Shown piece by piece: positions 1 through 64,000 of a stretch of DNA of 64,000 nt. The DNA is from Oscillibacter sp. 1-3. GTDB taxonomy: Bacteria; Bacillota; Clostridia; Oscillospirales; Oscillospiraceae. The stretch's first letter is position 1. Every line of letters starts with the position of its first letter. Both the position numbers and the translations under genes were made by a program. The notes under the pieces were generated by a model. It saw nothing but the letters and a program-made list of their open reading frames with translations, made no database searches and was not told the origin of the DNA. The DNA is taken from positions 332,765 through 396,764 of the forward strand of contig NZ_KE159703.1 of NCBI RefSeq assembly GCF_000403435.2, read 5' to 3'.

Positions 1-589
1 GGAGACCCGCCGCCTCCGCGTGGTCCTCGATCTGGTGGACCACCGCGTGAATGCACCGGTGGACCGGGCCGGGGGAGCAGAAGTCGTAGACCGCCGGAGG
101 CGTCCGGTTCCGGGCCGTGGATACGGCTGTGCGGATCAGCTCCTCCACGCCCTCGTTTCTTACGGCGGAGATGGGGACCACAGGGATGCCCAGGGCGGCG
201 GACATGCCCTTGACGTCGACGGTACCGCCGCCGGCGGTGACCTCGTCCATCATGTTCAGGGCCAGCACCATGGGGATGCGCATCTCCAGCAGCTGGAGGG
301 TCAGGTACAGGTTCCGCTCGATGTTGGTGGCGTCCACAATGTTGATGATACCGTCGGGCTTCTGGTTCAGGATAAAGTCCCGGGTGACGATCTCCTCCGG
401 CGTGTAGGGCCGGATGGAGTAGATGCCCGGCAGGTCCACCACCGTGCAGTCCTTCTGTCCCCGGACGGCGCCGGACTTCTGGTCCACCGTCACGCCGGGG
501 AAGTTGCCCACGTGCTGGTTGGAGCCGGTGAGCTGGTTGAACAGGGTGGTCTTGCCGCAGTTTTGGTTGCCGGCCAGGGCGAAGATCAT
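1..589 (-). CDS. feoB: Ferrous iron transporter FeoB, N-terminal part (cut by window edge)
   Basis: Reads leftward off the window, so only about 196 N-terminal residues are present. FeoB is the inner-membrane Fe2+ transporter with a cytosolic G domain. All G motifs are visible in order: GNQNCGKTT (G1, starting at residue 7), DLPG (G3), NMMD (G4) and SAVRNEG (G5). The transmembrane part lies outside the window. The ATG at 589 overlaps the TGA of feoA in an ATGA arrangement, so the two are translationally coupled. G-domain identity is certain; the rest of the protein cannot be judged here. Confidence 0.96.
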   Translation of the reverse strand, partial: MIFALAGNQNCGKTTLFNQLTGSNQHVGNFPGVTVDQKSGAVRGQKDCTVVDLPGIYSIRPYTPEEIVTRDFILNQKPDGIINIVDATNIERNLYLTLQLLEMRIPMVLALNMMDEVTAGGGTVDVKGMSAALGIPVVPISAVRNEGVEELIRTAVSTARNRTPPAVYDFCSPGPVHRCIHAVVHQIEDHAEAAGL

Positions 590-816
590 GATTGCCGCAC
601 CTCCACCTGGATATTCCGGGCGTCCTCCTTCCGCAGGGACAGGGCGTAGCCCCGCACCCGCAGTTCGATGGGGTCGCCCAGGGGGGCGATTTTCTCCACC
701 CGCACCGCGGTCTTGGGAATCAGTCCCATGTCCAGCAGGCGGCAGCGCAGGGCCCCCTGGCCGCCCACGGCGGTGATGACGGCCTCCTGGCCCAAGGGCA
801 GCAGATCCAAGGTCAT
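586..816 (-). CDS. feoA: FeoA, SH3-like ferrous iron transport accessory protein
   Basis: This 76-residue protein has the normal FeoA length. It carries the family's SH3-like beta fold pattern: an LLDMGLIP segment followed by a basic strand, then the I-x-L-R-V-R-G-YALSLRKEDA ending. FeoA is a small cytosolic protein that assists FeoB. The ATG at 816 is preceded by a GGAGGG ribosome site at good spacing. Its stop overlaps the feoB start. No clear Fur box was found upstream, where an inverted-repeat element begins within 30 bases. Confidence 0.95.
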   Translation of the reverse strand: MTLDLLPLGQEAVITAVGGQGALRCRLLDMGLIPKTAVRVEKIAPLGDPIELRVRGYALSLRKEDARNIQVEVRQS

Positions 817-840
817 GTCAGTCCCTCCTATAAGGTCAGA

Positions 841-946
841 GGGCTGTTAGAAAAATGGCAAAACACAGTCCTGGCGCGTTTTTTTCCGCCGAGACTGGGC
901 TGCGTTGTCCTGAAATCTGCCATTCCGCCAGTTTTCAAACGGCCCC
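841..946. repeat. Short inverted-repeat element, divergent member of the AGGCC..GTTTGAAAAA family
   Basis: The left end (GGGCTGTTAGAAAAATGGC) and the inverted right end (GGCCGTTTGAAAACTGGC) are imperfect terminal inverted repeats. The interior keeps a T-run followed by CCGCCG. Two longer relatives lie at 1343-1508 and 12360-12526. It sits directly upstream of feoA and carries no ORF worth calling. Confidence 0.55.
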
Positions 947-958
947 TGGAATTTACTA

Positions 959-1045
959 AGAAGCTGTATCAATCGGAAAAGTGTGCAGATTGGCGAGGAA
1001 AAATTTCCGCTAAGATGCGTGTTTTTGCCCATTGATACAGCTTCT
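959..1045. repeat. 87-bp MITE-like element with 15-bp terminal inverted repeats
   Basis: It begins AGAAGCTGTATCAAT and ends with the exact reverse complement, ATTGATACAGCTTCT. The right half (from TTTCCGCTAAGATG to the end) is closely matched by 21066-21106, which ends a larger element having the same type of end. Non-coding; a non-autonomous mobile element or structured intergenic repeat is the likely explanation. Confidence 0.6.
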
Positions 1046-1342
1046 GATTTTATTAAGCGTACCATGGAACACAGTGTGCGTCAAACTGGGAATTGTCAGA
1101 AAAACGGAGAAAGTTCGACGTCTTTTTCGTATAGTCCGATAGTTTTCCCGTTTTGCCGCCGGAGGGAGGCGTCCTCTTCATGGATTTTATGCGGGTGTGA
1201 TATGCTCTCCATGGGGGAGACAAGGAGAAGAGAGATTCTGTGAAAACTACACGATGAGGGGCGTTTTTTGGCCATAAGCAATCAAGTGGAAGCTGAATGA
1301 AAACTGTGCCCAGTAAGGGAATATCTTGTTGGGAACGGGAGG
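1046..1342. other. Intergenic stretch with no recognisable gene
   Basis: About 300 AT-richer bases between two inverted-repeat elements. Short open frames exist on both strands but lack ribosome sites, codon bias and any recognisable domain. I see no RNA gene here. Confidence 0.5.
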
Positions 1343-1508
1343 TTAGGCCCTGTTTGAAAAAAGACAAAACGCCCAAACGGTGGATCTTGATCCGCCACTC
1401 TGCGATAAATTTTCTTGCCGGGCGTCAGCCCGCCTGCAAAAATTTGCCTTGATTGGCGAAAACATCTCTCGCCGTTGGGTATTCCGCCATTTTTCAAACA
1501 AGGCCTAA
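1343..1508. repeat. 166-bp inverted-repeat element, copy A
   Basis: Left end TTAGGCCCTGTTTGAAAAA; right end TTTTTCAAACAAGGCCTAA, which is its inverted partner with one mismatch. The interior matches the element at 12360-12526: both have AAAACGCCCAA, a CCGCC block and a TTGCCTTGA..GGC..AAA..TCTCTCGCCG segment. Ends near TA suggest a TA-type target. No transposase inside, so it would be non-autonomous. Confidence 0.75.
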
Positions 1509-1534
1509 AGCGGCAGTTAAGTACTGCTCTAATT

Positions 1535-1905
1535 ACAATAAATACTATAAAGAGACGGCAGCCAAATTCAATTATACTTATTCAGTGTAAACTGGATAAT
1601 TGCCAAATACGGCTGAATGATCTGGACTGGAAATTGCAGGATGCAAAGCAAAAATGTGAGTTATTGAAAGAACGTAGGATACCAATTGGGGTCATGGAAC
1701 CTGTCCGAGGTGGTAGATTGGCAAACGTACCGGAGCGTTATGAGTCAAAAATGAGAATCATTCGTCCGGAAGAAAGTACGGCTGCCTGGGCGTTCCATTG
1801 GGTGCAAACTATACCGGATGCCGTTATTGCTGTGATAGTTGTCCGGCTGGTTTGGATATTCCAAAACGCCTGAACTTATATAATGATTTGTGCATTGCGC
1901 ACTCT
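1535..1905 (+). pseudogene. Decayed aldo/keto reductase with C-terminal 4Fe-4S tail
   Basis: One frame (about 1610-1835) reads as the C-terminal barrel part of a ferredoxin-tailed aldo/keto reductase: DWKLQDAKQKCELL, then IPIGVMEPVRGGRLANVPE, then RPEESTAAWAFHWVQ. A second frame, shifted by one and overlapping at the same bases (about 1798-1905), gives GANYTGCRYCCDSCPAGLDIP, the cysteine-rich iron-sulfur tail of the same family. The barrel end that should lie between them is missing, so an internal deletion plus frameshift has fused the remains. There is no start codon or intact N-terminus. The stretch has much lower GC than neighbouring genes. The family call is firm; how the gene decayed is inferred. 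Confidence 0.75.
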
Positions 1906-1923
1906 ATGGCAATGACCTCCCAA

Positions 1924-1983
1924 GAGAACATTTGTCAAGGGGGATTTCACCCAAAAGATGAAGTCCCCCCGATAAACTGGAAT
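1924..1983. repeat. Cassette left boundary with hairpin, copy 1
   Basis: A 27-base block starting GAGAACATTTGTCAAG and ending GGATTTCAC is identical to 20515-20541. It is followed by the other arm of a G5/C5 hairpin and then TAAACTGGAA. The hairpin lies just after the stop of the leftward DUF4177 gene, so it may terminate that transcript. Confidence 0.7.
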
Positions 1984-2160
1984 TTATTCAATTTCCTTTT
2001 TTAGAAAAAAGAAACCATCCATGCGCTGAACAAGTTCCCAACCATCAGCTCCCAATTCATTTAATTGTGTTTCAAACTCCTGCGCAACCTTTTCATATTG
2101 CTTTGTACTTACAGCTAAAGCAGTTGCGATTGTTAGTACTTTATACTCATATTTTTTCAC
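1984..2160 (-). CDS. Small DUF4177-like protein
   Basis: 58 residues from a GTG start at 2160. The start is chosen because GGAGGT lies 8 bases upstream and the product then begins VKKYEYKVLTI, the usual N-terminus of DUF4177 proteins (K-x-YEYK-V). The middle and end keep the family's L..LGADGWELVQ..DGFFFLKK pattern. The family has no established function. A TATACT / TTGAAT promoter reading towards the gene lies in the adjoining repeat. Base composition is AT-rich compared with the chromosome around it, suggesting acquisition. Both flanks are repeated around an unrelated gene at 20.5-21.0 kb. Confidence 0.75.
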   Translation of the reverse strand: MKKYEYKVLTIATALAVSTKQYEKVAQEFETQLNELGADGWELVQRMDGFFFLKKEIE

Positions 2161-2186
2161 TTGAAGATACCTCCATGCAAATACCG

Positions 2187-2350
2187 ATTTGTTACAAGCC
2201 AAGTATACCACCAATGGGAATGACATTCAACCCTCATTTACAGGTGCTGATAGTAGTAGCAAGCAATGCCCCGGTATATACCCGGCGCAGCTTGTTGGGG
2301 GCCGATGGCCCCCAAGCTCCCGGTGCATCGGTGCAGCTCCGCCCGATGCA
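2187..2350. repeat. Cassette right boundary carrying a leftward promoter, copy 1
   Basis: Aligns along its whole length to about 20867-21023, including AGTATACCACCAATG, AGCAAGCAATGC and GCAGCTCCGCCCGATGC. On the minus strand the conserved part gives TTGAAT, 17 bases, TATACT with a TGG extension, pointing into the DUF4177 gene. GC changes sharply within the block. I see no conserved protein on either strand. Confidence 0.7.
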
Positions 2351-2616
2351 CAAGCCGCCGATGGCGTCTGCTGGCCTGTCCATACTGGGCAGAGAAGGGA
2401 CGCCCGGCCTTCCTCGGAGAATGCACGGCTGCCGGAGGCAGTACCACCGCCCGCTTCCGAGTGGTGAGTAAGTGCGCTCTTAGCAGAGGGCCGACAAAGA
2501 GAACGGAGCGCCCAGGTCATCCCCGGACGCTCCCCCCTTCGGTTCCCTCCTGCTGGTCGATCACCGCCTTTCCGGCCTATGCCATTCTGCCACAAATGAA
2601 CCGCAGTCAATGTAAT
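2351..2616. other. Intergenic stretch with no recognisable gene
   Basis: GC-rich and full of short inverted segments, but it shows no family match, no credible ribosome site and no known RNA motif. It may be debris belonging with the flanking repeats. Confidence 0.4.
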
Positions 2617-2838
2617 GTAGTGGCCTGGTGAAACCACCCTTTATGCATTACATCACAGTTAAAGAAACTACAACCCTCGGCTTGTATTGCCTGCAATGCC
2701 TGTGAAACGGTGTGCCCCCAAAGATTGAAAATTCCTCGGTTGCTCCGTGAGTGTATGAACCAATTAAATAAGGAAAATGAAGGCAGTTTCACAATAATTG
2801 CCAAAGGAATACGTTCAAAGTTGGCATTTCAACAGTGA
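2617..2838 (+). pseudogene. Fragment of an oxidoreductase iron-sulfur C-terminus
   Basis: The frame ending at the TGA at 2836-2838 contains SACIACNACETVCPQRLKIP followed by RLLRECM, a four-cysteine ferredoxin-like motif of the kind ending aldo/keto reductases and related flavo/iron-sulfur oxidoreductases. It has a stop upstream near 2631 and no start, so only the tail survives. The following bases to about 2975 hold another short open frame ending before the thrS promoter, with no recognisable product. Confidence 0.6.
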
Positions 2839-2988
2839 ACGGGAATGATAGAGGTCATAAAAGAGATCTTCTGAGATATTATCCGGTGTCAACATCAACC
2901 AGAGATAGCCTTGATTACCTGGTACTTGCTGGCGGAAAGCCCGTTAAGCTGCGATTTATCAGTATTCGCCTGTAATTCACACGAAACC

Positions 2989-3017
2989 TTGACATTTCCC
3001 CCGTAGAATGATATAGT
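2989..3017 (+). promoter_or_regulatory. Sigma-A promoter of the thrS leader
   Basis: TTGACA (2989-2994), a 17-base spacer, and TATAGT (3012-3017). Transcription would start near 3024, just before the T-box leader. Confidence 0.85.
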
Positions 3018-3029
3018 ACCACCTGAAAT

Positions 3030-3268
3030 CAGCGTTGACGGAGAAGAAACCGCGATGCGCCGCGCAGAGAGGGGCCCGTTTGGTGCGAGGGCCCTGCGGC
3101 AGGCGGCGGCTGTACCACTCCCGAGCCGCCCGGGATGACCGGGACGTCTGCCGCACGTTACAGCGGATACGAGCGGCGGCCTCCTCCGCGGGGCCGCAAG
3201 CAGGGTGGAACCGTGGAATGCGACTTTCGTATCCCACCCCTGAGAACATCAGGGGCGGGATTTTTTTA
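3030..3268 (+). promoter_or_regulatory. Threonine T-box riboswitch with terminator
   Basis: Several T-box landmarks appear in order. There is an apical-loop sequence GGTGCGAG (3082-3089), then a probable specifier codon ACC followed by A (3114-3117), which fits threonine. The antiterminator T-box AGGGTGGAACCG follows at 3202-3213. The terminator is a strong hairpin (3231-3261, arms ATCCCaCCCCTGA / TCAGGGGcGGGAT) followed by seven T. Uncharged tRNA-Thr should favour the antiterminator and allow thrS transcription. T-box and terminator are certain; the specifier position is read by eye. Confidence 0.93.
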
Positions 3269-3299
3269 TCCATTGCCCCAGAATACAAGGAGGACTACC

Positions 3300-5060
3300 A
3301 TGAGCGAGGAAAACAATCTCTATACCTTTGACAACGAGACTTACCGCAAGACCTACTGGCACACCTGCTCCCACGTGCTGGCCCAGGCCATGAAGCGGCT
3401 CCACCCCGAGGTGAAGCTGGCCATCGGCCCCAGCATCGACAACGGCTTCTACTACGACTTCGACACCCCGGAGCCCTTTTCCGAGACCCAGCTGGAGGAG
3501 CTGGAGGCCGAGATGCGCAAGATCTGCAAGGAGAAGCTGAAACTGGAGCGGTTCGAGCTGCCCCGGGAAGAGGCCGTGAAGTTCATGGAGGAGAAGGGCG
3601 AGCCCTATAAGGTGGAGCTCATCAACGACCTGCCCGAGGACGCCGTCATCAGCTTCTACAAGCAGGGCGAGTTCACGGATCTTTGCGCCGGACCCCACCT
3701 GGACTCCACCGGCCGCATCAAAGGCAACGCCATCAAGCTCACCGCCTGCAACGCCGCCTACTGGCGGGGCGACTCCAGCCGGGAGACCCTCCAGCGGATC
3801 TACGGCGTGGCCTTCCCCAAGAAGGACGAGCTGGATGAGTACCTCCAGCGCATTGAAGAGGCCAAGCGCCGGGACCACCGGAAGCTGGGCAGGGAACTGG
3901 GGCTCTTCATGATGGCCGAGGAGGGCCCGGGCTTCCCCTTCTTCCTGCCCAAGGGCATGGTGCTGAAGAATACCCTCCTGGACTACTGGCGGCAGTGCCA
4001 CAAGCGGTACGGCTATGTGGAGATCGCCACCCCCATCATCCTCAACCAGGACCTCTGGCACCGCTCCGGCCACTGGGACCACTACAAGGACAATATGTAC
4101 ACCACTGTCATTGACGGGGAGGACTACGCCGTCAAGCCCATGAACTGTCCCGGCGGCATGCTGGTGTACAAAAGCGAGCCCCACTCCTACCGGGATCTCC
4201 CCCTGCGCATGGCGGAGCTGGGTCTGGTGCACCGGCATGAAATGAGCGGCGCGCTCCACGGCCTCTTCCGGGTCCGCTGCTTCACCCAGGACGACGCCCA
4301 TATCTTCATGACCCCGGACCAGATGAAAGACGAGATCAAAAATGTGGTGAAGCTCTTTGACGAGATCTACTCCACCTTTGGCCTGACCTATCAGATCGAG
4401 CTTTCCACTATGCCCGAGGACCACATGGGCGACGAGGCCGTCTGGAAGTTCGCCGAGGACACGCTCCAGGCCGCCATCACCGAGATGGGCAAAGACTTCA
4501 TCATCAACGCCGGAGACGGCGCTTTCTACGGCCCCAAGCTGGACTTCCACCTGTCCGACTCTCTGGGCCGCACCTGGCAGTGCGGCACCATCCAGCTGGA
4601 TATGCAGATGCCCGAGCGTTTTGAGCTGGAATACGTGGGCGAGGACGGTGAGAAGCACCGGCCCATTATGATTCATCGGGCCCTCCTGGGCTCCATCGAG
4701 CGGTTTATCGGCGTCATCACCGAGCACTTCGCCGGGGCATTCCCCACCTGGCTGGCCCCCGTGCAGGTGAAGGTCCTCACCGTCACCGAGCGGGCGGACG
4801 GTTATGCCGCCGAGATCGCCGCGGGGCTGGACAAGGCGGGCTTCCGGGCGGAGACCGACGCGCGCAACGAAAAGATCGGCAAGAAGATTCGGGAGGCCAC
4901 CCTGGAGAAGACCCCCTATATGCTGGTGGTGGGCGACCGGGATATCGAGAACAAGACCGTCTCCGTCCGCCACCGCAGCGGCGAGGACCTGGGCGCCATG
5001 ACGATGGACCAGTTCTTGGAGCTGCTGGGCAGGGAAGTGGATACCAAGGAGCGGAAATAA
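3300..5060 (+). CDS. thrS: Threonyl-tRNA synthetase lacking the TGS domain
   Basis: 586 residues; charges tRNA-Thr with threonine in the cytosol. The ATG at 3300 has AAGGAGGA upstream. The editing domain begins almost at once with HTCSHVLAQAMKRLHP, and its second metal-type motif DLCAGPHL follows near residue 130. The class II catalytic core shows MNCPGGM (motif 2 region), RHEMSGALHGLFRVR, and motif 3 around HRALLGSIERFIG. The C-terminal anticodon domain runs from about residue 485. Usual bacterial ThrRS is about 640 residues because of an N-terminal TGS domain, which is absent here. The frame upstream has no good start or TGS-like sequence, so the short form is real. Regulated by the T-box leader. 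Confidence 0.97.
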   Translation: MSEENNLYTFDNETYRKTYWHTCSHVLAQAMKRLHPEVKLAIGPSIDNGFYYDFDTPEPFSETQLEELEAEMRKICKEKLKLERFELPREEAVKFMEEKGEPYKVELINDLPEDAVISFYKQGEFTDLCAGPHLDSTGRIKGNAIKLTACNAAYWRGDSSRETLQRIYGVAFPKKDELDEYLQRIEEAKRRDHRKLGRELGLFMMAEEGPGFPFFLPKGMVLKNTLLDYWRQCHKRYGYVEIATPIILNQDLWHRSGHWDHYKDNMYTTVIDGEDYAVKPMNCPGGMLVYKSEPHSYRDLPLRMAELGLVHRHEMSGALHGLFRVRCFTQDDAHIFMTPDQMKDEIKNVVKLFDEIYSTFGLTYQIELSTMPEDHMGDEAVWKFAEDTLQAAITEMGKDFIINAGDGAFYGPKLDFHLSDSLGRTWQCGTIQLDMQMPERFELEYVGEDGEKHRPIMIHRALLGSIERFIGVITEHFAGAFPTWLAPVQVKVLTVTERADGYAAEIAAGLDKAGFRAETDARNEKIGKKIREATLEKTPYMLVVGDRDIENKTVSVRHRSGEDLGAMTMDQFLELLGREVDTKERK

Positions 5061-5077
5061 CAAAAGCGAATCTTGAA

Positions 5078-5104
5078 GAGGCGCGGGCAAATTGCCCGCG
5101 CCTC
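5078..5104 (+). terminator. Hairpin after thrS, possible weak terminator
   Basis: Perfect arms GAGGCGCGGGCAA / TTGCCCGCGCCTC immediately after thrS. There is no T-run after it, so intrinsic termination would be inefficient. The rest of the gap to the TAXI gene (5105-5360) shows no gene. Confidence 0.5.
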
Positions 5105-5360
5105 CGTCTATCCAAAAACCAAAACAAAAGCGCTGAGCGGGAGTGGGGGACTGCGAGGGGGCTGGAGCCCCTTTGCGCGGAATCGAATGTCTGCGGCGCA
5201 GTTTTCAAACGGTTGTCAAAAAAGGGAGAAATTTCCTGCTCTGAGAGGGACGGACGGGCAAAATTTGCAGGATTTCTGTGACAGTAATGCAAAACGGGAA
5301 GTAAAATGAAGGAATGACAGTGCAAACTTGCAGAAAAGGACTGAAAAGTCAAAAATGTAC

Positions 5361-5389
5361 TTGAAAAATGAAGGAGTACAAGTTATAAT
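5361..5389 (+). promoter_or_regulatory. Sigma-A promoter of the TAXI-TRAP operon
   Basis: TTGAAA (5361-5366), a 17-base spacer, and a perfect TATAAT (5384-5389), 50 bases before the binding-protein start. Confidence 0.85.
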
Positions 5390-5438
5390 ATTCAGCACAG
5401 GCAAGTCTGTGTATCAAAATAGGAAAAGAGGATTTGAG

Positions 5439-6446
5439 ATGAAAAAGATTCTGTCTCTTCTGCTGGCCGTCATGATGATGGTCACCGTGCTGGCCGCCTG
5501 CGGCGGCGGCAATTCCGGCAGCGGCGACGCCGGCAATGGCGCGGCCGCCGTGGATACCAACACCGTGGCCGTGGGCGCCGTGGTCATCGCCCGGGACGAC
5601 GTGCCCGAGGACGACATTTACGCCTTTGTGTCCACGATCTTTGAGAACAAGGACGCCATCACCGAGCAGCACGCCAAGGGCGGCGAGCTGGACCTGGACT
5701 TCGCGTCCTCCGTCACCTCCGTGCCCTATCACCCCGGCGCGGCGAAGTACTTCGCTGAAAAGGGCAAGGACGTGGCCTCCGTGAAGGACGGCGCCGGCAC
5801 GGGCAGCTCCAAGGCCCTGACCTTCGGCACCGGCGGCGAGTCCGGCACCTATTACGGCTTCGGCGGCGTGCTCTCCAGCTATGTCTCCAACAACACCGGC
5901 GTCTCCGTCACCGCCGTCACCTCCGGCGGCTCCAAGGCCAACATCGAGGATCTGGCCGCCGGCGATGTGCAGCTGGCCTTTGTCCAGTCCGACGTGATGA
6001 GCTACGGCTACAACGGCGAGCGTCTTTTTGACAGCAAGGTGGATAATTTCTCCGTAGTGGCTGCGCTGTACATGGAGCAGGTCCAGATCGTCACCACCAA
6101 TCCCGACATCAAGTCCGTGGCGGATCTTGCCGGCAAGTCCGTTTCCATCGGCGACCGGGGCTCCGGCGTTTGGTTCAACGCGGTGGATGTTCTGGGCGCC
6201 TACGGCATTGATCCCGACACCGGCATCAGCCCCGTCTACCAGGGCTTCAGCGACAGTGCCGACAGCCTGAAGGACGGCAAGATTGACGCCGCATTTGTGG
6301 TGGCCGGCGCGCCCACCACCGCCATCGTGGACCTGGCCACCGCCAAGCCCGTGTATCTGGTGAGCCTGGACGAGGAGCACACCAGCAACCTGCTGGCCGC
6401 CTCCCCCTATTACAGCGCCTATACCATTCCCGCCGGGACCTACTGA
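5439..6446 (+). CDS. TAXI-family TRAP solute-binding lipoprotein, apparently circularly permuted
   Basis: 335 residues with a lipoprotein signal (MKKILSLLLAVMMM..) and lipobox LAAC, cysteine at residue 21. It should sit on the outer face of the membrane and hand solute to the TRAP permease encoded downstream. Family order is unusual. Residues about 38-110 (TNTVAVGAVVIARDDVPEDD, later FVSTIFENKDAITEQHAKG and SVPYHPGAAKYFAEKG) are the segment that normally ends TAXI proteins. Residues about 126-335 start with LTFGTGGESGTYYGFGGVLS, normally the mature N-terminus, and stop at AYTIPAGTY, where the moved segment normally follows. A short GAGTGSS linker joins the two. The call as TAXI is firm; permutation is inferred from recall of the family. 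Confidence 0.93.
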   Translation: MKKILSLLLAVMMMVTVLAACGGGNSGSGDAGNGAAAVDTNTVAVGAVVIARDDVPEDDIYAFVSTIFENKDAITEQHAKGGELDLDFASSVTSVPYHPGAAKYFAEKGKDVASVKDGAGTGSSKALTFGTGGESGTYYGFGGVLSSYVSNNTGVSVTAVTSGGSKANIEDLAAGDVQLAFVQSDVMSYGYNGERLFDSKVDNFSVVAALYMEQVQIVTTNPDIKSVADLAGKSVSIGDRGSGVWFNAVDVLGAYGIDPDTGISPVYQGFSDSADSLKDGKIDAAFVVAGAPTTAIVDLATAKPVYLVSLDEEHTSNLLAASPYYSAYTIPAGTY

Positions 6447-6499
6447 GCGGGGGTGCTCAGGGAGCGTTAAGATTCCCAGTCCGGAAGGGATTCCATCCG

Positions 6500-6526
6500 G
6501 CAAGGGCCGCATTTCGCGGCCCTTGC
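6500..6526 (+). terminator. Intercistronic hairpin between binding protein and permease
   Basis: GCAAGGGCCGC / GCGGCCCTTGC hairpin with no T-run. It may stabilise or partly terminate the upstream message so that the binding protein is made in excess of the permease, a common arrangement in transport operons. The role is inferred. Confidence 0.5.
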
Positions 6527-6606
6527 TGTGTTGAAAGGGCGGCGAAGCCTCCGCTTTACGCCTTTTCAAAACAGCAAGAGAAATTCGATCAAGGAGGTTT
6601 CACCCA

Positions 6607-8637
6607 ATGAGCGAGAAAGACAAGAACGCCCTGCCGGACGTGGAGACCGGCACGGCGGCGGAGATGGATGAGGTCATGCGCAAGTATGACCGGGAGTCCG
6701 CCACCCGTATCTGGGAGGGAGTGCCCAAGACGGTGGTCAGCGTGATTACGGCGCTGTTCTCCCTGTACTGCATCTGGTCCACTCTGTGGAGCACGGCGGA
6801 CCTTCCCATCCGCCTGTCGGCCTTTTTGGGGCTGATTATCATCATGGGCTATCTCAACTACCCCCTCCGCAAAGGACACGTGACCCCCAACTCCATGCCC
6901 TGGTACGACATCGCGCTGATGGTCCTGGGAGCCGGGTCCTTCTTCTATTACTGCCTGAATTACAGAAACCTGGTCATGGTCATTACCAGCGCCGCCAAGA
7001 TTGACCCCTGGGGCGAGAACGCCATCGACGGGGCGTGGCTCTATATTGCCCTGGGCATCATAGGGATTCTGTGCCTTGCGGAGCTGTGCCGCCGGTGCGT
7101 GGGCCTGCCCATCCTCTGCGTGGTGGGGGCGCTGATGATCTACACCTTTGCCAGCGGCCAGAGTCTGGCCCGGGTGATCTATACCCTCTTCTACGGCACC
7201 TCCGGCGTCATGGCCACGCCCATCCAGGTGTGCGCCAAGTTCATCGCCGTGTTCATCATCTTCGGCTCCTTCCTGGAGCGCACCGGCATCTCCAGTTTTT
7301 TCATCGACCTGGCCAACTGCGCAGCGGGCTCCTCCTCCGGCGGCCCGGCCAAGGTGGCGGTGATCTCCTCCGCCCTGTGCGGTATGGTCTCCGGCTCCTC
7401 CGTGGGCAATACGGTGACCACCGGCTCCGTCACCATCCCCATGATGAAGAAGACCGGCTATAAGGGCGAGTTTGCCGCGGCCGTGGAGGCCGCCGCCTCC
7501 ACCGGCGGGCAGATCATGCCCCCCATCATGGGCGCCGCCGCCTTCCTCATGGCGGAGTATATGGACACCACTTATGCCACCGTGGCGTTGAAGGCCATCC
7601 TCCCGGCCCTGCTGTACTTCACCGGCATCTTCCTCTCCGTCCATCTGGAGGCCAAGCGGCTGGGGCTCCAGGGCGTCCCCCGGGACCAGCTGCCCAGGTT
7701 CCGGCTGCTGATCCGCAGCATCTATCTGCTGATCCCCCTGGTGGTTCTGGTTTGGCTGGTGTCCACCGGCGCCCGGACTCTCCAGTTTTCCGCGGCCATC
7801 GCCATTGTGCTGACCATTCTGGTGAGCCTGCCCCATATCTTCCGGGACAGCCGCGCCCAGCACGGCGAGGGCTTCGCCGTCCACGCGGTGAAGGAGACCG
7901 CCGCCATGATCGCCTCCTCCCTGGAGGCCGGCGGCCGGGGCTGTATCACTGTGGCGGTGGCCTGCTCCATGGCCGGCATGGTGGCCGGGTGCATCACCGT
8001 GACGGGTCTGGCGTCCAAGCTGGTCAGCGCGGTGGTGAACATCAGCCGTATGATCCCCAACGAGGCGCTGGCCCTGTTTATCGCCCTGTTTTTGACCATG
8101 CTGTGCTGCATCGTGCTGGGCATGGGCGTGCCCACCACCGCCAACTACTGCATCATGGCCTCCACCTGCGCCCCCATTTTGATTACCCTGGGCATCGGCA
8201 AGATCCCCGCCCACTTCTTCGTCTTTTACTTCGGCATCGTGGCGGACATCACGCCCCCCGTGGCCCTGGCGGCCTACGCCGGCAGCGCCATTGCCAAGTC
8301 CAACCCCATGAAGACCGGCGTCAACGCCACAAAGCTGGCCATTGCCGCCTTCATCGTGCCCTATATCTTCGCCTTCAATCCCGCCATGCTTCTGGTGGAT
8401 ACCGGCCCGGTGGACGTGGTGGTGATTGTCGTCACCTCGCTGGTGGGCCTGTTCGGCATTGCGGCGGCCCTCAACGGCACGCTGTTCCGCAGAATCAATC
8501 CCCTGTTCCGCGTCCTTATGGCGGTGGGCGGATTGAGCATGATGTTCCCGGGGTTTGCCAGCGACATCATCGGTCTGGTGCTGGTGCTGGGCGTTGTGGC
8601 CCTTCAGAAGATGGGCGCCCAAAAGGCCGCGGCCTGA
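6607..8637 (+). CDS. TRAP transporter fused permease (DctQM type, TAXI class)
   Basis: 676 residues, many hydrophobic segments. TAXI-TRAP systems use one polypeptide joining the small DctQ-like and large DctM-like membrane parts. The first 180 residues hold DctQ-like helices. The rest holds the DctM part with the conserved glycine/serine-rich stretch GMVSGSSVGNTVTTGSVTIP and the G..G..TGGQIMPPIMGAAAF motif, plus MGVPTTANY near residue 515. Start at 6607 has AAGGAGG upstream. It lies 160 bases after its binding protein in the same direction; together they form a secondary, ion-driven importer. Substrate cannot be told from sequence. Confidence 0.95.
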   Translation: MSEKDKNALPDVETGTAAEMDEVMRKYDRESATRIWEGVPKTVVSVITALFSLYCIWSTLWSTADLPIRLSAFLGLIIIMGYLNYPLRKGHVTPNSMPWYDIALMVLGAGSFFYYCLNYRNLVMVITSAAKIDPWGENAIDGAWLYIALGIIGILCLAELCRRCVGLPILCVVGALMIYTFASGQSLARVIYTLFYGTSGVMATPIQVCAKFIAVFIIFGSFLERTGISSFFIDLANCAAGSSSGGPAKVAVISSALCGMVSGSSVGNTVTTGSVTIPMMKKTGYKGEFAAAVEAAASTGGQIMPPIMGAAAFLMAEYMDTTYATVALKAILPALLYFTGIFLSVHLEAKRLGLQGVPRDQLPRFRLLIRSIYLLIPLVVLVWLVSTGARTLQFSAAIAIVLTILVSLPHIFRDSRAQHGEGFAVHAVKETAAMIASSLEAGGRGCITVAVACSMAGMVAGCITVTGLASKLVSAVVNISRMIPNEALALFIALFLTMLCCIVLGMGVPTTANYCIMASTCAPILITLGIGKIPAHFFVFYFGIVADITPPVALAAYAGSAIAKSNPMKTGVNATKLAIAAFIVPYIFAFNPAMLLVDTGPVDVVVIVVTSLVGLFGIAAALNGTLFRRINPLFRVLMAVGGLSMMFPGFASDIIGLVLVLGVVALQKMGAQKAAA

Positions 8638-8668
8638 CAGGCCGGAGGGCTGAATCCCAGAAAGAGAA

Positions 8669-8697
8669 AGCGCCGCCTGCTGAAAGCAGGCGGCGCT
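8669..8697 (+). terminator. Hairpin after the TRAP operon
   Basis: AGCGCCGCCTGCT / AGCAGGCGGCGCT with a GAA loop, 30 bases past the permease stop. No T-run on the plus strand. The same arm sequence recurs at 8859-8887. Confidence 0.6.
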
Positions 8698-8703
8698 CGG
8701 CCT

Positions 8704-8767
8704 GTCAAAAAACGGTGGAGATTGATTCAACGGGAAGGAGGGGTGTGTGCGGGGAACCCAGGAGGGG
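8704..8767. repeat. 64-bp dispersed repeat, copy 1 (inverted relative to 61761-61824)
   Basis: Begins GTCAAAAAACG and continues through GAGATTGATTCAACGGGAAG and GTGTGTGCGGGGAACCC. The reverse complement occurs at 61761-61824 with one visible mismatch. In both places a GC hairpin sits immediately beside the GTCAAAAAACG end. Confidence 0.85.
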
Positions 8768-8824
8768 TTCCCTGCGCTGTTTCAATTAGGGACTTTCAGA
8801 ACTTTTTGAGGTTCTGGAAATCCT

Positions 8825-8887
8825 GCTCAGCTTGCCGAAAAGTATTTTCGGCAAGCTGAGCGCCGCCTGCTTTCAGCAGGCGGCGCT
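8825..8887 (-). terminator. Double hairpin after the leftward Spo0A-like gene
   Basis: Two adjoining stems: GCTCAGCTTGCCGAAAA / TTTTCGGCAAGCTGAGC (8825-8861), then GCGCCGCCTGCT / AGCAGGCGGCGC (8860-8886). They lie just after the stop of the minus-strand gene at 8892 and between convergent genes. Confidence 0.65.
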
Positions 8888-8891
8888 TCCT

Positions 8892-9440
8892 TTATTCAAG
8901 CCCACACAGTAGCCCGCCGGAGAGATAGAGGTTTTTGAAGATCTCCGGAGGGACCTCCTTGTCGCAGAGAAAGGCGACAATCTGTTCCACCAGCACCCTG
9001 TCCGCCGTAATGGCGGGAAAGGCGGCCCAGATCTTGGGGTCTCCGATGTGGCTGATAATTCCATATTTCTCACTGACTTGGTCAAAGATGATCTCATAGA
9101 GCTGCGGAGCGGCGGCCTGTTCCCACAGATACCGGGCCAGGGCGCAGATAAAGCTGTCCAGCGTGGGTTTTTCCACCAGCTCCCGGTGGTAATATTCCTT
9201 CAAGAGGGGCCGGCTCTCCGGCTTGGCCCAGATGTCGTCCACCGCCCGAGCCATGGAGCGGTAAATACTTTTCGGATTGCGCTTGTCTCCGATGCCGACC
9301 AGCTGCTCGCACAGCTGATCCATATTGACCGGCATGGGCTGCGCTTTGACGGCCTCCATGATTGCGTAATTGAGCAGGCCGTAGCCCTCCCAGCTTCCGT
9401 GGTTTGCAAGCTCCGACAGAATCCGTGAGAGATTTTTCAT
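8892..9440 (-). CDS. Stand-alone Spo0A C-terminal-like DNA-binding protein
   Basis: 182 residues from ATG 9440, chosen because GAAAGGA lies 8 bases upstream. Residues about 5-105 align by eye with the DNA-binding domain of Spo0A. SRILSELA..GSWEGYGLLNYAI matches the start of that domain. NPKSIYRSMARAVDDIW matches the recognition-helix region (VERAIRHAIEVAW in Spo0A). KPTLDSFICALARYL matches its end (KPTNSEFIAMVADKL). There is no receiver domain, so it cannot be a phosphorelay target like Spo0A. The last 75 residues are unrecognised. It is probably a transcription factor or a regulator of Spo0A-type sites; that role is inferred. Confidence 0.7.
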   Translation of the reverse strand: MKNLSRILSELANHGSWEGYGLLNYAIMEAVKAQPMPVNMDQLCEQLVGIGDKRNPKSIYRSMARAVDDIWAKPESRPLLKEYYHRELVEKPTLDSFICALARYLWEQAAAPQLYEIIFDQVSEKYGIISHIGDPKIWAAFPAITADRVLVEQIVAFLCDKEVPPEIFKNLYLSGGLLCGLE

Positions 9441-9618
9441 CCCTGTCATCCTTTCTCTATCTTTGGATGTATACAGAATATGACAAATTTCCCCAGTTTT
9501 CCGCACTTGTGACGGTATATGACAGTATCTGACAAAAATTGACACAGCCGCGGGCCTGCCGGTCGGGAGATGGACGGAGAGGACACGGGCCCGCCGCGGC
9601 TGGCGGGCGGATGGGGGC

Positions 9619-9660
9619 AAAAAATCCCCCATTCCCGGGCCGGAGCCCGAAAATGGGGGA
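9619..9660 (-). terminator. Terminator of the leftward symporter gene
   Basis: On the minus strand TCCCCCATT / AATGGGGGA arms enclose an inner GGGC/GCCC stem and are followed by six T. It ends the cyuA-like/symporter transcript. Confidence 0.88.
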
Positions 9661-9671
9661 GTCGCGCAGAA

Positions 9672-10871
9672 TCAGAGCTCCACTGTCTGGATGGATTCTT
9701 TCTTGATGCCGTGCTTTTCGGCGTAGCCGGTGAGGATCAGGGTCAGAGCGCCGTCGCCGGTGACGTTGCAGGCGGTGCCGAAGCTGTCCTGGAGGGCGAA
9801 GATGGCCAGCATCAGGGCGGTGCCGTCGCTGTCAAAGCCCAGAATGCCGGTAATCAGGCCCAGGGAGGCCATGACCGTGCCGCCGGGGACGCCGGGGGCG
9901 CCGATGGCGAAGATGCCCAGCAGCAGGATGAAGAGCACCATGCGGCCCGCGTTGGGCAGCTCCCCGTAGAGCACCTTGGAGACGATCATCACAAAGAAGG
10001 TCTCGGTGAGGGCGGAACCGCACAGGTGGATGTTGGCGAACAGGGGCACGCCGAACTCCACCATGTCGGAGCGGAGCACGGAGCTCTTGCGGGCGCAGTC
10101 CAGGGCCACTGCCAGCGTGGCGGCGGAGGACATGGTGCCAACGGCGGTGAGGTAGGCGGGGCCGTAGTGCTTCACCACCTCAATGGCGCTGTGGCCGGAG
10201 TAGGCGCCGGCGAAGCCGTAGAGGACTGCCATCCAGATGTAGTGGCCCGCCATGACGATGACGATGGCCAGCAAAAAGGCGGGGAACTGCTTGGTGATGG
10301 TGCCGTCATAGCTCAGGCCGCAGAAGGTCAGGGCGATGAAGAAGGGCAGGACGGGAATGACCACCTTCTTCACAACGCTGAGGACGATGTTCTGGAACTC
10401 CTGGAGCACCACGGTGATGGTCTTGGCCTTGGTCCACACGGCGGCCAGGCCGATGAGCACGGAGAACACCAGGGCGCTCATGACGGGCATGATCTGGGGA
10501 ATGTCCAGCTGGAAGGCCACGCCGGGCAGCTCCTTCAAGCCCTCCATGCTGGAGGCGATGGGCAGGAAGGGCACCAGCACGTAGCCGGCCGCCATGGACA
10601 TCAGCGTGGCCAGCACGGTGCTGACGTAGGCGGCGACGATTGCCACCATCAGCATCCTCGTGGCGTTGGAGCCCATCTTGGTGATGGAGGGGGCGATGAA
10701 GCCGATGACGATCAGGGGCACGCAGAACATGATGAGCTGGTTCAGGACGTACTTGAGCGTCACCACGATGGTCATGACGCTCTCCGGCAGGAACAGGCCC
10801 AGCACAATGCCCACCACAATGCCGATCAGCAGCTTCAGGGGCAGGCTCATTCCCTTTTTCTCAGCGGTCAT
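9672..10871 (-). CDS. Dicarboxylate/amino acid:cation symporter (DAACS family)
   Basis: 399 residues, with hydrophobic helices throughout and the family core: a serine-rich hairpin segment (TMSSAATLAVALDC), the loop before helix 7 and FANIHLCGSALTETFF near residue 285 in place of the classic NMDGTA motif, then GAPGVPGGTVMASLGL near 325. Members take up glutamate, aspartate, serine/threonine or dicarboxylates with Na+ or H+. It lies 110 bases after, and in the same direction as, a cysteine-desulfidase/serine-dehydratase-like gene, pointing to serine, threonine or cysteine as substrate. That substrate is an inference. A paralogue lies at 59087. Confidence 0.93.
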   Translation of the reverse strand: MTAEKKGMSLPLKLLIGIVVGIVLGLFLPESVMTIVVTLKYVLNQLIMFCVPLIVIGFIAPSITKMGSNATRMLMVAIVAAYVSTVLATLMSMAAGYVLVPFLPIASSMEGLKELPGVAFQLDIPQIMPVMSALVFSVLIGLAAVWTKAKTITVVLQEFQNIVLSVVKKVVIPVLPFFIALTFCGLSYDGTITKQFPAFLLAIVIVMAGHYIWMAVLYGFAGAYSGHSAIEVVKHYGPAYLTAVGTMSSAATLAVALDCARKSSVLRSDMVEFGVPLFANIHLCGSALTETFFVMIVSKVLYGELPNAGRMVLFILLLGIFAIGAPGVPGGTVMASLGLITGILGFDSDGTALMLAIFALQDSFGTACNVTGDGALTLILTGYAEKHGIKKESIQTVEL

Positions 10872-10981
10872 AAAAAATCCTCTCTTTCTGTGTCAACACA
10901 CACAACACAAATTTTGCTCCGCGGATCTCTGTTCCAGCATACGCGCGGCGGAGCCCGCGCATACGCGGAGCGGGGGAGATT

Positions 10982-12277
10982 TTACGCCTTGGGGGGCTGT
11001 CCGGTCATGATGCGGATGATCTCCCGGTCCGTCTCCCGCATGCCCAGGCGGCCCAGGCGGCCGATGTTGGCGATGGTGTTCTCCACGCCTTTGGAGACAA
11101 TGCCCTCGCCGCCGTAGAACTGCTGCTGGCTGCGGTACATATGGTAGCCCAGGAGGCCCGCGTCCACCGCGGCGGCGATCTTGGCCGCGCAGGAGGGCTT
11201 GGCCCCGTCGCAGATCATGCCGGAGATGGTGGCCAGGGCGTTGACCAAGGTGTGGGCCACGGTCTCAAAGTCTCCGCCCTGGAGCCAGGCGATGGCGGCG
11301 CCGGCGCCGCACCCGGCGCTGACGGCCCCGCAGTAGGCGCTGAGGCGGCCGATGCCGGTCTTCATGTGGATGGTCAAAAGGTCGCTGAGGGTGACGGCGC
11401 GGAGCATGGTCTTCTGGCTCACGTTCAGTTCCTTGGCGTACTCGATGACGGGCACCGAGGCGGTGATGCCCTGGTTGCCGCTGCCGGAGACGATGATGAC
11501 CGGCATCTCGCAGCCGCTCATGCGGGCGTCGGACCCGGCGGCGGCCATGGCCCGGGCGCGGATTTTGATGTCGTCCCCGTAGTGCTGCCGGAGGACCTTG
11601 CCGATGTTGGCGCCCCAGTCGTGGGCCATGCCCTCCTGGGCGATGGCGTAGTTGTAGTCGATCTGCCGCTGGACGATCTCCCGCACGTCCTCGATGTCGC
11701 AGGTGTTCACAAAGTCCACGATGGCCTCCACGGACATGCAGCTGCGGTCCGTCAGGCCGCCGGTATTGTCCTGGGACACCACGTTTCCGGCCTCCAGCAG
11801 AGTCTGGCCGCTGCGCTCAATGAGGACGATGTTGGTGTGGTAGTCCGCGATGCGCAGGCGGACGGTGTCCTCGCCGGCGGTGAGGGTGAGGATGATGTCA
11901 AAGACCACGTCCCCCGGCGCGGGGGCCACCCGGACCTCATGACTGTCCAGATAGGCTTTGATCTCCGCTTTCTGCGCATCCGTCACCTGGGAGATGACCT
12001 CCAGGATCTTCCCGGCGTCTCCGGCCACGGCGCCGGCTGCGGCGGAGGCCTCAATGCCCTTGAGTCCGCCGGTGTTTGGCACCACCACGCTTTTGACGTT
12101 TTTAATGATGTTCCCGCTGGCCTCCACCAGGATTTTGTCCGGCAGACGGCCCAGGACTTCCCGGGCCTTGGCGGCGCCGTAGGCGATGGCGATGGGCTCC
12201 GTACAGCCCATGGCGGGCACCAGTTCCTCCCGCAGGATCTGCACGAAATGGTGATAGCGCTGGTCCGTTTTGTCCAT
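10982..12277 (-). CDS. cyuA: L-cysteine desulfidase / L-serine dehydratase-like enzyme (UPF0597, CyuA/YhaM family)
   Basis: 431 residues from ATG 12277, preceded by AAGGAGGAG. Family features: PAMGCTEPIAIAYGAA near residue 25 and MICDGAKPSCAAKIA near 355, which supply cysteines for a 4Fe-4S cluster, plus SGCEMPVIIVSGSGNQG in the middle. Characterised relatives (archaeal CdsB and enterobacterial CyuA) split L-cysteine to pyruvate, ammonia and sulfide. The cluster fold is shared with iron-sulfur serine dehydratases, so serine is an alternative substrate. It is first in an operon with the DAACS symporter, which likely imports the substrate. A small GC hairpin (12301-12320) lies in its leader. 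Confidence 0.88.
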   Translation of the reverse strand: MDKTDQRYHHFVQILREELVPAMGCTEPIAIAYGAAKAREVLGRLPDKILVEASGNIIKNVKSVVVPNTGGLKGIEASAAAGAVAGDAGKILEVISQVTDAQKAEIKAYLDSHEVRVAPAPGDVVFDIILTLTAGEDTVRLRIADYHTNIVLIERSGQTLLEAGNVVSQDNTGGLTDRSCMSVEAIVDFVNTCDIEDVREIVQRQIDYNYAIAQEGMAHDWGANIGKVLRQHYGDDIKIRARAMAAAGSDARMSGCEMPVIIVSGSGNQGITASVPVIEYAKELNVSQKTMLRAVTLSDLLTIHMKTGIGRLSAYCGAVSAGCGAGAAIAWLQGGDFETVAHTLVNALATISGMICDGAKPSCAAKIAAAVDAGLLGYHMYRSQQQFYGGEGIVSKGVENTIANIGRLGRLGMRETDREIIRIMTGQPPKA

Positions 12278-12359
12278 AGTTCTCCTCCTTTTCAGCGATT
12301 GCGTCTCCCGGAGGGAGACGCCTCCATGGTAGCATTTGGGCGAGGGGGTTGTCAAGGAA

Positions 12360-12526
12360 TTAGGCCATGTTTGAAAAATGTCAAAACGCCCAAGCGACGG
12401 ATCTTTTTCCGCCGCTTTGCGTTGATTTTCCTTGCCATACTCAGAGTATGGCGGCGTCAAATTGCCTTGACCGGCAAAAAAAATCTCTCGCCGCTGCGTA
12501 TTTTGCCATTTATCAAAACAAGGCCT
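12360..12526. repeat. 167-bp inverted-repeat element, copy B
   Basis: Ends TTAGGCCATGTTTGAAAAATG and CATTTATCAAAACAAGGCCT are inverted repeats and match copy A at 1343-1508. The interior contains its own short hairpin CCATACTC/GAGTATGG. It fills most of the 348-base gap between the cyuA-like gene and the SARP regulator; nothing else is seen there. Confidence 0.75.
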
Positions 12527-12625
12527 GGGAATCAGGAATGATTTCCCCATTTCGCGCCGCCTCCCTGGCCGGCCCGTTTGCCGGGAGTTCTGCTGGCTGC
12601 AGTCATATGAACAGGACAAAACTGT

Positions 12626-13777
12626 TCAGCCGGGCGGCAGGAGCTGGACGAAGGAGGTGATGCGGACGGGAGCGTGGGGGTAACGGCGGGTGAAGGAGCG
12701 CACCAGGCGGGCGCAGACAGCCCGGCTGGCATCGTAGTCCGCCTGGGGCAGCAGCAGGACGAACTGGGCCGCGCCGCAGCGGGCGGCGGCGTCCCCCCGC
12801 CGCAGGCCCTCCCGGATCACCTCCTCCAGGTGGTCCATGGCCCGGTCCAGACTGCGGCGGGGCAGGGAGTCGTCCCCGGCGGCGGTGAGCAGGGCGATGT
12901 GGACCGGCCGGCCGTTCCGGCCCGCCATCCGGGCGGTGCTGTGGCAGATGGTTCGGAAGGCGTCGAAGCCGCACAGCAGGGTGCCGGACCGGGGAGGCTC
13001 CAGCAGGGTCTCCAGCAGCGTGGCGGGGGAGACCGCCCTTGGGTCCCGGTCCCCCAGGGCCTCCTGGTACAGGTCCCGCAGGTCCTGGGAGGGCAGGACT
13101 CCCAGCCGGGAGAGCAGGTGCCCGTGGAGAGCGTCATAGGCCTGAACGGCCTCCTGGCAGCGGTCCAGATGGAGCAGGGCCTCTATGCGAAAGCGGCACA
13201 GGTCCTCCCGGCAGGGCTCCAGGGTGCAGGCGGCGGCGCTCAGGTCCGAGATCTCCTGCCAGCGGCCCCCTTCCGCTAGGGCGGTAAGAGCGGTCAGAAG
13301 GGTCTCCAGGTACTGCCGCCGCAGGGTCTCCGCCTGGGCGTCTGCCCAGGGATGGCCGGCGAGGAACGGGAGGAAGTTCCCCCGGTACAGGGCCAGGGCC
13401 TCCAGCCGCGGTTCCAGGTCCTCCGACGCCAGCAGGCGGGCGAAGTCCTCCGCGTCCAGAACCAGGGGGGCCTCCGGGTCCCACTGGCAGCCGCCCTCCC
13501 GGCTGAGGATCAGGGCCCTTCCGCACCCCGCCCCCAGCTGGTCCAGGGCGGAGCGGGCCCGATGGAGGATGGCCTTTAGGGCGTTGAGGGACCCGGCGTC
13601 CTGCCCGGCCCAGAGCAGGTCCGACAGCTCCCCGTAGGAAACGGGGCGGGCCCGCTCCCAGATCAGGAAGGCCAGCAGCAAAAAGAGCTTGCGGGAGCGG
13701 CCGCCGGTGAGCGCCGCCTCCCCCCGGCGGATGGAGAAGCCCCCAAGGGTCTGTACGCGCAGGATAGGAGTGTCCAT
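12626..13777 (-). CDS. SARP/BTAD-family transcriptional regulator with degenerate GGDEF-like C-terminus
   Basis: 383 residues from ATG 13777 (GGGGG upstream). The N-terminus is a winged helix of the OmpR/SARP type (RVQTLGGFSIRRGEAALTGG, then KLFLLLAFLI). The bacterial transcriptional activation domain follows (about residues 95-250, with W.....YLETLLTALTALA and LH..LL..LGVLPSQDLRDLYQEAL). The last 115 residues resemble the end of a GGDEF domain: LRRGDAAARCGAAQFVLLLPQADYDAARAVCARLVR-like, with GAAQF where GGDEF should be. If so, it would be a catalytically dead sensor or dimerisation module. Divergent from the transglutaminase gene; targets unknown. Confidence 0.82.
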   Translation of the reverse strand: MDTPILRVQTLGGFSIRRGEAALTGGRSRKLFLLLAFLIWERARPVSYGELSDLLWAGQDAGSLNALKAILHRARSALDQLGAGCGRALILSREGGCQWDPEAPLVLDAEDFARLLASEDLEPRLEALALYRGNFLPFLAGHPWADAQAETLRRQYLETLLTALTALAEGGRWQEISDLSAAACTLEPCREDLCRFRIEALLHLDRCQEAVQAYDALHGHLLSRLGVLPSQDLRDLYQEALGDRDPRAVSPATLLETLLEPPRSGTLLCGFDAFRTICHSTARMAGRNGRPVHIALLTAAGDDSLPRRSLDRAMDHLEEVIREGLRRGDAAARCGAAQFVLLLPQADYDASRAVCARLVRSFTRRYPHAPVRITSFVQLLPPG

Positions 13778-13978
13778 GGGGATGCCCCCTTTCAGTTTGT
13801 TCAGATAAGGTTGAGACAGGAAACGAGGCTTCCGGCGTTCTCTGTAAAGGGGTTCCCATCTCCGTTTCCTCATCAGATTAGCACATTTTTTTCTGCCGCG
13901 CAACAGGTTGGTTACATGAAAAAGAAAAAAATGAAAAAAATTTTCGAAAAAGTACTTCCATTTTCCGGAGGCATGTGC

Positions 13979-13984
13979 TATACT
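13979..13984 (+). promoter_or_regulatory. Extended -10 promoter of the transglutaminase-like gene
   Basis: TGTGC followed by TATACT (13979-13984), 75 bases before the start. A -35 box is not obvious. The TG extension could compensate. Confidence 0.55.
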
Positions 13985-14059
13985 GTCCCTAGATTAGAAG
14001 CGTGGGCCGTGCTTGAATGGCCCCAAGGTATGTATTTGGGCAAAAATGAGGTATCAATT

Positions 14060-15028
14060 ATGAAGATTTTCAGAAGGATCGTCCCACTGGTGCTCTCGGC
14101 GGTTCTGCTGGCGGGCAGCGCCTCCGCTCTTGGCGCGGGAGGAACTGTCAACAATACGCGGCTGGCTGAGGTGACTCTGGCGGACGCGGCGGTGCCCCTG
14201 GCCGGGGCGTCGAACACGCTGCTGCTGCCGGTGGCCTCCGGCACCTCCGTGAAAAAGAACTCCAGGGCCATCATCGACTACTCCAATACACAGGACGGCT
14301 ATGTGATGGTCCAGTTCACCGCGTCCACGTCCAAAAAGCTGAAGGTGCAGGTTTCCGGCCCCACCCGGGATAAGCCCTACTACGACCTGAAGCCGGGGGA
14401 GTGGACCACCTTCCCCCTGTCCGACGGCAACGGCACTTACAAGGTGACGGTGTTTGAGAACACCACCGCCCAAAAGTACGCTGAGGTGGTATCGGTGACC
14501 TTTAAGGTGACGCTGAGCGACGAGTTCGCTCCCTATCTGCGGCCCAATCAGTATGTGGACTATGAGAACGCCACAAACACCCTGGCCAAGGCCAAGGAGC
14601 TGGCAGGCAGTGAGACCGACCCCTTGAAGCTGGTGGAGAAGGTCTATACCTTTGTGGTGAACAATCTGACCTATGACCGCCAGCTGGCGGCCACGGTCCA
14701 GAGCGGCTACCTGCCGGTGCTGGACAATGTGCTGGCCGCGAAAAAGGGCATCTGCTTTGACTACGCCAGCTTGATGACGGGGATGCTCCGCAGTCTGGGC
14801 GTGCCCTGCAAGCTGGTGGTGGGCTACGCCGGCACTACCAATCCGGCCTACCACGCCTGGATCAGCGTCTGGACGAAGGAGACCGGCTGGATCGACAACG
14901 CCATCTATTTTGACGGCAGCACCTGGCACCGGATGGACCCCACCTTTGCCTCCTCCGGCAAGAGCAGCAGCTCGATTTTGAAGTTCATCGGCGACGGAAG
15001 CCATTACAAGGAGACCAGCCTCTACTGA
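14060..15028 (+). CDS. Secreted transglutaminase-like protein
   Basis: 322 residues from ATG 14060, the start that places a normal signal peptide (MKIFRRIVPLVLSAVLLAGSASALGAG) first. Residues about 85-175 are a beta-rich domain with a GEWTTFPLSDGNGTYKV segment. Residues about 195-310 are a transglutaminase-core domain with a complete triad: cysteine in KKGICFDYASLMTGMLRSLG, histidine in AYHAWISVW, aspartate in RMDPTFASS. Such exported proteins act as cysteine peptidases or cross-linkers at the cell surface. It stands alone between divergent SARP regulator and pilus operon; substrate unknown. Confidence 0.9.
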   Translation: MKIFRRIVPLVLSAVLLAGSASALGAGGTVNNTRLAEVTLADAAVPLAGASNTLLLPVASGTSVKKNSRAIIDYSNTQDGYVMVQFTASTSKKLKVQVSGPTRDKPYYDLKPGEWTTFPLSDGNGTYKVTVFENTTAQKYAEVVSVTFKVTLSDEFAPYLRPNQYVDYENATNTLAKAKELAGSETDPLKLVEKVYTFVVNNLTYDRQLAATVQSGYLPVLDNVLAAKKGICFDYASLMTGMLRSLGVPCKLVVGYAGTTNPAYHAWISVWTKETGWIDNAIYFDGSTWHRMDPTFASSGKSSSSILKFIGDGSHYKETSLY

Positions 15029-15055
15029 TTGTATAAAATTCAGGGAAAATTACCC

Positions 15056-15084
15056 TTTACGGATTCCGGATTTTCCGGTACAAT
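15056..15084 (+). promoter_or_regulatory. Promoter of the pilus-like operon
   Basis: TTTACG (15056-15061), a 17-base spacer, TACAAT (15079-15084); start of pilC follows 45 bases later. Confidence 0.75.
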
Positions 15085-15129
15085 GAGAGCATAGTTTTTG
15101 ATGCGCGTCAGCGCGGATTGGAGCGTTTC

Positions 15130-16173
15130 ATGAAGAAGAACGGCATTTCCCACGGGGAGTTGTCCACACTGTGCCTGGAGCTGTCCATGCTGCTCCACGC
15201 CGGCGTGGGAACGGGGGACGCGCTGTCCCTCCTGGCGGAGGAGAGTGATCCGGAGTACAAGACCATGCTGCTGGACATGGCGAAGGAGGTGGACGGCGGC
15301 GCCGCCCTCTCCGGCGCCATGCGGGGGGCGGAGGGCTTCCCCGTCTACGTCTGCGGCCTGGTGGAGGTTGGCGAGCGGGCCGGAAGGACCGAGGAGGCCC
15401 TGGCGGCGTTGTCCCGGTACTATGAGAGCCGCGCCCGCCTGGACCGCCGGGTCCGCAGCGCCCTGCTGTACCCGGCGGTGATGCTACTTTTGATGCTGGT
15501 GGTCATCGCGGTGCTGCTGGTGAAGGTCCTGCCCATCTTTGACGATGTGTACGCCTCCCTTGGCGGGCGGCTCACCGGCGTGGCCGGGAGCCTTCTGACC
15601 CTGGGCCGCTGGCTGGACGGCGCCATGCCGGTGCTGTGGGTTCTGCTGGTCCTGGCGGCGGTGTTTCTGGCGGTCTTTGCCGCCGTGCCCTCCTTCCGGG
15701 AGAAGCTGACCGTCTCCTGGCGCAGGAGCCATGGAGACAAGGGCGTGGCCCGGAAGATGAACGACGCCCGTCTGGCCCAGGCCCTGGCAATGGGCATGGC
15801 CAGCGGCATGCCCATTGAGGAGGCAGTGGAACTGGCCGCCGGACTGATGGAGGAGACCCCCGTCGCCAGAGAGCGGTGCCTGGACTGCCGTGCCCGCCTG
15901 GAGGGCGGCGAGCGGTCCAGCGCGGCCATGAAGGCCAGCGGACTGCTGCCCGGCGGCGCCTGCCGCCTTCTGGAGATGGGCCAGCGGGGCGGCGCGGGCG
16001 ACGCCGCCATGGAGAAGATTGCCGCCGACCTCTCTGAGGAGAGCGAGGCCGCTCTGGAGGAGAAGGTGAGCCGGGTGGAGCCGGCCCTGGTGCTGGTGTG
16101 CTCCATCCTGGTGGGTTTGATCCTTCTCTCGGTGATGCTGCCCTTGATGCACATCATGTCCGCCATCGGGTGA
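15130..16173 (+). CDS. pilC: Type II secretion/type IV pilus inner-membrane protein (PilC/GspF family)
   Basis: 347 residues from ATG 15130 (GGAG seven bases upstream). It has two GspF repeats, each beginning with a cytosolic helical part (ELSMLLHAGVGTGDALSLLAEE; then LAQALAMGMASGMPIEEAVELA). Membrane helices lie near residues 117-137, 155-185 and 320-345. PilC is the platform protein that contacts the pilus motor ATPase. It opens an operon whose next five genes overlap or are nearly contiguous. The family is normally close to 400 residues, so this one is slightly short. Confidence 0.92.
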   Translation: MKKNGISHGELSTLCLELSMLLHAGVGTGDALSLLAEESDPEYKTMLLDMAKEVDGGAALSGAMRGAEGFPVYVCGLVEVGERAGRTEEALAALSRYYESRARLDRRVRSALLYPAVMLLLMLVVIAVLLVKVLPIFDDVYASLGGRLTGVAGSLLTLGRWLDGAMPVLWVLLVLAAVFLAVFAAVPSFREKLTVSWRRSHGDKGVARKMNDARLAQALAMGMASGMPIEEAVELAAGLMEETPVARERCLDCRARLEGGERSSAAMKASGLLPGGACRLLEMGQRGGAGDAAMEKIAADLSEESEAALEEKVSRVEPALVLVCSILVGLILLSVMLPLMHIMSAIG

Positions 16174-16177
16174 GCCC

Positions 16178-16501
16178 ATGAGAAAGAGGAAGAATCCCTG
16201 GCTGGGGATGCTGCGGGGGCTGCTGCTGCCGGCCATCGCCGCGGCGGTGCTGGTGATGTTCGCCGCCGCCCTGGACAGCCTTTCGGACGGCCGGGACGCC
16301 GAGGACCTTAGGCAGCTGGAGGAGGCCCTGCGCCGCAGCTGCGCGGCCTGCTATGCCGCCGAGGGGGTCTATCCCCCCAATCTGGAGTATTTGGAGGACC
16401 ACTACGGCATCCGTGTGGATGAGGAGCGGTACGCGGTGTTTTACAGCGCCTTTGCCGAAAACCTCATGCCGGACATCACCGTGGTGGTGCGTGAGTCATG
16501 A
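16178..16501 (+). CDS. Small pilin-operon protein, one N-terminal membrane helix
   Basis: 107 residues. A basic N-terminus (MRKRKNPW) and one hydrophobic helix (residues about 12-32) precede an acidic soluble part with LEEALRRSCAACYAAEGVYPP and LEYLEDHYGIRVD, a layout typical of minor pseudopilins (helix, then small globular head). No canonical G-F-T-L-x-E prepilin cleavage motif is visible. It starts 4 bases after pilC and overlaps the next gene by four bases. Pseudopilin role is inferred from context. Confidence 0.75.
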   Translation: MRKRKNPWLGMLRGLLLPAIAAAVLVMFAAALDSLSDGRDAEDLRQLEEALRRSCAACYAAEGVYPPNLEYLEDHYGIRVDEERYAVFYSAFAENLMPDITVVVRES

Positions 16502-16980
16502 GAGAAAAGCAGGTAAAACATCATATCGACGGACTGGTGGCCCTGTTGCTGTTCGGGGTCTTCGCGGCGTGCGTGCTGGTGGTTTTGCTTACCGGGGCGG
16601 ACGCCTACCGCCGTCTGACGGAGCGGGACCAGGCGGCCTATGAGCGCCGCACCGGCGTGCAGTACATCGCCACCCGGGTGCGCCAGGCGGACCACGCCGG
16701 CGGCGTTGCCGTGGAGGACTTCGGCGGCACAGACGCCTTGATTCTGGGGGCGGACGAGACCTACGCCGCCCGGGTCTACTGCTACGACGGGTGGCTGATG
16801 GAGCTCTACTGCCTGGCGGAGGAGCCCATGGAGCCCCAGGACGGGCAGAAGATCATGGAGGCGAGGGCGCTGGAGCTGTCCCTGGAGGACGGGCTGCTGG
16901 AGGCCTCCCTCACCGCCGCCGACGGCACGGAGGACACCCTGCGGCTGTCCCTCCGGAGCGGAGAGGAGGCGGTTTCATGA
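16498..16980 (+). CDS. Pilin-like protein (DUF4860-like)
   Basis: 160 residues: a short polar start, one hydrophobic helix (GLVALLLFGVFAACVLVVLL), then a beta-rich exterior domain. The layout and the RTGVQYIATRVRQAD segment resemble DUF4860 proteins found in clostridial pilus operons. Start and stop overlap both neighbours (ATGA type), so it is translationally coupled. No prepilin peptidase gene is in the window to process it. Confidence 0.78.
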   Translation: MREKQVKHHIDGLVALLLFGVFAACVLVVLLTGADAYRRLTERDQAAYERRTGVQYIATRVRQADHAGGVAVEDFGGTDALILGADETYAARVYCYDGWLMELYCLAEEPMEPQDGQKIMEARALELSLEDGLLEASLTAADGTEDTLRLSLRSGEEAVS

Positions 16981-17516
16981 GGAGCAAGGCGCCGTTGATT
17001 CTGATGGAGCAGATGGTGATGCTGCTGGTATTTGCCCTGGCGGCGGCCCTGTGTTTGCAGGCCTTCGTGAAGTCCGACAGTCTCTCCTCCAGAAGCGAGG
17101 CCCGGGACCGGGCGGCGGTGCTGTGCCAGAACGCCGCAGAAACCGTCCGGCACTACGGCGGCGACGCCCAAAACGCCCTCTCCAGGGCCGCGGAGGACCT
17201 GGGCGCGGCGTACAGTGAGGAATTTGTCACCTTCTCTCTGGACTACGATGAGAACTGGACTCCCATTCCCGCCGGGGACTGCGGTATGGAGCGGCCCGCG
17301 CCGTATTACCGGCTGTCCGTTTCCGCCAATCCTCCGGACCCCGCCGATCCGCTGACCGTGCCCTCCCGGGCGGACACCGACCTGTCGGACCCGGAGTTTC
17401 CGGGCCTCCAGCGGGCGGTGGTCTGCGTGATCACCGGCAATGGAAATGCGGACCAGATGCTGGACACCCTGTTTTCCATCAACATCGCGTGGCAGGAGGT
17501 GAGCGGCCGTGACTGA
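16977..17516 (+). CDS. Pilin-like minor protein
   Basis: 179 residues from ATG 16977, whose ATGA overlaps the stop of the previous gene. N-terminal helix PLILMEQMVMLLVFALAAALCLQAF contains a glutamate a few residues in, reminiscent of the Glu5 of type IV pilins. The rest is a soluble head with several Asp/Pro-rich loops and a C-terminal AVVCVITGN segment. Likely a pseudopilin of the same pilus; the exact family is not recognised. Confidence 0.78.
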   Translation: MRSKAPLILMEQMVMLLVFALAAALCLQAFVKSDSLSSRSEARDRAAVLCQNAAETVRHYGGDAQNALSRAAEDLGAAYSEEFVTFSLDYDENWTPIPAGDCGMERPAPYYRLSVSANPPDPADPLTVPSRADTDLSDPEFPGLQRAVVCVITGNGNADQMLDTLFSINIAWQEVSGRD

Positions 17517-17943
17517 ACGGAAGAGAGAGGTCTTCTCCCCCCCGGCGGTGGGCGGCATCTCGCTGCTGGTGGCCTTCGCTGTGCTGTGCCTGACGGTATT
17601 CGCATTGCTGAGCCTCACCACGGTCCAGGCCGACGCCCGCCTTGCGGAGGCCTCCGCCCGGGCGGTGGAGGAGTATTACGCCGCCGACTGCGCCGCCCAG
17701 GAGATTCTGGCCCGGCTGAGAAACGGCGAGACGCCGGTGGAGGCGGAGAGCCACAGCTATGATTCCTGGCACCGCGGGACACGTTATACATATGCCGTTC
17801 CCATCTCCGACAGCCAGGAGCTGGATGTGGAGGTCATCGTGGACGGAGAGGAGTACGAGATCCTGCGCTGGCAGGCGCAGTACACCGGAGAGTGGGAGAC
17901 CGTGGAGGGGCTGGACCTCTGGGACGGCACGCTGTTTGAATAA
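17509..17943 (+). CDS. Pilin-like minor protein
   Basis: 144 residues. One helix (GGISLLVAFAVLCLTVFALLSL) is followed by an acidic head rich in Glu and Tyr. Overlaps the preceding gene by 8 bases and abuts pilT (the TAATGG junction overlaps by one base). The AEASARAVEEYYAADCAAQEILARLR stretch after the helix is the amphipathic alpha-spine expected of pseudopilins. Function inferred from position. Confidence 0.75.
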   Translation: MTERKREVFSPPAVGGISLLVAFAVLCLTVFALLSLTTVQADARLAEASARAVEEYYAADCAAQEILARLRNGETPVEAESHSYDSWHRGTRYTYAVPISDSQELDVEVIVDGEEYEILRWQAQYTGEWETVEGLDLWDGTLFE

Positions 17944-19022
17944 TGGATATGGAGGTCCGGAACTTGGAACTGTTGGATTACCTGAGATTTGCGGTGGAGG
18001 CCAAGGCCTCCGATTTGTTCATCGTGGCCGGCGGCCCGGTGTGTGTCAAGCTGGAAAAGCGCATGACTCCCGTGGGCGGTGAGCGGGTTTTCCCCCAGGA
18101 GACGGAGCGGCTGATTATGGCCCTCTACCAGCAGGCACAGCGGTCCCCGGACCGGTTTCTCAGCCGGGGGGACGACGACTTCTCCTTTTCCGTGGGGGGG
18201 CTGGCCCGGTTCCGGGTCAACACCTACCGCCAGAGAGGATCCCTGGCGGCGGTGGTGCGGATTGTGGCCTTTGACATCCCCAGCTGGGAGGAATTGTCCA
18301 TTCCCGCCCAGGTGATGGACCTGGCGGAGGAGACCCACGGCATGATTCTGGTCACCGGCACGGCGGGCAGCGGCAAGTCCACCACCCAGGCCTGCGTCAT
18401 CGACCGGATCAACCACACCCGGGAGGCCCATATCATCACCCTGGAGGACCCCATTGAGTACCTCCACCGGGACATCAAGAGCATCGTCAGCCAGCGGGAG
18501 ATCGCCATTGACACGGAGGACTACCTCTCCGCCCTGCGGGCGTGTCTCCGGCAGGCGCCGGACGTGATCCTGCTGGGGGAGATGCGGGACCAGGAGACCA
18601 TCCACACCGCCATGACGGCGGCGGAGACCGGTCATCTGCTGATCGCCACCCTCCACACCAAGGGGGCGGTGAACACCATCGGGCGAATCGTGGATACCTT
18701 CCCGGCGGCCCAGCAGGACCAGATCCGCACCCAGCTGAGCATGGTGCTGCGGACGGTGGTGTCCCAGCAGCTGCTGCCAGGTGTGAACGGCGACCTGGTG
18801 CCGGCCTTTGAGATCATGCACACCAACAACGCCATCCGCAGCCTGATCCGGGAGGGGAAGGTCCACCAGATCGACAACGCCATCGCTGCCGGAGGCCGGG
18901 AGGAGGGCATGATCTCCATGGATCAGTCCATCCTGAACCTGTACAAGGCGGGAAAGATCACGGAGGAGACGGCCTTGAATTACGCGGACAACCCAGAGCA
19001 GCTGCGCCGGCGGCTGGGATGA
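17943..19022 (+). CDS. pilT: PilT-type pilus ATPase
   Basis: 359 residues, close to the PilT norm. Hexameric cytosolic AAA-like ATPase that powers pilus retraction or related movement. Visible motifs: Walker A GTAGSGKST near residue 139, Asp box, Walker B VILLGEMRD near 205, His box LIATLHTKGAVNTIGRI, and the PilT-specific AIRSLIREGKVHQI near residue 300, which separates it from PilB assembly ATPases. It ends the operon with PilC and four pilin-like proteins, but no PilB is present in the window. Confidence 0.95.
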   Translation: MDMEVRNLELLDYLRFAVEAKASDLFIVAGGPVCVKLEKRMTPVGGERVFPQETERLIMALYQQAQRSPDRFLSRGDDDFSFSVGGLARFRVNTYRQRGSLAAVVRIVAFDIPSWEELSIPAQVMDLAEETHGMILVTGTAGSGKSTTQACVIDRINHTREAHIITLEDPIEYLHRDIKSIVSQREIAIDTEDYLSALRACLRQAPDVILLGEMRDQETIHTAMTAAETGHLLIATLHTKGAVNTIGRIVDTFPAAQQDQIRTQLSMVLRTVVSQQLLPGVNGDLVPAFEIMHTNNAIRSLIREGKVHQIDNAIAAGGREEGMISMDQSILNLYKAGKITEETALNYADNPEQLRRRLG

Positions 19023-19040
19023 GAGACGAATTATTTGACG

Positions 19041-19076
19041 GAGGAGCGGCCGCCTGCGCGGCGGCTCCTCTTTTTT
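19041..19076 (+). terminator. Terminator of the pilus-like operon
   Basis: GAGGAGC.. / ..GGCTCCTC hairpin with an inner GGCCGCC/GGCGGC stem followed by six T. Confidence 0.9.
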
Positions 19077-19245
19077 ATGCCGGCCAGCCGTCGGTATTCA
19101 CCGGCCAAAAGCCGGGCCCGGCAGCTGAAAAAAACCTTGACTTTGAGCGCGCTCCAGGTGGTATGATCCCAGCAGGCAGAGGGCGGCCGCCCTGTGGAAA
19201 GGCGGGGCCGGCGTCCTACGATAAACACGGGAAGGAGCTTTACGG

Positions 19246-19743
19246 ATGAGCAAAACACTGGTAGCCTATTTCTCCGCCAGCGGCGTGACCGCCCGGGCGG
19301 CGAAAACCCTGGCGGAGGCGGCGGGGGCCGCTCTTTATGAGATCAGGCCCCAGACAGCCTACACCGCGGCGGATCTGGACTGGACCGACAGGCGCTCCCG
19401 CAGCAGTGTGGAGATGAACGACCGCGCCTTCCGTCCGCCCCTGGCGGACCGGAACGCCCCGGTAGAGGGGTGCGATACCGTCTTTCTGGGCTTTCCCATC
19501 TGGTGGTACACGGCGCCCACGATTGTCAGGACGTTTCTGGAGAGCTACGACTTCTGCGGCAAGACCGTCATCCTCTTCGCCACCTCCGGCGGCAGCGGCT
19601 TCGGACGGACCGCGGAGGACCTGCGGTCCAGCGCCCCCGGCGCAGTCATCCGGGAGGGGAGGCTGCTGAACGGCAGGCAGACGGCGGAGAGCATCAGGGC
19701 CTGGGTGAACAGCCTCGAGGCGCACGGCAGCGCCGCCCTGTAG
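19246..19743 (+). CDS. Flavodoxin
   Basis: 165 residues. FMN-binding electron carrier: phosphate loop YFSASGVTARAAKTLA at residues 8-23, the LGFPIWWYTAP loop near 85 and the TSGGSGFG loop near 112. It resembles the flavodoxin_4 type used by gut Firmicutes. A possible promoter with TTGACT (19137) and TATGAT (19162) has a long 19-base spacer. Followed 23 bases later by a CMD-cupin fusion gene in the same direction, so both may serve one small redox task. Confidence 0.93.
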   Translation: MSKTLVAYFSASGVTARAAKTLAEAAGAALYEIRPQTAYTAADLDWTDRRSRSSVEMNDRAFRPPLADRNAPVEGCDTVFLGFPIWWYTAPTIVRTFLESYDFCGKTVILFATSGGSGFGRTAEDLRSSAPGAVIREGRLLNGRQTAESIRAWVNSLEAHGSAAL

Positions 19744-19766
19744 TTTGAAATGGAGGGATTTGAATC

Positions 19767-20501
19767 ATGGTAAAACAGACGGCGGGCAGAGATCAGCTGG
19801 GGGGCTTTGCCCCCAAGTTCGCGGAGCTGAATGACGATGTGCTCTTCGGCGAGATCTGGAGCCGGGAGGGAGCGCTGTCCCTGAAAATGCGCTCCATCCT
19901 CACAGTCTCCGCCCTGGTGAGCAAGGGACTGATAGACAGTTCCTTCCACTACCACCTGCTCAGCGCCAGAGAGAACGGCGTCACAAAGGGCGAGATGGCG
20001 GAGATTCTGACCCATCTGGCCTTTTACGCCGGGTGGCCCAACGCCTGGGCGGCCTTTCGGGCGGCGGTGAAGGTCTACGGGGACGGCGACGGCGCGGACG
20101 GCGGCCTCTTCGGCCTGGGCGAACCCAACGAGGCCTATGCCAGGTACTTCACCGGCAATTCCTATCTGAATTCCCTGACGGGCCCTGGGGATGGGCTGTT
20201 TCTGGCCAATGTCACCTTTGAGCCCGGGTGCCGAAACAACTGGCACATCCACCGCGCGAAGAGCGGCGGCGGACAGATATTGCTCTGCACCAACGGCCGG
20301 GGCTGGTATCAGGCCTGGGGACAGGAGGCCCGGCCGCTGCTGCCCGGCAGCGTGGTGGTCATTCCCGCCGGGGTGAAGCACTGGCACGGCGCGGCCAGGG
20401 ACAGCTGGTTCAGCCATGTGGCCCTCGAGGCTCCGGGCGAGAGCTGCTCCAACGAGTGGTGTGAGCCGGTGGACGATGAACAGTACGGAAAACTGGATTG
20501 A
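19767..20501 (+). CDS. Carboxymuconolactone decarboxylase-like/cupin fusion protein
   Basis: 244 residues, two parts. Residues 1-100 are an AhpD-like CMD domain (LSLKMRSILTVSALVSKG, then H..LSARENGVTKGEMAEILTHLAFYAGWPNAWAAF), without the CxxC pair of AhpD peroxidase partners. Residues 135-230 are a cupin barrel with metal-binding style motifs (W-HIHRAKSGGGQILLCTNGRGWYQ, then PAGVKHWHGA). Such fusions follow flavodoxin genes in many Firmicutes; the reaction is unknown. The stop codon overlaps the left inverted repeat of the element at 20501. Confidence 0.88.
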   Translation: MVKQTAGRDQLGGFAPKFAELNDDVLFGEIWSREGALSLKMRSILTVSALVSKGLIDSSFHYHLLSARENGVTKGEMAEILTHLAFYAGWPNAWAAFRAAVKVYGDGDGADGGLFGLGEPNEAYARYFTGNSYLNSLTGPGDGLFLANVTFEPGCRNNWHIHRAKSGGGQILLCTNGRGWYQAWGQEARPLLPGSVVVIPAGVKHWHGAARDSWFSHVALEAPGESCSNEWCEPVDDEQYGKLD

Positions 20502-21106
20502 GAAGCTGTGCCAGGAGAACATTTGTCAAGGGGGATTTCACATTGTGGTGAAATCCCCCTGCTAAACTGGAAGTTGTAAGAAAGTGAGTTTTCATGAAAC
20601 GATTGTCTTTCAAATCGCAATGCTATGTTTCTCTGGCTATTTTGGCATGCATTTTTGTGTTCGGAGAATTTTTCAAAATAGGCATACTCAATAACATTGG
20701 GTGGATTATCATTGGACTGCTCTTTTTGGTAAATCCTGTATGGCCAAAATCCGCAGATTGGAGAAGCCATGATGAATTAAAGAAAGGCATCCGCATTGGA
20801 AGTGTGCTGGTAATAATCGTGTTCGGATTTTTAATTCACTATGGTGTGTAACTTCCGATTTGCCGATTTGTCACGAGCCGAGTATACCACCAATGCAAAT
20901 GACATGCAGCCCTTGTTTATAAGCGCTGACAGCGGCAGCAAGCAATGCGCTGGGCCGGTGCCGCCTGCTGGCGGCCGATGGTCCCCGGGCCCCCGGCGCA
21001 CCGGCGCAGCTCCGCCCGATGCCGGCGGATGTCAAACGTTTCCGGTGCGGTTCAGACAGAAAGGCTTCCGCCAGGATGTGTGCTTTTGCCGATTGGTACA
21101 GGTTCT
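20501..21106. mobile_element. 606-bp element with AGAAGCTGT-type ends carrying a small gene
   Basis: Left end AGAAGCTGTGCCA and right end TTGGTACAGGTTCT are imperfect inverted repeats that match the perfect ends of the 87-bp element at 959-1045. The right 40 bases also match that element internally. Within it are the cassette boundaries shared with 1924-2350: left block 20515-20572 with a G5/C5 hairpin, and right block 20867-21023. The cargo is one AT-rich gene. No transposase is present. Calling it mobile is inference from the ends and the shared blocks. Confidence 0.5.
20594..20851 (+). CDS. Small membrane protein, unknown
   Basis: 85 residues. Two or three hydrophobic helices are visible (CYVSLAILACIFVFGEFF, ILNNIGWIIIGLLFLVNPVW and IRIGSVLVIIVFGFLIHYG) with a charged ADWRSHDELKKG loop. 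I do not recognise a family. GC is far below the surroundings, and the gene lies between two repeat blocks that also flank the unrelated DUF4177 gene at 1984, pointing to acquired cargo. An AAGAAAGTGAG stretch upstream may act as ribosome site. It points opposite to the conserved promoter of the right block. Confidence 0.6.
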   Translation: MKRLSFKSQCYVSLAILACIFVFGEFFKIGILNNIGWIIIGLLFLVNPVWPKSADWRSHDELKKGIRIGSVLVIIVFGFLIHYGV

Positions 21107-21107
21107 G

Positions 21108-21147
21108 AAAAAGAGGGACTGAGACAGACGGTCTCAGCCCCTCTTTT
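21108..21147. terminator. Symmetrical hairpin before the ABC exporter gene
   Basis: AAAGAGGG.ACTGAGAC / GTCTCAG.CCCCTCTTT with A-run before and T-run after, so it could terminate in both directions. No gene is seen from here to the promoter at 21259. Confidence 0.75.
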
Positions 21148-21258
21148 TGTTCAATTCGGAAGACGGTCATGGGGAGAAGTTGGCGGCGGTTTTGGACGCC
21201 GGCGCCCGCCGGGCCGGGAAAAGCGGACAGTTTGTTTACCGTTCGTCGGGTATATCCG

Positions 21259-21287
21259 TTGCACTGAGATGGAAACTGTGGTATCAT
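21259..21287 (+). promoter_or_regulatory. Promoter of the ABC exporter gene
   Basis: TTGCAC (21259-21264), 17-base spacer, TATCAT (21282-21287). Confidence 0.75.
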
Positions 21288-21322
21288 ATGCTTTGTATCG
21301 ATATGTGATAAGGAGTATTGCC

Positions 21323-23074
21323 ATGACCACCCGGGAATTTCAGCAAAAATCCACATTGCAGATATTTCTCTCCTATTTCAAACCCCACCGACGGCTTTTT
21401 CTCATGGATCTTGGCTGTGCGCTGATGATCTCCCTCATCGACCTGGCCTTTCCCTACATCTCCCGCTGGTGCATGTACGAGCTGCTGCCGAAAAGTGCCT
21501 ACCAAACCTTCTTCGCCGTCATGGCGGTGGTGCTGGCGGCCTTCGTCCTGCGGGCGGCGCTGACCTATGTCATTTGCTACTGGGGCCACACCTTCGGCAT
21601 CCTGGTGGAGGCGGACATTCGCCGGGACCTGTTCCGCCATATGCAGGAGCTGAGCTTTGACTACTTTGACCGCAACCGCACAGGCCAGCTCATGAGCCGC
21701 CTGACGGCGGACCTCTTCGACATCACCGAGCTTGCCCACCACGGACCGGAGGACGTCTTCATCTCCGGCGTCACCATCGCAGGGGCCCTGGCCATCATGT
21801 TTACGATTCAGTGGCGGTTGGCGCTGGTGATCGCCGTGATCCTGCCCATTTTCTTTGTGGTGGTCTGGATCTGCCGGAGGTCCATGCAGGAGGCATCCCG
21901 GCGTGTAAAGCAGCGCACCGCCGTCATCAACGCCGACATCGAGTCCGGCCTCTCCGGCATCCGCACCGCCAAGGCCTTTGCCAACGAGGAGACGGAGCTG
22001 CGCAAGTTCGAGACCTCCAACGACAGCTTCAAGACCTCCAAGCGGCAGTTCCACAAGGCTATGGGCCGGTTCAACGCGGTGATGGAGTTTTTCCTCTGCA
22101 TCCTCTCCGTGGCGGTGATTGCCGCCGGAGGCGTCTTCATTATGCGGGGGCAGATGGACACCGTGGACCTCATCACCTTCAGCCTGTATATCACTACCTT
22201 CGTCAACCCCGTCCGCAAGCTCTCCACGTTTGCCGAGCTTTTCGCCAACGGTACGGCGGGCTTGGGCCGCTTCATTGAGCTGATGCGCACGGAGCCCGCC
22301 ATGCGGGATGCCCCGGACGCCAGCGTCTTAGGCCGGGTGGAGGGCCGTATCGACGTGGACCACGTGAGCTTCGCCTACCAGGAGGACCTGGACGTGCTCC
22401 ACGATGTGGATCTCCACATCCGGCCCGGCGAGACCGTGGCGGTGGTGGGGCCCTCCGGCGGGGGGAAGTCCACCCTATGCCAGCTGATCCCCCGGTTCTA
22501 CGACGTGACCGGCGGCGCCATCCGCATCGACGGTCAGGACGTGCGCCAGGTGACCCAGGAATCCCTGCGGCAGAACGTGGGCGTGGTGCAGCAGGACGTG
22601 TTCCTCTTCGCAGCAAGTATTCTGGAGAACATCCGCTACGGCCGCCCCGGGGCCTCCGAGGAGGAGGCGGCCCAGGCCGCCCGGCTGGCGGAGATTTACG
22701 ACGACATCGTTGCCATGCCCGACGGCTTCAACACCTACGTAGGGGAGCGGGGAGCTCTGCTCTCCGGCGGGCAGAAGCAGCGGATCTCCATCGCCCGTAT
22801 CTTTTTGAAAAATCCGCCGGTGCTGATTCTGGACGAGGCCACCTCCGCCCTGGACAGCGTCACCGAGGCCAAGCTCCAGGAGACCTTCGAAAAGCTCTCC
22901 CAGGGCCGCACCACCATTATCATCGCCCACCGCCTCTCCACCGTCCGCAATGCCGACCGCATCGCCGTGGTGGAGGAGGGCCGCATCGCCGAGCTGGGGA
23001 GCCACGAGGAGCTGATGGCAAAGGACGGGGCCTATGCCGCCCTGGTCCGCACACAGGAGCTGCGCCATGGATAA
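21323..23074 (+). CDS. ABC exporter, fused membrane and ATPase domains
   Basis: 583 residues from ATG 21323, which has AAGGAG upstream; the longer open frame includes intergenic repeat sequence and is not used. Six-helix membrane domain at residues about 20-310, then the nucleotide-binding domain: Walker A GPSGGGKST near 378, Q-loop VVQQDVFLFAAS, signature LSGGQKQRISIAR near 480, Walker B VLILDEATSALD, and H-loop IIAHRLSTV. It works as a dimer, probably exporting lipid, drug or peptide. The stop overlaps the ylmH start by eight bases. Confidence 0.95.
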   Translation: MTTREFQQKSTLQIFLSYFKPHRRLFLMDLGCALMISLIDLAFPYISRWCMYELLPKSAYQTFFAVMAVVLAAFVLRAALTYVICYWGHTFGILVEADIRRDLFRHMQELSFDYFDRNRTGQLMSRLTADLFDITELAHHGPEDVFISGVTIAGALAIMFTIQWRLALVIAVILPIFFVVVWICRRSMQEASRRVKQRTAVINADIESGLSGIRTAKAFANEETELRKFETSNDSFKTSKRQFHKAMGRFNAVMEFFLCILSVAVIAAGGVFIMRGQMDTVDLITFSLYITTFVNPVRKLSTFAELFANGTAGLGRFIELMRTEPAMRDAPDASVLGRVEGRIDVDHVSFAYQEDLDVLHDVDLHIRPGETVAVVGPSGGGKSTLCQLIPRFYDVTGGAIRIDGQDVRQVTQESLRQNVGVVQQDVFLFAASILENIRYGRPGASEEEAAQAARLAEIYDDIVAMPDGFNTYVGERGALLSGGQKQRISIARIFLKNPPVLILDEATSALDSVTEAKLQETFEKLSQGRTTIIIAHRLSTVRNADRIAVVEEGRIAELGSHEELMAKDGAYAALVRTQELRHG

Positions 23075-23864
23075 GGGGCGGCTGCTGGACCGCCTGGGGG
23101 CCGCCGGGGAGGACCGGCTGGTTCTGGCGAAGATCCTGGACCGGGCGGAGCAGACCCGGAACCGCAATGTCCCCGCGGCCACGGATTTTCTCTCTCCCAC
23201 CCAGCTGGCCCAGGCGCTGGAACTGCTGCGTCTGGCGGGCTTTCCGGAGACAGGATACGCCGCCCTGGGGGGCTATGAGACGGCGGAGCGCCGCCTGCTC
23301 CTCTTTCTCCCCGACTGGCTGGAGGCGGAGGAGGCGCAGACCCAGAGCCCCATCCGGTGTCTCCGGGCCGCCTTTCGGGAGGAATATAAGCTGACCCACC
23401 GGGATTTTCTGGGCAGTCTCATGGGTATGGGCATTGTCCGTGAGAAGGTGGGGGACATCCTGGTGGGGCCGGACAGCGCCGATTTGATCGTGCTGGACAC
23501 TGTGGCGGATTTTCTGCTCCAGAGCTGGGACAGCGCCGGCCGGGCGAGGCTCAGCGTCTCCGCCATCGAGCCGGACAACCTCCACATTCCGGCGGTGAGC
23601 TGCAGGGAGGCGCGGGACACCGTCTCCTCCCTGCGGCTGGACGCCGTGGCCTCCAGCGGGTTCCGTATGGCCCGGGGGAAGGCCGCCGCCCTCATTGAGA
23701 GCGGGAAGGTCCAGGTGAACTGGCGGGAGTGCGTGAAACCGGACAAGCTCCTCACGGCGGGAGACACGGTCTCCGCCCGGGGCTTTGGGAAGCTTGAACT
23801 TGCCGAAGTGGGCGGCGTGACAAAAAAGGGCCGCACGTCCATTGTGCTGAAAATATACACTTGA
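23067..23864 (+). CDS. YlmH-like S4-domain RNA-binding protein
   Basis: 265 residues. The N-terminal half has the YlmH pattern (TDFLSPTQLAQALELLR, later YKLTHRDFLGSLMGMGIVREKVGDILV). The C-terminal 80 residues are an S4 domain: LRLDAVASSGFRMARGKAAALIESGKVQVNW, then GDTVSARGFGKLEL. Relatives bind ribosomes/tRNA and have been linked to rescue of stalled nascent-chain complexes; in other Firmicutes the gene sits with division genes. Here it overlaps an ABC exporter, so it is translationally coupled to it. Confidence 0.9.
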   Translation: MDKGRLLDRLGAAGEDRLVLAKILDRAEQTRNRNVPAATDFLSPTQLAQALELLRLAGFPETGYAALGGYETAERRLLLFLPDWLEAEEAQTQSPIRCLRAAFREEYKLTHRDFLGSLMGMGIVREKVGDILVGPDSADLIVLDTVADFLLQSWDSAGRARLSVSAIEPDNLHIPAVSCREARDTVSSLRLDAVASSGFRMARGKAAALIESGKVQVNWRECVKPDKLLTAGDTVSARGFGKLELAEVGGVTKKGRTSIVLKIYT

Positions 23865-24020
23865 TGAATGCGGAGTCCGGGATTGGATGGAGAGGGGATC
23901 TCACCGGAGGCGGAATGAATCGGAATCCGTCCGGCGGACACGCTAAAGAGACGTTAAGGCCTGGTCACAAAAGGAAAATATGCCGGAAAACCGTGGGTTT
24001 GGGCTTGAAGGGAGCGCAGT

Positions 24021-24233
24021 ATGCTGGAGTATGCATTTGAGACGGTTGCCGCCGACAGAGGATTTTTTGTCGGCAAGACGAAGGGCCATCAGGAGATCAT
24101 CGCGCGCCGTGCCGCAGAGGGCTGGCGGTATGCGGGCTGGATTCCCACGCAGCAGGTAAACGGGAGCATAGCTTTAATGGATCTGGTTTTCGAGCGGGAA
24201 CAGCCGGAGGGCTGTCAGGAGGATGGAGTATGA
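24021..24233 (+). CDS. Small DUF4177-like protein
   Basis: 70 residues: LEYAFETVAADRGFF at the start, then I..RAAEGWRYAGWIPTQ and a final LMDLVFERE strand, the DUF4177 layout. Overlaps the next gene by four bases (ATGA). No known function. The 156 bases before it hold nothing recognisable. Confidence 0.82.
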   Translation: MLEYAFETVAADRGFFVGKTKGHQEIIARRAAEGWRYAGWIPTQQVNGSIALMDLVFEREQPEGCQEDGV

Positions 24234-24445
24234 ATCAGCAGCAGATCGAGCGCATCAATGAACTGGCCCGGAAGGCCAAGACCACGGAGGGACTGACGCC
24301 GGAGGAAAAAGCGGAGCAGGCCGTTCTCCGCCGGGCCTACATCGACTCCGTGGTGGGGAATCTGAAGGGCCAGCTGGACAACACCGTCATCGTGGACGAG
24401 AAGGGGCGCCGGCGGAAGCTGAAAGAGAAAAAAGAGGAGGAGTGA
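24230..24445 (+). CDS. DUF896 family protein (YnzC-like)
   Basis: 71 residues, an all-helical small protein: ERINELARKAKTTEGLTPEE, then EQAVLRRAYIDSVVGNLKGQLDN, which is the DUF896 signature, with a charged Lys/Glu tail. Relatives such as YnzC form two-helix hairpins; in Bacillus one member is under SOS (LexA) control. No LexA box is seen here. Part of the DUF4177-DUF896-xpaC run. Confidence 0.92.
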   Translation: MNQQQIERINELARKAKTTEGLTPEEKAEQAVLRRAYIDSVVGNLKGQLDNTVIVDEKGRRRKLKEKKEEE

Positions 24446-24448
24446 ACC

Positions 24449-25696
24449 GTGGCAGATCAGAGAAAGAACAACGACGACAGCTGGTTTCCCTGGGCGCTGA
24501 TTATCTTCCTCTTTGTAATCAAAGCGTGGCCCATCGCTTTGGTTATGCTGTTTATCAAGCTCTTTGCGGAGGACGAGAAAAAGGACCGCGCGGCGCCCCC
24601 GCCCCTGCGCAAGCCCGTTCAGACCCAGCGGGAGCAGCCCATGGTCAAGCGTGCGGTCCGGGAGGGAGCCTCCTGGCAGGGGGACCCGGTGTCCAACCGG
24701 GCGGCGTACAAGCGTCCGGCCCCGGAGGGAAAGGCCCGGACCGCTATGAAGAGGGCTGCCAGGTCTCCCAAGCTGAAAAAATCCAACGCCTGGCTCTTGA
24801 AGATCGCCGGCGCGGCGCTGGCCCTGTTCGGCGTCATGGTGACGGGCGCTGCCTTCGAGGACATGCTCTATTTGTTCGATACGGTGCGCTGGTGGCTGCC
24901 GCAGATGCTCCAGGGCCTGGCCTTCCTGGCGGGGGGCGGGGCCATGCTGTTCAGCGGCTTTTCCATGGACAAGAGCCTCAAGCGCTACGCCAAGTACCTC
25001 TCCGTCATGGGGGAGCGGGAGGCGGTGCCGGTGGAGGAGCTCTCCCGAACCCTGGGCTACGCTGAGAGCCGGGTGGAGAAGGACCTCCAAAAGATGATTG
25101 ACCGGGGGTACTTCGGCGGCCAGGCCTACCTCAATGTGGAGCTGGGCTACCTCTTCCGCAGCGGCAAGGCCGGCGCGGTATGGAGCCAGAGGCAGCGGGA
25201 GGCGCGGGCCGCCCAGACCCCGCCCGCGCCCAAGGAGGCGGAGGAGGGGTACTCCGGCATCCTGCGCAACATCCGCCGGGCCAACGACGACATCGCCGAC
25301 CCCGTCCTCTCCGCCAAGATCGACCGGCTGGAGGAGATCACCGCCAAAATCTTCCGGGCGGTGGAGGAGGACCCCAAGAAGCAGGATATGATCGATACGT
25401 TCCTGAACTACTACCTGCCCACCACCCAGAAGCTGCTGGACTCTTACGCCGAGTTTGAGGCTGCCGGGGTGGAGGGAGAGAACCTGCGCCAGGCCAAGGA
25501 GCGCATCGAGTCCACCATGGACGCCATCGTCAAAGGTTTTGAGCACCAGCTGGACGAGCTGTACAAGGCCGACGCATTGGACGTGGACAGCGACATCCGG
25601 GTCATGGAGCATATGCTCCGCCGGGACACCGCCACCACGGAGGACGACTTCGGCCTGGGCGGCGGCGCCGCCGTGCAGAGCCAGGAGGAGACGTAA
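24449..25696 (+). CDS. XpaC-like (5-bromo-4-chloroindolyl phosphate hydrolysis) protein
   Basis: 415 residues from GTG 24449, with GAGGAGG before it. The N-terminal membrane helix (ALIIFLFVIKAWPIALVMLFIKLF) is followed by a basic linker. Two more helices lie near residues 115-130 and 145-165, then a winged-helix-like cytosolic part (VPVEELSRTLGYAESRVEKDLQKMIDRGYF). The C-terminal XpaC region reads KIDRLEEITAKIFRAVEEDPKKQ, then TFLNYYLPTTQKLLDSYAEFE and a long helix. The family is often encoded beside TelA-type proteins; TelA is not present here. Biochemical role unknown despite the family name. Confidence 0.88.
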   Translation: MADQRKNNDDSWFPWALIIFLFVIKAWPIALVMLFIKLFAEDEKKDRAAPPPLRKPVQTQREQPMVKRAVREGASWQGDPVSNRAAYKRPAPEGKARTAMKRAARSPKLKKSNAWLLKIAGAALALFGVMVTGAAFEDMLYLFDTVRWWLPQMLQGLAFLAGGGAMLFSGFSMDKSLKRYAKYLSVMGEREAVPVEELSRTLGYAESRVEKDLQKMIDRGYFGGQAYLNVELGYLFRSGKAGAVWSQRQREARAAQTPPAPKEAEEGYSGILRNIRRANDDIADPVLSAKIDRLEEITAKIFRAVEEDPKKQDMIDTFLNYYLPTTQKLLDSYAEFEAAGVEGENLRQAKERIESTMDAIVKGFEHQLDELYKADALDVDSDIRVMEHMLRRDTATTEDDFGLGGGAAVQSQEET

Positions 25697-25734
25697 TCGC
25701 CGGAGACGGCTGAAAAGCGGTCAGGTTTCGGGCC

Positions 25735-25800
25735 GCCATTTTCAAAGGGCGGTGGGGTCCGGGGCAAAGCCCCGGCGGGTTTGGGCGGAGCCCATTCACT
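25735..25800. repeat. Dispersed intergenic GC repeat
   Basis: TTTTCAAAGGGCGGTGGGG, then a GGGGC/GCCCC hairpin and GGGCGGAGCCC. A close relative follows metF at 53790-53843. Both lie just past the end of an operon. Confidence 0.55.
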
Positions 25801-25817
25801 GCATTGGAAGGAAAAGA

Positions 25818-25852
25818 GGGGCGCGGGGGAGATTTCCCCCGCGCCCCCTTGC
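25818..25852 (+). terminator. Terminator-like hairpin between convergent genes
   Basis: GGGGCGCGGGGGA / TTCCCCCGCGCCCC strong stem followed by CTTGCGCTC; serves the xpaC-like operon and possibly the leftward gene at 25865. Confidence 0.7.
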
Positions 25853-25864
25853 GCTCGGATATGC

Positions 25865-26308
25865 TCAGTATTTTTTAGACAGCCGGCGGTAGAAGAACAC
25901 CCCCGCCCCATACTGTACGATAAGATACGCCGCCAAAAACAGGATAACCATGCGGGCATTTTCCACCAGCTCCAGAGCCTCTAGCACGCCGAACACCAAA
26001 ATGGACGCGGCGCACAGCGCCATGCCCAGAAGCCACGCGTACCGGCCGGAGCGGTCCCGAAGCATGGTCTTCCGCTCATCCCGCAGCTCGATCTGCTCTT
26101 CCTCCAGCTTCTCCCGGTACGCCGCCTCGTTTTCCGGCCGGGTCCACTTCCGGTACCGGACCAGCTGCAAGACGCCGGAGCTCAGCATCCCCGCGCCGAA
26201 TCCCACGCTCAGGCTGCTGAGGCGGGTCTCCCACAGCAGCCCCGCCAGCAGGAAGACCAGGCCCAAAAGGGCATAGGCCAGGCCGCACCAAAAGTTACTC
26301 TTTTTCAT
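25865..26308 (-). CDS. Four-helix membrane protein paired with an XRE regulator
   Basis: 147 residues from ATG 26308. Four hydrophobic helices (residues about 7-24, 30-48, 92-110, 117-138) are separated by a charged cytosolic loop with EEEQIELRDERKTMLRDRSG. This layout recurs in small membrane proteins encoded directly after XRE regulators in Clostridia. The start lies inside the regulator gene (14-base overlap), so the pair is co-translated. I do not know its function. Confidence 0.8.
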   Translation of the reverse strand: MKKSNFWCGLAYALLGLVFLLAGLLWETRLSSLSVGFGAGMLSSGVLQLVRYRKWTRPENEAAYREKLEEEQIELRDERKTMLRDRSGRYAWLLGMALCAASILVFGVLEALELVENARMVILFLAAYLIVQYGAGVFFYRRLSKKY

Positions 26309-26510
26309 CAGAACTGCTCCTCTCATGGATGAAAATTTCCTCAATAGGCAGGCCGAAAAAGTCCGAGATTGTGAAGGCCAGCTCCAGCGAGGGGTTGTAC
26401 TTGCCGTTTTCAATGGAGCTTACCGTCTGCCGGGACACCCGGATGGCCCGGGCGAACTCCTCCTGGTTCAGCCCCCGGGCTTTTCGCAGCTGCTCCACTC
26501 TGTTTTCCAT
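26295..26510 (-). CDS. XRE-family helix-turn-helix regulator
   Basis: 71 residues from ATG 26510 with AGGAGGTG upstream. Single HTH domain: VEQLRKARGLNQEEFARAI, VSRQTVSSIENGKYNPSLELAFTI, then FGLPIEEIF. Small cytosolic repressors of this type usually control their own operon, here including the membrane protein that overlaps it. An inverted AAAGGATCCTTT lies at 26531-26542, just upstream, and AAGGGTCCTTT at 26578-26588; these are candidate operators. Confidence 0.93.
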   Translation of the reverse strand: MENRVEQLRKARGLNQEEFARAIRVSRQTVSSIENGKYNPSLELAFTISDFFGLPIEEIFIHERSSSDEKE

Positions 26511-26683
26511 GCAAACACCTCCTGCAAAATGTAAAGGATCCTTTACGATATTTATACCACAGAGACAGAGAAATGTCAAGGGTCCTTTACAAATGGCGGA
26601 GAAAAGTTTTTGGCGGGACGGCCAGGGGCCGTTCTACGGGCTCATTCCGCCGGCCCGTATGGATGTCCGAGATAAAACAACGG

Positions 26684-26737
26684 TTGTTTTTTGGCGCCGG
26701 GTGTGGTATACTTCTATTTGAAAATGATTCTCAAATT
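26684..26737 (+). promoter_or_regulatory. Promoter with Fur/Zur-type box for the zinc-binding protein
   Basis: TTGTTT (26684), a 17-base spacer, TATACT (26707-26712), then an inverted repeat TTTGAAAATGATTCTCAAAT at 26717-26736 covering the start point. That is the AT-rich dyad style of Fur-family operators; with a zinc-binding gene downstream, Zur is the likely repressor. Confidence 0.78.
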
Positions 26738-26750
26738 GGAGGAGAGTGCC

Positions 26751-27749
26751 TTGAGACGAATGATCGCGCTGGCGCTGCTGTGCGCTTATCTTCTGACGGG
26801 CTGTGCCCCGGCGGGCCGGGAGCCCGCGGACCCGGACAAGCTCCGGATTGTGGCCGCCGTCTTCCCGGCCTATGATTTCGCCCGCGCCGCCGCCGGGGAT
26901 CTGGCCCAGGTGACGCTGCTGCTGCCCCCGGGGGCGGAGAGCCACTCCTATGAGCCCACCCCCGCGGACATCCTGGCCGTGCGGGACTGCGACCTCTTTG
27001 TGTACCTGGGGGGCGAGTCGGACCAATGGGTTGACACCATATTGGACAACGTGGACTTTCAGGGCCGCGCCCTGCGGATGGTGGACTGCGTGGAGCTGCT
27101 GGAGGAGGAGACCCGGGAGGGGATGCAGGAATCCCCCGGTCATGACCATGACCACGACGGCCATGAGGACCACGCCCACGGCCCCGGAGAGGTGGTGGGC
27201 ATGGATGAGCACGTCTGGACCGCCCCCCGGAACGCCGCCGCCATCACCCGGGCGGTGGGAGAGGTCCTGGCGGAGCTGGACGGGGAGCACGGAGAGACCT
27301 ACCGGGCCGCCGCCGGGGACTACGCCGCCAGGATCGAGTCCCTGGACGGAGAATTCGCCGCCTTTTTTGCCGGGCTGGACCATCGAACCATCGTCTTTGG
27401 GGACCGCTTTCCCCTGCGGTATTTCGCGGAGGCCTACAATCTGGACTACTACGCCGCCTTCCCCGGCTGTGGGTCCCAGACGGAGCCCTCGGCGGCCACC
27501 GTGGCCTTTCTCACGGGAAAGGTGGAGGCGGAGGAGCTGGGGACGGTGTGGTATATTGAGTTTTCCAACCACCTTGTGGCGGACAGCATCGCCGAGGCCG
27601 CCGGAGCCTCCACAGCCATGTTCCACACCTGCCACAACGTCTCCCGGGACGACCTGGAGGCGGGGACCACATACCTCTCCCTGATGGAGAGAAATCTGGA
27701 GTCCCTGCGGGCGCATATGGGCCAACCGGCGGCGCAGCTATTACGTTAA
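26751..27749 (+). CDS. znuA: Zinc ABC transporter substrate-binding lipoprotein (ZnuA/AdcA type)
   Basis: 332 residues from TTG 26751, chosen because GGAGGAG lies 8 bases upstream; the ATG at 26760 is too far. The lipoprotein signal ends at the LTGC lipobox. The cluster A-I fold is clear: AESHSYEPTPADI gives the first metal histidine, a His-rich loop (residues about 128-143, GHDHDHDGHEDHAHG) follows, then DEHVWTAPRN, FGDRFPLRYFAEAYNLDYYAAFPGC and a final histidine segment. It captures Zn2+ outside the cell. No permease or ATPase gene is next to it, so it must work with components encoded elsewhere. Confidence 0.92.
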   Translation: MRRMIALALLCAYLLTGCAPAGREPADPDKLRIVAAVFPAYDFARAAAGDLAQVTLLLPPGAESHSYEPTPADILAVRDCDLFVYLGGESDQWVDTILDNVDFQGRALRMVDCVELLEEETREGMQESPGHDHDHDGHEDHAHGPGEVVGMDEHVWTAPRNAAAITRAVGEVLAELDGEHGETYRAAAGDYAARIESLDGEFAAFFAGLDHRTIVFGDRFPLRYFAEAYNLDYYAAFPGCGSQTEPSAATVAFLTGKVEAEELGTVWYIEFSNHLVADSIAEAAGASTAMFHTCHNVSRDDLEAGTTYLSLMERNLESLRAHMGQPAAQLLR

Positions 27750-27768
27750 GAATCCGACAAAGTTTTTC

Positions 27769-27797
27769 TTGCCTGGCGAACCATTTTCCCCTATAAT
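27769..27797 (+). promoter_or_regulatory. Promoter of the DUF1576 gene
   Basis: TTGCCT (27769-27774), 17-base spacer, perfect TATAAT (27792-27797). It separates this gene from the zinc-regulated transcript. Confidence 0.8.
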
Positions 27798-27832
27798 AGA
27801 AAACAAGAAGGATATAAAGAGGGGGAAACGGA

Positions 27833-29221
27833 GTGCAGAACCGCTACGAGAAAATATTTCCCGGCACCATTGCCGTCTCCGGCATCATAATCCTGCTGGG
27901 TGTCCTGCTGGATGACCCTATAAAGATTCCCGTCGGGATGTACCACATCGTCACCATGCAGGACCTGCTGATTACCGACTACGTGTCCATCGGCGGTGTG
28001 GGAGCGGCGCTGGTGAACTCCGGCCTGGTGATGATCCTATCCATCTGTCTCATCAAGCTGTCCAAGGACCCCTTTAACGGCTTCACCATGGTAGAGATGG
28101 GCCTGATGGCGGGCTTTTCCCTGTTCGGCAAGAATATATTGAATATCTGGCCCATTATTTTGGGCACCTGGCTGTACGCCCGGTATCAGAAGGAGCCCTT
28201 TTCCAAGCACGCCTCCGTGGCGCTGCTGGCCACGTCCCTGGCGCCCCTGGTGAGCTACATGGCTCTGGGAAGCATCCACGCCAGCCTGCCCCTGGGCATC
28301 TTTACCGGCGTGATCATCGGCTTTATTCTGCCCTCCCTGTCGGCCTACACCTACAAGGTTCAAAACGGCATGAATCTCTACAACATGGGGTTTGCCTGCG
28401 GCCTGTTCGCCATGATGATTGTGCCCATTCTCACCGCCTTCGGCGACCACCCGGACTCCGCCATGTACTGGGCCACGGAGTACAACAGCACCTTCGCCAT
28501 CATCCTAGGGATTATCTGCGCTGCCTTCATCCTCACCGGCTTCTTCGGTGCGGGAATGCCCTTCTGGGCCGTTTGGGCCGGGTACCGGCGGCTGCTGTCC
28601 ACCACCGGCCGGGCCCCCAGCGACTACCTCCGGATGTTCGGCGCGGGGCCGGTGCTGGTAAACACCGGCGTCAACGGCCTGATCGGCATGGCGTATATCT
28701 TCATCGTGGGCGGTCAGCTCAACGGCCCCACCCTGGGGGGCATCTTCACCATCATGGGCTTCTCCGCCTTCGGAAAGCACGCCCGAAATATCATTCCCGT
28801 CATGGCGGGCATTGCCCTGGGGGCCTATGGAATGCACTACACCCCGGACTATCCCGCCCTCCAGCTGGCGGGCCTCTTCGGCACCACCCTGGCCCCCATC
28901 TCCGGCCACTTCGGCTGGCCCTTCGGCATTCTGGCGGGGTTCATCCACTCGGCGCTGGTGCTCCAGACCGGCGGCCCCGTGGCGGGACTGAATCTCTACA
29001 ACAACGGCTTCTCCGGCGGACTGATCGCCATCGTCCTCTATCCCACGGTCACGGCCATTGTCCGCCACCGCAACCCCAGGCTGCGGGACCAGGACTACTA
29101 CGACCTGTTTGAGGAGAGCGACCCCATCGACGTCTCCCGCTGGCGCACCGAGCAGGTGGAGGAGGACCGGCAGGAGGAGCCGATCCTGGAACAGGACGCC
29201 CCGCCGCCGCAGGCGGAGTGA
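27833..29221 (+). CDS. DUF1576 multi-spanning membrane protein
   Basis: 462 residues from GTG 27833 (GAGGGGG upstream). About ten to twelve helices in two similar halves: MNLYNMGFACGLFAMM in the first and LNLYNNGFSGGLIAIVLYP in the second, and paired FGKNILNIWPIILGTWLYA / FGKHARNIIPVMAGIALGAYG. That internal duplication suggests an inverted-repeat transporter fold. The tail (residues 425-462) is acidic and cytosolic. DUF1576 proteins are widespread in Firmicutes with unknown substrate. Confidence 0.85.
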   Translation: MQNRYEKIFPGTIAVSGIIILLGVLLDDPIKIPVGMYHIVTMQDLLITDYVSIGGVGAALVNSGLVMILSICLIKLSKDPFNGFTMVEMGLMAGFSLFGKNILNIWPIILGTWLYARYQKEPFSKHASVALLATSLAPLVSYMALGSIHASLPLGIFTGVIIGFILPSLSAYTYKVQNGMNLYNMGFACGLFAMMIVPILTAFGDHPDSAMYWATEYNSTFAIILGIICAAFILTGFFGAGMPFWAVWAGYRRLLSTTGRAPSDYLRMFGAGPVLVNTGVNGLIGMAYIFIVGGQLNGPTLGGIFTIMGFSAFGKHARNIIPVMAGIALGAYGMHYTPDYPALQLAGLFGTTLAPISGHFGWPFGILAGFIHSALVLQTGGPVAGLNLYNNGFSGGLIAIVLYPTVTAIVRHRNPRLRDQDYYDLFEESDPIDVSRWRTEQVEEDRQEEPILEQDAPPPQAE

Positions 29222-29235
29222 GTTCTCAAGGAAAG

Positions 29236-29266
29236 AAGTGCCCGGAGCCTTTGGCTCCGGGCACTT
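29236..29266. terminator. Bidirectional terminator hairpin
   Basis: AAGTGCCCGGAGCC / GGCTCCGGGCACTT stem between convergent genes; A-run before and TTTG after. Confidence 0.82.
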
Positions 29267-29289
29267 TGCTTATGCGCTTTTCAGATTTT

Positions 29290-30537
29290 TCACCGCCGGA
29301 CCCATTTGCCGAAAAGGGTCTTCTTGTAGTGCAGCAGCTCCTCCTTGGCCTTGCTGAAATTCTCGGCCTTCTGGAGGTACTCCACGCCTTTTTTGATGTC
29401 CTCCGGCGCGCCGCCCAGACCCCGGGCATAGATGTACCCCCGCATGTAGTCCGCCTCCCGGTTCTTCCAGGTCACGGCGCTCAGGTACTGGAGAGCCTTT
29501 CCGTAGTCCTGGGGCGTGCCCCAGCCGTTGAAGGCGCACTGGGCCAGGTAGAACGCGCCCCAGGTGCAGTTCTTTGCGTCATAGGCGGCGGACAGGTGCT
29601 GGTACGCCTTGGCGTAGTCCTGCTGCACGCCGTCGCCCAGGAGGTACGCCTCTCCCAGCAGATTGTTGGCGCCCCGGTGCTTCGGGTCTCTGGACAGCTC
29701 CTTCTCACAGCAGGAGACCGCGTAGGCCGCGTCCTTCTCCACGCCCTTCCCCTCGGAGTAGAACCAGCCCACCTTATACCAGCTCTCGCCGTTGTTGGCC
29801 TCGGCGGACTCCTTGAACCAGTGGAGGGCCTCCTCGTACCGCTCCGCCTTCCGCAGCTCCTCACCGTAGATGAACTGATGGGTGGGATAGCCCAGCTCCG
29901 CGCCAATCTTCCACAGGTCCTTCGCCTTCTCCGGCTGGGGGGCGATGATGTCCTCGTCGCCCTTGGTGTAGTACTGGTTGAGGTTGTTGGCGGCGAAGTA
30001 GACGCCGCCCCGGAAGGCCTTCCAGAACCAGTCCTCGCACTTGGAGATCTGCTCTTTCAGATACGCCTTGAACTCCGCCTGACTGGGGAAGGAGTCCTTG
30101 CCCTTGTTCTGAATGCGCAGAAAGTCCCACCAGAAGTAGCTGTTGCCCACCACGTACTGGCAGAAGGCGTCGCCCTCCTTTGCCAGGGCTTCCACTTCGT
30201 CAAAGGCCTCCTGGAAGGAGGCGAAGGGCATCTTCTTCTCCACCGACGGGGTCAGCTCACCGCTGCGAAGCGCCACCAGCACCCCCAGGGCGCTGCCCTG
30301 CTCCACGGACTTGTGGAGGAGCTCTGTGGCTTTGGCGTCGTCCACCGGGAAGCCGTGCCAGCCCCAGACGTACTGATAGCCGCAATAGCACCGGGCCAGC
30401 ACGCAGCTGGCGTCGCCGTCTCCGGCGGCGGAGGCCTTTTCCAACAGGGCAAACGCCTCTTTGCCCCGCCCTGTGCGGACGTTATAGTAGATGTCCTCCA
30501 ACGCCTGTTTTACTTCCTTGCTCAAAACCGCTGCCAT
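29290..30537 (-). CDS. Sel1-like repeat protein
   Basis: 415 residues, no signal peptide. Tandem alpha-hairpin repeats of about 36 residues start near residue 35 and are clearest from 215 on: EEALHWFKESAEANNGESWYKVGWFYSEG, then LLGEAYLLGDGVQQDYAKAYQHLSAAYD, then AQCAFNGWGTPQDYGKALQYLSA, then MRGYIYARGLGGAPEDIKKGVEYLQKA. Sel1 proteins are scaffolds for protein-protein contacts. Starts 29 bases after the membrane protein gene upstream, so probably in one operon with it. Confidence 0.92.
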   Translation of the reverse strand: MAAVLSKEVKQALEDIYYNVRTGRGKEAFALLEKASAAGDGDASCVLARCYCGYQYVWGWHGFPVDDAKATELLHKSVEQGSALGVLVALRSGELTPSVEKKMPFASFQEAFDEVEALAKEGDAFCQYVVGNSYFWWDFLRIQNKGKDSFPSQAEFKAYLKEQISKCEDWFWKAFRGGVYFAANNLNQYYTKGDEDIIAPQPEKAKDLWKIGAELGYPTHQFIYGEELRKAERYEEALHWFKESAEANNGESWYKVGWFYSEGKGVEKDAAYAVSCCEKELSRDPKHRGANNLLGEAYLLGDGVQQDYAKAYQHLSAAYDAKNCTWGAFYLAQCAFNGWGTPQDYGKALQYLSAVTWKNREADYMRGYIYARGLGGAPEDIKKGVEYLQKAENFSKAKEELLHYKKTLFGKWVRR

Positions 30538-30566
30538 GATTGGAACGCTCCTTTTCTATCGATTCT

Positions 30567-32180
30567 CTATTTTGGTTTTTTGACCCGCTTCCAGTCCCCG
30601 CCTCCCGGCAGGTACCGGCCGCGGGGATAACCCGTCAGCCAGGCCGCCGCCTCACGGGGCGGCATTTTTGTGATGTAAAACTCCAGGTTCGGCCCGCCGG
30701 GTCTGGCGGCCTCCACGGTACAGCGGGCGTCGGACCGGTCTCCCGCCGTCACTCGAATCCACAGGTATCCCTCCGGGCGGGTCAGGTCCACCAGCTGGTA
30801 CGTGCCGTCCACGATGCCTTCCGCCGCCACCTGGATGTCCTCCTCGGTGAAGTTGGTGTGGTTCTCGGCGGCGCCGCTGGCGCAGACCAGGGACAGCCTC
30901 GCGTGGGACTGCCGGGGCTGGGGCCTGGTGAACTCGGAGGCCTGATACAGCCGCCGCAGATCCCAGCCGCCGAGATCCGGAGCCTCCCGGCGGAGCCAGG
31001 CCGTCAGCACGGCCAGGGTCTCCCGGCGGTCCGCCGATCTGGCCAGGGCCAGGTTCTCCTCCCCCGGCCTGGGAGCCAGCTCCAGAAGAAGCAGGACCTT
31101 GCCGCCCTCCTGGACGAGGCAGTCCAGGGAGCGGAGAGTCCGGCCCTGGGCCTCCAGAGGGCGGGTGGGCGTCAGTTCGAAGCCGGATTCCGCGCCGTCC
31201 AGACAGCGGTCCAGCAGCTCCTCCACCAGGGAGGCGGTCACACGGGAGGTCACCTCTCCGCCCCGGCGCCGCAGGATCATGTCCTGGGGGCCGCCGCTGA
31301 GGGCCTCCTGCCGGACCTCCTTCGAGGCCCGAAGGGCCTGCCGCTGGCGGAAGCCCCGCTCAAAGTCCTCCCGGGCGCTCTCGTCCATGGTCCAAAAGTC
31401 CATGTTCTGACCGTTGCTGCCCCAGGCGGCCTCCGGCACCTGCAGGCGAAGGTACTCCGCCGCAGCCTGGAGGTCTTTGAGACTTTTAAAGCTGGTGACG
31501 GTCCGCTGCCAGCGGTCGTCGATGAGCACCAGCTCCATGTCCCGGCGGGTGCGGACGCCGGTCTGGGTGTGGTGCTGGTGGATCTCGTTGACGACGAAGA
31601 TGCCCCGGATACGGTCGATCCGGTTCACACTGTCTCCCAAGACCCACTCCCGGCCCACGCCCACGGGGCCGAACCACCGGCCGTTCTCCCGAAGGTCGGC
31701 GTCCACCATGGCGAAGAGCTCCTCCACCGGCGGAGCCTCCTCCGGGTAGGGCAGCTGGCTGCGGATGGATTTTGCCAGGGCGCTTTTTGCCGGGAAAAAG
31801 GCATCCCGGATGGCGGCATAGGCCAGGTAGAGCCCGCCAATCACCAGCAGGGGACCGCCGATGCCGCAGAAGGCCAGGGTGGCGTAGTCCCCGGTGTCCC
31901 AGTAGGTCCGGTCCTGCTGCAGGCCTATGGGGAGCAGATACAGCAGCGCGCCGCCCGCCGCCAGCACCAGCAGCGCCCAGATCAGCCAGGTGAGCCGCTT
32001 CCGGGTGCGGCTGAGGCAGTAGCCCTCCGCCTGGCCGTGGGGGTTGTTCCTCTGCTGGAGCCCCATCAAAAGCAGGATGACGGGGATGGCAAAGAGGCGC
32101 AGCGTCACGGCCAGCAGCACATAGACCACCGCATTCCAGGGCCAGCGCAGAAAGCCGCCCTTGTTCTCCTTAGATGCCAT
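30567..32180 (-). CDS. Membrane-anchored protein of unknown function
   Basis: 537 residues from ATG 32180 (GGAGGAGG upstream). Three hydrophobic helices occupy residues about 14-42, 62-88 and 100-124. A long soluble domain follows with a VNRIDRIRGIFVVNEIHQHHTQTGVRTRRDMELVLID segment that resembles a pleckstrin-like or bPH-type beta fold, and an alpha/beta C-terminal part. No catalytic motif is recognised. It precedes the Sel1-repeat gene by 29 bases; the two probably act together at the membrane. Confidence 0.8.
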   Translation of the reverse strand: MASKENKGGFLRWPWNAVVYVLLAVTLRLFAIPVILLLMGLQQRNNPHGQAEGYCLSRTRKRLTWLIWALLVLAAGGALLYLLPIGLQQDRTYWDTGDYATLAFCGIGGPLLVIGGLYLAYAAIRDAFFPAKSALAKSIRSQLPYPEEAPPVEELFAMVDADLRENGRWFGPVGVGREWVLGDSVNRIDRIRGIFVVNEIHQHHTQTGVRTRRDMELVLIDDRWQRTVTSFKSLKDLQAAAEYLRLQVPEAAWGSNGQNMDFWTMDESAREDFERGFRQRQALRASKEVRQEALSGGPQDMILRRRGGEVTSRVTASLVEELLDRCLDGAESGFELTPTRPLEAQGRTLRSLDCLVQEGGKVLLLLELAPRPGEENLALARSADRRETLAVLTAWLRREAPDLGGWDLRRLYQASEFTRPQPRQSHARLSLVCASGAAENHTNFTEEDIQVAAEGIVDGTYQLVDLTRPEGYLWIRVTAGDRSDARCTVEAARPGGPNLEFYITKMPPREAAAWLTGYPRGRYLPGGGDWKRVKKPK

Positions 32181-32516
32181 ATGTACCTCCTCCTCCGCCC
32201 TGGAGGGCGGGAGCTGATGTGTTAATTTTACCAGCAGAGCGGGTGTTTGTCCAGCCCCGGCGGGGGGTGACTTTTGCGGTTCCGGCAGGATATGCGCAGG
32301 TGGAAATATGTTCAGCTCGGCGGCTTGGAAGCCCGTTAAGGGTCTTTGCCTCTTGGAACGGATTCTTCGTTTTTTTATTCAAAGCTATGAAAAATGGTCT
32401 TTTTTTGATAACTGTGCAGTTAAAATATGGGCGTAATTTACTGGAGCTGCACCGGTGAAAGCTGAAAAAGTGAATACCGGGCGGGAGTAGTACAGTGACT
32501 TGCACATCATGCATAA
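32181..32516. other. Intergenic gap with no recognisable gene
   Basis: About 340 bases between the ribosome site of the leftward membrane protein gene and the rubrerythrin terminator. AT-rich in its right half; I see no ORF with start signals, no RNA motif and no clear promoter. Confidence 0.5.
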
Positions 32517-32518
32517 AA

Positions 32519-32546
32519 GAGGGGAACGGGTCTCCCCGTTCCCCTC
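32519..32546 (-). terminator. Rubrerythrin terminator
   Basis: GAGGGGAACGGG / CCCGTTCCCCTC stem, followed on the minus strand by TTTT. Confidence 0.82.
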
Positions 32547-32574
32547 GAAAAGTGCTGAAATTGCAGTGTTCGGC

Positions 32575-33117
32575 TTACTTGAAGTAACGCTCCAACAGGC
32601 CCTTGAACGCCTTGCCGTGTCTCGCTTCGTCCCTGGCCATCTCATGAACAGTGTCGTGGATTGCATCGAGGCCCAGCTCCTTGGCCTTCTTGGCGATGGC
32701 CATCTTGCCGGCGGTGGCGCCGTTCTCGGCCTCGACCCGCATCTCCAGGTTCTTCTTGGTGCTGTCGGTCACAACCTCGCCCAGGAGCTCGGCGAACTTG
32801 GCGGCGTGCTCGGCCTCCTCATAGGCGGCCTTCTCCCAGTACAGTCCGATCTCAGGATAACCCTCGCGGAAGGCCACGCGGGCCATGGCCAGGTACATGC
32901 CAACCTCGGAGCACTCGCCAACGAAGTTGGCCCGCAGGCCCTCGATGATCTCGGGGTCCACACCCTGAGCCACGCCAACCACATGCTCGGCGGCCCAGCT
33001 CATCTCGCCCTTCTGCTCGCTGAACTTCTCGGGGCCGACGCCGCACTGGGGGCACTTCTCGGGGGGATTCTCGCCCTCGTACACATAACCGCAGACCTGG
33101 CAAACCCACTTTTTCAT
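32575..33117 (-). CDS. rbr: Reverse-type rubrerythrin (N-terminal rubredoxin)
   Basis: 180 residues. The rubredoxin site comes first ([21 protein letters not shown], residues 6-26). The ferritin-like diiron domain follows: [41 protein letters not shown] and [13 protein letters not shown] supply the Glu/His ligands. In classic rubrerythrin the rubredoxin part is at the C-terminus, so this is the reversed form known from clostridia. It reduces hydrogen peroxide and protects anaerobes from air. Monocistronic. Confidence 0.95.
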
Positions 33118-33139
33118 ATAAATGATCCTCCTTAGACTT

Positions 33140-33155
33140 AAAAATAATGATTTTT
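33140..33155 (-). promoter_or_regulatory. Candidate PerR-like operator of rubrerythrin
   Basis: AAAAATAATGATTTTT, a near-perfect palindrome 23 bases before the gene, similar to PerR boxes. A TATACT (minus, 33192-33187) lies upstream without a clear -35. The rest of the gap to 33470 contains nothing else I can support. Confidence 0.5.
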
Positions 33156-33470
33156 GGGAAGTCTTTCCTTGTAATGGACTGGGACAAGTATATCAGGATG
33201 TTCGGAAAAATGCCAGTTGCATTTGCAACGATTTGAGAAAATAGCGAGAAATTTCATGGTTTGTTCAAACATGTGTGTCCGGTTCATAAAAATGCAATCG
33301 CGGAGAGTGAAGTAAGTGGCCGAAATGTGGAGAAAAAGGGTGAAATCACAGACTTTCGGACGGGAGGACATCGGGTGCGCAGCGCTTTTTGTTTGAGGGC
33401 GCGGAATGCCTGCTCTCTGCGCCCTGACGGGAGCGGGGGATAGCGAGATTTCGTCTGCCGCAAGGGCCGC

Positions 33471-34487
33471 TCACTGGATTTCCGAGATCTTGACCGGCCG
33501 GCCCTCCTTCAAGGATTTCGCGGCAGCAGCGGCAATCAGGATGGGATAGAGGCCGTCCTCGCCGGTGACCGGGGTCTCCGTGCCGTTGATGACGGCGGCG
33601 GCAAAGGCCTTCTGCTCGGCGGCGAAGGCACCGGTGTAGCGGTCCCACATAATCTTATAGCAGGCGCCGGAGACGGTGCCGTCGGCGCCATAGAGGGTGG
33701 CGTTGTTGGGAGTGTCGTTGACATCCATCACCGCGCCCCGGTCGCCAAAGACCTCCACCCGCTGGTCGTAGCCGTAGACGGCCCTGCGGCTGTTGTCGAT
33801 GACGCCCATGGCGCCATTCTCAAATTTCAGGGCGACCACGGCGGTGTCCACGTCTCCGGCCTGGCCGATGGCTGGGTCCACCAGCACTGCGCCGTAGGCG
33901 AAAACCTCCGTGACCTCGGACCCGGCCAGGAAACGTGCCATGTCGAAATCGTGGACCATCATGTCGTAAAAGATGCCGCCGGAGACCTTTACGTAGTCGA
34001 TGGATGGGGGCTCAGGGTCCCGGGAGCTGATTTTGACCAGGTTGACATTGCCGATCTTTCCCGCCCTGACGGCCTCATAGACTGCCCGATGGTTGTGGTC
34101 AAAGCGGCGGTTGAAGCCCACCTGGAGCTTTACGCCCGCCTTCTTCGCCGTGTCGATGACCTCTTTTACCCGCTCGATCCGGTAATCCACCGGTTTTTCC
34201 ACGAATACGTCCTTCCCCGCCTGCGCCGAGCGGATGGCGTACTCCGCATGGAGGTCTGTGGGAGAGCAGACGACGACGGCCCGGATCTCGGGGTCCCCCA
34301 AAATGGCGTCCGCGTCGCTGACGATGTTGGGGATGCGCAGGCGCTGGAGAAATGCCGCGGTCTCCGCGCTCATGTAGGGGTCGGCGACGGTTTTGATCTC
34401 CATCTCAGGGACGAATTTCGCAATGTTCTCCGCGTGGACCCTGCCGATGCGGCCCGCGCCGATAATGCCGATCTTGATTGTCTCCAT
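33471..34487 (-). CDS. iolG: Inositol 2-dehydrogenase-like oxidoreductase (Gfo/Idh/MocA)
   Basis: 338 residues. NAD(P)-binding Rossmann fold at the start (GIIGAGRIGRVHAENI), then the family's EKPVDYR lysine motif near residue 97. The catalytic region GGIFYDMMVHDFDMARFLAG near 170 holds the Asp/His pair. Close to IolG, which oxidises myo-inositol to scyllo-inosose; other polyols are possible. It follows a TIM-barrel isomerase gene by 19 bases and shares its promoter and LacI operator. No inositol transporter or other iol gene is nearby, so the pathway is incomplete here. Confidence 0.88.
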   Translation of the reverse strand: METIKIGIIGAGRIGRVHAENIAKFVPEMEIKTVADPYMSAETAAFLQRLRIPNIVSDADAILGDPEIRAVVVCSPTDLHAEYAIRSAQAGKDVFVEKPVDYRIERVKEVIDTAKKAGVKLQVGFNRRFDHNHRAVYEAVRAGKIGNVNLVKISSRDPEPPSIDYVKVSGGIFYDMMVHDFDMARFLAGSEVTEVFAYGAVLVDPAIGQAGDVDTAVVALKFENGAMGVIDNSRRAVYGYDQRVEVFGDRGAVMDVNDTPNNATLYGADGTVSGACYKIMWDRYTGAFAAEQKAFAAAVINGTETPVTGEDGLYPILIAAAAAKSLKEGRPVKISEIQ

Positions 34488-34506
34488 AATCGTTTCTCCT
34501 CTCGAT

Positions 34507-35292
34507 TCAAAGCCGCATAATGGCCTTCACCGCCTCGGCGGTGGTGGTCTTCGGTATCAGCTCGAAGCCTGCCAGGCCGGCATAGCCGGTCTCCTCCAGA
34601 CAGCGGAAGACCTGGGCGTAGTTGATCTCGCCGGTGCCTGGCTCGTGCCGCCCCGGCGCGTCGGCCACATGGATGTGGCCGAATTGGTCCCCGAAGGCCC
34701 GGATGCTGTCGCAGATGCTGCCCTCGTTGAGCTGCATATGATACGCGTCATAGAGCACCTTGAGCATGGGGGAGCCGATAAGCCGGGTGATCTCCGCTGC
34801 CATACGGGTGGAGGTCAGGAAGTTGCCCGCGTGGTCCGTTGTGATGTTCAGCGGCTCCAGGTTCATCAAAACGCCGCTCTCCTCTGCGAGCTTCGCGCAC
34901 TCCTTCAAAGTGTCGAACATGGCGCAGAGCTTTACCGTGCCGCTGAGCTCGTCATAGGCATTGATGACAGCGCCGCCCTCTCCCAGGCCGTTGGAGTGGA
35001 TGGTGAGAGAGCGGGCGCCCACCTTTTTTGCCGCCTCCACGGACCGGCGGAGGAAGGCCAGATACGCCGCCTTTTGGCTGGGGTCGATAAGGGACAGCTC
35101 CGCGTCCCCGTTAAAGCCGGCGATGCCCACCCCGGCCCGCTCCGCCGCCGCCCTGACGGCATCCAGGTCCTTGTCTGTCCAGCTCCAGAACTCCACGAAC
35201 GCAAAGCCGTCGTCCTTCGCCGCCTGAAACCGATCCAGGAAGGGGAGCTCGTGGTACATCGGCTCGATACATGCTGATTTTTGAAACACCAT
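34507..35292 (-). CDS. Sugar isomerase/epimerase, hydroxypyruvate-isomerase-like TIM barrel
   Basis: 261 residues from ATG 35292 (GGGAGGA upstream). AP endonuclease 2-like TIM barrel with metal ligands: EFWSW (Glu), TIHSNGLG (His), LEPLN (Glu), VLYDAYHMQ (Asp, His), HIHVADAPGRHEPGTGEINYAQVF (His, Asp, Glu) and a final GFELIP. The H-x-ADAPGRHEPGTGE motif is typical of hydroxypyruvate isomerase (Hyi). First gene of the operon under the LacI-type operator; iolG follows. Could also act on an inositol-derived ketose. Confidence 0.87.
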   Translation of the reverse strand: MVFQKSACIEPMYHELPFLDRFQAAKDDGFAFVEFWSWTDKDLDAVRAAAERAGVGIAGFNGDAELSLIDPSQKAAYLAFLRRSVEAAKKVGARSLTIHSNGLGEGGAVINAYDELSGTVKLCAMFDTLKECAKLAEESGVLMNLEPLNITTDHAGNFLTSTRMAAEITRLIGSPMLKVLYDAYHMQLNEGSICDSIRAFGDQFGHIHVADAPGRHEPGTGEINYAQVFRCLEETGYAGLAGFELIPKTTTAEAVKAIMRL

Positions 35293-35312
35293 ATTCCGAT
35301 CCTCCCTCGAAA

Positions 35313-35370
35313 TTGTGCTATGCACATATTGAAGTTATACACATCATAGCACGTTTCATGCAATTGTCAA
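35313..35370 (-). promoter_or_regulatory. Promoter and operator of the isomerase-iolG operon
   Basis: On the minus strand: TTGACA (35370-35365), 16 bases, TATGAT (35348-35343), then the dyad TTGTGC-TAT-GCACAT read on plus (35313-35327), placed about 16-30 bases past the -10, where a bound repressor would block initiation. Confidence 0.85.
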
Positions 35371-35436
35371 CAACGGAAGAAATGATTCTCTAAAATTCAT
35401 AAAACTGCCCAAAAAACCAAGGAGTTTTTTTGCGGA

Positions 35437-35490
35437 TTGACAGAAAAGCCTTTTCCGTATACAATAGTATCAAAATTGTGCAAAGCACAA
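35437..35490 (+). promoter_or_regulatory. Promoter and operator of the LacI regulator
   Basis: TTGACA (35437-35442), 17 bases, TACAAT (35460-35465), then a perfect dyad TTGTGC-AAA-GCACAA at 35476-35490, the same sequence type as in the divergent operon. Autoregulation is expected. Confidence 0.87.
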
Positions 35491-35504
35491 CAGGAGGCGT
35501 TTTG

Positions 35505-36542
35505 ATGGGAAGCAGGCCGACGATCCAAATGGTGGCGGAGCTGGCGGGGGTCTCCCGCGGAACGGTGGACCGGGTCCTGAACGAGCGCCCCCACGTAAAC
35601 GAGGCGGTCCGCCAGCGGGTGCTGGCCGCCATGCGGGAGCTGGGCTATCTCTCCCCGCGGGAGGCCTACCGGCGGCAGGCCGATGCCGCCCTCCGTCCTC
35701 TGACGCTGGGAGTTCTGCTGCCCAACTGGGAGGGACAGTTCCGGGACGAGGTGACCCAGGGCCTCCGCCAGGCCTGCGAGGAACTGGAGGCCTCCAGCGT
35801 GCGGGTGCTGATCCGCCGCTGCGAGACCGATCTTCCCCAGGAGGCGGCGGAACTGCTGGAGGCCATGCGGGGCGAGGGCGCGGAGGGCTTCGCCGTATGC
35901 GCCGTCAACGACCCGGCCATTCAGGGCTGGATCGCCGCCAGGATGGCGGAGGGGATTCCCTGTGTGACCTTCAACTCCGATCTGCCGGAGAGCGGCCGGC
36001 TGTGCTTCGTGGGGCAGAGCATCCGTCAGGCGGGCCGCGTGGCCGCCGGACTGCTGTACAAGTGCGCCTCGGGCCGGGGGCCCATTCTGGCCACCGCCGG
36101 GAATCTGAAATTCGACGGCCACCGCCAACGGCTGGACGGCTTTTTGGAGCGGCTGGAGGAGCTGGGCTTTCCGGCGGAGCAGGTGATGGTCCGGGAGACG
36201 TTCAACGACTATGAGACGACGCTCCGGGTGGTGGGAAAGGCGCTGGAGGAACAGCCGGAGCTGCGGGGGGTCTATATGGCGAACCTCAGCGTTTCCGGCT
36301 GCTGCGCCGCCATCGCCCGGGCTGGAAAGAGCGGCCGGGTCCATGTGGTCTGCCACGACATTAACGAGAGCGTCCGGCAGCTTATCCGCTCCGGCGCCGT
36401 GGATTTCACCATCCCCCAGGATCTGCGGCGGCAGGGATACGCCCCCCTCCTGCTGCTGCGGGATCACCTCCGGAAGAAGAGCCCCCTGGGTCCTGGACGG
36501 CAGCAGATCCACATCCTCTGCGCGGAAAATCTGGAGGACTGA
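35505..36542 (+). CDS. LacI-family transcriptional regulator
   Basis: 345 residues from ATG 35505 (AGGAGG upstream). HTH TIQMVAELAGVSRGTVDRVLN at residues 6-26, hinge, then a periplasmic-binding-like effector domain (LTLGVLLPNWEGQFRDEVTQGL onward; GHRQRLDGFLERLEELGF; NLSVSGCCAAI). Recognition helix SRGTVDRVLN resembles regulators of inositol/sugar operons. It is transcribed away from the isomerase-iolG operon, and both promoters carry the same palindrome, so it very likely represses both and responds to a sugar or polyol. The effector is not deducible. Confidence 0.93.
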   Translation: MGSRPTIQMVAELAGVSRGTVDRVLNERPHVNEAVRQRVLAAMRELGYLSPREAYRRQADAALRPLTLGVLLPNWEGQFRDEVTQGLRQACEELEASSVRVLIRRCETDLPQEAAELLEAMRGEGAEGFAVCAVNDPAIQGWIAARMAEGIPCVTFNSDLPESGRLCFVGQSIRQAGRVAAGLLYKCASGRGPILATAGNLKFDGHRQRLDGFLERLEELGFPAEQVMVRETFNDYETTLRVVGKALEEQPELRGVYMANLSVSGCCAAIARAGKSGRVHVVCHDINESVRQLIRSGAVDFTIPQDLRRQGYAPLLLLRDHLRKKSPLGPGRQQIHILCAENLED

Positions 36543-36566
36543 CGGCGGGGAGTGGATATAAAGAAA

Positions 36567-36604
36567 GACGGCGGTTTCAAATGACTTCAAAACCGCCGTC
36601 TTTC
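36567..36604 (+). terminator. Terminator of the LacI gene
   Basis: AAGACGGCGGTTT / AAACCGCCGTCTTT hairpin just after the stop, with a T-run forming part of the right arm. Confidence 0.82.
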
Positions 36605-36808
36605 GGCTCTGTTGGAGGTTCGGTAAAGTTCCGCTCCGGGGCCCTGTTCGCCGGAAATATCGCGGTAACGGTCATCTATGGAATTGGTGCGCTGCTGGGG
36701 TTCACAATGGCCGGGAGCTATGCCGATTTGATGATTTGGGCGAGCTGGCGCCTTGTTTGCGCCGCGCTGGCAATTGCTGCACTTGTGAAAAAATATTGCG
36801 AGAAGTGA
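36581..36808 (+). CDS. Possible small membrane protein (uncertain)
   Basis: A 75-codon frame whose only ATG lies inside the preceding terminator. Its second half reads like two membrane helices (AGNIAVTVIYGIGALLGFTMAG; LMIWASWRLVCAALAIAALV) ending in KKYCEK. GGAGGT at 36613 is followed by no proper start codon in frame. It may use a non-standard start, or be the tail of a decayed gene. A terminator follows at once. Confidence 0.3.
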   Translation: MTSKPPSFGSVGGSVKFRSGALFAGNIAVTVIYGIGALLGFTMAGSYADLMIWASWRLVCAALAIAALVKKYCEK

Positions 36809-36819
36809 AATAGAGAAGA

Positions 36820-36855
36820 GGACACCCGCGCCGGATAGGGCGGGTGTCCTCTTGT
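36820..36855. terminator. Terminator hairpin before the duplicated EF-G end
   Basis: GAGGACACCCGC / GGCGGGTGTCCTC stem followed by TTGTTTT on plus. Confidence 0.8.
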
Positions 36856-36864
36856 TTTCAGATT

Positions 36865-36928
36865 TTACGCCTCCGCCAGCGCCTTGGCCTCGGCGATGGC
36901 CTTCTCCTGGGCCGCCGGCGGGCAGTCC
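36865..36928. repeat. Second copy of the EF-G-like gene 3' end
   Basis: 64 bases that repeat 37057-37120 at a distance of 192 bases with about two mismatches, including the stop codon (TTA on plus). The duplicated piece would encode the last 20 or so residues, ending ALAEA instead of ALAEQ. The 128 bases between copies contain a GC hairpin (CCCCGCAAAAGCG / CGCTTTTGCGGGG, near 36933-36958) and a short TCGTCCGAA.. dyad. Confidence 0.85.
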
Positions 36929-37056
36929 GTCCCCGCAAAAGCGCCGCTTTTGCGGGGGCCCTGATTTAACTTGAATCGTCCGAAGTGAATTCGGCCGATT
37001 TCAAGATTTTTGCTTTGCAAAAATGCTTGGACGCCGGACTCCCGGCGAGGGAGTGA

Positions 37057-39126
37057 TTACTGCTCCGCCAGCGCCTTGGCCTCGGCGATGGCCTTCTCCT
37101 GGGCCGCCGGCGGGCAGTCCTCGTAGCGCACAAAGTGGAAGGTGAAGCTGCCCCGGCTCTGGGTCATGGCCCGGAGGTCGATGGCGTAGGTGCCCATCTC
37201 GCCCATGGGGACCTCGGCGGAGATCACCTGGTCGCCGTCGCCGGTGGGGTCCATGCCCATGACCCGGCCCCGGCGCTTGTTCAGATCGCCGATGACGTCG
37301 CCCATGTAGCTGTCGGGCACCGTGACCTTCAGCTCTCCCACGGGTTCCAGCAGAACGGGGTTGGCCTCCGGCAGGGCGGCCTTATAGGCCAGCTGGGCCG
37401 CGGTCTTGAAGGCAATTTCGGAGGAGTCCACCGGGTGATAGCTGCCGTCGTACAGCACCGCTTTCAGGTTCACCACCGGGTAGCCCGCCAGGGGGCCGTG
37501 AAGGCAGGCCTCCCGGAGGCCCTTCTCAACGGCGGGGAAGTAGTTCTTGGGCACGGAGCCGCCGAAGACCTCCTCGGCAAACTCCAGATCCTCCACCTCG
37601 GGGTTGGGCTCGAAACGAATCCACACGTCGCCGAACTGGCCGCTGCCGCCGGTCTGCTTCTTGTGGCGGCCCTGCTTCTGCACGGTCTTGCGGATCTTCT
37701 CACGGTAGGGCACCCGGGTGGGCTTCAGCTCCGCCTCCACATTGAAGCGGGTCTTCAGCTTGCTCACCAGCACGTCCACCTGCATGTCGCCGGCGCCGGA
37801 GAGGACCATCTGGTGGGTCTCGGCGTTGTTGACCACGGAGAAGGAGGGGTCCTCCTCGTTCAGGCGGCCCAGGCCCTGGGCGATCTTGTCCTCCTGGCCC
37901 CGGGTCTTGGGCACGATGGCCACGGAGTAGCAGGGCTCGGCGAAGGGAATGGGCTTAAGGCTGACCACCTTGCGCTCGTCGCACAGCGTGTCGCCGGTCT
38001 TGATGTCCATCTTGGCGATGGCGCCGATGTCGCCGCAGGTCAGCTCCTTGACCTCGCTGGTCTTCTTGCCCCGCATGGTGTACAGGCGGCCCAGCTTCAC
38101 CTTCTCGCCGGTGCGGGCGTTGACCATGGGCATGTCCGGGGTGATGGAGCCGGAGAGCACCTTCACGAAGGAGTACTTGCCGTACTGGTCGGAGACGGTC
38201 TTGAACACGAAGGCGGTGGGCACGCCGCCGGGGGAGACCACGAACTCCTCGCTCTCGCCGTCGGCCTTGGTGGCCTTGTGGTAGTTGCCCTCGGCGGGAT
38301 TGGGCAGCAGGTCCACGATGTTGTCCATGAGCATGAGGCTGCCCAGGCAGCTGACGGCGGAGCCGCACAGCACGGGGAACAGGCTCAGGTCCCGCACGCC
38401 CTGGCGCAGGCCCTGGATCATCTCGGCGTAGGTGAAGTCCTCGCCGCCGAAGAACTTCTCCATGAACTCCTCGCTGGTCTCGGCCACGGACTCCTTGAGA
38501 GCGTCGTTGAACTCGGTGACGACCTCCTCCTTGTCGGCGGGGAGCTCGATCTCTGCCCGCTTGAGATTCTGCATCTCATAGGCCCGCTTGTTCAAAACGT
38601 CGATGATGCCGGTGACCTTCTTGCCGCCGTCCCAGATGGGCACCACGATGGGGGCGATCTTCTTGCCGAAGCGCTGGCGCAGGGCATCGAAGGTGGCGTT
38701 GTAGTCGCTGTTCTCTTCGTCTGTCTTGGAGATATAGATGAAGCGGGGCATATTCCGCTCCTCGCAGTATTTCCACGCCTTCTCCAGGCCCACGGAGATC
38801 CCGTCCTTGGCGGAGCAGACGATGATGGCGGCGTCGGCGGCCCGCAGGGCCTCCATCACCTCGCCGGCGAAGTCAAATGCGCCGGGGGTGTCCAGCACGT
38901 TGATGCGGCAGCCCTTGTACTCCAGGGGCGCGGCGGCGGTGGAGAGGGAGATCTGGCGCTTGGTCTCCTCGGGGTCGTAGTCGCAGACGGTGTTGCCGTC
39001 GGCGGCGCGGCCCATGCGGTCGATGGCGCCGGTCATGTAGAGCAGGCTCTCGGCCAGGGCGGTCTTGCCGCTGCCGCTGTGGCCCAGCAGGCAGACGTTG
39101 CGGATGTTCTGTACAGAATAGCTCAT
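37057..39126 (-). CDS. EF-G-like translation GTPase paralogue
   Basis: 689 residues from ATG 39126; AAGGAG lies 11 bases upstream, while the upstream in-frame GTG is too close to it. GTPase domain: GHSGSGKTALAESLLY (G1), DTPGAFDFAGEV (G3), and SKTD in place of the usual NKMD (G4), with CGSA (G5). Domains II to V follow, ending in the EF-G signature region PVVNLKAVLYDGSYHPVDSSEIAFKTA and EPVGELKVTVPDSYMGDVIGDLNKRRGRV. This resembles the second EF-G class (FusA2-like) of Firmicutes, whose role is less clear than canonical FusA and is separate from rpsL/rpsG/fusA/tuf. Monocistronic. Confidence 0.9.
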   Translation of the reverse strand: MSYSVQNIRNVCLLGHSGSGKTALAESLLYMTGAIDRMGRAADGNTVCDYDPEETKRQISLSTAAAPLEYKGCRINVLDTPGAFDFAGEVMEALRAADAAIIVCSAKDGISVGLEKAWKYCEERNMPRFIYISKTDEENSDYNATFDALRQRFGKKIAPIVVPIWDGGKKVTGIIDVLNKRAYEMQNLKRAEIELPADKEEVVTEFNDALKESVAETSEEFMEKFFGGEDFTYAEMIQGLRQGVRDLSLFPVLCGSAVSCLGSLMLMDNIVDLLPNPAEGNYHKATKADGESEEFVVSPGGVPTAFVFKTVSDQYGKYSFVKVLSGSITPDMPMVNARTGEKVKLGRLYTMRGKKTSEVKELTCGDIGAIAKMDIKTGDTLCDERKVVSLKPIPFAEPCYSVAIVPKTRGQEDKIAQGLGRLNEEDPSFSVVNNAETHQMVLSGAGDMQVDVLVSKLKTRFNVEAELKPTRVPYREKIRKTVQKQGRHKKQTGGSGQFGDVWIRFEPNPEVEDLEFAEEVFGGSVPKNYFPAVEKGLREACLHGPLAGYPVVNLKAVLYDGSYHPVDSSEIAFKTAAQLAYKAALPEANPVLLEPVGELKVTVPDSYMGDVIGDLNKRRGRVMGMDPTGDGDQVISAEVPMGEMGTYAIDLRAMTQSRGSFTFHFVRYEDCPPAAQEKAIAEAKALAEQ

Positions 39127-39360
39127 AGTCGTTTCCACTCCTTATGTTTGATGCTGTCCTCCCGGCCCCGCGCGGCGGCGCGGAGCCGCAGCAAGTTCCC
39201 TCCGGCGAATGGCCGGGATCGCTCAATATATGAATTATACAACATTCCCCGGGCTAATACAACAAAAATTTTAGCACTTTCCCCATTTTTGGCGGGAGGG
39301 AGAAATAGGGGCGGATTTTGAGACGCGGACCTCTGGCCTGGCCGGCTTTGCGCCCCGGCG

Positions 39361-41184
39361 CTATTGGCCGCAGAAGTCCTCGATCTCCTGAAGAAACGCC
39401 TTGCCGTAACGGCCGGCCTTGGCGTCTCCCACGCCGCTGACCGCCCGCAGCTCCGCCGTGGTCCGGGGCTGGACTGCCGCCATTTCCCGCAGCGTCCTGT
39501 CGGAGAACACCACGTAGGCCGGAACGCCCTGCCGCCGGGCGATCTGGGCCCGCAGGGCCCGGAGACGGCCGAAGAGCTCCGCCTGGCCGCCCTCCAGCTC
39601 CGCGGGGATCTGACGGCGCCCGGCCGCGGCGGGCCGCTCCTCCTCCGCCGTCCGCATATACAGCGCCGGGCCGTTTTGGGCGATGTCCTCCGCCCGCTCT
39701 CCCAGCAGCAGCACGGGATACTGCCCCGGCGAGAGGGTCAGAATCCCCTCGTCCAGCAAAAAGCGGATGCGATCCCGCACCGCCTTTTGGGTGAGCTCCC
39801 GCAGCGCGCCGTAGCTGGCCTCCCGCTCCATGTGGTATTTCCGCACCCGGTCGGTGTCCGCGCCGCAGAGGGTCTCCGCGATAACGCCCGCACCGAAGTG
39901 CTGCCCCGTCTCCGCGATGCATCGGACGATGGCCTGGGCCTCCCGGCCCACCTCCACCTCCTTGAAGTTGTGCAGGCAGTTGTAGCAGGTGCCGCAGTAG
40001 TCCGGGGCGTCCTGGCCGAAGTACCGCAGGATGTGCTGGCGGAGACAGTGCCGGGTGCGGCAGAAGCCGGTCATCTGCCGCAGCCGCTGGAGGTCCCGCT
40101 CCCGCAGCCGCTCCGCCGCGGCCTCGTCAATGCCCTCCCGGGCCTCTGCGTGGGTGATGAGGTACTCGTTGGTCCGCACGTCCTGGCCGCTGTACAGCAG
40201 CACGCAGGTGGAGGGCAGTCCGTCCCGTCCTGCCCGTCCCGCCTCCTGGTAGTAGCTCTCCATGTCCTTGGGCATGTTGTAGTGGACCACATACCGCACG
40301 TCGGACTTGTCAATGCCCATGCCGAAGGCGTTGGTGGCCACCATCACCGCCGCCCGGTCATAGAGGAAGTCCTCCTGGCTCTGGCGTCGCTCCTCCGCCT
40401 CCAGCCCCGCGTGGTAGCGGGCCGCCGGAATTCCCCGGTCCCGCAGGAACTGGCACACCTCCTCCACCGCCTTGCGGGTGGAGCAGTAGACGATGCCGCA
40501 CTTGCCGGGGCGGCCCTTCACCAGCTCCAGCAGGGCGGCCTTTTTGTCGGCGGGCTGGCGGACCTCGAAAAACAGGTTCTCCCGGTTGAACCCGGTGGCC
40601 GCCCGCAGGGGGTCCCGGAGGGCCAGCAGGCGTTCAATGTCCTCCTTCACCTCCGGCGTGGCGGTGGCGGTGAAGGCCCCCACCACGGGCCGCCGGGGCA
40701 GGGAGGCCGCGAAGGCGGGGATATTTAAGTAGGAGGGCCGGAAGTCCTGGCCCCACTGAGAGATGCAGTGGGCCTCGTCCACCGCGATCAGGGAGATGTC
40801 CGCCGTCTCCGCGAAGGCGCGGAATCCCTCGGTCTCCAGCCGCTCCGGGGCCGCGTAGATGATCTTGTACCGCCCCGCCCTGGCCCGGTCCAGGGCCAGC
40901 AGGTACTGGCGGAAGGTGAGGCTGCTGTTCAGAAACGCCGCCGGGATGCCCATCTGCACCAGGGCCGTCACCTGGTCCCGCATCAGGGACACCAGGGGAG
41001 AGATCACAAGTGTGATCCCCGGTAGCAGCAGAGCCGGAATCTGGTAGCAGATCGATTTTCCCGCCCCGGTGGGCATGATGGCCAGGGCGTCCCGCCCGGA
41101 CAAAAGGGCGTCGATCACCGCCTCCTGCCCGCCCCGGAAGGCGTCGTAGCCGAAATAGGTTTTTAGAGCTTCCTCTTTGGTCAT
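39361..41184 (-). CDS. recQ: ATP-dependent DNA helicase RecQ
   Basis: 607 residues. 3'-5' DNA helicase in recombination and fork repair. Motif I PTGAGKSICYQ near residue 38, DEAHCISQWGQDFRPSY near 134 (motif II and the RecQ aromatic loop), TATATPEV (III), VYCSTRKAVEEV (IV), ATNAFGMGIDKSDVRYVVHYNMP (V) and YYQEAGRAGRDG (VI). The zinc domain has four cysteines (CRTRHC near 372, YCGTCYNC near 390). A winged helix follows, then an HRDC domain at residues about 530-605. Full length for the family. Confidence 0.97.
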   Translation of the reverse strand: MTKEEALKTYFGYDAFRGGQEAVIDALLSGRDALAIMPTGAGKSICYQIPALLLPGITLVISPLVSLMRDQVTALVQMGIPAAFLNSSLTFRQYLLALDRARAGRYKIIYAAPERLETEGFRAFAETADISLIAVDEAHCISQWGQDFRPSYLNIPAFAASLPRRPVVGAFTATATPEVKEDIERLLALRDPLRAATGFNRENLFFEVRQPADKKAALLELVKGRPGKCGIVYCSTRKAVEEVCQFLRDRGIPAARYHAGLEAEERRQSQEDFLYDRAAVMVATNAFGMGIDKSDVRYVVHYNMPKDMESYYQEAGRAGRDGLPSTCVLLYSGQDVRTNEYLITHAEAREGIDEAAAERLRERDLQRLRQMTGFCRTRHCLRQHILRYFGQDAPDYCGTCYNCLHNFKEVEVGREAQAIVRCIAETGQHFGAGVIAETLCGADTDRVRKYHMEREASYGALRELTQKAVRDRIRFLLDEGILTLSPGQYPVLLLGERAEDIAQNGPALYMRTAEEERPAAAGRRQIPAELEGGQAELFGRLRALRAQIARRQGVPAYVVFSDRTLREMAAVQPRTTAELRAVSGVGDAKAGRYGKAFLQEIEDFCGQ

Positions 41185-41280
41185 GGCTCGTCCTCTCTTT
41201 CTCTCGGGATCATTGTACCACGCTTTTGAAAATTCCGCACGGGGATTTTCCCTCCCCTTGAAAATTTTTCAAACGGTCTC

Positions 41281-41334
41281 TTGACATTACTACAAGCGTG
41301 TAGTATGATGACGTTGTACTACACCGGTGTAGTA
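41281..41334 (+). promoter_or_regulatory. blaI-type promoter with two palindromic operators
   Basis: TTGACA (41281-41286), 17 bases, TATGAT (41304-41309). Operator 1, TACTACAAGCGTGTAGTA (41288-41305), fills the spacer. Operator 2, TACTACACCGGTGTAGTA (41317-41334), is a perfect dyad over the start region. The TACTACA/TGTAGTA arms are the BlaI/MecI type of site, so the operon is autorepressed by its first gene. Confidence 0.92.
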
Positions 41335-41337
41335 AAT

Positions 41338-41375
41338 CGCCGGACCGGAAAAAGGGCCCTTTTTCCGGTCCGGCG
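41338..41375 (+). promoter_or_regulatory. Perfect 38-bp palindrome in the blaI leader
   Basis: Arms CGCCGGACCGGAAAAAGGG and CCCTTTTTCCGGTCCGGCG with no loop bases, between operator 2 and the GGGAGG ribosome site of blaI. In RNA it would fold into a very stable hairpin just before the start; no T-run follows. Could protect the transcript 5' end or bind a further dimer. Confidence 0.7.
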
Positions 41376-41393
41376 AACAGGGAGGTACTGTGT

Positions 41394-41771
41394 ATGAAAT
41401 TCTTTCAGAGCCTGTCCGAATCCGAGATGGAGATTATGCGCTATGTATGGGACTCCGGCGAGGCCGTGACCACGTCCATCCTGCTGGGGGTCTTCGCCCA
41501 CAAGGGCTGGAAGGCCCAGACCGTCTCCACCTTCTTGACGCGCCTTGCGGACAAGGGCGCGCTGCGGGTGGAGAAGCGGGGCAAGGCCAACGTCTATTTT
41601 TCCGCCCTGACGGAGGCGGAGTACTACGAGCTGGAGGCCCGGCACCTGGTGGACTCCAAGTACCACGGGTCCGTGCTGGACTTTTTGGCGGCATTTTACG
41701 GCGGCAAAGGGATCAGCGCCCAGGAGGCCGATGCGTTAAAGCGCTGGTTTGACAAGGAGGCGGGAAAATGA
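41394..41771 (+). CDS. blaI: BlaI/MecI-family repressor
   Basis: 125 residues. Winged helix SESEMEIMRYVWDSGEAVTTSILLGVF, then WKAQTVSTFLTRLADKGALRVEKRGKANVYFSAL, the typical BlaI recognition helix and wing, followed by a dimerisation helix region. In relatives the repressor is cut or released after the membrane metalloprotease senses its signal. Its stop overlaps the start of the M56 gene, and two matching operators lie upstream. Confidence 0.93.
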   Translation: MKFFQSLSESEMEIMRYVWDSGEAVTTSILLGVFAHKGWKAQTVSTFLTRLADKGALRVEKRGKANVYFSALTEAEYYELEARHLVDSKYHGSVLDFLAAFYGGKGISAQEADALKRWFDKEAGK

Positions 41772-44700
41772 TGAACACACTGGCCGGTATGGGCCTTGCG
41801 GGCAGTGCCGTGCTGGCGCTGTGGCTGCTGGCCTCCCGGGTCTTGAAAAACCGCCTGCCGGCCCGGTGGCACTACCGTATCTTAAAAACGGGCCTCTTTT
41901 TCTTCCTGGTTCCCGTGGGGCGCGTCCTGCCCCTGGCGGGGCGGGCCCTGTCTGCCCTGAGACCGGCTCCGGCGGCCGCCTTGCCCGCCCCGGCGCCGCT
42001 TGCGCCCAATATCCCCGTGGCGGTGCTGCCCCAGATCCCCGGGGCGGGGCCCGCCGCCCCCGCGCAGCCGCCGGTTCCCGCGCCGGAGCCCTTTGCCGTG
42101 ACCGCCGAGACCCTCCGTCTCCTGGCGGTGATCTGGGCCGTGGGCGCCGCCGGGACGCTGGCCTATAAGGCGTATGTCTATCTCCGGCTCCGCCGCCGGG
42201 TGTTCCGGCAGAACCGGCCTGTGTCCTCCCGTGAGGCGCAGCTGGTCTTCTGGGCCTGCAAGCGGCAGCTGGGCGTCCGGCGACTGGTGGACCTGCGGGA
42301 GAATCCCGGGGCTTCGTCCCCCTTTGCCGCGGGGCTGCTGCGGCCCATGGTGGTGATCCCCGCCGTGTCTCTGGAGCGGGAGGAGATGCGTTATCTCTTC
42401 CTCCACGAGCTGACCCATATCAAGTGCGGCGATCTGTGGGTGCGTCTGGCGGCCATGCTGGTCCAGGCGGTCCACTGGTACAATCCCTTTGCGTATCTGC
42501 TGTGCCGGAGCGTCCAGACCGTCAGCGAGCAGAGCTGCGACGAGCGCGTGGCCTGCCCCCTGTCGGCGGAGGAGCGGTATGTTTACGGCAATGTCATTTT
42601 GAAATTAGCTGCCAATGCGGCGGCGGGGAGCGGCGACTGGGCCGCCTCGCTGTCCACCCATGAGTCCATAGAAAGGAGACTGACCCGTGTGCTGAAAACT
42701 GAAAAATTGAAGGGAGGCAGACGCCTGCTGGCCCTGGCGCTGGCAATCGCCATCCTGGCCTGCGGCGGCGGGGCCGCCCTGGCGGCCCGGAATCCCCTGC
42801 CGGTGTCCAAGGAGGCCGGGGAGACCCCGCGGACCGTTCCCACCGTCCAGACGGGGGACACGGAAAAGAGCGGCGGAAACGCGCCAGGCGGGACTGCGGC
42901 CGCCCCTGTCACAGCCTCTGGGGAGAGGGGGGAAGCGCCGGACATCACCCAAATGAGCAGATCCGCCTCAACCAACGGCACGCCCAGCGAGGCTTTTTTG
43001 AAGGAGTTGCGGGCGCACTTTGCCGCTGTCTATCCTGACAGCGGTGTAACGGAGAGTACGCCGGTGCTGTTTGGAGACCATGAGCTGATTCTCAAGCGGG
43101 GGGGCACCCTGCTGCCGGACGAGGACTTTAACTCCTACATCGTGAGCCATGGCCCCCTGTATGGGGACGGAGAGGTCAGAATCAGCAAGTGCTTCCTCAC
43201 AAAGGCTCCGGAGGACCTGGATACGCTGCGGCTTGGAGAGGAGCTGCGGGAGGAGTATCTGGTTGGGAACAAAGAGGCGTATCTTGCCGGCATTTCAACA
43301 GCGGGCGCCAATGAGCTGGATCAGCTGGTGAACGGCGAATATCCCAGAAACAGCAGGGGCGAGACCTATGGCTCTTTCGCCGCCGTCCTGGAGAACTACG
43401 TAGGCTACGCTCCCGACCTGGAGTGCATCGGCTGTTTCCCTTACAGGAATTCCCCTCTGGGATATATTCGCCGCGCGGATACAACGGCGCTGCTGTTTCT
43501 GCCGGAGGAGGAGTGCCCCCACGAGGCCGGCGTGCCGCTCTACAACGCCGAGGGAGAGGTGACCGGCAAGTGGAAGGACATCAAATGCAGCGGGCACCCA
43601 GACCCCATCCTCAGGATGAGCGCTGAGGAGGCCAGAGCCGCCCTGGCTGCGGAGGCCGGTTCCGCGCCCACCTACGGCGATCCCAGCGCCAATGTTGTGA
43701 ACCTGATCCGGGCGGCGTTCAAGGACGAGGGCGCGACCATGGAGACTCCTGTGCTCTTTGGCAGCGCGAAAGTGATTCGCAGCCGGGGAGGGACACTGTA
43801 TCCGGACAGCGACATCAACGCCTACCAGATGAATGACGACGGCATCCACAAGGTGTTTCTGGACAGGAACGGACGGCTGCAGGACGAGTATCTGGTTGGC
43901 AACAGGGATGCGGTTGATCCCCGGGAGATCGGTCTTCTGAGCAGTTTGACCCCGGACGGAGACTACCCCAGAAACAGCAGGGGCGAGAGCTACGGGCACA
44001 TGAATCTTTATGCCTATGTGGGCTACTGGCCGGACCTGGAGTATCTTGCCGAATATCCCTATGAAGGCCGCCCCGCCGGGTACATCTACAGCCGGGACGA
44101 CGCAGACTCTCCTCTGAACAGGTACGACCCGAACGCCGCGCAAAAGCCCAGAACGCGGACGGACACCGCCGATTATAAGAGGTGGCGGGCGGAGAATTCC
44201 AGCCCCACCGCCGTCCCGCTGTATAATTCTGAGGGGGAGATCATCGGTACATATGACTTTGGAAGGGGAACCAGCGTGGACACCTCCGGCATGGACATCG
44301 AGGAGGCGAAGACGGCCCTGGAAAACGCCGCCGCCCCCACCTACGACAATCCCAGCGAGGAGACCCTGGCGAAGATCCGGAAGGCGTGGGACGCTGCAAC
44401 GGATTGCCCGATTTTGTTTGGAAATAGGGAGCTGATCCTCAGCCGCGGCGGCACCCTGCTGCCGGACGACGATCCCTCCTCTTATGTCGGGGTGGGCAGC
44501 GTCTTGTATAAGTGCTTTGTGGGAAAAGATGGAAGCAGATACGAGGAATACTGGGTAGGCAACGTGGACGCTCTTAAAGAGTATAAAAAGAAGGCACTGG
44601 GCCAGTTGGTGAACGGCGAGTATCCCCGAAACAGCAAGGGGGAGACCTACGGTCCGGACCCCTTCACCAGCTTTGTGGGTTACTCTCCGAACCTCATTGC

Positions 44701-44980
44701 CGCCGTGGGTGAGGACAATGTGGAAGGCTACATCCGGGAGCGGGACGAGCCAGGCTATGAATTCCTGCAGACCAACGACTGGAAGAGCTACACTGCCCTG
44801 CGGAAGGCCAATCCCGGCCCCCAGCCCATCCCTCTCTATGATTCCGAGGGTGAGGTCATCGGCACCTTCATGTACGGCGGCGGCTACGGCCTCGAGGAGC
44901 TGGGGCTTGCCGAGGGCATAAGTATGGAGGAGGCAAAGGCGGCGGTAGCGGCGCTTTTTGAAGCGGAAGATGCGCAGTAA
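41768..44980 (+). CDS. BlaR1-like M56 metalloprotease sensor with triplicated extracellular domain
   Basis: 1070 residues, far longer than BlaR1 (about 600). Residues 1-340 hold the membrane protease: helices near 6-24, 37-55, a Pro-rich stretch (60-115), a helix near 118-136, the zinc site LFLHELTHIKCGDLW near residue 212, EQSCDERVAC near 257, and a last helix LLALALAIAILACGGGAALAA near 320. The remaining 730 residues are outside the cell. They are not a penicillin-binding sensor but three copies of one domain sharing PVLFG..ELI..RGGTLLPD, EEYLVGN, NGEYPRNSRGETYG, YVGY.PDL, GYI..RD and VPLY.SEGEVIGT. Coupled to blaI; it should respond to an unknown surface signal and inactivate that repressor. 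Confidence 0.88.
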   Translation: MMNTLAGMGLAGSAVLALWLLASRVLKNRLPARWHYRILKTGLFFFLVPVGRVLPLAGRALSALRPAPAAALPAPAPLAPNIPVAVLPQIPGAGPAAPAQPPVPAPEPFAVTAETLRLLAVIWAVGAAGTLAYKAYVYLRLRRRVFRQNRPVSSREAQLVFWACKRQLGVRRLVDLRENPGASSPFAAGLLRPMVVIPAVSLEREEMRYLFLHELTHIKCGDLWVRLAAMLVQAVHWYNPFAYLLCRSVQTVSEQSCDERVACPLSAEERYVYGNVILKLAANAAAGSGDWAASLSTHESIERRLTRVLKTEKLKGGRRLLALALAIAILACGGGAALAARNPLPVSKEAGETPRTVPTVQTGDTEKSGGNAPGGTAAAPVTASGERGEAPDITQMSRSASTNGTPSEAFLKELRAHFAAVYPDSGVTESTPVLFGDHELILKRGGTLLPDEDFNSYIVSHGPLYGDGEVRISKCFLTKAPEDLDTLRLGEELREEYLVGNKEAYLAGISTAGANELDQLVNGEYPRNSRGETYGSFAAVLENYVGYAPDLECIGCFPYRNSPLGYIRRADTTALLFLPEEECPHEAGVPLYNAEGEVTGKWKDIKCSGHPDPILRMSAEEARAALAAEAGSAPTYGDPSANVVNLIRAAFKDEGATMETPVLFGSAKVIRSRGGTLYPDSDINAYQMNDDGIHKVFLDRNGRLQDEYLVGNRDAVDPREIGLLSSLTPDGDYPRNSRGESYGHMNLYAYVGYWPDLEYLAEYPYEGRPAGYIYSRDDADSPLNRYDPNAAQKPRTRTDTADYKRWRAENSSPTAVPLYNSEGEIIGTYDFGRGTSVDTSGMDIEEAKTALENAAAPTYDNPSEETLAKIRKAWDAATDCPILFGNRELILSRGGTLLPDDDPSSYVGVGSVLYKCFVGKDGSRYEEYWVGNVDALKEYKKKALGQLVNGEYPRNSKGETYGPDPFTSFVGYSPNLIAAVGEDNVEGYIRERDEPGYEFLQTNDWKSYTALRKANPGPQPIPLYDSEGEVIGTFMYGGGYGLEELGLAEGISMEEAKAAVAALFEAEDAQ
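42995..44975 (+). repeat. Three in-gene repeats of an extracellular sensor domain
   Basis: Copies at about 42995-43675, 43680-44340 and 44345-44975, each 210-230 codons. Most conserved words: YPRNSRGETYG / YPRNSRGESYG / YPRNSKGETYG, and EEYLVGN / DEYLVGN / EEYWVGN. Copy 3 is shortest. Between copies runs an EEA..AL-type helix and PTYGDPS / PTYDNPS. Confidence 0.85.
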
Positions 44981-45004
44981 ATCCATATTAAAATTAGATG
45001 AAGA

Positions 45005-45030
45005 GGCCCCAGCCTGACGGCTGGGGCCTT
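45005..45030 (+). terminator. Terminator of the blaI-M56 operon
   Basis: GGCCCCAGCC / GGCTGGGGCC hairpin followed by TTTCT. The next 200 bases before the leftward ATPase gene hold low-complexity GC repeats (CTTTGCAGGGGCGTTGCCCCTGCA-type hairpin and AAGCTTTTTG/AAAAAAGCTT dyad) but no gene. Confidence 0.85.
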
Positions 45031-45238
45031 TCTATGGCTTTCTTTTGACACCGGCGGAATGCTGCGCATCCGTTAGCGGCTTTGCCGCTTACGGATGCGG
45101 CGTGCCCCCTGCGGGTGCTGCGCTGCTTTTGCGCGTGGGAAATATTTCAGGCCGCGCTCTGCGCGGTATTACGGAGGCTTTGCAGGGGCGTTGCCCCTGC
45201 ACCCCACAAGCTTTTTGAAAAAAGCTTGAGCAAAAACT

Positions 45239-46306
45239 TTATCCTAAGTAGCTCAGAAGTCTTCCCGTCTCAATAGCCGCCAGCTCCCGCACGCCGTCAA
45301 AATCCACATATGGATTATAGACCGCCTCCAGCTTGTCGTGGTTCGCCTTTGCCTCCTTTAGCGCCGCCACGGCTTCCTCCCGCAAAAGGGTCGCCATCCG
45401 GGCCTGAAACCGCAGCCGCGTCTTGCCCCCTGTCTCGGTCATGGCGTCCAGCCGGATACGGCGGTAGGGTTTCTTTCCGTAGTCCATTCCGGGCCGGGAG
45501 GTGACAAACGCCAGCCCCAGCCCGGGGATCAGCAGATGCTCGATCCGGTTCAGATCCTCCGGCGAGGGGCAGACGACGGTGTCCCAGCCGCCTGCGGCCG
45601 CCGCGGCGTGGAGCCGGGCCAGCCCCTCCCCCGCCAGCTCCCAGCTGTCGATGAACTCGTAGACCTTGGGGCACAGGGCGTCCACGCTGTCAAACCGCCA
45701 GACATACCCCTTGTGGGTGATGCTGCCCAGAAAGCGGCGGGTGGTCTTCCCCCGCTCCCCGCCCCGGCGGCGCAGCTCCCGGGAGATGATGCCGGAGATC
45801 CGGCGCTCCGCCCGCTCCCGGTCAAACCCGGCCCGCACAGAGGCCACGGCGTCCAGCTCCACCTGCCGGGCGGCTTTCAGGCTGTGGTAGGCCCGGACAT
45901 AGGCGGCCTTGTAGGCGTGTGTGTGGGTCTTGACGGCCTCAGCGTCCGCCTTGGCGGCAGTGAGATCGTAGAAACGCCCCAGATCCACGTACCGGTCCAC
46001 CGCGGCCGGATATTGGGGCTCGACGACGTGAGGCGACGTACCGTCCACCACCGCGCAGCGGATTTCCGGCAGCACCACGCCGTCCAGGGAGTCCGGGTCT
46101 CCGGAGCACCACAGCCGCTCCACAGCCGTGCCCGCCGCCTCCATGGCCCGGGCCACCTCCCGCATAAAGGTGTTCTTTCCCACGCCGGGGCCGCCCTTCA
46201 AGACCATGAGATCGTATGTATCCTCAATGTCAACCATCTCCGGGAACAGATTGCGGAACCCCTCGCCGCTGTTTGCCCCCACGAAAAAATCTGTGATCTG
46301 CGCCAT
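45239..46306 (-). CDS. P-loop ATPase-like protein (PRK06851-type)
   Basis: 355 residues from ATG 46306 (GGGAGGC upstream). Walker A KGGPGVGKNTFMREVARAM near residue 37, with Asn where Ser/Thr is usual after GK. A second half carries LIPGLGLAFVTSRPGM. The start TDFFVGANSGEGFRNLFPEM and CSGDPDSLDGVVLPE are typical of a clostridial ATPase family of unknown function whose two halves are related P-loop folds. Relatives have been noted near sporulation genes, but no such neighbour is present. Monocistronic. Confidence 0.8.
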   Translation of the reverse strand: MAQITDFFVGANSGEGFRNLFPEMVDIEDTYDLMVLKGGPGVGKNTFMREVARAMEAAGTAVERLWCSGDPDSLDGVVLPEIRCAVVDGTSPHVVEPQYPAAVDRYVDLGRFYDLTAAKADAEAVKTHTHAYKAAYVRAYHSLKAARQVELDAVASVRAGFDRERAERRISGIISRELRRRGGERGKTTRRFLGSITHKGYVWRFDSVDALCPKVYEFIDSWELAGEGLARLHAAAAAGGWDTVVCPSPEDLNRIEHLLIPGLGLAFVTSRPGMDYGKKPYRRIRLDAMTETGGKTRLRFQARMATLLREEAVAALKEAKANHDKLEAVYNPYVDFDGVRELAAIETGRLLSYLG

Positions 46307-46375
46307 AAGGATGCCTCCCTTTTGAATTTCACTCTCAGGATATGCGAAAACACTTTGACCTGACAGCGATTTGTG

Positions 46376-46406
46376 CGAAAAACCCCGCGCCTTAAAAAGG
46401 CGCGGG
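46376..46406 (-). terminator. Terminator of the PTS-IIC-like gene
   Basis: CCCCGCGCCTT / AAGGCGCGGGG hairpin; on the minus strand it is followed by TTTTT. Confidence 0.88.
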
Positions 46407-46462
46407 GCGCAGTTTGATGAAAGGCCGCATGGCCCATTCATTATAGGGAGGCACGAAGACCC

Positions 46463-47587
46463 TTACAGATTCAGCTTGTAATCGCCCTCCTTGATGAGGC
46501 CCTTTTTCCGCATGAGCTCCGACACCAGCCAGGCCACGGCGGCGGGAATGACCACCGCCACCAGCACCAGGCCGATCCAGTCCAGAGCGCCGGCGGAGAG
46601 GGCGGCCTCCCCCTGGGCCAGGGCGTCCTCAGAGGGGCTCAGCCAGCCGGTGACAACGCCGATGGGGCCCACCAGGCCGCAGGTGCCCATGCCGGAGGAG
46701 ATGGCCGCGCCGTTCATCTTCATGCGGAAAATACAGGTGGCCACGGGGCCGTTGACAATGGAGGCAATCACAGGCGGCACCCAGAGGACGGGCTTTCTCA
46801 GGAGATTCGGCACCTGGAGCATGGAGGTTCCCAGGCCCTGGGAGGTGAGGCCGGCCACGCCGTTCTCCCGATAAGAGGCTACGGCGAAGCCCACCATATG
46901 GGCGCAGCACCCGGCCACGGCGGCGCCGCCCGCCAGCCCCACCAGATGAAGGGCGGCGCAGATGGCGGCGGAGCTGATGGGCAGGGTCAAAATTACGCCG
47001 ATGATGGCGGAGACCAGGATGCCCATCAGGAAGGGCTGCTGGTTGGTGGCCCACATGATGAGGTCCCCCAGCCAGCTGGCGGCGGCGCCGATGGGCGGCG
47101 CGATGAGGGAGGCCATCAGCACGCCGGAGAGGATGGTGACGGTGGGGGTGACGATCAGGTCTACCGGGGTGCGCTTGGACACCAGCTTGCCCAGGAAAAT
47201 GGCGATCAGCGTCACCACGAACACCGCCAGGGGGCCGCCGGTGCCGCCCAGGGAGTTGGCGGCGTAGCCCACCGCCAGGCAGGAGTAGAGTACATAGGGC
47301 GGCGCCTTCATGGAGTAGGCGATGGCCCCGCCCATGGCCGCGCCCTGCACGGCGTAGGCGAAGGTCTTGGAGTCCACCAGCAGGGCGAACTCCTGGCCCC
47401 AGAGGGTGTAGTTCAGGTCGAGGAGGTACACGCCGACGGTGTTGAAGATGGTGCCGATCAGAAGCGAGGCGAAGAGGCCGTGGGCCATGCCGCCCAGGCC
47501 GTCGATAAAGATGCGCTGGGCTGTGAAGGAGATGTTCTGCTCTGTGCAGTATTTCCGAAAGCCCGTCAGTTCCTTTGTGTTGTCCAT
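46463..47587 (-). CDS. PTS transporter subunit IIC-like membrane protein
   Basis: 374 residues with about ten helices and conserved PTS_EIIC_2 features: FIDGLGGMAHGLFASLLIGTI near residue 27, MGGAIAYSMKAPPYVLYSC, NSLGGTGGPLAVFVVTLIA, LPISSAAICAALHLVGLAGGAAVAGCCAHM and a GMGTCGLVGPIG loop. No IIA or IIB domain or gene is adjacent, so it either borrows partners or works as a non-PTS permease. It lies upstream of nothing but its terminator and follows an aminotransferase gene by 37 bases, suggesting amino-acid-related cargo. Confidence 0.88.
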   Translation of the reverse strand: MDNTKELTGFRKYCTEQNISFTAQRIFIDGLGGMAHGLFASLLIGTIFNTVGVYLLDLNYTLWGQEFALLVDSKTFAYAVQGAAMGGAIAYSMKAPPYVLYSCLAVGYAANSLGGTGGPLAVFVVTLIAIFLGKLVSKRTPVDLIVTPTVTILSGVLMASLIAPPIGAAASWLGDLIMWATNQQPFLMGILVSAIIGVILTLPISSAAICAALHLVGLAGGAAVAGCCAHMVGFAVASYRENGVAGLTSQGLGTSMLQVPNLLRKPVLWVPPVIASIVNGPVATCIFRMKMNGAAISSGMGTCGLVGPIGVVTGWLSPSEDALAQGEAALSAGALDWIGLVLVAVVIPAAVAWLVSELMRKKGLIKEGDYKLNL

Positions 47588-47624
47588 ATGTTGTTCCTCT
47601 TTTTTTCTCCCAAAATGCGTATTT

Positions 47625-48779
47625 TCAGAGTTTTTTCAGCCCTTCCAGGCGGTTCAGGGCCTCCAGCAGGGTCTCGTCCCGCTTGGCGAAGTGGAGGCGG
47701 ATCAGGTGGTTCACCGGCTCGCGGAAGAAGCTGGAGCCGGGGACAGCCCCCACGCCGATGTCCCGGGCCAGCATCTCGCAGAATTGGAGGTCGCTGTCAT
47801 AGCCGTACCGGGAGATGTCCAGCAGGACGTAGTAGGCCCCCTCCGGCACGGTGTGGCTGAGGCCCAGGTCGTCCAGACCCTTGAGGAACAGCTCCCGCTT
47901 GCGGGTGTACTTGGCCAGAAGCTCATCGTAGTAGTCCTGGCCAAAGCGCAGGCCGGGGATCACCGCCTCCTGGAGAGGGGCGGCCGCACCCACGGTGAGA
48001 AAGTCGTGGACCTTCTTGATCCGCTCCGAGATCTCCGCCGGGGCGATGGTGTAGCCCAGCCGCCAGCCGGTGATGGAGTAGGTCTTGGACAGGGAGGAGC
48101 AGGAGATGGTCCGCTCCCACATGCCGGGAAGAGCTGCGAAATAGATGTGCCGGTGGGGCGCATAGACGATGTGCTCGTACACCTCGTCGGTGATGACATA
48201 GGCGTCGTACTTCGCCGCAAGGGCGGCGATGATCTCCAGCTCCTCCCGGGTGAACACCCGGCCGCAGGGGTTGGAGGGGTTGCACAGCACCAGCGCCTTG
48301 GGCCGCCGGCGGAAGGCGTCCTCCAGCGCCTCCGGGTCGAAGCGGAACTCCGGCGGCGTCAGGGGCACGTAGATGGGCTCCGCCCCGGAGAGGATGGTGT
48401 CCGCGCCGTAGTTTTCGTAGAAGGGGGAGAAGACGATGACCTTGTCGCCGGGGTTGGCCACGGTCATCATGGCGGCCATCATGGCCTCGGTGCTGCCGCA
48501 GGTGACGGTGATCTCGCCGTCGGGGTCGATGGGCCGCCCCATGAAGCGGGACTGCTTTTCCGCCAGGGCCTCCCGGAAGTTCTGGGCGCCCCAGGTGACG
48601 GAGTACTGGTGGACGTTCTCCCCGGCGGTCTGGGCCAGCCGGTCCAGAATGGCCTGGGGCGGGTCGAAGTCCGGAAAGCCCTGGGAGAGGTTCACGGCGC
48701 CGTACCGGCTGGAAATCCGGGTCATGCGCCGGATCACCGAGTCGGTGAAATGGGCCGTGCGGGTGGAAAGGACCTGCAT
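47625..48779 (-). CDS. PLP-dependent class I/II aminotransferase
   Basis: 384 residues, full length. Fold type I: NLSQGFPDFDPP (substrate loop), GSTEAMMAAMM (PLP phosphate), NPSNPCGRVFTREEL, ITDEVYEHIVYAP, and the Schiff-base lysine in SSLSKTYSITGWRLGY near residue 236. The last arginine is in NHLIRLHFAK. Closest in pattern to the methionine/kynurenine-type (MtnE or KAT-like) aminotransferases. It is leftward, back to back with the methionine synthase operon, and probably co-transcribed with the IIC-like gene. Substrate uncertain. Confidence 0.92.
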   Translation of the reverse strand: MQVLSTRTAHFTDSVIRRMTRISSRYGAVNLSQGFPDFDPPQAILDRLAQTAGENVHQYSVTWGAQNFREALAEKQSRFMGRPIDPDGEITVTCGSTEAMMAAMMTVANPGDKVIVFSPFYENYGADTILSGAEPIYVPLTPPEFRFDPEALEDAFRRRPKALVLCNPSNPCGRVFTREELEIIAALAAKYDAYVITDEVYEHIVYAPHRHIYFAALPGMWERTISCSSLSKTYSITGWRLGYTIAPAEISERIKKVHDFLTVGAAAPLQEAVIPGLRFGQDYYDELLAKYTRKRELFLKGLDDLGLSHTVPEGAYYVLLDISRYGYDSDLQFCEMLARDIGVGAVPGSSFFREPVNHLIRLHFAKRDETLLEALNRLEGLKKL

Positions 48780-48902
48780 TTCGGTTTCCTCCTTTTGGTC
48801 AGAATCAATTTGACCAGGATATTTTACAGTTCCCGCCCCTTTCCGTCAAGTCCCGAAAGAAGCCGCCGGAGCGGCGCGCTTCCGGAAATGGGGCCTGCAA
48901 TA

Positions 48903-48931
48903 TTGACGCGGAGGCGGAAAGGGTGTAAAAT
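48903..48931 (+). promoter_or_regulatory. Promoter of the methionine synthase operon
   Basis: TTGACG (48903-48908), 17 bases, TAAAAT (48926-48931). No SAM or cobalamin riboswitch is visible between it and the first gene (only about 65 bases). Confidence 0.75.
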
Positions 48932-48998
48932 TCTCAGCAAAACGCACAGAGGCGCACCTCTTTGCGCCTGTATTTTCTGCGGAAGGGCGGGATGGAAT

Positions 48999-49658
48999 TT
49001 GAGCGCCCATTTGATTGAGGAGACCCTGCGGTACCTGGGCGCGGCGGACGCGCCGGAGGCGCTGCGGCGGCAGGTGGCCGGGGAGGCGGAGGCGCTGTCC
49101 GCCCAGTTTCGGCCCCGGTACGTCTACCGGGTGTGGGATCTGGACGTTCGGGAGGACGGCGTCTGCCTGCGGGGAACCGCTGTGGTACTGCGGGGAAGCG
49201 CCGCCTTTCGGATGCTGGAGACCTGCGGGCAGGCGGCGCTGCTGGCCTGCACCCTGGGGGCCCGGTTCGATCTGTCTCTTGCGGCCGTCCAGGCCAGGGA
49301 CATGTCCCGGGCGGTGATTCTGGACGCCTGCGGCAGCGCCCTGACGGAGCAGGGCTGTGACGAGGCGGAGAGGGAGCTGGCCGCCCGGTTTCCGGAGCGG
49401 TATCTCACGGACCGCTTCAGCCCCGGCTACGGGGATCTGCCGCTGGCCTGCCAGGGGGACATCTGCGCCGCCCTGGACGCTTCCAGGCGGCTGGGGCTCA
49501 CGGTGACGGAGAGCTGCCTGCTGAACCCGGTGAAATCCGTCACTGCCGTCATCGGACTGTCGGACCGGCCCCAGATGGCCCGAATCCGGGGATGCGCATA
49601 CTGTCAGATGCGGGAGCGCTGCGCGCTCCGCAAGGGAGGAAAACACTGTGGGAACTGA
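48999..49658 (+). CDS. Methionine synthase reactivation-domain protein
   Basis: 219 residues from TTG 48999, the first plausible in-frame start after the promoter; the site is inferred. It corresponds to the C-terminal AdoMet-binding activation domain of MetH, here as a separate protein. Features: VWDLDVREDGVCLRG, CTLGARFDLSLAAVQARDMSRAVILDACGSALTEQ, RFSPGYGDLPLACQGDICAALDASRRLGLTVTESCLLNPVKSVTAVIG (the R-SPGYGD motif and TES..M/L..P.KS..A). A C-terminal CAYCQMRERCALRKGGKHC adds four or five cysteines. It re-methylates oxidised cobalamin with AdoMet. Overlaps metH by 11 bases. Confidence 0.9.
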   Translation: MSAHLIEETLRYLGAADAPEALRRQVAGEAEALSAQFRPRYVYRVWDLDVREDGVCLRGTAVVLRGSAAFRMLETCGQAALLACTLGARFDLSLAAVQARDMSRAVILDACGSALTEQGCDEAERELAARFPERYLTDRFSPGYGDLPLACQGDICAALDASRRLGLTVTESCLLNPVKSVTAVIGLSDRPQMARIRGCAYCQMRERCALRKGGKHCGN

Positions 49659-52002
49659 TCTCTTTCGTGACAAGATCCTGATTTTGGACGGAGCCATGGG
49701 CACGGTGCTTCAGCAGCGGGGCCTGCCCCCCGGCGGACAGCCGGAGCTTTTGAACCTGACGGACCCGGCGCTGCTGGCCTCCGTGTACCAGGAGTACGTG
49801 GAGGCCGGCAGCCAGGTGGTCTACGCCAACACCTTCGGGGCCAACGGCTTGAAGCTGGCCCGCTCCGGTCACGCCGTTTCGGAGGTCATCGCCGCCGCCG
49901 TCTCCACGGCGAAGGGGGCCGTGGCGGGCAGGGCTCTGACGGCCCTGGACGTGGGCCCTCTGGGGGAGCTGCTGGAGCCCATGGGGAGCCTGACCTTTGA
50001 GCGGGCCTATGACCTGTTCCGGGAGGTGATGACCGCCGGCGCGGCGGCGGGGGCGGACCTGGTGGTCATCGAGACCATGACAGACCTCTATGAGGCCAGG
50101 GCGGCATTGCTGGCGGCCAAGGAGAACACCGCCCTGCCGGTGCTGGTAACCATGTCCTTTGAGGAGAGCGGCCGCACCTTCACCGGCTGCACCGTGGCCT
50201 CCATGGCCCGGACGCTGGAGGGCCTGGGGGCCGACGCCATCGGGCTGAACTGCTCCCTGGGGCCGGACCAGCTGGCGCCGCTGCTGCGGGAGCTGTGCGA
50301 GAACACCCGCCTGCCGGTGGCGGCCAAGCCCAACGCGGGCCTGCCGGACCCGGTGGACGGACGCTACGGCATGGGGCCTGAGGAATTCGCCGCCGCTTTG
50401 GCGCCGTGTCTTGCGGCGGGGGTCACCATCTTCGGCGGGTGCTGCGGCACCTCTCCGGCGTACATCCGCCGGCTGAAAGCGGCGCTGGAGGGGGCGCGGC
50501 CCGCTCCCCGGCGGTATCAGGGGGGGAGCTTTATCTGCACGCCGGTGAGCCCGGTGCGGCTGGACGGCGTGCGGGTCATTGGCGAGCGGGTGAACCCCAC
50601 CGGCAAAAAGCGCTTTCAGCAGGCCCTGCTGGAGGAGGACCTGGACTATATTCTGGACGTGGCCGCGGCGCAGGAGGAGGCCGGGGCGGACATCCTGGAC
50701 GTGAACGTGGGCTGTCCCGGGGTGGACGAGACGGCCATGCTGCCCCGGGTGGTGAAGAAGCTCCAGAGCGCGGTGTCGCTGCCGCTGCAGCTGGACTCCT
50801 CCGATCCGGACGCCCTGGAGGCGGCACTGCGGGTCTATAACGGCAAGGCGGCGGTGAACTCCGTCAACGGCGAGCCCGAGGCGCTGGCGCGGGTGCTGCC
50901 TATTGTAAAAAAGTACGGGGCCTCCGTGGTGGGCCTCACCATGGACCAGGACGGCATCCCCCAGACGGCGGAGAAGCGGGTGGAGATCGCAAAGCGCATT
51001 CTGGACGCGGCCCTGGCCTGCGGCATTCCCAGGGAGGATGTGTGGATCGACTGCCTGGCCCTCACCGTCTCGGCGCAGCAGGAGCAGGCGGGGGAGACCC
51101 TGAAAGCGGTGCGGACCGTCCGGCGGGAGCTGGGCCTCCAGACGGTGCTGGGGGTGTCCAACATCTCCTTCGGCCTGCCGAACCGCGCTCTGGTCACGCA
51201 GAGCTTTCTGACCCAGGCCCTGGCGGCGGGGCTGACGCTCCCCATTGTCAACCCCAACCAGCAGGAGATGCTGGACGCCGTGGCGGCCTTCCGGGTGCTC
51301 TCCGGGGAGGACGCCCAGTGCCGGGACTACATCGCCCGCTTTGCCGCCGCCCCGGTCTCCCGTCCCGCCCCGGCCCCCGGCGGGACAGTGCCGCTGGAGG
51401 AGGCCGTGGCCCGCGGCCTGCGGGCCGACGCCGCCCGTCTGGCGGGGGAGCTCCTCCAAACGGAGGACGGCATTACCCTGGTGGAACGCCGCCTGATCCC
51501 TGCCTTGGACGCCGTGGGGGAGGGCTACGAGCGGGGGACGGTGTTCCTGCCCCAGCTCCTCAGCGCGGCCCAGGCGGCCCAGGCGGTGTTTGAGGCTGTC
51601 CGGACCTCCATCGCGGAAAAGGGCGGCGCGCCGGTGAAGAAGGGAAGGCTCATTGTGGCCACGGTCCGGGGGGACATCCACGACATCGGCAAGAACATTG
51701 TCAAGACCGTGCTGGAGAACTACGGCTACGAGGTCGTCGACCTGGGCCGGGACGTGCCGCCGGAGACGGTGGCGCAGGCCGCGGCGGACCGGGACGTGGG
51801 CCTGGTGGGCCTCTCGGCCCTGATGACCACCACCCTGCCCGCCATGGAGGAGACCGTCCGCCGCCTGCGGGCCCTGGACAACCCGCCGGCGGTCTTTGTG
51901 GGCGGCGCAGTGGTAACGCCGGAGTACGCGGAGAGAATCGGCGCGGGCTATGCCAGGGACGCCCGCCAGTCTGTGGAGATCGCCAGGAGGGTGCTGGGAT
52001 GA
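49648..52002 (+). CDS. metH: Cobalamin-dependent methionine synthase core
   Basis: 784 residues from GTG 49648 (GGGAGGA upstream). Transfers methyl from methyltetrahydrofolate through cobalamin to homocysteine. Homocysteine domain at residues 1-290 (DGAMGTVLQQRG; zinc cysteines in GLNCSLGP and FGGCCGTSP). Pterin domain at 300-560 (RVIGERVNPTGKKRF; DVNVGCPGVDE). Cobalamin module: helical cap at 580-660, then DIHDIGKNIV near residue 677 with the cobalt-ligand histidine. The reactivation domain is missing (full MetH is about 1200 residues) and is supplied by the preceding gene. Overlaps the following MetF fusion by four bases. Confidence 0.97.
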   Translation: MGTDLFRDKILILDGAMGTVLQQRGLPPGGQPELLNLTDPALLASVYQEYVEAGSQVVYANTFGANGLKLARSGHAVSEVIAAAVSTAKGAVAGRALTALDVGPLGELLEPMGSLTFERAYDLFREVMTAGAAAGADLVVIETMTDLYEARAALLAAKENTALPVLVTMSFEESGRTFTGCTVASMARTLEGLGADAIGLNCSLGPDQLAPLLRELCENTRLPVAAKPNAGLPDPVDGRYGMGPEEFAAALAPCLAAGVTIFGGCCGTSPAYIRRLKAALEGARPAPRRYQGGSFICTPVSPVRLDGVRVIGERVNPTGKKRFQQALLEEDLDYILDVAAAQEEAGADILDVNVGCPGVDETAMLPRVVKKLQSAVSLPLQLDSSDPDALEAALRVYNGKAAVNSVNGEPEALARVLPIVKKYGASVVGLTMDQDGIPQTAEKRVEIAKRILDAALACGIPREDVWIDCLALTVSAQQEQAGETLKAVRTVRRELGLQTVLGVSNISFGLPNRALVTQSFLTQALAAGLTLPIVNPNQQEMLDAVAAFRVLSGEDAQCRDYIARFAAAPVSRPAPAPGGTVPLEEAVARGLRADAARLAGELLQTEDGITLVERRLIPALDAVGEGYERGTVFLPQLLSAAQAAQAVFEAVRTSIAEKGGAPVKKGRLIVATVRGDIHDIGKNIVKTVLENYGYEVVDLGRDVPPETVAQAAADRDVGLVGLSALMTTTLPAMEETVRRLRALDNPPAVFVGGAVVTPEYAERIGAGYARDARQSVEIARRVLG

Positions 52003-53780
52003 CGGATATTCGGACATATCTGAAAGCGGGAGAGCCGCTGCTGTTTGACGGGGCCATGGGGACCTGGTTTGCCGCCCTGCCCGGCCGGACGGGGGAGCGC
52101 TGCGAGTTGGGAAGCCTGAACTGCCCGGAGGAAATTGAGGCCATCCACCGGGCCTATCTGGAGGCCGGGTGCCGGGCGGTCAAAACCAATACCTTCACGG
52201 TGAGCCTGGACCTTGCCCGAGGGGACGGGGAGACGGCGGAGCGGATCGTGGAGGCCTCCTGCCGTCTGGCGCAGGCGTGCGCGGAGCCTTACGGGGCCTA
52301 TGTCTTCGCCGACATCGGTCCCGCTCCGGAGAGCCGGGAGCTGAGCCGGGCGGAGAACTACTGCCGCCAGGCGGACCTCTTTTTGGACCGGGGCGTCCGG
52401 CACTTCCTGCTGGAGACCCTGCCCAGCGACCACGGCCTGCGGCAGCTGGCCCAGCACCTCAAGGCCCGCTGTCCGGAGGCGTATCTCATCACCTCCTTCG
52501 CCGTGTCCTTCGACGGCGCCACCCGGGAGGGGGACTTCGGACAGACGCTGCTCCGCCGCGCCGCCGCCCTGGAGGAGATCGACGCCGTGGGCTTCAACTG
52601 TGTCTCCGGCCCCCACCACCTGCTGGAGTACATCCGGGGGCTGGACACCGGCGGCGTGACGCTGTCCGTCATGCCCAACGCGGGGTACCCGTCGGTGCTG
52701 GGCCGCAGAACGGTGTTCCAGGGAACGCCGGACTACTTTGGCCGGAAGCTGGCGGAGATCGTCCAGGCGGGGGCCTCCATCGTGGGGGGCTGCTGCGGCA
52801 CCTCCCCCGCCCACATCGCCGAGGCGGCAAAGGCCCTTGCCGCGCCGCGGCGGATTACGGTTTGCGTCCGCTCCGGCGGAGCGCCGGAGCCCCGTCCCGC
52901 CGCCTCCGCCAACACCCTGGCGGAAAAGCTGGACGCCGGACGGCGGGTGATCGCGGTGGAGCTGGACCCGCCGGTGGACGACGACATCTCCTTCTTTCTG
53001 GAGGGGGTCAGAAAGCTGCGGGACGCGGGGGCGGACGCCGTCACCATCGCCGACTGCCCCATCGGCCGCCCCCGGGCGGACAGCAGCCTGCTGGCCTGCA
53101 AGATAAAGCGGGAGCTGGGCGTCGAGCCCCTGCCGCACATGACCTGCCGGGACCGGAACCGCAACGCCGCCAAGGCGCTGCTGCTGGGACTGTCTATGGA
53201 GGAGGTCCACAACGTGCTGCTGGTCACCGGGGACCCCATCCCCTCGGAGGACCGGGACGAGGTGAAGAGCGTCTTCAACTTCAACTCCCGGCGGCTGGCC
53301 GCCTATGTCTCCGGCCTGAACGAGACCGTTCTGCGGACGCCCTTTCGCATCTTCGGCGCCTTGAATGTCAACGCGAAGAACTTTGACCAGCAGCTGAGGA
53401 TTGCCCTGGAGAAGGAGGAAAACGGCGTCACCGGCTTTCTGACCCAGCCGGTGCTGTCCCGGGAGGCGCTGGAGAACCTCAAAACCGCCCGGCAGACCCT
53501 GCGGGGAAAGATCCTGGGGGGCATCTACCCGGTGGTGAGTCACAAAAACGCCTGCTTTCTCAACAATGAGATCGCCGGAATGCACATCTCGGAGGAGATT
53601 GTCTCGCTGTACGAGGGAAAGGGCAGGGAGGAGGCGGAGGACCTGGCAACAGCGGTCTCCGCCCGGATCGCGGGGGAGATCGCCTCCTGCACCGACGGCC
53701 TGTACCTGATGACCCCCTTCAAGCGGGTGGCGCTGATGGCGCGCATCCTCCGGGAGATCCAGGGAGCGCATAGGGTTTAG
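51999..53780 (+). CDS. Bifunctional homocysteine S-methyltransferase/methylenetetrahydrofolate reductase
   Basis: 593 residues. Residues 1-290: homocysteine methyltransferase domain (LFDGAMGTWFAAL; AVKTNTF; GFNCVSGP; GGCCGTSPAHIAEAAKAL). Residues 310-593: MetF barrel (RRVIAVELDPPVDDDISFFLEGVRKL; ADCPIGRPRADS; HMTCRDRNRNAAKALLLGLSMEEVHNVLLVTGDPIP; EKEENGVTGFLTQPVL). MetF makes the 5-methyl-THF used by the MetH next to it. This fusion is known in Firmicutes (YitJ-like). Having a second Hcy domain besides metH's is notable. Confidence 0.96.
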   Translation: MTDIRTYLKAGEPLLFDGAMGTWFAALPGRTGERCELGSLNCPEEIEAIHRAYLEAGCRAVKTNTFTVSLDLARGDGETAERIVEASCRLAQACAEPYGAYVFADIGPAPESRELSRAENYCRQADLFLDRGVRHFLLETLPSDHGLRQLAQHLKARCPEAYLITSFAVSFDGATREGDFGQTLLRRAAALEEIDAVGFNCVSGPHHLLEYIRGLDTGGVTLSVMPNAGYPSVLGRRTVFQGTPDYFGRKLAEIVQAGASIVGGCCGTSPAHIAEAAKALAAPRRITVCVRSGGAPEPRPAASANTLAEKLDAGRRVIAVELDPPVDDDISFFLEGVRKLRDAGADAVTIADCPIGRPRADSSLLACKIKRELGVEPLPHMTCRDRNRNAAKALLLGLSMEEVHNVLLVTGDPIPSEDRDEVKSVFNFNSRRLAAYVSGLNETVLRTPFRIFGALNVNAKNFDQQLRIALEKEENGVTGFLTQPVLSREALENLKTARQTLRGKILGGIYPVVSHKNACFLNNEIAGMHISEEIVSLYEGKGREEAEDLATAVSARIAGEIASCTDGLYLMTPFKRVALMARILREIQGAHRV

Positions 53781-53789
53781 GACCGCCCT

Positions 53790-53843
53790 TTTCAAAGGGC
53801 GGCGGGTCCAGGGCTCTGCCCTGGCAGATCCGGGCGGAGCCCG
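53790..53843. repeat. Dispersed intergenic GC repeat, second copy
   Basis: TTTTCAAAGGGCGGCGGGTCC, then a CAGGGC/GCCCTG hairpin and CGGGCGGAGCCCG; matches the pattern at 25735-25800. Confidence 0.55.
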
Positions 53844-53849
53844 GAAGAA

Positions 53850-53886
53850 AGGCGGACGCCTCCCGAAGGGGAGGCGTCCGCCTTGT
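53850..53886. terminator. Terminator between convergent met operon and ECF gene
   Basis: AAGGCGGACGCCTCCC / GGGAGGCGTCCGCCTT near-perfect stem with GAAG loop, followed by GTTT. Confidence 0.85.
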
Positions 53887-54417
53887 TTACCGGCTTCCGT
53901 ATTTCCTTTGAAATACCGCCAGGGCCTTCCGCAGGGGCTTGAACAGCGCCAGGGCTACCACGAAGTTTCCCGCCCCGTGGAACAGGTCCATGGGGATGCC
54001 GGCCACCCACCAGCTCACGGCGAAGGCCCACCCGCCGGTAACCCAGTACACCAGGGCGCACAGGGCGCCGAACAGCAGCCCGAAGCACCCGGAGAGGGCC
54101 GCCCACACCAGTGGGGACTCCACCCGCCGCAGCAGCCGCGCCGCGGCGAAGAGCACCAGCCACACGTACAGATAGTTGATGTTCCACAGTCCGATGCCCC
54201 ACACCGCAAACTCCAAAAACACATAGAGATAGACGGCATACAGCCCCCGCCAGCCAAAGCACACGGCCGCCAGCATGACCATCAGGGACACCGGCTCAAT
54301 GTTTGGCAGCTGGGCCATGGCCATTTTCAGTGCGAAGGTCATGGCGCCCAGCAGGCCGAACAGGGCCAGCTCCGCAGTGGTCAGCCGCCGGTCAGCCGAC
54401 GGTGTAGAACCACCCAT
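53887..54417 (-). CDS. ECF transporter S component (substrate-binding membrane subunit)
   Basis: 176 residues from ATG 54417 (a GTG at 54426 is an alternative). Five or six helices: ALFGLLGAMTFALKMAMAQLPNIEPVSLMVMLAAVCFGW (the L-P-N-I-E-P-V motif of this S-component group), LYAVYLYVFLEFAVWGIG, and WAFAVSWWVAGIPMDLFHGAGNFVVALALFKPL. S components bind a vitamin or other small molecule and use a shared EcfA/T module encoded elsewhere. It overlaps the DUF4430 gene by 26 bases. Sits tail to tail with the B12-dependent methionine operon, so cobalamin or a precursor is one possible cargo. Confidence 0.82.
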   Translation of the reverse strand: MGGSTPSADRRLTTAELALFGLLGAMTFALKMAMAQLPNIEPVSLMVMLAAVCFGWRGLYAVYLYVFLEFAVWGIGLWNINYLYVWLVLFAAARLLRRVESPLVWAALSGCFGLLFGALCALVYWVTGGWAFAVSWWVAGIPMDLFHGAGNFVVALALFKPLRKALAVFQRKYGSR

Positions 54418-54790
54418 ACCGGTCACCGTCGTGGAGAACCACGGAGTCGGCGCCGGTGGCGGCGTCCTCGCCGTTGCAGGTCAGGCGCCACCAGCTCTGA
54501 TTCTCGGCGTAGTCCACCGTCTCGCCGTCCACGGTCTCCACGAACAAGCCGTAGTCCCCGGCGCTTCCGGAGATCAGCCCCTCCTGCTGTAGGAGCTCGC
54601 CCAGGTACTCCAGGTCCGTCCGGTAGGTGAACTCCGCGGTGGAGCCGTCGGCGTGGGAGACCTCCACCGTCACCGTCTTGACGCCCTCCACCGTCTCCGG
54701 CAGGCTGGACTGCCATACGCGCCACAGGCCGAAGGCCAGCGCGCAGAACACCGCCGCGGCAATGATTCCATAGAGGTATTTCTTCTTCAT
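54392..54790 (-). CDS. DUF4430 exported protein
   Basis: 132 residues from ATG 54790 (GGAGGAAT upstream). An N-terminal anchor helix (YLYGIIAAAVFCALAFGLW) precedes one DUF4430 domain: EFTYRTDLEYLGELLQQEGLISGS, YGLFVETVDGETVDYAENQSWWRLTCNGEDAATGADSVVLHDGDRYGWFYT. DUF4430 resembles the beta domain of transcobalamin/intrinsic factor and is often encoded next to ECF S components. Likely an extracellular capture or docking protein for the S component that it overlaps. Confidence 0.88.
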   Translation of the reverse strand: MKKKYLYGIIAAAVFCALAFGLWRVWQSSLPETVEGVKTVTVEVSHADGSTAEFTYRTDLEYLGELLQQEGLISGSAGDYGLFVETVDGETVDYAENQSWWRLTCNGEDAATGADSVVLHDGDRYGWFYTVG

Positions 54791-54834
54791 CCCGATTCCT
54801 CCAGATTCTCTATTTTGCATATCCGCTTGGTTTC

Positions 54835-54862
54835 AGTATACCATAAATTGGGACATTGTAAA
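54835..54862 (-). promoter_or_regulatory. Promoter of the DUF4430-ECF pair
   Basis: Minus strand: TTTACA (54862-54857), 16 bases, TATACT (54840-54835). Confidence 0.75.
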
Positions 54863-54926
54863 GGTCCGCTTGATTTTCGCGGTCTGGAAACTTTCAAAAA
54901 ATGGCAAAAAATCTGAGGGGACGCTA

Positions 54927-54955
54927 TTGTCTTTATAGATAAGGTGTGATAGGAT
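54927..54955 (+). promoter_or_regulatory. Promoter of the riboswitch-controlled surface protein gene
   Basis: TTGTCT (54927-54932), 17 bases, TAGGAT (54950-54955). Leaves a long leader of about 475 bases before the coding start. Confidence 0.6.
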
Positions 54956-55146
54956 ATGGTCAGGAGTATACTCCAAGTGCTTTTTGAGTGCGGGAGCGTC
55001 CGCCGGTTCAAGGCGGGGATTCCTGCTCCCCGGGGTGGGCTGCGGCGCGCCCCGGACTTTTGACACGGAAAGGAGGGGGAGGCTCTATGGAACACCGGCC
55101 GCCGGGAGGGCGGCCCGCCGGCGCTGGCATTGGCGGCGGCGGTGAC

Positions 55147-55232
55147 CTGCACAGATGCAGCGGCAAACCATTGGAAACGATGGGACGCAAAGCTACGGAA
55201 CTAAGGCGCATGGTGAACGCCCATGGGCGTTC
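55147..55232 (+). ncRNA. Cyclic di-GMP-I riboswitch (GEMM), first of a tandem pair
   Basis: The core GGCAAACCATTGGAAACGA continues into TGGGACGCAAAGC, giving the GEMM-I signature: GCAAACC, a GAAA tetraloop stem, GGGACGCAAAGC, then ..CTAA. The right part ends in a perfect dyad TGAACGCCCATGGGCGTTCA in place of the usual receptor hairpin sequence. A linker hairpin ATTCATGGGGA / TCCCCATGAAT (55233-55260) separates it from aptamer 2. Confidence 0.88.
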
Positions 55233-55275
55233 ATTCATGGGGAGAAGCCTCCCCATGAATGCGCTATGTCCGCCG

Positions 55276-55350
55276 GGCTGCGAGCATGAGCAAACCACGG
55301 GAAACCGTGGGACGCAAAGCTTTGGGGGCTAATGCGCCGGTAAGCGGCGT
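55276..55350 (+). ncRNA. Cyclic di-GMP-I riboswitch (GEMM), second of a tandem pair
   Basis: AGCAAACCACGGGAAACCG and TGGGACGCAAAGC followed by GGGCTAATGCGCCGGTAAGCGGCG repeat the GEMM-I core with its GAAA tetraloop and a GGTAAGC receptor. Between it and the gene lie a GGCCGCGC..GCGCGACGCC stem and a hairpin CTTTGCA / TGCAAAG (55397-55419) that ends two bases before the ribosome site, so control of translation is possible. No poly-T terminator is seen. Confidence 0.9.
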
Positions 55351-55434
55351 GGACAGAGGCCGCGCAGCGGCGCGACGCCAGCCCGGCCGCCGGATACTTT
55401 GCATCCGAATTCTGCAAAGAAAGGAAGAGAATTA

Positions 55435-58400
55435 TTGAGCAAAAAGAAAATTTCCTGCAGGCGGGGACTTTCCCTGTTCCTGGCCCTTGTGATGTGCGCG
55501 GGTCTTCTCCAGATGCCGGCATTGGCGGCGGAGCATGAGCACAACTCCGCGGGGTGGGCCTGTGAAAAGGATGAACTGACCTGCACAATTTTGGAGCACA
55601 CGCATGAAGAAGCCTGTACTTCTGAGGAACCGCTGTGCGGCCTGGAGGAGCACCGGCATACGGACAGCTGCTGGAGCTGGAACTGCGCAGAGCCTGAGCC
55701 GGATGAGCCGCCTGTTCAGCCCGGACTGTCCGCGCAGGATGAGCTGCCTGTACAGGATGAACTGCCCGTTCAGGATGAGACGCTTGTGCAGGATGAGGTT
55801 CCCGCTCCGGACGAGCAGCCTGTGCAGGATGTGCAGACCCATGTCCCCAGCGCGTACATGGACATTGGGGAGATGACGCCTGAGGGGAAGGTTGACCGAA
55901 TCATCGAATTGATGAAAGAGGTTCCAAATCAAATCACCGAGGAGAACATGGATGTGTATGGCCCCATTCTGGAAGAGTGCGACCAGATTATGGGCGGCGA
56001 ATACATGGAAAACTTTGGCGACGCTGAGTTGGACTATGCGTATGAGGTGGTATTTGAGGAATTTTTTGCCGCGATTGACAAATTTGTCCCTGCATTTAAT
56101 GCATATCAAGAGCTGCTCGCAGAGCAGGGCAATGACGGAAAGGCCCTCATTGAGTCCCGGGACGAGGGGATTCAGCTGACATATGCGGACGGCGTACTCA
56201 CCGTCAGCGGGGAGGGCATGTTTACCGGGCTTTTGATTAACAAGGTGTCTTACACCAGCATTAAAGACTACAACAGCGAGCGGCCGGAGACTGCCATCAG
56301 CGAAGTTGTTATTGAGGGCGAAAACGCCGAGAATCCCATAAAGATTGGGTCTTCTTTGTTTAGAGACGCCGGATTGACGAAGCTGACTGCGGGAAATATT
56401 TTGGCTGAAAGCATGGCGTTTCAGGAAGCGTTTGTCCAGGGCGCCAACATTGAGCTTACCGATTCCACTGTATGCGCCTCAGTCTTTACGGACTGCGAGG
56501 GACTGGGTACGGTTACGCTGAATCATGTGACTTTTCATGATAACTACGGCAGATTCCATCTGTTTTCCGGGAGCTCTATCGACCGCCTGGTCATTCGGAA
56601 CATGGATCGGATTGGAGGCTATGCGTTTTCCGGCTGCAAGATCAAGGGCGAGGTCGATCTGTCCGGCGTGCTCTATATTGGCGAGCATGCATTCAGCGGA
56701 ACGGGCAGCCCCGAGCTGAAAAACATCAGCGAGGACGCTGTTGTGGAATACAGTGATGTATTTGCCAGCCAGGTGGAAAACTGGAGCGAGCGTGTGGCGG
56801 GTATTCTGCAGGGCAAGTTCCGGATGGACCCCCCAAAGACTGCCGAACCCATTGCGCCCCAGGGCTGGACGTCCAGCAAGACGGGGAAGGAGAACAGCAC
56901 GGAAGGGCAGACGAGCACACAGATCACCGAGGAGGCCCGCTGGAGCGACGCTGAACTCACAGAGGCCGACGTGCTGATCCAGACCTACCTTGCCGACGTG
57001 CAGCAGATGGATTTCATCTTCGTGATGGACCTGTCCAACTCCATGAGTTCCCGCGGCGGCAGCGATTCCCGCTATTCCCGCTTTAACGAAATGCAGTCCA
57101 AGCTGCTGGATGTGAGCGGGGAGCTGCTGGCCTCCGGTGATGAATACGACTGCCAGGTTGCCTTTGTCACCTTTGGCGGCGATTCTGATCCATGGTATCC
57201 TCTTCCATGGGGCGAGTCCGTTATTACAAAGGGCACCATGGATTTCCAGGATTTCACAGACGAAGTGGATGAAGCCGCGGCGTTTATCACCGGCTCGAAA
57301 GTGTATGATGAATATACTGATTACGGTTTGGGGCTGAACAAGGCCCTGGAGCTGGCTGAGAGCAATCAGGAAAAGGGCCGCAGCACCGCTGTCATCCTCA
57401 TCTCTGACGGCAGCCCGAACAAAGGCGACGGCAAAACGGAGGCGGAGCAGATCAAAGCCCTGGGAGTGCCTGTTTTTGGGGTGCTTCAATCCGTGCCTGA
57501 AAGGGAAATGGAAAATGCCGAGGCCGCTATGCGGAATATCTGCACCAACGGCTTCTTCTTCAACGGAGATGATACGGAAGGATTCAGCAAGGCTGTGAAC
57601 GACGCCGTACATAATGCCTTGAGGACCTGCATCCTGACTGTGGATGTCAATTCCAGCTTTACGTTGAACGCGGACAGCATAACGGCTTCTGCCGGTGTGG
57701 CCGATGTCAGCGAGGACGGAACGGCCATCACTTGGACAATCGTCGGCAAGACGTTTGAGAAGCATACGCTGAGCTACAAGCTCAGGCTGAATCCTGAGAA
57801 CGGCGCCTATCCTGAGGGGACGTTCGATACCAACGCCGGCAGCGCGCATCTGCTGGTGAGCGGTCTGGAGGTCAATGAGGTGGAGACGCCGCAGCTGACC
57901 CGTACCCAGCCCGTGCGGTCCCATACGCTGACGGTCCGCTACCAGTATTCCAACGGCACCCAGGCGGCCGCGGCGGCGGTGCAGACAGTGGCGGAGGGCG
58001 CGAGCTACTCCGTGACTTCTCCGGCCATCAGCGGCTTTAGAGCCAGTATCGCTGTTGTAAGCGGCACCATGGGCACCGAGGATCTGCTGTTTACCGTGAC
58101 CTACACCTCCACCGGCGGCGGAGGCGGAGGCGGTGGCGGCGGTGGCGGTGGCGGCACCGGAGGCGGCGGAGGCGGCGGAGGCGGCGGAGGCGGTACCGGC
58201 GGTACCACCATCGCCGATACCGAGGTCCCCCTGGCTGGTGATCTCCAGCTGAACCGGGAGGACCACTTCGCCTACATCAAGGGCTATGAGGACGGCACCG
58301 TCCGCCCCAACAACCCCCTGACCCGCGCCCAGGTGGCCACCATCTTCTACCGCCTGCTGGACGAGATGTCCCGCACCATTTACTTCCAGGATACCAATGA

Positions 58401-58911
58401 ATTCACCGACGTGGCCGATACCTTCTGGGCCAACAAGGCGATCTCCACGCTGACCAACGCCGGCATCATTACCGGCTTCCAGGACGGCACCTTCCGTCCC
58501 AACGCGTATATCACCCGCGCCCAGTTTGCGGCCATCGCCGCCCGTTTTGACAACGTGGTGCCCGGCCTGGAGAATCCCTTCTCCGACGTGGCCGAGGACT
58601 ACTGGGCCCGCGACCTGATCGCGTACGCGGCGGACCGGGGCTGGATCAACGGCCAGGGCGGAAAGTTCCGTCCCCTGGAGAACATCACCCGCGTGGAGGC
58701 CATGGACTTCATCAACAACGTCCTGGAGCGCCACGTGGACGAGGAGGGCCTGCTGGAGAACGCCACGACGTGGAGCGACGTTCCCGTCGGCGATCCCAAC
58801 TACTATGTGGTTGAGGAGGCCACCAACTCCCACGACTACACCCGCCGCAAGGAGGGCGAGCTGATGGAGAATTGGACCGCCCTCAACGAGGACCCCGTGT
58901 GGGATGAGTAA
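55435..58911 (+). CDS. Large VWA/SLH-domain cell-surface protein under c-di-GMP riboswitch control
   Basis: 1158 residues from TTG 55435, chosen for its AAGGAAGAG ribosome site. Order: signal peptide (to about residue 32); a His/Cys-rich segment (HEHNSAG.C, LEHTHEEAC, LEEHRHTDSC); degenerate PVQDE-type repeats (residues about 100-130); a region with BspA-like elements (residues about 240-450, VIEGENAENPIKIGSSLFRDAGLTKL and similar); a von Willebrand A domain near 520-710 with MIDAS motif DLSNSMS; a MucBP-like repeat near 830-890; a Gly-rich linker of about 35 residues; then three SLH domains (residues about 935-1110) for cell-wall attachment. Likely an adhesin or matrix protein made according to c-di-GMP level. 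Confidence 0.92.
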   Translation: MSKKKISCRRGLSLFLALVMCAGLLQMPALAAEHEHNSAGWACEKDELTCTILEHTHEEACTSEEPLCGLEEHRHTDSCWSWNCAEPEPDEPPVQPGLSAQDELPVQDELPVQDETLVQDEVPAPDEQPVQDVQTHVPSAYMDIGEMTPEGKVDRIIELMKEVPNQITEENMDVYGPILEECDQIMGGEYMENFGDAELDYAYEVVFEEFFAAIDKFVPAFNAYQELLAEQGNDGKALIESRDEGIQLTYADGVLTVSGEGMFTGLLINKVSYTSIKDYNSERPETAISEVVIEGENAENPIKIGSSLFRDAGLTKLTAGNILAESMAFQEAFVQGANIELTDSTVCASVFTDCEGLGTVTLNHVTFHDNYGRFHLFSGSSIDRLVIRNMDRIGGYAFSGCKIKGEVDLSGVLYIGEHAFSGTGSPELKNISEDAVVEYSDVFASQVENWSERVAGILQGKFRMDPPKTAEPIAPQGWTSSKTGKENSTEGQTSTQITEEARWSDAELTEADVLIQTYLADVQQMDFIFVMDLSNSMSSRGGSDSRYSRFNEMQSKLLDVSGELLASGDEYDCQVAFVTFGGDSDPWYPLPWGESVITKGTMDFQDFTDEVDEAAAFITGSKVYDEYTDYGLGLNKALELAESNQEKGRSTAVILISDGSPNKGDGKTEAEQIKALGVPVFGVLQSVPEREMENAEAAMRNICTNGFFFNGDDTEGFSKAVNDAVHNALRTCILTVDVNSSFTLNADSITASAGVADVSEDGTAITWTIVGKTFEKHTLSYKLRLNPENGAYPEGTFDTNAGSAHLLVSGLEVNEVETPQLTRTQPVRSHTLTVRYQYSNGTQAAAAAVQTVAEGASYSVTSPAISGFRASIAVVSGTMGTEDLLFTVTYTSTGGGGGGGGGGGGGGTGGGGGGGGGGGGTGGTTIADTEVPLAGDLQLNREDHFAYIKGYEDGTVRPNNPLTRAQVATIFYRLLDEMSRTIYFQDTNEFTDVADTFWANKAISTLTNAGIITGFQDGTFRPNAYITRAQFAAIAARFDNVVPGLENPFSDVAEDYWARDLIAYAADRGWINGQGGKFRPLENITRVEAMDFINNVLERHVDEEGLLENATTWSDVPVGDPNYYVVEEATNSHDYTRRKEGELMENWTALNEDPVWDE

Positions 58912-58944
58912 GTTCGGGTACCGCGCAGGTTCCGGCTTCTGAGC

Positions 58945-58982
58945 AAAAAGGCCCCTCCGGTATTTGCCGGAGGGGCCTTTTC
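58945..58982 (+). terminator. Terminator of the surface protein gene
   Basis: AAAAAGGCCCCTCCGG / CCGGAGGGGCCTTTT hairpin with T-run. Confidence 0.92.
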
Positions 58983-59086
58983 CGCTTTGCGAAAAAATCT
59001 CTGGACACAGGGCGCAATGTGTGCTATAATCACTGTCGCTTTCGTACTGTAAAGCGATATATCGGCAAAGTTAGGAGAGAGAAAAT

Positions 59087-60307
59087 TTGAAAGTATTGCT
59101 GAAAAAAGAGAACCTGTTCCTGCGGGTCGCCGTCGGCTTCGTCCTTGGCGTCATCCTGGGCCTGACGGCAAAGGATTTCTCCATTGCCACCAAAGTGGTG
59201 GGCGACCTATACCTCAACCTCATCAAGCTGATGATTATTCCCATCGTGGTCTGCGCCGTCTTCTGCGGCATCGCCAACATCAAAGACGGCAATCTTCTGC
59301 GGCGCATCGGCGTGCGCACCGTGGCGCTGTATGTGCTGATGTTCATTGCCTGTGCCGTCATCTCCCTGGCCATTGCCTGGGTCATCCGGCCGGGCCTTGG
59401 CACCGTGTTTGAAAACGCCCCCGTCTACGAGGGGGAGATCACCACGCCCACCGTCACCAGCTTCCTCATGACCATCGTGCCCACCAACATCATCAAGGCC
59501 GGCGCTGACGGCAGCACCCTGCCGGTGATCCTCTTCACCATCGTCTTCGCCATTGCCATCCTCTCCGTCGGTGAGAAGGGCCGCCCTGTGCTGGACTTCA
59601 TGAACAGCCTGTCCGACGCCTTTTTCAAGATGCTGGGCTACTTCATGGAGATCTCCCCCATCGGCGTGCTGTCTCTGATGGCCTACTCCGTGGCCCAGTA
59701 CGGCGCGGGCATCTTCAGCGCCCTAGCCAAGTACATCGGCACCTGCTGGCTGTGCTGCATCGTGGTGTTCCTCGTGGCCATGGTGCTGCCTGTGAGCCTC
59801 TACACCAAGGTCAGCCCCATAAAATTCATCAAAGCCTGCGGCAAGGTGGCCCTGGTAACCCTGTCCACCACCTCCTCCGCCGCCACTCTGCCCACCACCA
59901 TCAACGTCAGCGTGGAGGACCTGGGCGCGCCGGAGGGCGTGTCCAAGTTCACCCTGCCCCTGGGCTGTACCATCAACATGTGCGGCGGCGCCTGCTCCTT
60001 CTGCTGCCTGGCCGTCTTTGTGTCGGACTTTTACAGCATCAACCTGCCCCTGGGCACCATCATCTTCCTGGTGCTGGTGGCGACGCTTTTGAACATGGCG
60101 GCCCCGGGCATCCCCGGCGGCGGCGTGGTGCTGGGCGCGTCCTTCCTGTCCATCCTGGGCCTGCCCATTGACCTGATGGGGCCCATCAGCGGCTTCTACC
60201 GCCTGCTGGACATGGCCTTTACCACCATCAACGTGGAGGGCGACGTGGCCGCCAATCTGATGATCGCCAAGAGCATCGGTGAGTACGACGGCTCCATGGC
60301 GAAGTGA
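59087..60307 (+). CDS. Dicarboxylate/amino acid:cation symporter (DAACS family), second copy
   Basis: 406 residues from TTG 59087 (TAGGAGAG upstream). Same family as the gene at 9672 but clearly diverged. Helices throughout; LSTTSSAATLPTTINVSVEDLGAPEGVSKFTLPLGCTINMCGGACSFCC near residue 265-310 holds the serine-rich hairpin and, in place of NMDGTA, NMCGGA; then NMAAPGIPGGGVVLGASFLSILGLP near 345. It starts an operon with a prephenate dehydratase/dehydrogenase-like gene eight bases downstream, so an aromatic or shikimate-derived acid is a possible cargo (inference). Confidence 0.93.
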   Translation: MKVLLKKENLFLRVAVGFVLGVILGLTAKDFSIATKVVGDLYLNLIKLMIIPIVVCAVFCGIANIKDGNLLRRIGVRTVALYVLMFIACAVISLAIAWVIRPGLGTVFENAPVYEGEITTPTVTSFLMTIVPTNIIKAGADGSTLPVILFTIVFAIAILSVGEKGRPVLDFMNSLSDAFFKMLGYFMEISPIGVLSLMAYSVAQYGAGIFSALAKYIGTCWLCCIVVFLVAMVLPVSLYTKVSPIKFIKACGKVALVTLSTTSSAATLPTTINVSVEDLGAPEGVSKFTLPLGCTINMCGGACSFCCLAVFVSDFYSINLPLGTIIFLVLVATLLNMAAPGIPGGGVVLGASFLSILGLPIDLMGPISGFYRLLDMAFTTINVEGDVAANLMIAKSIGEYDGSMAK

Positions 60308-60314
60308 GCGCGCG

Positions 60315-61745
60315 ATGATGAAGATCGGTTATCAGGGCATTGAGGGCAGCAACTCCGAGGCCTCCGCCAAGAGCATGGCGGCGCGTCTTGGGTGGACCGA
60401 TGTGGAGTACGTCCCCCTGGTCCACTCCCAGGGCGTCGTCGGCGCCCTTAAGGCCGGAGAGGTGGACTACGGCGTCATGGCGACGCTGAACCACGTGGCC
60501 GGGGTGGTGCTGGAGACGGAGACGGCCCTGCGGGGCCTCAGCTACCGGATGCTGGCGCTGGACTGCATTCCCATCCACCACTGCCTGTTTGTCAAGGACC
60601 CCTCTGTGAGGGAGATCCGTGCCGTGGCCTCCCACATCCAGGCGCTGAAACAGTGCCGGGAGAGGTTGGCCCGGGACTATCCGCAGGCCGAGTGGAAGGA
60701 GGAGGAGGATACCGCCATCGCCGCCCGGCATCTGGCGGAGGGCGTCCTGCCGCCGGACACCGGCGTGCTCTGCCGCAGGGACGCCGGGGAGTCCTTTGGC
60801 CTGCACCTGCTGCAGGAGAATCTGGAGGACGACGCGGAGAACGCCACGGAGTTTGAGCTGATCCGCCTCACCGAGCGGGGACCGGACAAGCTGATTGTTG
60901 TGGCGGGCCTGGGCCTGCTGGGCGGGTCCATGGCCAAGGCGCTCAAGCGCTACACCGGCTGTACTGTGTACGGCTGGAACCGCACCCGCTCCGTGGCGGA
61001 GGCCGCGCTGGCGGAGGGCGCCGTGGACGGCATCGCCGACGAGGCGATCTTTGCCCAGTGCGACCTGCTGATTCCCGTGCTGTACCCGGAGGCCACCATC
61101 CGTTTTCTCCGCGAAAACATCCCGCTGATGAAGCGGGGGGCCCAGGTGGTGGACCTGGTGGGCGTCAAGCAGCGGCTGGTGGAGGAGATCACGCCCCTCG
61201 CCCTGGCCTGCGGCGTCCGCTACACCGGCGGCCACCCCATGGCGGGACTGGCCAGGGCCGGGTATGAGCGGTCCACCCCGGACCTGTTCCAGGGGGCCAG
61301 CATGATTCTGGCACCCACAGAGGCCACCGCTCCAGGGGATCTGGAGACGTTGGAGAGCCTCTTTGCCCAGGTGGGCTTCCGCCGGGTCAAGGTCTGCGAC
61401 CCGCGGACCCATGACCGCATGATCGCCCACACCTCCCAGCTGGCCCACATTGTGTCCAACTCCTACGTGAAAAGCCCCGTCTCCCCGGACTACGTGGGCT
61501 TTGCAGGGGGAAGCTACAAGGACATGACCCGCATCGCGTGTCTCAATGAGAAGGTCTGGAAGGAACTGTTCCTGCTGAACCGGGACGCCCTTTTGCCGGA
61601 GGTGGACCTGCTGATCCGCCACATGATGGAGCTGCGGGAGGCCATCGCGGCGGAGGACGGGAAGCGGCTGGAGGAGCTGCTCCGCCTGGGCCGGGAGGCC
61701 AAGGAGCACATTGACGCACTGAACCCGGACCAGCCCTCGGAGTAA
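60315..61745 (+). CDS. Prephenate dehydratase-like/prephenate dehydrogenase fusion
   Basis: 476 residues. Residues 1-185 look like a prephenate dehydratase periplasmic-binding-like fold (KIGYQGIEGSNSEASAK at the start instead of the usual ..G..GS.S..AA, and YGVMATLNHVAGVV instead of the PIENS segment). Residues 193-470 are prephenate dehydrogenase (VVAGLGLLGGSMAKALKRY Rossmann motif; NRTRSVAEAAL; GGHPMAGLARAGYE with the catalytic histidine; HDRMIAHTSQLAHIVSNSYV). The dehydratase half ends in ENATEFELI where the active TRF motif should be, so its arginine is replaced by glutamate. It may be a dead or altered dehydratase that regulates tyrosine synthesis, or have changed function. Co-transcribed with the symporter upstream. 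Confidence 0.85.
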   Translation: MMKIGYQGIEGSNSEASAKSMAARLGWTDVEYVPLVHSQGVVGALKAGEVDYGVMATLNHVAGVVLETETALRGLSYRMLALDCIPIHHCLFVKDPSVREIRAVASHIQALKQCRERLARDYPQAEWKEEEDTAIAARHLAEGVLPPDTGVLCRRDAGESFGLHLLQENLEDDAENATEFELIRLTERGPDKLIVVAGLGLLGGSMAKALKRYTGCTVYGWNRTRSVAEAALAEGAVDGIADEAIFAQCDLLIPVLYPEATIRFLRENIPLMKRGAQVVDLVGVKQRLVEEITPLALACGVRYTGGHPMAGLARAGYERSTPDLFQGASMILAPTEATAPGDLETLESLFAQVGFRRVKVCDPRTHDRMIAHTSQLAHIVSNSYVKSPVSPDYVGFAGGSYKDMTRIACLNEKVWKELFLLNRDALLPEVDLLIRHMMELREAIAAEDGKRLEELLRLGREAKEHIDALNPDQPSE

Positions 61746-61760
61746 TCGGAGAAGAGAGAG

Positions 61761-61824
61761 ACCCCTCCTGGGTTCCCCGCACACACCCCTCCTTCCCGTT
61801 GAATCAATCTCCAGCGTTTTTTGA
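61761..61824. repeat. 64-bp dispersed repeat, copy 2 (inverted)
   Basis: Reverse complement of 8704-8767 with one visible mismatch. Lies directly after the fusion gene. A hairpin GACCGCCTGG / CCAGGCGGTC (61823-61849) abuts its GTCAAAAAACG end, as at copy 1. Confidence 0.85.
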
Positions 61825-61859
61825 CCGCCTGGGACTGCCCCAGGCGGTCTCTCTTAATT

Positions 61860-62762
61860 TCACAGATATACCTGCACATGGGGCAGACGCTCCAGCTCCC
61901 GGCGGAGACAGCCCAGAAACGCTCCGCTCAGCTCCGGCTTGCGACGGGGGCCCAGGAGGCAGAAGATCCGCTCCTCCGGCGGTCCCTCCTCCAGCTCCAG
62001 GATTCGGATGTCCACCCGGCGGCGCATGGAGAGGGCCACAGATACGGGCGCCGCCGCCCAGCTGTCCGCCCAGCTTCCCTGCCAGCTGAAAAACTGCTCC
62101 AGCAGGGACATCTGGTCCAGCACCGCCCGGGGCTGGGCCCCGCCGGAGAACCAGAAGCTGTGCCAGAGATCGAACTCCGGGTTCCAGGGCAGCCGCAGCT
62201 CCCGGGAGGGGTCCAGCATGGAGGGGTGTACCCGGGGCGGCAGACTGCAGGCGTTTCCCGCCGCCAGCACCATGGGCTCCCGGTAGGCGGGAATGGTCTC
62301 CACCTGGGGATAGAACATATCGTCCGAGATCAGCGCGATGTCCAGCGTCCCCTCCGCCATGTACTGGTACGCCTCCCAGGAGTGGCAGTTGTGAAAGGTC
62401 AGGGCGCAGGCGGGGTTTTTCTCCAGAAAGGTCCGGAACACGGCCGGCAGCAGATAGGTGCTGACGCTGCCCACAGACCCCACCCGCAGTGTCCGGCTTC
62501 GGTCCCGCCGGGCCACGTCCCGGGCCTCCTGCCACACCTGCCGCCACTTCTCCGCCACCAGGACGAAGTCCTGCCCCTGCTCCGTCAGCTCCAGACGGCG
62601 CCGGCCCCGCTTTCGGACCAGCAGGACGCAGCCCAGCTCCTGCTCCAGGGCTTGGATGTGGCGGCTCACCGCCGGCTGGGTGATATACAGCGTCTGTGCC
62701 GCGCCGGAGAGACTGCCGGTCCGCACAGCGGTCAGAAATACCTCAATCTCCTGATATGTCAT
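61860..62762 (-). CDS. LysR-family transcriptional regulator
   Basis: 300 residues, standard length. N-terminal winged HTH: YQEIEVFLTAVRTGSLSGAAQTLYITQPAVSRHIQALEQELGCVLLVRKRGRRRLELTEQG. The effector-binding domain starts near residue 90 (TLRVGSVGSVSTYLLPAVFRTFLEK). It is divergent from the MATE efflux gene with about 115 bases between them and probably controls that gene and itself. The inducer is unknown. Confidence 0.95.
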   Translation of the reverse strand: MTYQEIEVFLTAVRTGSLSGAAQTLYITQPAVSRHIQALEQELGCVLLVRKRGRRRLELTEQGQDFVLVAEKWRQVWQEARDVARRDRSRTLRVGSVGSVSTYLLPAVFRTFLEKNPACALTFHNCHSWEAYQYMAEGTLDIALISDDMFYPQVETIPAYREPMVLAAGNACSLPPRVHPSMLDPSRELRLPWNPEFDLWHSFWFSGGAQPRAVLDQMSLLEQFFSWQGSWADSWAAAPVSVALSMRRRVDIRILELEEGPPEERIFCLLGPRRKPELSGAFLGCLRRELERLPHVQVYL

Positions 62763-62777
62763 AATCTGTCCTCATAA

Positions 62778-62846
62778 ATATAATATTTTTATTATATATT
62801 AACGCCTCATTTGGCATTTTACAAGGGGGAATTTTGCCGGTATACT
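62778..62846. promoter_or_regulatory. Divergent control region: LysR-type dyad and MATE promoter
   Basis: AT-rich inverted repeat ATATAATA-N4-TATTATAT at 62778-62797 is a likely LysR site. The plus-strand promoter is TTTACA (62818-62823), 17 bases, TATACT (62841-62846). Confidence 0.7.
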
Positions 62847-62877
62847 GAATAGGCCGATTCTTCAAGGGGGTGCGCGC

Positions 62878-64000
62878 ATGACAGCCGATCTGACACAGGG
62901 GCCCATCCGGCGGCAGATGGTCTCACTGGCCCTGCCGCTGCTTGCCGGCAATATTTTGCAGCAGCTCTACAACACGGTGGATGTGACCGTTGCGGGGCGG
63001 TATGTAGGCGAGGAGGCCTTCGCCGCCGTGGGCGTGGCCGGGTCCGTGATGAACCTCTTTTTGTTTCTCATCACCGGCTGCTGCAACGGCGTCGGCGCCC
63101 TGCTTTCCCAGTCCCGCGGCGCCGGGGACGCCGGCGCCTTCCGGCGGGAGTTCTTCCTGGCCTCCGCCTTTGGCGGCGGGTGCTCCCTGGCCCTGGCAGC
63201 GCTGGCTGCTCTGGCGCTGCCGCCGCTTCTGACGGCCCTTCGCACGCCGCCGGAGATCGCGGCCCCCGCCGCAGTCTATCTCCGGGTGATCTTCCTGGGA
63301 TTTCTTCCGGCCTTTGCCTACCAGCTGGGCTTTGCCGTGCTGCGGTCCGTGGGCAATACCGCCGCGGCGCTGGGGTTTCTCATGGCGTCCATGGCGGCAA
63401 ACCTGGCGTTGGACCTCCTCTTTGTGGCCGGGCTTCACTGGGGCATTGCCGGGGCGGCCTGGGCCACGGTGCTGGCCCAGACGCTGGCAGCGGTGTGCTG
63501 TCAGGTCTACCTCCGGCGGCGGTTTTCCCATCTGGTCTTCCGCCGGACGGACATGGGGTACGATTCCCGGCTCCTGGGAAGGATCGTCCGGTTCAGCCTG
63601 GTGTCCGCCCTGCATATGTGCAGCCTGTACGTCGGCAAGCTCCTGGTCCAGGGCACGGTGAACGGCCTGGGGGCCGGGGCCATCACCGCCTACACCGCCG
63701 CCACAAGGGTGGAGGGGTTTGCAAACTCCTTCGGAGACAGCGGCGCGGCCTCCATGTCGGTCTTCACCGGGCAGAACACCGGCGCGGGAGACGCCCGGCG
63801 GAGCCGGGCGGGCTTTTTCACCGGCGAGCGGCTGCTGGCGGTCCTGGGGCTGGTGATGTCCGCCCTGATGATCGCCGGGGCGGTGCCGGTCCTCACTCTG
63901 GTGCTGCCGGAGGGGAGCGGGGAGGCGGTTTTCTCGGAGGCCCGGGGGTATCTCCGGCTGGTGGCCTGCTTCTATCTCTTCAATTTCCTGGGCAGCGGCA
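62878..64000 (+). CDS. MATE-family efflux transporter (cut by window edge)
   Basis: 374 residues are visible; the C-terminal fifth is outside the window. Starts MTADLTQGPIRRQMVSLALPLLAGNILQQLYNTVDVTVAGRYVG, the typical MATE opening with the NTVD..VAGR.VG motif. Helices repeat in two six-helix halves; the second begins near residue 235 (FSLVSALHMCSLYVGKLLVQG). These Na+- or H+-driven pumps expel cationic drugs or metabolites. It is paired with the divergent LysR gene. ATG 62878 has AAGGGGG upstream. Confidence 0.93.
   Translation, partial: MTADLTQGPIRRQMVSLALPLLAGNILQQLYNTVDVTVAGRYVGEEAFAAVGVAGSVMNLFLFLITGCCNGVGALLSQSRGAGDAGAFRREFFLASAFGGGCSLALAALAALALPPLLTALRTPPEIAAPAAVYLRVIFLGFLPAFAYQLGFAVLRSVGNTAAALGFLMASMAANLALDLLFVAGLHWGIAGAAWATVLAQTLAAVCCQVYLRRRFSHLVFRRTDMGYDSRLLGRIVRFSLVSALHMCSLYVGKLLVQGTVNGLGAGAITAYTAATRVEGFANSFGDSGAASMSVFTGQNTGAGDARRSRAGFFTGERLLAVLGLVMSALMIAGAVPVLTLVLPEGSGEAVFSEARGYLRLVACFYLFNFLGSG

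Follow-up and report, generated by a model that had tools for sequence, protein, structure and literature searches.

The gene at 5439..6446 on the forward strand of the window (the whole stretch of DNA analysed, 64,000 nucleotides long) raises the question of whether a TRAP-transporter binding protein of the TAXI family can have its chain re-cut and re-joined and still be a working protein, or whether its unusual order of segments has another explanation. A preliminary description had proposed that the encoded protein is a circular permutant, and this was borne out by family profiles, by solved structures and by a normal-order orthologue. The reading adopted here, to which we give a probability of about 0.9, is that the gene encodes a predicted working TAXI-family solute-binding lipoprotein of TRAP uptake, in a natural circularly permuted form.

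Order of the segments in the binding protein

The 335-residue product was annotated as a circularly permuted TAXI-type solute-binding lipoprotein on the basis of PF16868 and TIGR02122, which match it in two swapped stretches, and of its swapped alignment to five solved TAXI sequences. All its parts are on the forward strand. A putative signal peptide (residues 1–21, 5439..5501; judged by eye on the translation) ends in the lipobox L-A-A-C and is followed by a low-complexity tether (residues 22–38, 5502..5552), recognized in the translation and in the structural model, where residues 14–33 show pLDDT below 50. Then comes the moved segment (residues 39–109, 5553..5765), which corresponds to the normal C-terminal part of TAXI proteins and begins with hinge strand 2 (model strand 40–52). 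A joining linker (residues 110–126, 5766..5816), with the conserved motif VAxVKxGAGxG defined by column counts in 47 rows and by a motif pattern, leads from the old C-terminus to the old N-terminus. The core (residues 127–335, 5817..6443) corresponds to the normal N-terminal three quarters, contains hinge strand 1 (204–219) and domain 2, as located by profile and model elements, and ends in ...IPAGTY. So, the usual C-terminal segment is indeed the first one after the lipobox, the mature N-terminus expected at residue about 126 is where the core begins, and the GAGTGSS linker between the old ends and the C-terminus at AYTIPAGTY are as had been described.

PF16868 matches one and the same open frame twice, with profile positions 1–215 in its second part and 217–289 in its first part. 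Over the two stretches, the whole-protein match has an E value of 3.4e-70 and 237.4 bits, against a curated cut-off of 27, and TIGR02122, also in two stretches, gives 247.2 bits against a curated cut-off of 84.35. The order that characterizes the TAXI family, i.e., the N-terminal core followed by the C-terminal segment, is reversed in the window protein, which is, judged on its sequence, a permuted variant of the family and not an ordinary member. Concerning the solved TAXI sequences matched with E up to 0.001, five of the seven distinct ones show both blocks in swapped order; for instance, residues 12–234 of the 1us4 chain align to residues 119–335 of the query, and residues 239–311 to 38–109. 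At that cut-off, 4ddd and 9ibp match the core alone.

The comparison with the normal-order orthologue of Oscillibacter ruminantium (L099) gave the two off-diagonal blocks that the preliminary description had predicted for a dot plot, far beyond chance: query residues 106–335 match residues 32–262 with 65% identity (E 2e-102), and residues 39–109 match 268–338 with 82% identity (E 2e-35). A third, weak match (27%; query 1–182 to 1–214) starts from the shared signal peptides. The protein thus shows what is expected of a natural permutant: both segments belong to one family, they are reversed, the old ends are joined and there is no leftover duplicate. In agreement with the earlier proposal that nothing follows the stop, no copy of the moved segment was found 3′ of the stop codon at E 1e-3 in the DNA around 58 permuted loci; in a few of these, the contig stops shortly after the gene. 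The comparisons with profiles, solved structures and the orthologue all agree with, and support, a natural circular permutation. Apart from this gene, the genome of the window encodes a second, distant TAXI protein (L002, G000:C1:18614-19510), which matches PF16868 2–289 in normal order.

Recurrence and distribution of the permuted order

Ten permuted proteins were aligned and used as the query for a species-level scan, with each of 84,980 species represented by one genome, and the best 80 of 532 confirmed relatives were analyzed. The tail preceded the core in 58 of these 80 loci and followed it in 22, a proportion that should not be taken as a frequency, because the permuted query makes the ranking favour permuted genes. 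The most divergent permuted gene among the 80 was that of L091 (1561-2577), with 55% identity. When all the searches were considered, 148 loci were classified (L001–L003 excluded, and the same gene sometimes counted under different searches): 87 permuted, 56 normal, one with the core alone at a contig edge, and four with a second tail in a separate tandem gene. In none of the 148 was the moved segment present at both ends of one gene. A simple N-terminal duplication of the tail, with the original copy kept at the end, is rejected by this count, and the first of the two objections foreseen in the preliminary description falls with it.

The second objection, assembly error, was considered together with chimera and pseudogene. 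The window genome is an assembly of 12 contigs and its relatives are mostly labelled as MAGs, which gives such an artefact some room. Against it, the same order recurs in the 58 permuted loci of the best 80, from many separate assemblies, and the gene lies inside a 1.3 Mb contig, with its frame intact and a low dN/dS. The full-gene dN/dS was 0.15–0.29 in seven of seven comparisons, with 0.08–0.50 for the moved segment and 0.11–0.31 for the core, all of them rough values from a simple counting method; a codon model gave two full-length values, 0.025 and 0.034. The gene is under purifying selection. This and the recurrence of the order reject both assembly error and pseudogene, and the probability left to an artefact of this kind is negligible.

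Concerning the taxonomic spread, 146 of 400 genomes sampled evenly in the family matched at E 1e-40, and in 20 of them, counted by match span and including the window genome, the match ran across the junction. In the remaining genomes of the family it began at about residue 99 or later, as it does in normal-order genes. The reading of 29 new loci from this sample gave 19 permuted and 10 normal ones. Of 398 genomes across the phylum, 129 gave a match at E 1e-30, which spanned the junction in the window genome alone; most of the others gave a core match only, and nine loci were read as normal order. Taken together, the two samples indicate that the permuted order is derived and local.

Among 60 relatives, the permuted order was found in 10 (two of them cut by contig ends), in addition to one core at a contig edge with the same C-terminus. 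The genomes of these 11 contain, among the matches listed, no normal-order one with at least 55% identity; G034 and G036 contain distant ones at 37–38%. The lack of a close normal-order match in them suggests replacement rather than an added paralogue. Judged by their labels, the permuted loci come from Oscillibacter, Dysosmobacter, Lawsonibacter, other Oscillospiraceae and unplaced Clostridia. Three more are from bins of Lachnospiraceae type (L069, L070, L083), and another nine from bins that carry the label Spirochaetota (L057, L059, L060, L067, L068, L071, L072, L075, L076). So, it belongs mainly to Oscillospiraceae, with likely transfer to Lachnospiraceae and to rumen spirochaetes.

Predicted structure, ligand and partner permease

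The structure predicted for the permuted protein from 47 sequences had a mean pLDDT of 89.6 and a pTM of 0.85, with the moved segment and the linker at about 96–99. The model of the normal-order orthologue, from 22 sequences, had a mean pLDDT of 81.5 and a pTM of 0.77, with residues 1–48 under pLDDT 50. The 22 elements that follow the signal peptide in the permuted model correspond one-to-one to those of the normal-order model; for example, strand 40–52 is the equivalent of 269–281, and strand 204–219 that of 132–147. Foldseek, which follows chain order, placed the same seven TAXI chains on top for both models, with 223–234 aligned columns for the permuted model versus 294–308 for the normal one; the smaller coverage is as a permutation predicts.

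The site of the cut can be located on VcGluP. According to the available part of PMC11574862, domain 1 of this protein comprises residues 29–115 plus 268–328, domain 2 comprises residues 132–254, and the hinge is formed by the antiparallel strands 116–131 and 255–267. VcGluP numbering was obtained as chain position plus 28, and Y45, S75, Q93, E125, G156 and D157 fall on those letters. On these borders, the C-terminus of the window protein falls at the equivalent of residue 248, and the moved segment begins at about 254. The cut is thus located in the final loop of domain 2, immediately ahead of hinge strand 2. A cut there would leave domains 1 and 2 each continuous and joined by hinge strand 1 alone, so that the permuted protein would have one covalent crossing between its lobes instead of two.

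It could be thought that the moved segment folds not onto its own chain but onto a partner molecule, in a domain-swapped dimer. Chain-end swapping is a known behaviour of proteins whose ends have been moved. The TAXI protein BP0403 is a dimer, one formed through its own helical region, as given in the accessible part of PMC12344293. The permuted protein is predicted as a monomer with the pTM indicated above, and its linker is ordered and conserved, so that a swapped dimer seems quite improbable. The linker residues V112, V115, K116, G118, A119, G120 and G122 are conserved in 45–47 of the 47 rows, which makes the linker more than a loose spacer. The tether between the lipobox and the first folded segment had a median of 24 residues in 43 permuted proteins versus 11 in 21 normal-order ones, as estimated with a crude pattern that missed some rows.

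Concerning the ligand, Y138, S165, Q183 and E213 of the window protein are the equivalents of Y45, S75, Q93 and E125, which are among the ligand-site residues of the glutamate-binding VcGluP named in the same portion of PMC11574862, and they were invariant in 47 of 47 rows. On the other hand, D157, Y200 and M201 of VcGluP correspond to V244, V287 and V288, so that the ligand may differ from glutamate.

The presumed partner is a TRAP transporter fused permease encoded at 6607..8637 on the forward strand (TIGR02123, E 1.1e-178), i.e., the fused TRAP membrane component expected near a TAXI gene is present. Among the best 80 of 532 relatives, the gene is followed by a permease match in 54 of the 58 permuted loci and in all 22 normal-order ones. 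Of the four permuted loci without it, three stop at or near a contig end; in the fourth, L091, about 6 kb of sequence gave no match. The gap between the binding protein and the permease (6447..6606, forward strand) contains strong predicted stem-loops (fold z-score −5.3; none of 200 shuffled sequences was as stable), which may determine how much binding protein is made relative to permease. A GGGCCGC/GCGGCCC hairpin of this gap is also visible in the close relatives L034 and L035.

The favoured reading, that of a working circular permutant, can be put together as follows. The C-terminal segment, with hinge strand 2 and the last part of domain 1, is now the first one after the lipid-anchor tether; the 17-residue conserved linker connects it to the old N-terminus, and the chain terminates just before the old passage from domain 2 into hinge strand 2. 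On the VcGluP borders given above, this strand would be held by pairing while tethered to the membrane. The flytrap-like closing would be retained, and the ligand, probably a glutamate-related amino or organic acid, would be delivered to the fused permease encoded next door. A bolder suggestion is that of a one-crossing TAXI subclass, in which the lipid tether pulls on the free hinge strand 2, and membrane anchoring or permease docking tunes the opening of the lobes. We consider it tentative and rather unlikely; if true, the protein would have lost its second covalent crossing through adaptation rather than by neutral accident.

In comparison with the known TAXI binding proteins VcGluP (8s4j) and TtGluBP (1us4), the window protein is alike in having all the family segments, a lipoprotein signal, an adjoining fused TRAP permease, the four conserved ligand residues and the same predicted elements. 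It differs from them in the reversed segments, the new linker, the end before hinge strand 2 and, presumably, the single lobe crossing. The nearest precedent for a naturally permuted, membrane-tethered solute-binding protein is TpMglB-2 (Tp0684) of Treponema pallidum, described in the available part of PMC4990184 as a circularly permuted Type I sugar-binding lipoprotein, 'Type Ic', which still binds its ligand and changes conformation, with relatives in treponemes and Gram-positive gut bacteria. According to the same portion of that source, TpMglB-2 is of another binding-protein type and works with an ABC transporter. Its first three strands were moved to the end, with a fourth crossing added, and its moved part is only 13% identical to the counterpart. 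In the window protein, the last segment was moved to the front, a crossing would have been lost, and identity to the normal-order orthologue is 65% and 82% for the two blocks. The best matches of the window protein in Pfam, NCBIfam and solved structures are to the TAXI, NMT1 and phosphonate/sulfonate families, which sets it apart from the Type I sugar-binding proteins.

No permuted TRAP binding protein was found in the literature on permutation together with substrate-binding proteins or TRAP transporters, as covered by titles and abstract openings, with subscription literature little represented. To our knowledge, a natural circular permutant rarely has normal-order relatives as close as here. 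The existence of this normal-order counterpart in the same genus, with a linker that has been kept and a cut at the hinge, offers a direct test of the loss of one lobe connection in a flytrap protein. The permuted protein is also a clear case, from nature, of a chain re-cut and re-joined in evolution that still looks complete and conserved, and it is a warning for annotation pipelines that score two fragments and not one domain.

Origin and spread of the permutation

A single origin of the permutation is the most likely, in Oscillospiraceae and in a gene adjoining this permease, either through fusion of tandem copies or through copying of the tail to the front with loss of the original; the permuted form would have spread thereafter by descent and transfer. 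Among the best 80 of 532 relatives, all 58 permuted loci carry the linker motif pattern and none of the 22 normal-order ones does, which argues for one junction event. The permuted genes are not all recovered as one clade in the trees: two changes were needed in the binding-protein tree, three in the core-only tree, five in the tail-only tree and two in the permease tree. When all the permuted rows were held together, the AU tests gave p values of 0.16, 0.07, 0.82 and 0.21, respectively. So, a single origin is favoured by the shared linker and is neither shown nor rejected by the trees.

In the binding-protein tree, L087–L089 group with a normal-order gene with weak support (80/67), and seven normal-order rows are found among the permuted ones. 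The permease tree, obtained by a quick search without bootstrap, has 49 of 51 permuted rows on one side of a branch (SH-aLRT 100) and all 19 normal-order rows on the other side, where L087 and L088 are also placed. A reversion from permuted to normal order, hinted at by the seven nested rows, is not supported by this split. A second, independent permutation at the same loop in the L087–L089 lineage, besides that of the main group, would agree with the separation of L087–L089 in the binding-protein tree, with that of L087 and L088 in the permease tree, and with the core-only AU test, which is near rejection of one clade. However, L087–L089 share the linker of the main group (VASVKEGAGTG in L087), one clade was not rejected by the AU tests, and a recombination mosaic would fit as well; we regard a double event as a minority explanation, of low probability. 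The trees would agree either with a single origin followed by recombination or with a second event.

As to the route, the permuted gene may have arisen by tandem duplication and trimming. The preliminary description had suggested looking in relatives for the same order and for intermediates of tandem duplication; the former was found abundantly, and neither a fused nor a tail-core-tail form appeared among the 148 loci classified. In the Synergistaceae loci L093, L097, L098 and L104, two different complete normal-order TAXI genes lie head to tail and in the same frame, followed by one fused permease; a single stop codon and a second signal peptide separate them. They offer a possible picture of the duplication step, although they are unfused and their first copy is an old diverged paralogue, off the direct line. 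The tandem state needed by the duplication model thus exists among relatives, although it need not have been the ancestral state here.

The upstream neighbour of the window gene is thrS, for threonine–tRNA ligase (3300..5060, forward strand; TIGR00418, E 5e-217). A thrS match was found upstream of eight of 58 permuted and six of 22 normal-order loci, at distances of about 0.2 to 4 kb. Its identity to the window copy was 55–59% beside five of the six normal-order genes and 84–90% beside five of the eight permuted ones. Given the varied distances and the 55–59% identity beside most normal-order genes, thrS synteny gives weak support.

Concerning the loci labelled as spirochaete, their nine genes are grouped within the permuted ones as a single supported clade in the binding-protein tree; in the permease tree, the same holds for the eight of their permeases that were long enough to be included. 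Their G+C content is 41–52%, versus 60–64% in three Oscillibacter-type permuted loci, alike in the gene and in the flanks, and the neighbours of the L057 gene resemble, by eye, outer-membrane beta-barrel proteins. With the bin labels taken as given, these data fit an old transfer to rumen spirochaetes. By a simple pattern, the lipobox is absent in six of the nine genes. All nine proteins have three extra C-terminal residues, GSK, and in several of these loci the permease match begins at the stop codon of the binding protein or just before it, unlike in Oscillospiraceae.
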